A stretch of DNA of 12,246 nt from positions 1-12,246 of the forward strand of contig CAINVQ010000075.1 in the NCBI GenBank assembly GCA_903854175.1, given 5' to 3'. A program made the position numbers and the translations under genes. Positions within the stretch are counted from its first letter, which is position 1. Every line of letters begins with the position of its first letter. The DNA comes from an uncultured Actinomycetes bacterium (GTDB lineage Bacteria; Actinomycetota; Acidimicrobiia; Acidimicrobiales; RAAP-2). The notes beneath the pieces are model-generated. The model was not told the origin of the DNA. It worked only from the letters and a program-made list of their open reading frames with translations, and ran no database searches. Below, piece after piece: positions 1 to 12,246 of the stretch.

Positions 1-167
1 ACTGCGGAGTACTTGCTATCACTCACTTCCGTCGTTTGCTGCAAGAACTAACACCAACCAAGATTCACGTTGTTAGCGAAGGACGGGTAGTCGCCACTGG
101 TGGTGCAGAACTTTCAGAAGTGCTCGAGCGTGATGGTTATGAGCCATTTCGCGTCAAAAGCGCTTGA
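1..167 (+). CDS. SufC-like Fe-S assembly ATPase, C-terminal 54 residues (5' end outside the window)
   Basis: Only the C-terminal end is present, read from base 3 to a TGA at 165-167. It contains the H-loop region (LAITHFRRLLQEL) and the SufC-type tail (KIHVVSEGRVVATGGAEL, then ERDGYEPFRVKSA). Aligned without gaps to the complete SufC at 3303-4061, I count 23 of 54 identical residues, and most other positions are conservative. SufC is the ABC-type ATPase that drives the SufBCD scaffold in Fe-S cluster assembly. The tail pattern GGAEL...E.GY is typical of SufC rather than of ordinary transporter ATPases. The Walker A, signature and Walker B motifs lie outside the window, so catalytic integrity cannot be judged. 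It may belong to a sufB-sufD-sufC operon to the left, but that is inference. Confidence 0.8.
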   Translation, partial: CGVLAITHFRRLLQELTPTKIHVVSEGRVVATGGAELSEVLERDGYEPFRVKSA

Positions 168-169
168 CC

Positions 170-198
170 AAAGTTTTATAGTCCAAACGGTAAACTTT
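170..198 (+). other. Weak AT-rich inverted repeat between sufC-like gene and LCP gene
   Basis: AAAGTTT (170-176) and AAACTTT (192-198) form a perfect 7-bp inverted repeat around a 15-base loop, in the 35-bp gap before the LCP gene. The stem has only one GC pair and no following T-run, so it is a poor intrinsic terminator. It could be an operator half-site pair or chance in AT-rich sequence. No convincing Shine-Dalgarno sequence is seen before the ATG at 203. Confidence 0.2.
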
Positions 199-202
199 AT
201 TT

Positions 203-1603
203 ATGGTTGACGGACGTCATATTGAACCGAATGGTTCTCGTAGGCAAGAAAATGCCAAGCGCAAACTCGCAAATGAGCAGAGACTCGTTGCCCTTGGTGA
301 AGCTGTTGACCGTAAAAATGGCATAGAACGCAAACCAAAGCGAACTTCTTCTGGTTCTTCTGGTGGAGGACCGATTGTCACCAAGCGTCGTGCCATGATC
401 GCTGCAATTGTTGTTGCGGGTCTCTTGGTTGGTCTCTTTGGTGGTGGGTACATTTACGCTCAGTTGAAGTTCAATTCAATTCCAAAAATCAATGTGGCCG
501 GTGAACTTCCAGTTATTTCTGGAGAGCCATTTAACATCCTTGAGATCGGCTCAGACTCTCGGGCTGGGCTTTCTGGAACCGTTGGTGCTCAGTCGGGTGC
601 AACAACCGGACAAGCTTCCGGCCAGCGAAGTGACTCAGTGAAAGTTATGCATGTTGACCCGGGCAAGGGCACAATCAGTGTCATGTCTATTCCACGTGAC
701 CTCATGGTCTCGTTGCTAGAAAACCAGTCATTGTATGGTACGTACAACCGAATCAACGTGAACTTCGCCGGTGGCCCTTCACTGCTCGCAAAGACAATTA
801 CAGCGAACTTTGGTATTCCTATTAACTATGTCGTTACCGTTAGCTTCCAGGGTCTCATTAACGCGGCAACTGCAATTGGTGGGGTCTATCTCAACTTCCG
901 ATACCCATCAGCAGACCCTTACTCGGGGCTTCGTATTCGACACGCTGGATGTCAGCTAGTTACTGGATTTCAGACACTCGCAGTGTCTCGAAGTCGCCAC
1001 TTTTATTACAACACCAGAGGCATTTGGAACTGGCCAGGCAACAACGCCTCTGATTCCACATTGCGCGCACTCGGATGGGTATACGACGGAACAAGTGACT
1101 TCGGCCGCATCAATCGTCAGAATGCATTCATGGAAGCGTTTATTTCTCGTGCGAAGGGTCTCTACAATCCGCTCACAATTAACAAACTGCTTTCGAAGAT
1201 TCCAGAAGGAATTCAGCTCGACTCGAAGTTCTCATTTAACGAACTCGTTGGTCTCGCCGTGAAGTTCCACAAATTCAATACTGCGAATCTCAACACGTAC
1301 ACCATCCCAAACACTTCAGAAGTTGTGAAGTTGGGCGGCATCCCTCAAGATGTATTAATTCTTCAAGAGCCATATGCCCAGCAGATGCTTACGAACATGT
1401 TTGGAAGTCAGTTGCTTAAGCCAACAAATCCACCACCTGGTGCCAATATGCAGCCGCTAGTAATTCCGACAATTACGGTGCCTACGACAAGTGTGACGAC
1501 AACTACTGTTGCAAAGAAGCACACCAAGCACAGCCCAACTACGACAACGACTAATCCAACGCAGTCGGTCCCGTATTTTGACCCTAAGCCTTGTACTCCC
1601 TAA
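203..1603 (+). CDS. LytR-CpsA-Psr (LCP) family cell-wall polymer transferase
   Basis: LCP proteins attach anionic or polysaccharide polymers from lipid-linked precursors to peptidoglycan on the outer face of the membrane. The 466-residue protein has a charged cytoplasmic N-terminus (1-63), one membrane segment (about 64-87) and the extracellular LCP domain (about 108-310). Visible signature motifs are FNILEIGSDSR (110-120), QRSDS (141-145), SIPRD (162-166), YNRIN (181-185), LAVSRSRH (259-266) and DFGRINRQ (299-306). These hold the Arg and Asp residues that bind the pyrophosphate and Mg2+. About 32 residues rich in Trp, Tyr and Asn separate SRSRH from DFGR, more than I expect for the family. 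The tail (about 420-458) is Thr/Pro-rich and probably lies in the wall. The stop codon directly abuts the opposing sufU stop. The exact polymer substrate cannot be told. Confidence 0.92.
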   Translation: MVDGRHIEPNGSRRQENAKRKLANEQRLVALGEAVDRKNGIERKPKRTSSGSSGGGPIVTKRRAMIAAIVVAGLLVGLFGGGYIYAQLKFNSIPKINVAGELPVISGEPFNILEIGSDSRAGLSGTVGAQSGATTGQASGQRSDSVKVMHVDPGKGTISVMSIPRDLMVSLLENQSLYGTYNRINVNFAGGPSLLAKTITANFGIPINYVVTVSFQGLINAATAIGGVYLNFRYPSADPYSGLRIRHAGCQLVTGFQTLAVSRSRHFYYNTRGIWNWPGNNASDSTLRALGWVYDGTSDFGRINRQNAFMEAFISRAKGLYNPLTINKLLSKIPEGIQLDSKFSFNELVGLAVKFHKFNTANLNTYTIPNTSEVVKLGGIPQDVLILQEPYAQQMLTNMFGSQLLKPTNPPPGANMQPLVIPTITVPTTSVTTTTVAKKHTKHSPTTTTTNPTQSVPYFDPKPCTP

Positions 1604-2068
1604 TTAACTAGGAACTTCGCTTAAAGCTTGACTGAGTGTGTTCCACGCCAGCACTGCACATTTGATTCGAACAGGGAACTTCACGACACCTTGGAGCGCG
1701 GCAAGTTCTCCGAGGGTACGAATATCAACTTTTTCTGACTCAGCACCGTCTTCGAGCGCAGCCTCATGACCAGTCATTAGGTTCTTAAATGTTGCAATAG
1801 TTTCTTGCACTTTCTCAAGCGGCTTTCCTTTAACGGCAGCGCTCATGAGTGAAGAAGATGACTGTGAAATTGAGCAACCTTGTCCGGTGATTTTTATGTC
1901 TTTAAGTACGCCATCAGCAACGTCAACGTACACAGTTATCTGGTCACCGCAGAGTGGATTAAATCCTTCAGTGCAGACTGCCGGGGGAGTTGGAAGTTCA
2001 CCACGATTACGAGGTGAACGATAGTGATCCATGATGATTTCTTTGTAGAGATCTTCGAGCCCAGCCAT
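1604..2068 (-). CDS. sufU: SufU, zinc-dependent sulfur-transfer/scaffold protein of the SUF system
   Basis: SufU accepts persulfide sulfur from SufS and passes it on for Fe-S cluster assembly in Gram-positive and actinobacterial SUF systems. The 154-residue protein has the IscU/SufU fold with the three zinc-ligating cysteines and an aspartate in place: Cys40 and Asp42 (NPLCGD), Cys65 (GQGCSIS) and Cys137 (IKCAVLAW). The stretch between the second and third Cys carries the longer insertion that separates SufU from IscU, and there is no IscU LPPVK motif. The ATG at 2066-2068 lies 2 bp after the sufS stop, so translation is probably coupled to sufS. It is the last gene of the minus-strand suf operon, and its stop abuts that of the convergent LCP gene with no spacer. 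Confidence 0.94.
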   Translation of the reverse strand: MAGLEDLYKEIIMDHYRSPRNRGELPTPPAVCTEGFNPLCGDQITVYVDVADGVLKDIKITGQGCSISQSSSSLMSAAVKGKPLEKVQETIATFKNLMTGHEAALEDGAESEKVDIRTLGELAALQGVVKFPVRIKCAVLAWNTLSQALSEVPS

Positions 2069-2070
2069 GA

Positions 2071-3306
2071 TTACCCAAACATTCCAATGGCGCTGGTGAG
2101 CGCTTCGAGAAGTACATCTGTGTCTTGTGCAAGAGAGTATGGCCCGTATGAAATTCGTGCTGTTGCATTAAGACCGAATCGCTTCATTAGTGGCTTGGCA
2201 CAGTGGTGGCCAGGGCGAACACAGACTCCGAATTGATCGAGCATCTGTGCAACATCGTGGGGATGAACGCCATCAACATCAATACTGATAACTCCGCCAC
2301 GCTCTTTCATGTCTCGAGGTCCAATTACGCGAATTCGTCCAGAGAACTGCAGTTCGAGTCTCGTCAGTGCATCACCAGTGAGGTCGTGCTCATGTTGTGC
2401 AATGTTCTGCATTCCAAGACCTGTGAGGTACTTGACCGCAGCACCGAGTCCAGCTGCTTCAGCAATCGGTGGGGTTCCTGCTTCAAAGCGTGTTGGTCCG
2501 TTCGCAGGTGTAAATCCATCAACAGAAACATCGGCAATCATTCCGCCACCACCGAGAAACGGTGGCATGTCGGCAAGAATTTCTTTACGTGCCCAGAACA
2601 CACCAATGCCAGTTGGGCCAAGCATCTTGTGTGCTGAGAAGCACATGAAGTCAACGTCTAAGTCTTTAACGTCAGTGACACTGTGCGCAACTGACTGTGC
2701 AGCGTCTACGGCAATAAGCGCACCATTCTTGTGAGCAATCGCGCTGAGTTCTTTGATGGGATTAATGGTTCCAAGAACATTGGACATACCCGTGACTGAA
2801 AGTAGCATTAAGCCCTTCATCAGTTCATCAATGTTTGAAAGGTCAAGTCTGAAGTCATCTGTAACTGGAATAAAGCGAACTTCAAATCCAAGCATTTCAC
2901 GAAGCTGGAACCACGGAACGATGTTGGCGTGGTGCTCCATCTCACTGAGCAGCACTACGTCACCAGGTTTTAGATTGACGCGACCCCATGACCTGGCGAG
3001 CAAGTTAAACGATTCAGTGCAGTTCTTCGTAAAGACAATTTCTTCTGCTCCTCCTGGAGCATTAATGAACTTTGCGATTGCGCGCCTCGCGCCTTCATAT
3101 GCTTCGGTGGCTTCAGCGGCTGTCTGAAAAACAGAGCGGTGAACATTGGCGTGGTGAAGTTCATAATGGCGAGACATTGCTTCAATGACTGCACGTGGTG
3201 GCAGTGATGTTGCGCCTGAGTCCAGGTAGGTAATTGGCCGACCATTAATGACGCGCGTTAACTGCGGAGTGTCGGCTCTAACTAGTGCAGCGTTAAAACT
3301 GGTCAC
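2071..3306 (-). CDS. sufS: SufS-type cysteine desulfurase
   Basis: This PLP enzyme converts cysteine to alanine and leaves a persulfide on its active-site Cys, which is handed to SufU. Key residues of the 411-aa protein are present: the PLP-stacking His126 (EMEHHAN), Asp201 (VDAAQS) binding the PLP pyridine nitrogen, the Schiff-base Lys227 (SAHKMLGPTG), and the catalytic Cys369 in RPGHHCAKPLM, the short-loop type II form of SufS. The GTG start at 3306-3304 overlaps the sufC stop in a GTGA (4-bp overlap), and the product then reads MTSFNAALVRADTPQL. The next gene, sufU, begins 2 bp after its stop. Length and motifs are ordinary for the family. Confidence 0.95.
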   Translation of the reverse strand: MTSFNAALVRADTPQLTRVINGRPITYLDSGATSLPPRAVIEAMSRHYELHHANVHRSVFQTAAEATEAYEGARRAIAKFINAPGGAEEIVFTKNCTESFNLLARSWGRVNLKPGDVVLLSEMEHHANIVPWFQLREMLGFEVRFIPVTDDFRLDLSNIDELMKGLMLLSVTGMSNVLGTINPIKELSAIAHKNGALIAVDAAQSVAHSVTDVKDLDVDFMCFSAHKMLGPTGIGVFWARKEILADMPPFLGGGGMIADVSVDGFTPANGPTRFEAGTPPIAEAAGLGAAVKYLTGLGMQNIAQHEHDLTGDALTRLELQFSGRIRVIGPRDMKERGGVISIDVDGVHPHDVAQMLDQFGVCVRPGHHCAKPLMKRFGLNATARISYGPYSLAQDTDVLLEALTSAIGMFG

Positions 3307-4061
3307 GCGCTAACCGGGCGCCAAGCATCGTAGCCCTCGTGTTCAATCTTCTCGGCTAGTTCTGCTCCACCAGAATGAACAATTTTTCCATCAACAATGA
3401 TGTGAACACGGTCAGGCTTAATTTCTTCCAGAAGCTTTACGTAGTGGGTAACAACTACAACACCCATGGTTGGATTTTCTTCGCGAACGGTGCTGACTCC
3501 TCGAGCAACAATACGAAGTGCGTCGATGTCGAGTCCAGAATCAGTTTCGTCGAGGAAGGCAATGGTTGGCTCTAAGAGTGCCATCTGCAACACTTCGTTG
3601 CGCTTACGTTCTCCACCAGAAAAGCCGTCATTGAGATGACGTTCAGCAAACGCTGGATCCATTCCGAGACGTTCCATCCATTCCATGAGATCGAGTCGAA
3701 CTTCTAGAACACTCAATTCTTCGAGACCCTTACGAGCAGCAATGGCTTGACGAAGGAACTGCACCACTGATACGCCGCTAATTGCTTCGGGGTACTGGAA
3801 TGCGAGAAAGATGCCAGCACGGGCTCGCTGGTCGGCAGACCATGTGGCGATGTCTTCTCCATTGAGAAGAATTTGTCCCTCGGTGACGGTGTAACCGGGG
3901 TGGCCCATAACAACACTGGCGAGTGTTGACTTACCTGCACCGTTTGGTCCCATGAGGGCGTGTACTTCACCGACGTTGACAATGAGGTCGACGCCACGAA
4001 GGATTTGAGAATCCTCAGCTTCAACATGGAGATTCTTGAGTTCTAATAGGGGTGCAGGCAC
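3303..4061 (-). CDS. sufC: SufC, ABC-type ATPase of the Fe-S cluster assembly complex
   Basis: SufC powers the SufBCD cluster scaffold and is cytosolic, not a transporter. The 252-residue protein has all ATPase motifs: Walker A GPNGAGKST (38-46), Q-loop Gln89 (FLAFQYPEAI), signature FSGGE (147-151, preceded by LNDG), Walker B with catalytic Glu (AFLDETDSGLD, about 168-178) and H-loop His206 (VVVTHY). The start is a GTG at 4061-4059, giving MPAPLLELKNLHV. The nearby ATG at 4063-4061 is in another frame. It overlaps sufS by 4 bp. No sufB or sufD is adjacent on this strand, which is unusual because SufC normally works with both. A second SufC-like gene ends at base 167. Confidence 0.94.
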   Translation of the reverse strand: MPAPLLELKNLHVEAEDSQILRGVDLIVNVGEVHALMGPNGAGKSTLASVVMGHPGYTVTEGQILLNGEDIATWSADQRARAGIFLAFQYPEAISGVSVVQFLRQAIAARKGLEELSVLEVRLDLMEWMERLGMDPAFAERHLNDGFSGGERKRNEVLQMALLEPTIAFLDETDSGLDIDALRIVARGVSTVREENPTMGVVVVTHYVKLLEEIKPDRVHIIVDGKIVHSGGAELAEKIEHEGYDAWRPVSA

Positions 4062-4079
4062 ATAGAGAGCCTACCGGTG

Positions 4080-4103
4080 ATATTGGGTATTTAGCCCAAA
4101 TAT
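4080..4103 (-). promoter_or_regulatory. Dyad symmetry upstream of sufC
   Basis: In the 42-bp gap between the MBL gene and sufC, ATATTGGG (4080-4087) pairs with CCCAAATAT (4095-4103) around the 7-base loop TATTTAG, if one A is bulged. The uninterrupted core is TTGGG/CCCAA. It ends 18 bp before the sufC GTG. It could be an operator for a Rrf2/SufR-like regulator, an RNA hairpin that adjusts sufC relative to the upstream gene, or chance. There is no T-run on the minus strand to make it a clear terminator. Confidence 0.3.
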
Positions 4104-4718
4104 TTACCAGCCCCGCTCTATCCACTCCGCCAAATGAGGCCGTTCATTTCCAATGGTTGAAGATTCACCATGGCCTGGCCAGAAGGTGGTCTCATCACTG
4201 AAGTTCTCGTAGAGCTTTTCGAGTGAGCCAATGATCGTGGTGAAGTCTCCACCCTCGAATGTTGCGTTTCCCGGCCCTCCAGGGAACAGTGTGTCGCCGG
4301 TGAAAAGTAGCGGAGTATTTAATAGTGCGAAACACGTGCTGCCTGGAGTGTGGCCAGGGGTGTGCAACGCACGAAGTCGCAGTGATCCACAGGCAATAAG
4401 AGCCTGGTCAGTAATTGTTGCGTCGTAGCTTGAAAGCATCTGCTTGTCGGCTTCACCAACAAGTACTGGAATGTTTTGAGCTCTAAATTCCTCTACGGCA
4501 CCAATGTGGTCCCAGTGACCGTGGGTCGTGAGAACCTTTTTGACGTTGAACTTGGTGGCGGCTTCAAGCAACAGTTCGGCCTCATTAGCGGCGTCAATAA
4601 GCACTGATTCGTCAGTTTGCCGGCAACTAATGATGAATACGTTGTTCGCGAGTGGCCCTACGACCAGGCGACGAATCTCAGCATTTTCGTTGCCCCAAAG
4701 AAGTTCTACCTTTTCCAT
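4104..4718 (-). CDS. MBL-fold metallo-hydrolase, glyoxalase II-like
   Basis: This 204-residue protein is a metallo-beta-lactamase-fold hydrolase of the hydroxyacylglutathione-hydrolase-like group. Both metal sites can be seen: HxHxDH at 66-71 (THGHWDHIG), His123 (HTPGHTPGS), Asp142 (FTGDTLF) and His183 (WPGHGESSTIGNERP). The GHGESSTIGNE end is typical of short bacterial glyoxalase II-like enzymes that lack the C-terminal helical domain of true GloB. Typical substrates are thioesters or persulfides, but the actual one cannot be named from sequence. It heads the minus-strand run and lies 42 bp upstream of sufC, so a link to sulfur handling is possible. The start is ATG 4718-4716. A purine-rich AAGGG sits immediately before it, too close to be a standard Shine-Dalgarno. 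Confidence 0.88.
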   Translation of the reverse strand: MEKVELLWGNENAEIRRLVVGPLANNVFIISCRQTDESVLIDAANEAELLLEAATKFNVKKVLTTHGHWDHIGAVEEFRAQNIPVLVGEADKQMLSSYDATITDQALIACGSLRLRALHTPGHTPGSTCFALLNTPLLFTGDTLFPGGPGNATFEGGDFTTIIGSLEKLYENFSDETTFWPGHGESSTIGNERPHLAEWIERGW

Positions 4719-4808
4719 CCCTTAAGACTGCCACTTTCGCGAGGGGTCGCGGATTTTGGCTAATGTCACATAGGACTGGCTACCCACCAGTAAGACGAAA
4801 AGGACATC
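4719..4808. promoter_or_regulatory. Divergent intergenic region with a GC-rich hairpin
   Basis: These 90 bp separate the divergent MBL/suf operon and the acyl-CoA dehydrogenase gene, so promoters for both should lie here. I see no strong -35/-10 pair. CGCGA (4738-4742) and TCGCG (4747-4751) form a 5-bp GC hairpin with a GGGG loop. Because the genes diverge, a terminator role is unlikely and an operator is possible. AAAAGGA (4798-4804) is a good Shine-Dalgarno for the ATG at 4809. Confidence 0.4.
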
Positions 4809-5924
4809 ATGAATTTCGGATTCAGCGAAGAACAAGACGAACTACGCAAGATGGTTAAGCGCTTCTTAGAAGAGAAGTCACCAGAGACAGAAGTACGACG
4901 CGTCATGGCAACTGATGAGGGATACGACCCTGCAGTGTGGTCAATGATGGCGAACGAACTAGCGCTACAAGGACTCGGCATCCCCGAGGAATTCGGTGGC
5001 CAGGGTTACGGACCAGTTGAGCTCTACGTTGTCTTCGAAGAAATGGGTGCAGCACTCCTTTGCTCGCCATACTTCTCAACAGTTGCTCTTGCATCAAACG
5101 CACTTCTCCAAGTTGGTACTGATGCCAACAAGAAGGCGTACCTCCCAGGTATTGCATCTGGAGAAACAATCGCAACACTCGCACTAACTGATGAAGCTGG
5201 TGACTGGGACCTTTCAAAGATCAAAGCAACCGCTACTGGTTCAGGTGACTCATTCAAGATCAACGGAACATTCAGCTACGTAACTGACGCCAACACTGCG
5301 TCACTTATCTTGGTTCCTGCTCAAACTTCTAAGGGTCTTTCACTTTTCGCTGTTGCTGGTGATGCTGCTGGAGTTACACGCACGCTTCTTGCAACCATGG
5401 ACCAGACTCGCAAGCAGTCAAAGGTTGAACTGAAGGATGCTGCTGGTGTGCTTATTGGTACTGAAGGCGCAGCTCTTGCTGGACTCCAGTCAACATTGCA
5501 GATTGCAGCTTCTGCACTTGCTGCAGAGCAGGTTGGTGGTGCACAACGTGTACTTACAAACGCTGTTGAATACGCCAAGCAGCGTGTTCAGTTCGGTCGT
5601 CCGATTGGTTCATTCCAGGCAATTAAGCACAAGTGTGCAGACATGCTCCTCGACGTTGAGTCAGCTAAGTCAGCTGCGTACTACGCAGCATGGGCTTCAC
5701 AGGAGATGAGCGACGAGTTGCCAATTGCAGCGAGCCTTGCGAAGTCATTCTGCTCAGAGGCATACTTCCACTGTGCAGCAGAGAACATTCAGATTCACGG
5801 TGGAATTGGATTCACATGGGAGCACCACGCTCACCTGTACTTCAAGCGCGCCAAGAGTTCTGAACTGTTCCTCGGTGAGCCTTCATATCACCGCGAACTA
5901 CTCGCTACTCGTCTAGGTATCTAA
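4809..5924 (+). CDS. Acyl-CoA dehydrogenase (FadE type)
   Basis: This FAD-dependent enzyme introduces an alpha-beta double bond into an acyl-CoA thioester. The 371-residue protein shows the N-terminal helical domain (about 5-115), the middle beta domain (ALTDEAGDWD around 125-134) and the C-terminal helical domain (about 225-371). RVQFGRPIGSFQAIKHKCADM (259-279) is the FAD/dimer-contact motif. GGIGFTWEHHAHLYFKRAK (331-349) carries Glu338 at the usual catalytic-base position. This GIGFTWEH class is common in actinobacteria and includes subunits of the alpha2beta2 steroid-side-chain dehydrogenases of mycobacteria. No second acyl-CoA dehydrogenase subunit is adjacent. The start is supported by a clear Shine-Dalgarno 4 bp upstream. 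An alpha/beta-hydrolase gene follows after 4 bp. The substrate is unknown. Confidence 0.93.
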   Translation: MNFGFSEEQDELRKMVKRFLEEKSPETEVRRVMATDEGYDPAVWSMMANELALQGLGIPEEFGGQGYGPVELYVVFEEMGAALLCSPYFSTVALASNALLQVGTDANKKAYLPGIASGETIATLALTDEAGDWDLSKIKATATGSGDSFKINGTFSYVTDANTASLILVPAQTSKGLSLFAVAGDAAGVTRTLLATMDQTRKQSKVELKDAAGVLIGTEGAALAGLQSTLQIAASALAAEQVGGAQRVLTNAVEYAKQRVQFGRPIGSFQAIKHKCADMLLDVESAKSAAYYAAWASQEMSDELPIAASLAKSFCSEAYFHCAAENIQIHGGIGFTWEHHAHLYFKRAKSSELFLGEPSYHRELLATRLGI

Positions 5925-5928
5925 TTCT

Positions 5929-6672
5929 GTGCTCGACCACGAGCAACTTGAAAGCGGATCGTCTCACTTAGAACTACGAATTGCGACGAGTTCTGCATCG
6001 GAAAAAGCTGGGCACATTCTCATATTGATGCATGGGCTGCCACGCACCATGGGCATGGGTCGCCAAGCGGCGGGACTACTACCTGAACTCGCAGAACACT
6101 TAGCGAATGAATCTGGCTGGACAGTCGCAACTGGAACACTGTCTGGCGTTGGTGGCAGTACTGGAACGTTTTCAGCTACGCAGTGGAAACAAGACATTGC
6201 AACTGTCATAGAACGAATTACTAAAGAGAAGCAGCGCATTTCACTCGCCGGTTTTGGATTTGGTGGTGCGCTCGCTCTCAATACGGCTGCAACTGATGAC
6301 CGAATTCAAGGTGTTGCCACATTTGCAGCTCCTGCTCATATGCAGCAGTGGAGCGGGTCAGCAGAGGAATTACACCGCGGAATAAAAGTTGCGGGCGTAG
6401 TGAGCGACAGCGTGCCACTGATGTCTGCGAAAGAACTGTTTGAAGATGTTGTTGCCATTGACCCACTAGGCGCTATTGCAACAATTCCACCTAGACGACT
6501 GCTCATTGGTCATGGATCTGACGACATTGAAGTTCCCGCGCAAGATGCGAGAGACCTCGTTGACGCGGCGCAACAACACGCCGAACTTCGAATTATTCAA
6601 GGGGCGGGTCATCAACTGCGAGCAGATCCTCGAATGGTTGCAACCTTGCTTGGTTGGCTAGACCGTCACTAA
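5929..6672 (+). CDS. Alpha/beta-hydrolase-fold protein with Gly at the nucleophile position
   Basis: The 247-residue protein has an alpha/beta-hydrolase layout: an oxyanion-loop motif LILMHGLP (31-38), the GVGGSTGTFS loop (73-82) matching the usual RGxGxSxG segment, the nucleophile elbow, a late Asp (GHGSDD, Asp198/199) and a late His (GAGHQLRADPR, His228). The elbow reads LAGFGFGG (106-113), so the nucleophile Ser of GxSxG is Gly110, encoded by GGA. Two base changes separate GGA from any Ser codon, so a single read error does not explain it. The protein is probably not an ordinary serine hydrolase. The start is a GTG at 5929, 4 bp after the acyl-CoA dehydrogenase stop, implying co-transcription. 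Its stop overlaps the stop of the convergent thiE in CTAA (6669-6672). Confidence 0.82.
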   Translation: MLDHEQLESGSSHLELRIATSSASEKAGHILILMHGLPRTMGMGRQAAGLLPELAEHLANESGWTVATGTLSGVGGSTGTFSATQWKQDIATVIERITKEKQRISLAGFGFGGALALNTAATDDRIQGVATFAAPAHMQQWSGSAEELHRGIKVAGVVSDSVPLMSAKELFEDVVAIDPLGAIATIPPRRLLIGHGSDDIEVPAQDARDLVDAAQQHAELRIIQGAGHQLRADPRMVATLLGWLDRH

Positions 6673-7325
6673 GAGCCAAAGACTCTGGTCAGTTCTTCTT
6701 TCATTTCACTCGCGGCAGTTTCGGGGTCGCTTGATTCAGTGAGCGCTCGAACAACAACAAAGTTGTGAAGCCCAGCTACGGCGAGATCAAAAATATTGTT
6801 GGCGTCAACGCCACCAGTTACAAATACTGGTCGGTCGCTACGAGCTTGGCACTCAAGGGCGTAGGAAATTCCTGTGGGTGCTCTACCTGGCTTTGTTGGT
6901 GTTGCAACAATTGGTCCGGCACTTAAATACGTGGCGTCAGTTGTTAGGCCCTGTGTGAATTCATCAGTGCTGTGAGTTGAAAGACCAATGATTGCATCTG
7001 GTCCAAGTAGTTCACGACAACGTGCCACGTCAACGTCATCTTGACCCACGTGAACGCCGTCGGCACCAACTTCGAGCGCAAGTTCTGGCGAATCATTCAT
7101 GATGAATGGGACTCCGTAGTCACGACAAATAGGAACCATTATTTTGGCGGTCTTAATTCGAAGTTCATCATCAAGATTTTTTTCGCGAAGCTGAACAATG
7201 TCAACGCCTCCGTGAAGGACCGAGGACAAGAACTTTGACATATCGTCTCGGTGCGGGACACAGAGGTATAAACGGCGTGAAAATAGGTCCGGCATCCATG
7301 ACACCTTAGAAGGAATACTTGGCAT
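6669..7325 (-). CDS. thiE: Thiamine-phosphate synthase ThiE
   Basis: ThiE joins the pyrimidine (HMP-PP) and thiazole (THZ-P) moieties into thiamine phosphate. Family motifs occur in order across 218 residues: VQLREKN (44-50), NDSPELALEVGADGVHVGQDD (77-97), IGLSTHS (113-119), AGPIVATPTKPG (136-147) and VTGGVD (169-174). It has a single TIM-barrel phosphate-binding domain with no ThiD or ThiM fusion. The ATG at 7325 is the longest start. A second ATG at 7295-7293 (MPDLFSRRLYLC) has AAGGTG about 7 bp upstream and fits ordinary ThiE N-termini, so the real start may be there (208 aa). It diverges from the Rrf2 regulator over only 33 bp, so shared regulation is possible. The product feeds TPP to 2-oxoacid dehydrogenase E1 enzymes. 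Confidence 0.93.
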   Translation of the reverse strand: MPSIPSKVSWMPDLFSRRLYLCVPHRDDMSKFLSSVLHGGVDIVQLREKNLDDELRIKTAKIMVPICRDYGVPFIMNDSPELALEVGADGVHVGQDDVDVARCRELLGPDAIIGLSTHSTDEFTQGLTTDATYLSAGPIVATPTKPGRAPTGISYALECQARSDRPVFVTGGVDANNIFDLAVAGLHNFVVVRALTESSDPETAASEMKEELTRVFGS

Positions 7326-7358
7326 ACTTTCGCGCTGAATGTAGGGCAGAATAGAGAG
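7326..7358. promoter_or_regulatory. Short divergent gap between thiE and the Rrf2 regulator
   Basis: Only 33 bp separate the two starts, so at least one promoter must extend into coding sequence. The AGAGAG at 7353-7358 directly before the Rrf2 ATG is purine-rich but too close for a standard Shine-Dalgarno. An autoregulatory Rrf2 operator acting on both genes would be expected here. I cannot point to a clear palindrome. Confidence 0.3.
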
Positions 7359-7817
7359 ATGCAGATACCCGCTAAAGCTGACTATGCCATTAGGGCATTG
7401 CTTACGCTCGCGGCGAGCGAAGAGTCAATCAGTGCTGAGCACTTAGCTGAAGAGCAAGGTCTGCCGGCAAAATTTCTTGGAGCAATTCTTTCTGATCTTC
7501 GCCGTGGCGGAATGGTCACTAGCCAGCGCGGGCCAGAAGGTGGGTTCAAACTTGCACGTGACCCTGATCAAATAATGATTGCGGACATTCTTCGTGTTGT
7601 TTCTGGGCCAATGGCTGGTGTGCGTGGAATGCGTCCTGAGACTCTTGAATACGGCGGAGAAGCAACACATCTTCGAGATGTTTGGGTAGCTGTTCGTGCT
7701 TCACTTCGTGAAGTACTAGAACATGTGACTCTCGGTCAGGTGCTTCGAGGAGAACTCCCAAAGGCCGTTACGCGCTTCACCGATGACCCGGATGCGTGGA
7801 TTACTCGAGTCATATGA
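7359..7817 (+). CDS. Rrf2-family transcriptional regulator without cluster-ligand cysteines
   Basis: Rrf2 proteins are dimeric winged-helix regulators that include IscR, NsrR and CymR. The 152-residue protein has the hallmark N-terminus (AKADYAIRALLTLA, 5-18), the helix-turn-helix (about 24-50: ISAEHLAEEQGLPAKFLGAILSDLRRGG), the wing (TSQRGPEGGFKLARDP, 54-69) and a dimerisation helix (about 104-128). It contains no cysteine at all, so it cannot bind a [2Fe-2S] cluster through the three-Cys motif of IscR. It more resembles cluster-free members such as CymR in that respect. Its last codons overlap rnhA in ATGA. Position beside thiE and near suf genes suggests sulfur or Fe-S control, but targets are unknown. 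Confidence 0.9.
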   Translation: MQIPAKADYAIRALLTLAASEESISAEHLAEEQGLPAKFLGAILSDLRRGGMVTSQRGPEGGFKLARDPDQIMIADILRVVSGPMAGVRGMRPETLEYGGEATHLRDVWVAVRASLREVLEHVTLGQVLRGELPKAVTRFTDDPDAWITRVI

Positions 7818-8251
7818 AAAGAATTCACACCGACGGCGCATGCCGTGGCAACCCGGGACCTGGCGGCTGGGCATGGGCGAGCGGCACTGAAGAGTACGCA
7901 AGTGGCCACCACGAACACACCACTAATCAGCGCATGGAAGTCCTTGCGGTCATTGAAGCACTGAAGTCAAATGGCGACAGCGATATTGAAATAGTTTCTG
8001 ACTCCACGTACGTTGTTAAGTGCTTTAACGACAAGTGGCATGTTGGTTGGTATCGCCGTGGATGGAAGAACTCCCAAGGCCAGCCAGTAGCCAACCGAGA
8101 CCTCTGGGAGGAGCTTTTTGCTCTCGTCCTAAACAGTGGGCGCAACATCACATTTACCTGGGTAAAAGGCCATTCTGGGGACGCTATGAACGACTTCTGT
8201 GACGTGCTCGCCACTGAGGCGGCAGACCGGCAAATAGGCCGTCAGTCATAG
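7814..8251 (+). CDS. rnhA: Ribonuclease HI
   Basis: RNase HI cleaves the RNA strand of RNA-DNA hybrids. The four acidic catalytic residues are present: Asp7 (HTDGACRGNPGPGGW), Glu42 (NQRMEVLAVIEAL), Asp63 (VSDSTYV) and Asp130 in FCDVLA. His120 (VKGHSG) is the mobile catalytic His, exactly ten residues before Asp130 as in the E. coli enzyme. I chose the ATG at 7814 (MKRIHTDGAC) because family proteins begin just before the first Asp. A GTG at 7796 would add six residues (MDYSSH). The chosen start overlaps the Rrf2 stop in ATGA, suggesting coupled translation. The basic-protrusion Trp-rich segment (KWHVGWYRRGWKNSQGQPV) is intact. At 145 aa it is slightly shorter than the E. coli protein (155 aa). 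Confidence 0.94.
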   Translation: MKRIHTDGACRGNPGPGGWAWASGTEEYASGHHEHTTNQRMEVLAVIEALKSNGDSDIEIVSDSTYVVKCFNDKWHVGWYRRGWKNSQGQPVANRDLWEELFALVLNSGRNITFTWVKGHSGDAMNDFCDVLATEAADRQIGRQS

Positions 8252-8329
8252 GCGTTCACCTGGTTTTAACTCTCGCTAGTACATTAGGATTCCCCAGGGG
8301 GGCTTTCGTCTAGCGAGTTAGGAATTGTC
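8252..8329 (+). promoter_or_regulatory. lpd leader with long inverted repeat next to the Shine-Dalgarno
   Basis: This 78-bp gap precedes the lpd-E2-lipBA operon. CTCGCTAG (8272-8279) and CTAGCGAG (8310-8317) are perfect inverted copies. With a 2-base bulge the arms extend to TAACTCTCGCTAG (8267-8279) and CTAGCGAGTTA (8310-8320), an 11-bp stem enclosing 30 bases that include CCCCAGGGGGG (8292-8302). The right arm runs straight into the lpd Shine-Dalgarno AGGA (8320-8323), 6 bp before the GTG. A TAGGAT (8285-8290) could be a -10 box, but no good -35 is seen. The element could be a leader-RNA hairpin, an operator, or the rnhA terminator; no T-run follows. Confidence 0.45.
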
Positions 8330-9742
8330 GTGACAAACGAGGTCCAAGAGTTCGATGTAGTGGTGATTGGTGGTGGCCCAGGAGGCTACGCCGCCGCTCT
8401 CTATGGTGCCGCAGCAGGTTTAAACGTTGCTGTTATTGAGCGAGACAAAGTTGGAGGTACCTGCCTTCACCGTGGTTGCGTTCCCGCAAAAGAATTTCTC
8501 GAAACGGCACACGTTCGTCGCACACTCGCACACTCCAGCGATTTTGGAATTACTACCGGTGACGTGAAAGTAGATTTCGCAGTCAGCCAAGCTCGCAAGA
8601 ACGAAGTTGTCGACCGACTCTTTAAGGGAGTGTCTGGACTTCTAAAAGGTCGCAAGGTCACAGTCTTCGAAGGTACTGGACGACTTGACAAGGATCTAAA
8701 AGCAACTGTTGTTGACGGTGCCGATGCCGGGAAAATTGTTCAAGGCAAAAACATCATCCTCGCCGCCGGATCAGTTCCACGCACAATTCCAGGTTTTGAC
8801 ATTGACGGAAAAATCATTGTCACTTCTGACGAGTTCTTAGACCTCACCACACTTCCAAAGACTGCTGCAGTAATTGGTGGAGGCGCAATTGGTTGCGAGT
8901 TCGCTTCAATGCTCAGCGACATGGGATCTGAAGTAACAATTCTTGAAGGACTACCAACCATCCTTCCGCTCTGTGACGCTGAAGTGGTTAAGTCAGTAGA
9001 TCGTGCATTCAAAAAGCGTGGCATCAAAATTCAGGCTGGCGTAAAAATCACTGGTCACACACCAAATGCAAACGGAACAACCGTGAGCGTTGAGGGTGGA
9101 GAAAACATTGATGTTGAAATGGTCGTTGTCTCGGTTGGACGTCGTCCACGCACCGAGGGACTACTGGGCGACTCAACTGGCGTTGTTGTCTCCGATAAGG
9201 GATTTGTTGATGTAGACAGCTACATGCGCACTGGTGCTGCAAATGTCTATGCAGTTGGTGACGTTGTTGCAACGGCACAGCTCGCGCACGTGGCCTTCGC
9301 TGAAGCAATCGTGGCCGTGAAGACAATTCTCGGAGAATCAGTCTTGCCTGTTGACTACGACCGTGTGCCATGGGCAATTTACTCAAACCCTGAAGTTGCA
9401 TTCTGTGGTCTCACGGAAGAAGCCGCTAAGGCCAAGGGCTATGACGTTGTAGTTAAGAAGGACCCATTCGCCGGTAACAGCCGTGCACAGATCATTGGTG
9501 AAACTGACGGAATGGTCAAGATCATTGCTGAAAAGCGCGCCGACGGAACTGCTGGCCAGATCCTTGGTGTTCACATGTCTGGCCCGTGGGTTACAGAACA
9601 ACTTGGTGCTGGTTACTTTGCTGTTAACTGGGAAGCAACTGTTGAAGAAGCTGCTGCTCTCATTCAGCCCCACCCATCACTTTCCGAGACGTTTGGTGAA
9701 ACACTCCTAGCGCTCGCTGGACGAGGACTCCACGTTGGCTGA
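8330..9742 (+). CDS. lpd: Dihydrolipoyl dehydrogenase (E3)
   Basis: E3 reoxidises dihydrolipoyl groups on 2-oxoacid dehydrogenase E2 (and on GcvH) and reduces NAD+. The 470-residue flavoprotein shows the FAD motif IGGGPGGYAAAL (13-24), the redox disulfide Cys45-Cys50 (GGTCLHRGCVPAKE), the NAD motif IGGGAIGCE (182-190), the second FAD motif VYAVGDV (306-312) and the C-terminal interface with the active-site His448-Glu453 pair (HPSLSET). The start is a GTG with AGGA 6 bp upstream. The gene overlaps the E2 gene by 8 bp, so E3 and E2 are translated as a coupled pair. Length and motifs are typical. Confidence 0.96.
   Translation: MTNEVQEFDVVVIGGGPGGYAAALYGAAAGLNVAVIERDKVGGTCLHRGCVPAKEFLETAHVRRTLAHSSDFGITTGDVKVDFAVSQARKNEVVDRLFKGVSGLLKGRKVTVFEGTGRLDKDLKATVVDGADAGKIVQGKNIILAAGSVPRTIPGFDIDGKIIVTSDEFLDLTTLPKTAAVIGGGAIGCEFASMLSDMGSEVTILEGLPTILPLCDAEVVKSVDRAFKKRGIKIQAGVKITGHTPNANGTTVSVEGGENIDVEMVVVSVGRRPRTEGLLGDSTGVVVSDKGFVDVDSYMRTGAANVYAVGDVVATAQLAHVAFAEAIVAVKTILGESVLPVDYDRVPWAIYSNPEVAFCGLTEEAAKAKGYDVVVKKDPFAGNSRAQIIGETDGMVKIIAEKRADGTAGQILGVHMSGPWVTEQLGAGYFAVNWEATVEEAAALIQPHPSLSETFGETLLALAGRGLHVG
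9723..9727 (+). promoter_or_regulatory. Shine-Dalgarno supporting the TTG start of the E2 gene
   Basis: GAGGA inside the lpd 3' end lies 7 bp before TTG (9735-9737). The product then begins MADVTLPSLGESVTEG, exactly where the family's lipoyl domain begins. No ATG or GTG is available nearby in frame, so the TTG is the likely start. Confidence 0.7.
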
Positions 9743-10955
9743 TGTAACCCTCCCATCGCTCGGTGAATCTGTAACCGAAGGAATCATTACTCAGTGGTTC
9801 AAAAAAGTCGGCGACGTCGTCGCACGTGACGAAGCTCTCTTTGAAGTTTCAACCGACAAGGTTGACTCTGAAATGCCATCACCATTCGCTGGTGTCCTCA
9901 CGCAGATCTCTGCTCAAGAAGGCGACACCGTTCAGACCGGTGCCGTTGTTTGTGTCATTGATGAAAACGCAACGGCCGCAAGTGTCGCTCCAGCTTCTGG
10001 CCCAGAACCTGCAGCCCCAGCCCCAGCTCCTGTTGCACCAGCCCCTGCTCCAGTAGCTCAGGCTCCTGCCCCTGCTCCAGTTGCAGCAACGCCGGTTTCT
10101 TCTCAGAGCACCGGACCTGGCGTAGTTGCTTCTCCCGTTGTTCGACGAATCTTGCTTGATGGCGGCATTGACCCAGCCAGTGTTAATGGCACTGGTCCCG
10201 GAGGATCAATTACTCGTCGTGATGCTGAGCGTGCAGTACTCCAAGGTGGCGAAACAGAAGCTGCATTCCCAGTTTCCAGTGGTCGCAAGCGCATGGCTGA
10301 ACACATGGTTGTTTCTTCGCAAAGCACCCCTCACGGTTTCGTTGCCATTGAAGTAGACGCCGACATTTTTGCCAAGCTCGCTAAAAAGGGTCGCGAAAGC
10401 AAAGACGGCATCACCATCACTGACGAAATGGTCGTTGGACTCGCCGCAGTTCGCGCGCTAAGTGACTTTGAGTACTTGAACGCAACATTCCAAGGTGAAG
10501 AAATTGTTGTTCACCGCACCGTTAGCTTGGGCTTTGTTCGCTCACTTGATGAAGACGGCATGTTGGTGCCGGTTGTTCACGCTGCAGCAGGTCTGACGCT
10601 TCGCGCTCTTGCTCGCAGGGTAAGTGAACTTGATGAGCGACTGAGTGAACGTCAAATGACTGCTGACGATCTCATGGGTGGAACATTCACGCTGATGCGC
10701 TCACCAAGTCCTCACACGCTCTACACAGCACCAATCATCATTCAGCCTCAAGTAGCTGTTCTCTCTATTGGATCAGTTCGTGAAGTGCCAGTAGTAGCCA
10801 AGAAAAAGAAGAAAAAGGTCTCAATCGAAATTGGCTACCGAATTGTTCTGGGACTTTCATTTGACCACCGAGTCTGTGAGCCAGTCCTTGCCGCTGCGTA
10901 TCTTGAACGAGTAGCCGAACTACTCGCAGGAATGGACTTGGAGAGCGAGCGCTAA
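9735..10955 (+). CDS. 2-oxoacid dehydrogenase E2 (lipoyl acyltransferase) with a degenerate catalytic site
   Basis: E2 carries acyl groups on a swinging lipoyl arm between E1, its own acyltransferase site and E3. The 406-residue protein has one lipoyl domain (1-78) with lipoyl-Lys42 in STDKVDSEM, an Ala/Pro linker (about 90-120), the E1/E3-binding domain (about 131-168) and the catalytic domain (about 180-406). The catalytic motifs are altered. The usual DHRxxDG reads DHRVCEP (377-383), keeping His378 but replacing Asp by Glu and Gly by Pro. The usual GGTFTxTNxGxxG region reads GGTFTLMRSPSPH (315-327). A run of six lysines (356-361) sits just before the last strands. The frame is intact throughout. 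It could be an E2 of the pyruvate, 2-oxoglutarate or branched-chain complex; no E1 gene is in the window. Confidence 0.88.
   Translation: MADVTLPSLGESVTEGIITQWFKKVGDVVARDEALFEVSTDKVDSEMPSPFAGVLTQISAQEGDTVQTGAVVCVIDENATAASVAPASGPEPAAPAPAPVAPAPAPVAQAPAPAPVAATPVSSQSTGPGVVASPVVRRILLDGGIDPASVNGTGPGGSITRRDAERAVLQGGETEAAFPVSSGRKRMAEHMVVSSQSTPHGFVAIEVDADIFAKLAKKGRESKDGITITDEMVVGLAAVRALSDFEYLNATFQGEEIVVHRTVSLGFVRSLDEDGMLVPVVHAAAGLTLRALARRVSELDERLSERQMTADDLMGGTFTLMRSPSPHTLYTAPIIIQPQVAVLSIGSVREVPVVAKKKKKKVSIEIGYRIVLGLSFDHRVCEPVLAAAYLERVAELLAGMDLESER
10014..10082 (+). repeat. Ala/Pro linker repeat within the E2 gene
   Basis: The seven-residue unit APAPAPV occurs three times, at residues 94-100, 101-107 and 110-116. 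The DNA copies differ at third positions. This is the flexible linker that lets the lipoyl domain swing between active sites, not a separate repeat element. Confidence 0.8.
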
Positions 10956-12246
10956 ATGTTGCGTCGGCGCCACCTCGGCAGAGTTCCATTCGCCGAGGCC
11001 AATGACTTTCAAAGAGCGCTTCTTAACGCCAAGGATGATTACATCCTTCTATTCGAACATCCACCTACCTATACCAAGGGTGTTCGCACTGAAGAAAAAA
11101 ACATCCTCGCAGACTTAAGCAAACTCGATGCGGTTGTCATTGACGCCGACCGTGGCGGAGACATTACGTATCACGCACCAGGCCAAGTTGTTGCCTGGCC
11201 AGTTGTAACAGTCCTTGACGATCCATCATCTGGCAAAGTGCATAACGCACTTCTCGAAGACGCAGTTATTGCAACGGTCAAGAGTTTTGATGCTTCAGGA
11301 AAACTCGGCGTTGTTGGCAGGCTTGATGGTTACCCGGGTGTCTGGGCTCATACTGACAGCACTCCTTACAAAATCGCCGCAATTGGAACTCGAACTGAGC
11401 GAAATGACGCAGGTCTTAGAAGGACACTGCATGGCGTTGCGCTCAACGTTGAAATTGACCTGGTGGGCTTTTCTGCCATTGTTCCTTGTGGCATTTCTGA
11501 GCACCCCGTAGGTTCATTGAAGTCACTGGGGCTAAGCGTCACGGCTCTTGAAGTCGAAGAGCGTCTCGGTGAAGAACTAGAAGCACGGCTCGGTGGCAAC
11601 GCGCAAGTTGCACACGTAGACCGAAGTCTCTCGACAACATCTTCTGAGCGACCTCTAATTCGCCGTCTTCGAAAAGCAGGCGTAGACCCTGATGCAGGAA
11701 TCCCAATTCGATCTCGCAAGCCCGAATGGCTTCGTATTGAGGCGCATATGGGAGCTGAGTACCAGTCACTTCGCACGCTCACCGAAGATCTTCGACTGGT
11801 AACTGTTTGTGAAGAAGCGGGATGTCCAAATATCTTTGAATGTTGGGAAAGCGGAACTGCAACCTTCATGGTTAATGGAGAGCGCTGTACCAGAGCATGT
11901 GGGTTCTGTCTGATTGATACCCGTAAACCAATGGCGCTTGATCCAACTGAGCCAGACCGTGTTGCTGAAGCCGTAGTTCGCTTGAAGCTAAAGCACGCTG
12001 TAATTACTTGTGTTGCTCGAGATGACCTAGCTGATGGTGGTGCCGGGGCAATTGCCGACACCGTTCGTGCAATCCGTGAACGCTCACCAGGAACAGACGT
12101 TGAAGTACTAATCAGTGACCTCAAGGGTGACATGAACGCGCTGCAGCTCATTATTGATGCACGACCTGACGTAATGAATCACAACATTGAAACAGTTGCT
12201 CGACTACAGCGCGCAGTTCGCCCTAGCGCTGGGTACATGCGTTCAA
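10956..12246 (+). CDS. Octanoyltransferase-lipoyl synthase fusion (LipB-LipA), 3' end outside the window
   Basis: One open frame of 430 visible codons contains both lipoate-synthesis enzymes with no stop between them. LipB (about 1-213) moves octanoate from acyl carrier protein to the target lysine. It shows RGGDITYHAPGQ (66-77), Lys139 (YKIAAIG), HGVALNV (159-165) and catalytic Cys178 (VPCGI). After a linker (about 214-250), LipA inserts two sulfurs. It shows RKPEW, the auxiliary-cluster cysteines 285, 290 and 296 (CX4CX5C), the radical-SAM cysteines 311, 315 and 318 (CX3CX2C), ARDDLADGGAG and NHNIET. The frame runs off the edge, so the LipA C-terminus is unseen. The ATG directly follows the E2 stop (TAA-ATG), with GGAGAG about 10 bp upstream. 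No ATG, GTG or TTG lies in the linker. The first in-frame ATG in LipA is codon 265 (11748), with GAGG 5 bp before it. Confidence 0.92.
   Translation, partial: MLRRRHLGRVPFAEANDFQRALLNAKDDYILLFEHPPTYTKGVRTEEKNILADLSKLDAVVIDADRGGDITYHAPGQVVAWPVVTVLDDPSSGKVHNALLEDAVIATVKSFDASGKLGVVGRLDGYPGVWAHTDSTPYKIAAIGTRTERNDAGLRRTLHGVALNVEIDLVGFSAIVPCGISEHPVGSLKSLGLSVTALEVEERLGEELEARLGGNAQVAHVDRSLSTTSSERPLIRRLRKAGVDPDAGIPIRSRKPEWLRIEAHMGAEYQSLRTLTEDLRLVTVCEEAGCPNIFECWESGTATFMVNGERCTRACGFCLIDTRKPMALDPTEPDRVAEAVVRLKLKHAVITCVARDDLADGGAGAIADTVRAIRERSPGTDVEVLISDLKGDMNALQLIIDARPDVMNHNIETVARLQRAVRPSAGYMRS

Follow-up and report, generated by a model that had tools for sequence, protein, structure and literature searches.

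Lipoate is assembled in two steps on one protein-bound chain, an octanoyl transfer followed by the insertion of sulfur, and the two enzymes responsible, LipB (which uses acyl-ACP, not free lipoate) and LipA, are usually separate; whether they cooperate physically is a natural question. The window, i.e. the whole stretch of 12,246 nucleotides analysed here from an uncultured Actinomycetes bacterium, contains a reading frame in which the two appear joined. It raises the question of whether this join is genuine, how far it extends among related bacteria and what such a protein would do.

A single reading frame for LipB and LipA

From the ATG at 10956 on the forward strand, one frame runs for 430 codons from LipB into LipA without a stop and reaches the window's end at 12245 (Table 1). 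As the window ends LipA at residue 430, the C-terminal part is known only from a 541-residue homologue (P0002), residues 1-430 of which are 100% identical to those of the window. The Pfam domains LplA-B_cat, LIAS_N and Radical_SAM were located at residues 18-208, 252-290 and 309-422, each above its cut-off, the LipB half matching PF21948 and the LipA half PF16881 and PF04055; the E-values of the matches (1e-73 for LipA and 2e-40 for LipB) exclude chance similarity. The LipB half satisfied TIGR00214 (103.7 bits, cut-off 83.55) and fell under the cut-offs of four narrower LipB models, NF010925 (139.2 against 155), NF010921, NF010923 and NF010922. For LipA, full-length P0002 satisfied TIGR00510 (342.1 bits, cut-off 310.25), the truncated piece in the window scored 216 with the same model and the window's frame matched NF004019 at 247.9 bits (cut-off 203). 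Structural alignment revealed the LipB fold in the LipB half, with 41% identity to Mycobacterium tuberculosis LipB (1w66).

The catalytic residues of both halves were invariant in 45 divergent members of the fusion, as were His73, Arg66 and Gly68 of the LipB half. The six cluster cysteines of the LipA half align with the six of E. coli LipA, and the C-terminal RSSY motif was located at 520-523, in P0002 only. The roles of the Cys/Lys dyad of LipB and of the CX4CX5C, CX3CX2C and RSSY motifs of LipA are covered in passages of PMC9307952 and PMC12246082, respectively. The original prediction that the frame passes from a complete LipB into LipA without a stop codon is borne out by the 430-codon frame, the Pfam domains and the aligned motifs.

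Table 1. Features of the lpd-E2-lipBA run in the window
Feature	Position	Strand	Basis or remark
lpdA, dihydrolipoyl dehydrogenase (E3), first gene of the run	8330..9742	+	TIGR01350 482.9 bits, cut-off 408.8; synteny
E2 with one lipoyl domain, likely substrate	9735..10955	+	SucB/E2 family matches under equivalog cut-offs
E2 lipoyl Lys42	9858-9860	+	lipoyl Lys motif kept in relatives
lipB-lipA fusion gene	10956..12246	+	continues past the window; 541 residues in full-length P0002
LipB octanoyltransferase domain, residues 1-215	10956..11600	+	
Lys139, catalytic dyad lysine (E. coli LipB Lys135)	11370..11372	+	alignment; invariant in 45
Cys178, acyl-enzyme cysteine (E. coli LipB Cys169)	11487..11489	+	alignment; invariant in 45
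Junction, residues 216-251, later part corresponding to the N-terminal extension of actinobacterial-type LipA	11601..11708	+	model alignment; evolves as protein
LipA lipoyl synthase domain, residues 252-430, truncated at the window edge	11709..12246	+	PF16881, PF04055; TIGR00510 on full protein
ATG265, nearest possible internal LipA start	11748..11750	+	judged not used
CX4CX5C, auxiliary cluster ligands C285, C290, C296	11808..11843	+	alignment with E. coli LipA
CX3CX2C, radical-SAM cluster ligands C311, C315, C318	11886..11909	+	alignment with E. coli LipA

Spread of the fusion in Acidimicrobiia

Eleven database entries of 541 residues each were found on 58 contigs, counted without regard to their independence; over the 430 residues of the window three are identical to it and eight differ at one or two positions. 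In the class Acidimicrobiia, 363 of 395 genomes matched the fusion query, and the 32 without a match may reflect incomplete genomes or real absence. By a script count of the match rows, both domains lie in one frame in 348 of the 363, made up of 262 genomes with one near-full-length match, nine with one end-cut match spanning LipB into LipA and 77 with two matches, the last being counted as fused when LipB and LipA stood on the same contig with equal open-frame length. Among the other 15, matches lie at contig ends or on two contigs in ten (G109, G149, G156, G197, G206, G240, G291, G344, G382 and G386), G221 has a frameshift, G227 is fused up to the contig end by its locus L174, and G288 and G379 have only LipA among the matches listed. 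The last, G098 (locus L173), encodes a lone LipB of 250 residues, followed on the other strand by a frame that we take to be cytochrome P450-like, and LipA was not found in that genome. A one-stop flag was raised for 17 of the 262 single-match genomes. The fusion stands in both of those inspected, as the flagged stop is at the very end of LipA in G325 (L109) and no stop separates the domains in G130 (L126); the listed open frames of the remaining 15 are 559-1017 residues long.

When 68 class loci (L081-L148, some repeating the first set) were inspected at the DNA level, all 68 were fused. The first set of 80 genome loci comprised 53 fused without a stop, 23 with separate genes, two cut by the contig start, one with a frame change within LipB (L027) and one with an in-frame stop within LipB (L048). 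All fused loci of this set come from metagenome-assembled genomes (MAGs) titled Acidimicrobiaceae, Acidimicrobiales, Acidimicrobiia, Actinomycetes, Actinobacteria and the like, including one Candidatus Microthrix and one titled Acidobacteria. The latter (L014, Acidobacteria bacterium REEB88) is placed among the Acidimicrobiia fusions in both the LipA and the LipB tree and is probably a misnamed MAG. The 18 named isolates of the set (Mycobacterium, Nocardia, Arthrobacter, Streptomyces, Cellulomonas and others) all have separate lipB and lipA. From a phylum sample in which 171 of 198 genomes matched, 18 loci taken as outside the class, and chosen mostly by long open frames around LipA, contained no fusion, LipB being absent from the fetched stretch in three of them. 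Names in the databases, for example Acidimicrobiales bacterium and Ilumatobacter sp., are consistent with the class assignment. The fusion is a trait of the class Acidimicrobiia as a whole, and the earlier surmise that databases may hold such proteins proved right for at least 348 genomes of the class.

One protein or two

A missed base or stop in sequencing or assembly could join two ordinary adjacent genes, and separate, adjacent lipB and lipA are what the Actinomycetes loci examined have; however, this explanation is refuted by the recurrence of the join across the class, and its probability is negligible. A missed base at 11590-11740, named beforehand as a finding that would refute the fusion, is excluded in practice, as eight relatives (L001 and L003-L009) have the same length over 541 codons and their junction changes are mostly silent. 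In the 35 junction codons, silent changes exceed replacing ones in all eight (18-24 against 7-13). The other two frames have three stops each from 11590 to 11747.

It is also improbable, though less so, that the frame yields two proteins, with LipA made mainly by internal initiation or released by cleavage of the linker. This would fit the ATG at codon 265, which has GAGG upstream in the window, the fact that 85 of 86 fused relatives have at least one ATG, GTG or TTG in their linker region, and the low model confidence at residues 221-230 (pLDDT 64). However, GAGG stands just before the aligned Met265 in only four of the 26 loci with Met there (three when counted by codon), apart from the window, and a start at 265 would drop conserved LIAS_N residues and the RKPEWLR segment; initiation at this ATG in the window is therefore unlikely on sequence grounds. 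The start-like codons of the relatives occur at no conserved position, and the window's linker has none, in agreement with what had been claimed from its letters: from TTG188, within LipB, to ATG265, the frame contains no other ATG, GTG or TTG codon. That internal initiation yields no separate LipA is less clear for the relatives than for the window. An arrangement of stop and restart was not found among the 15 exceptional genomes of the 363. The claim that LipA homology begins upstream of Met265 likewise held, since LIAS_N starts at 252 and structure comparison matches the model from residue 227 on with M. tuberculosis LipA from its residue 4. The predicted model of the fusion reached a pTM of 0.92, a value that has no good control because the control fold, the opposite-order fusion P0200, was poor (pLDDT 67.4, pTM 0.46, with an input alignment of 75% mean identity) and uninformative on interfaces.

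Gene neighbourhood and the adjoining E2

The stop codon of E2 abuts the ATG of the fusion gene. In most fused loci E2 is close 5' of lipB, the spacing being 0 nt for the majority of the nearest relatives, and lpd precedes E2 where the contig extends that far; lpd without an E2 match at this place was found in L044, L045 and L049, and neither of the two in L039 and L053. The stretches fetched for the Actinomycetes loci show E2 and lpd matches only at a distance or not at all. As the fusion gene closes the lpd-E2-lipBA run, the cell probably makes the E2 substrate along with the enzyme that modifies it.

The E2 adjoining the fusion in the window and in L001-L021, L027, L050 and L054 keeps the lipoyl lysine (STDKVD). 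In its acyltransferase motif, DHRVCEP or a similar sequence stands in place of DHRxxDG, the Gly being absent and in many cases the Asp as well. More distant fused loci with a detected E2 motif have the usual DHRxxDG form. The catalytic role of the fusion-adjacent E2 may have changed. An Rrf2-family regulator without any cysteine (7359-7817) is encoded immediately before RNase HI and the lpd-E2-lipBA run, and sufC-sufS-sufU (1604-4061) lie further upstream on the other strand.

Predicted function of the fusion

Very probably, the fusion is a bifunctional enzyme for both steps of de novo lipoate assembly that originated at or near the base of the class and belongs to an E2-linked run. That both activities reside in one protein in the cell, with E2 as the main substrate, is what its sequence and gene context predict. 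The LipB half would transfer octanoate from acyl-ACP onto Cys178 and then to a lipoyl domain, at its lipoyl lysine, and the LipA half would insert two sulfurs into the octanoyl chain by radical SAM chemistry, with the auxiliary cluster as the sulfur source. Neighbouring lipB and lipA would have been joined at or near the base of class Acidimicrobiia and kept so since. By PF21948, the fusion is the sole LipB/LplA-type match in 16 of 30 class genomes and thus probably their only octanoyltransferase; the other 14 have one or two further matches, which fall under the family cut-off in two of them. One genome (G365) has a second strong PF21948 match besides the fusion (G365:C14:60512-61105, 130 bits, in a 384-residue open frame), possibly a second octanoyltransferase or a ligase.

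The LipB half might instead be a docking module for the lipoyl domain or ACP without transferase activity, a reading to which its faster change relative to LipA and its scores under four of five LipB equivalog cut-offs would lend themselves. We hold it to be very improbable, given that Lys139, Cys178, His73, Arg66 and Gly68 do not vary, that the TIGR00214 cut-off is passed and that more than half of the 30 genomes have no other candidate transferase. The fusion may have been fixed by chance, without catalytic benefit, and kept since two essential genes are hard to split again; one origin in the class suffices to explain its spread, and the distance separating the two domain matches is far from constant (alignment ends 103-358 nt apart in 68 loci). 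We regard this as plausible but somewhat doubtful, as similar fusions in both orders occur in E. coli-like lineages, and fusions in separate lineages suggest a recurrent advantage. For the bifunctional enzyme, equal dosage and proximity are the most likely advantage, and direct passage of the octanoylated protein between the two sites of one chain, as suggested when the fusion was first noticed, is possible. Lipoyl domains move as carriers in their own right, so that equal dosage, co-folding or proximity alone could just as well be what the fusion serves. More speculative, and in our view unlikely, is a fixed two-site machine in which LipB and LipA are packed together and a docked lipoyl domain, from the E2 of the same run, is octanoylated and then sulfurated without leaving. 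Were this true, the same solution would have evolved separately in E. coli-like lineages, in both orders, and the hand-over would be directly testable.

Fusions in other lineages and relation to known systems

A search with a 534-residue query, of which the E. coli LipB part was compared, matched 672 proteins long enough to be fusions. The 120 of these that were listed comprised 17 full and one partial LipB-LipA, 71 full and 14 partial LipA-LipB, and 17 with another or no second domain. In the LipA and LipB trees (62 rows) the Acidimicrobiia fusions form one group, with support of 85/84 and 83/89, which gives moderate support to a single origin within the class. The opposite-order fusions form one group in both trees, well supported in the LipA tree only, and the E. 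coli-like LipB-LipA fusions group around E. coli. From the placement of the Acidimicrobiia and the E. coli-like fusions in these trees, the fused architecture arose more than once. The spread of one fusion from Acidimicrobiia to proteobacteria was also considered and is unsupported, the E. coli-like fusions standing around E. coli or on their own branch.

The gammaproteobacterial-type LipB-LipA fusions (P0127, P0128, P0140, P0142 and P0158) have the same two domains in the same order, but unlike those of Acidimicrobiia they fall with or near E. coli LipB and LipA, pointing to a separate origin. The LipA-LipB fusions (P0146, P0150, P0200 and P0237) unite both predicted activities in one chain as the Acidimicrobiia fusion does, whereas their order is reversed and their LipA belongs to a different branch. 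Two of the partial LipA-LipB proteins carry the JGI name 'lipoate synthase/lipoate-protein ligase B'.

The LipB and LipA families are known, and a fusion of LplA with LipA has already been modelled (NF053790, LplA_LipA_fuse, the bifunctional lipoate--protein ligase/lipoyl synthase of NCBIfam). It likewise has the LipA half at the chain end, but its first half is by name LplA, of the same superfamily as LipB, whereas that of the Acidimicrobiia protein is LipB. The protein does not belong to this family, as it scored 354.1 bits against a cut-off of 800 and aligned with profile positions 329-605 only, the LipA half. Compared with single-domain LipB (TIGR00214; M. tuberculosis 1w66, E. coli LipB), the C-terminus of the LipB half continues into LipA, and compared with LipA (TIGR00510; M. 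tuberculosis 5exk, human LIAS), the N-terminal extension is joined to LipB and not initiated by Met. The lipBA operon of Shewanella (PMC4398509) has lipB and lipA adjacent and co-transcribed, like the two parts of the fusion, but as two genes, and the passages concerned mention no fusion protein. In a survey of lipoate genes over GTDB, the passages on fusions describe LplA with LplB and do not include LipB-LipA (PMC10332631). No description of a LipB-LipA fusion was found in the open-access literature searched. The source names given for the Acidimicrobiia fusions are only lipoyl synthase or lipoic acid synthetase, most entries being nameless; as such names mention the LipA half only, a name-based survey could count these bacteria as having no octanoyltransferase. 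A natural class-wide fusion, together with the separate ones elsewhere, offers a ready one-protein system for testing the cooperation of LipB and LipA.

Among the hits of the fusion search, LipB also occurs in one chain with DUF493/YbeD (PF04359), as in P0130, P0135, P0182 and others, and the DUF493/YbeD gene precedes lipB in E. coli. Further domains chained to LipB among those hits are what we take to be GNAT, DUF559, OsmC and MoaE.
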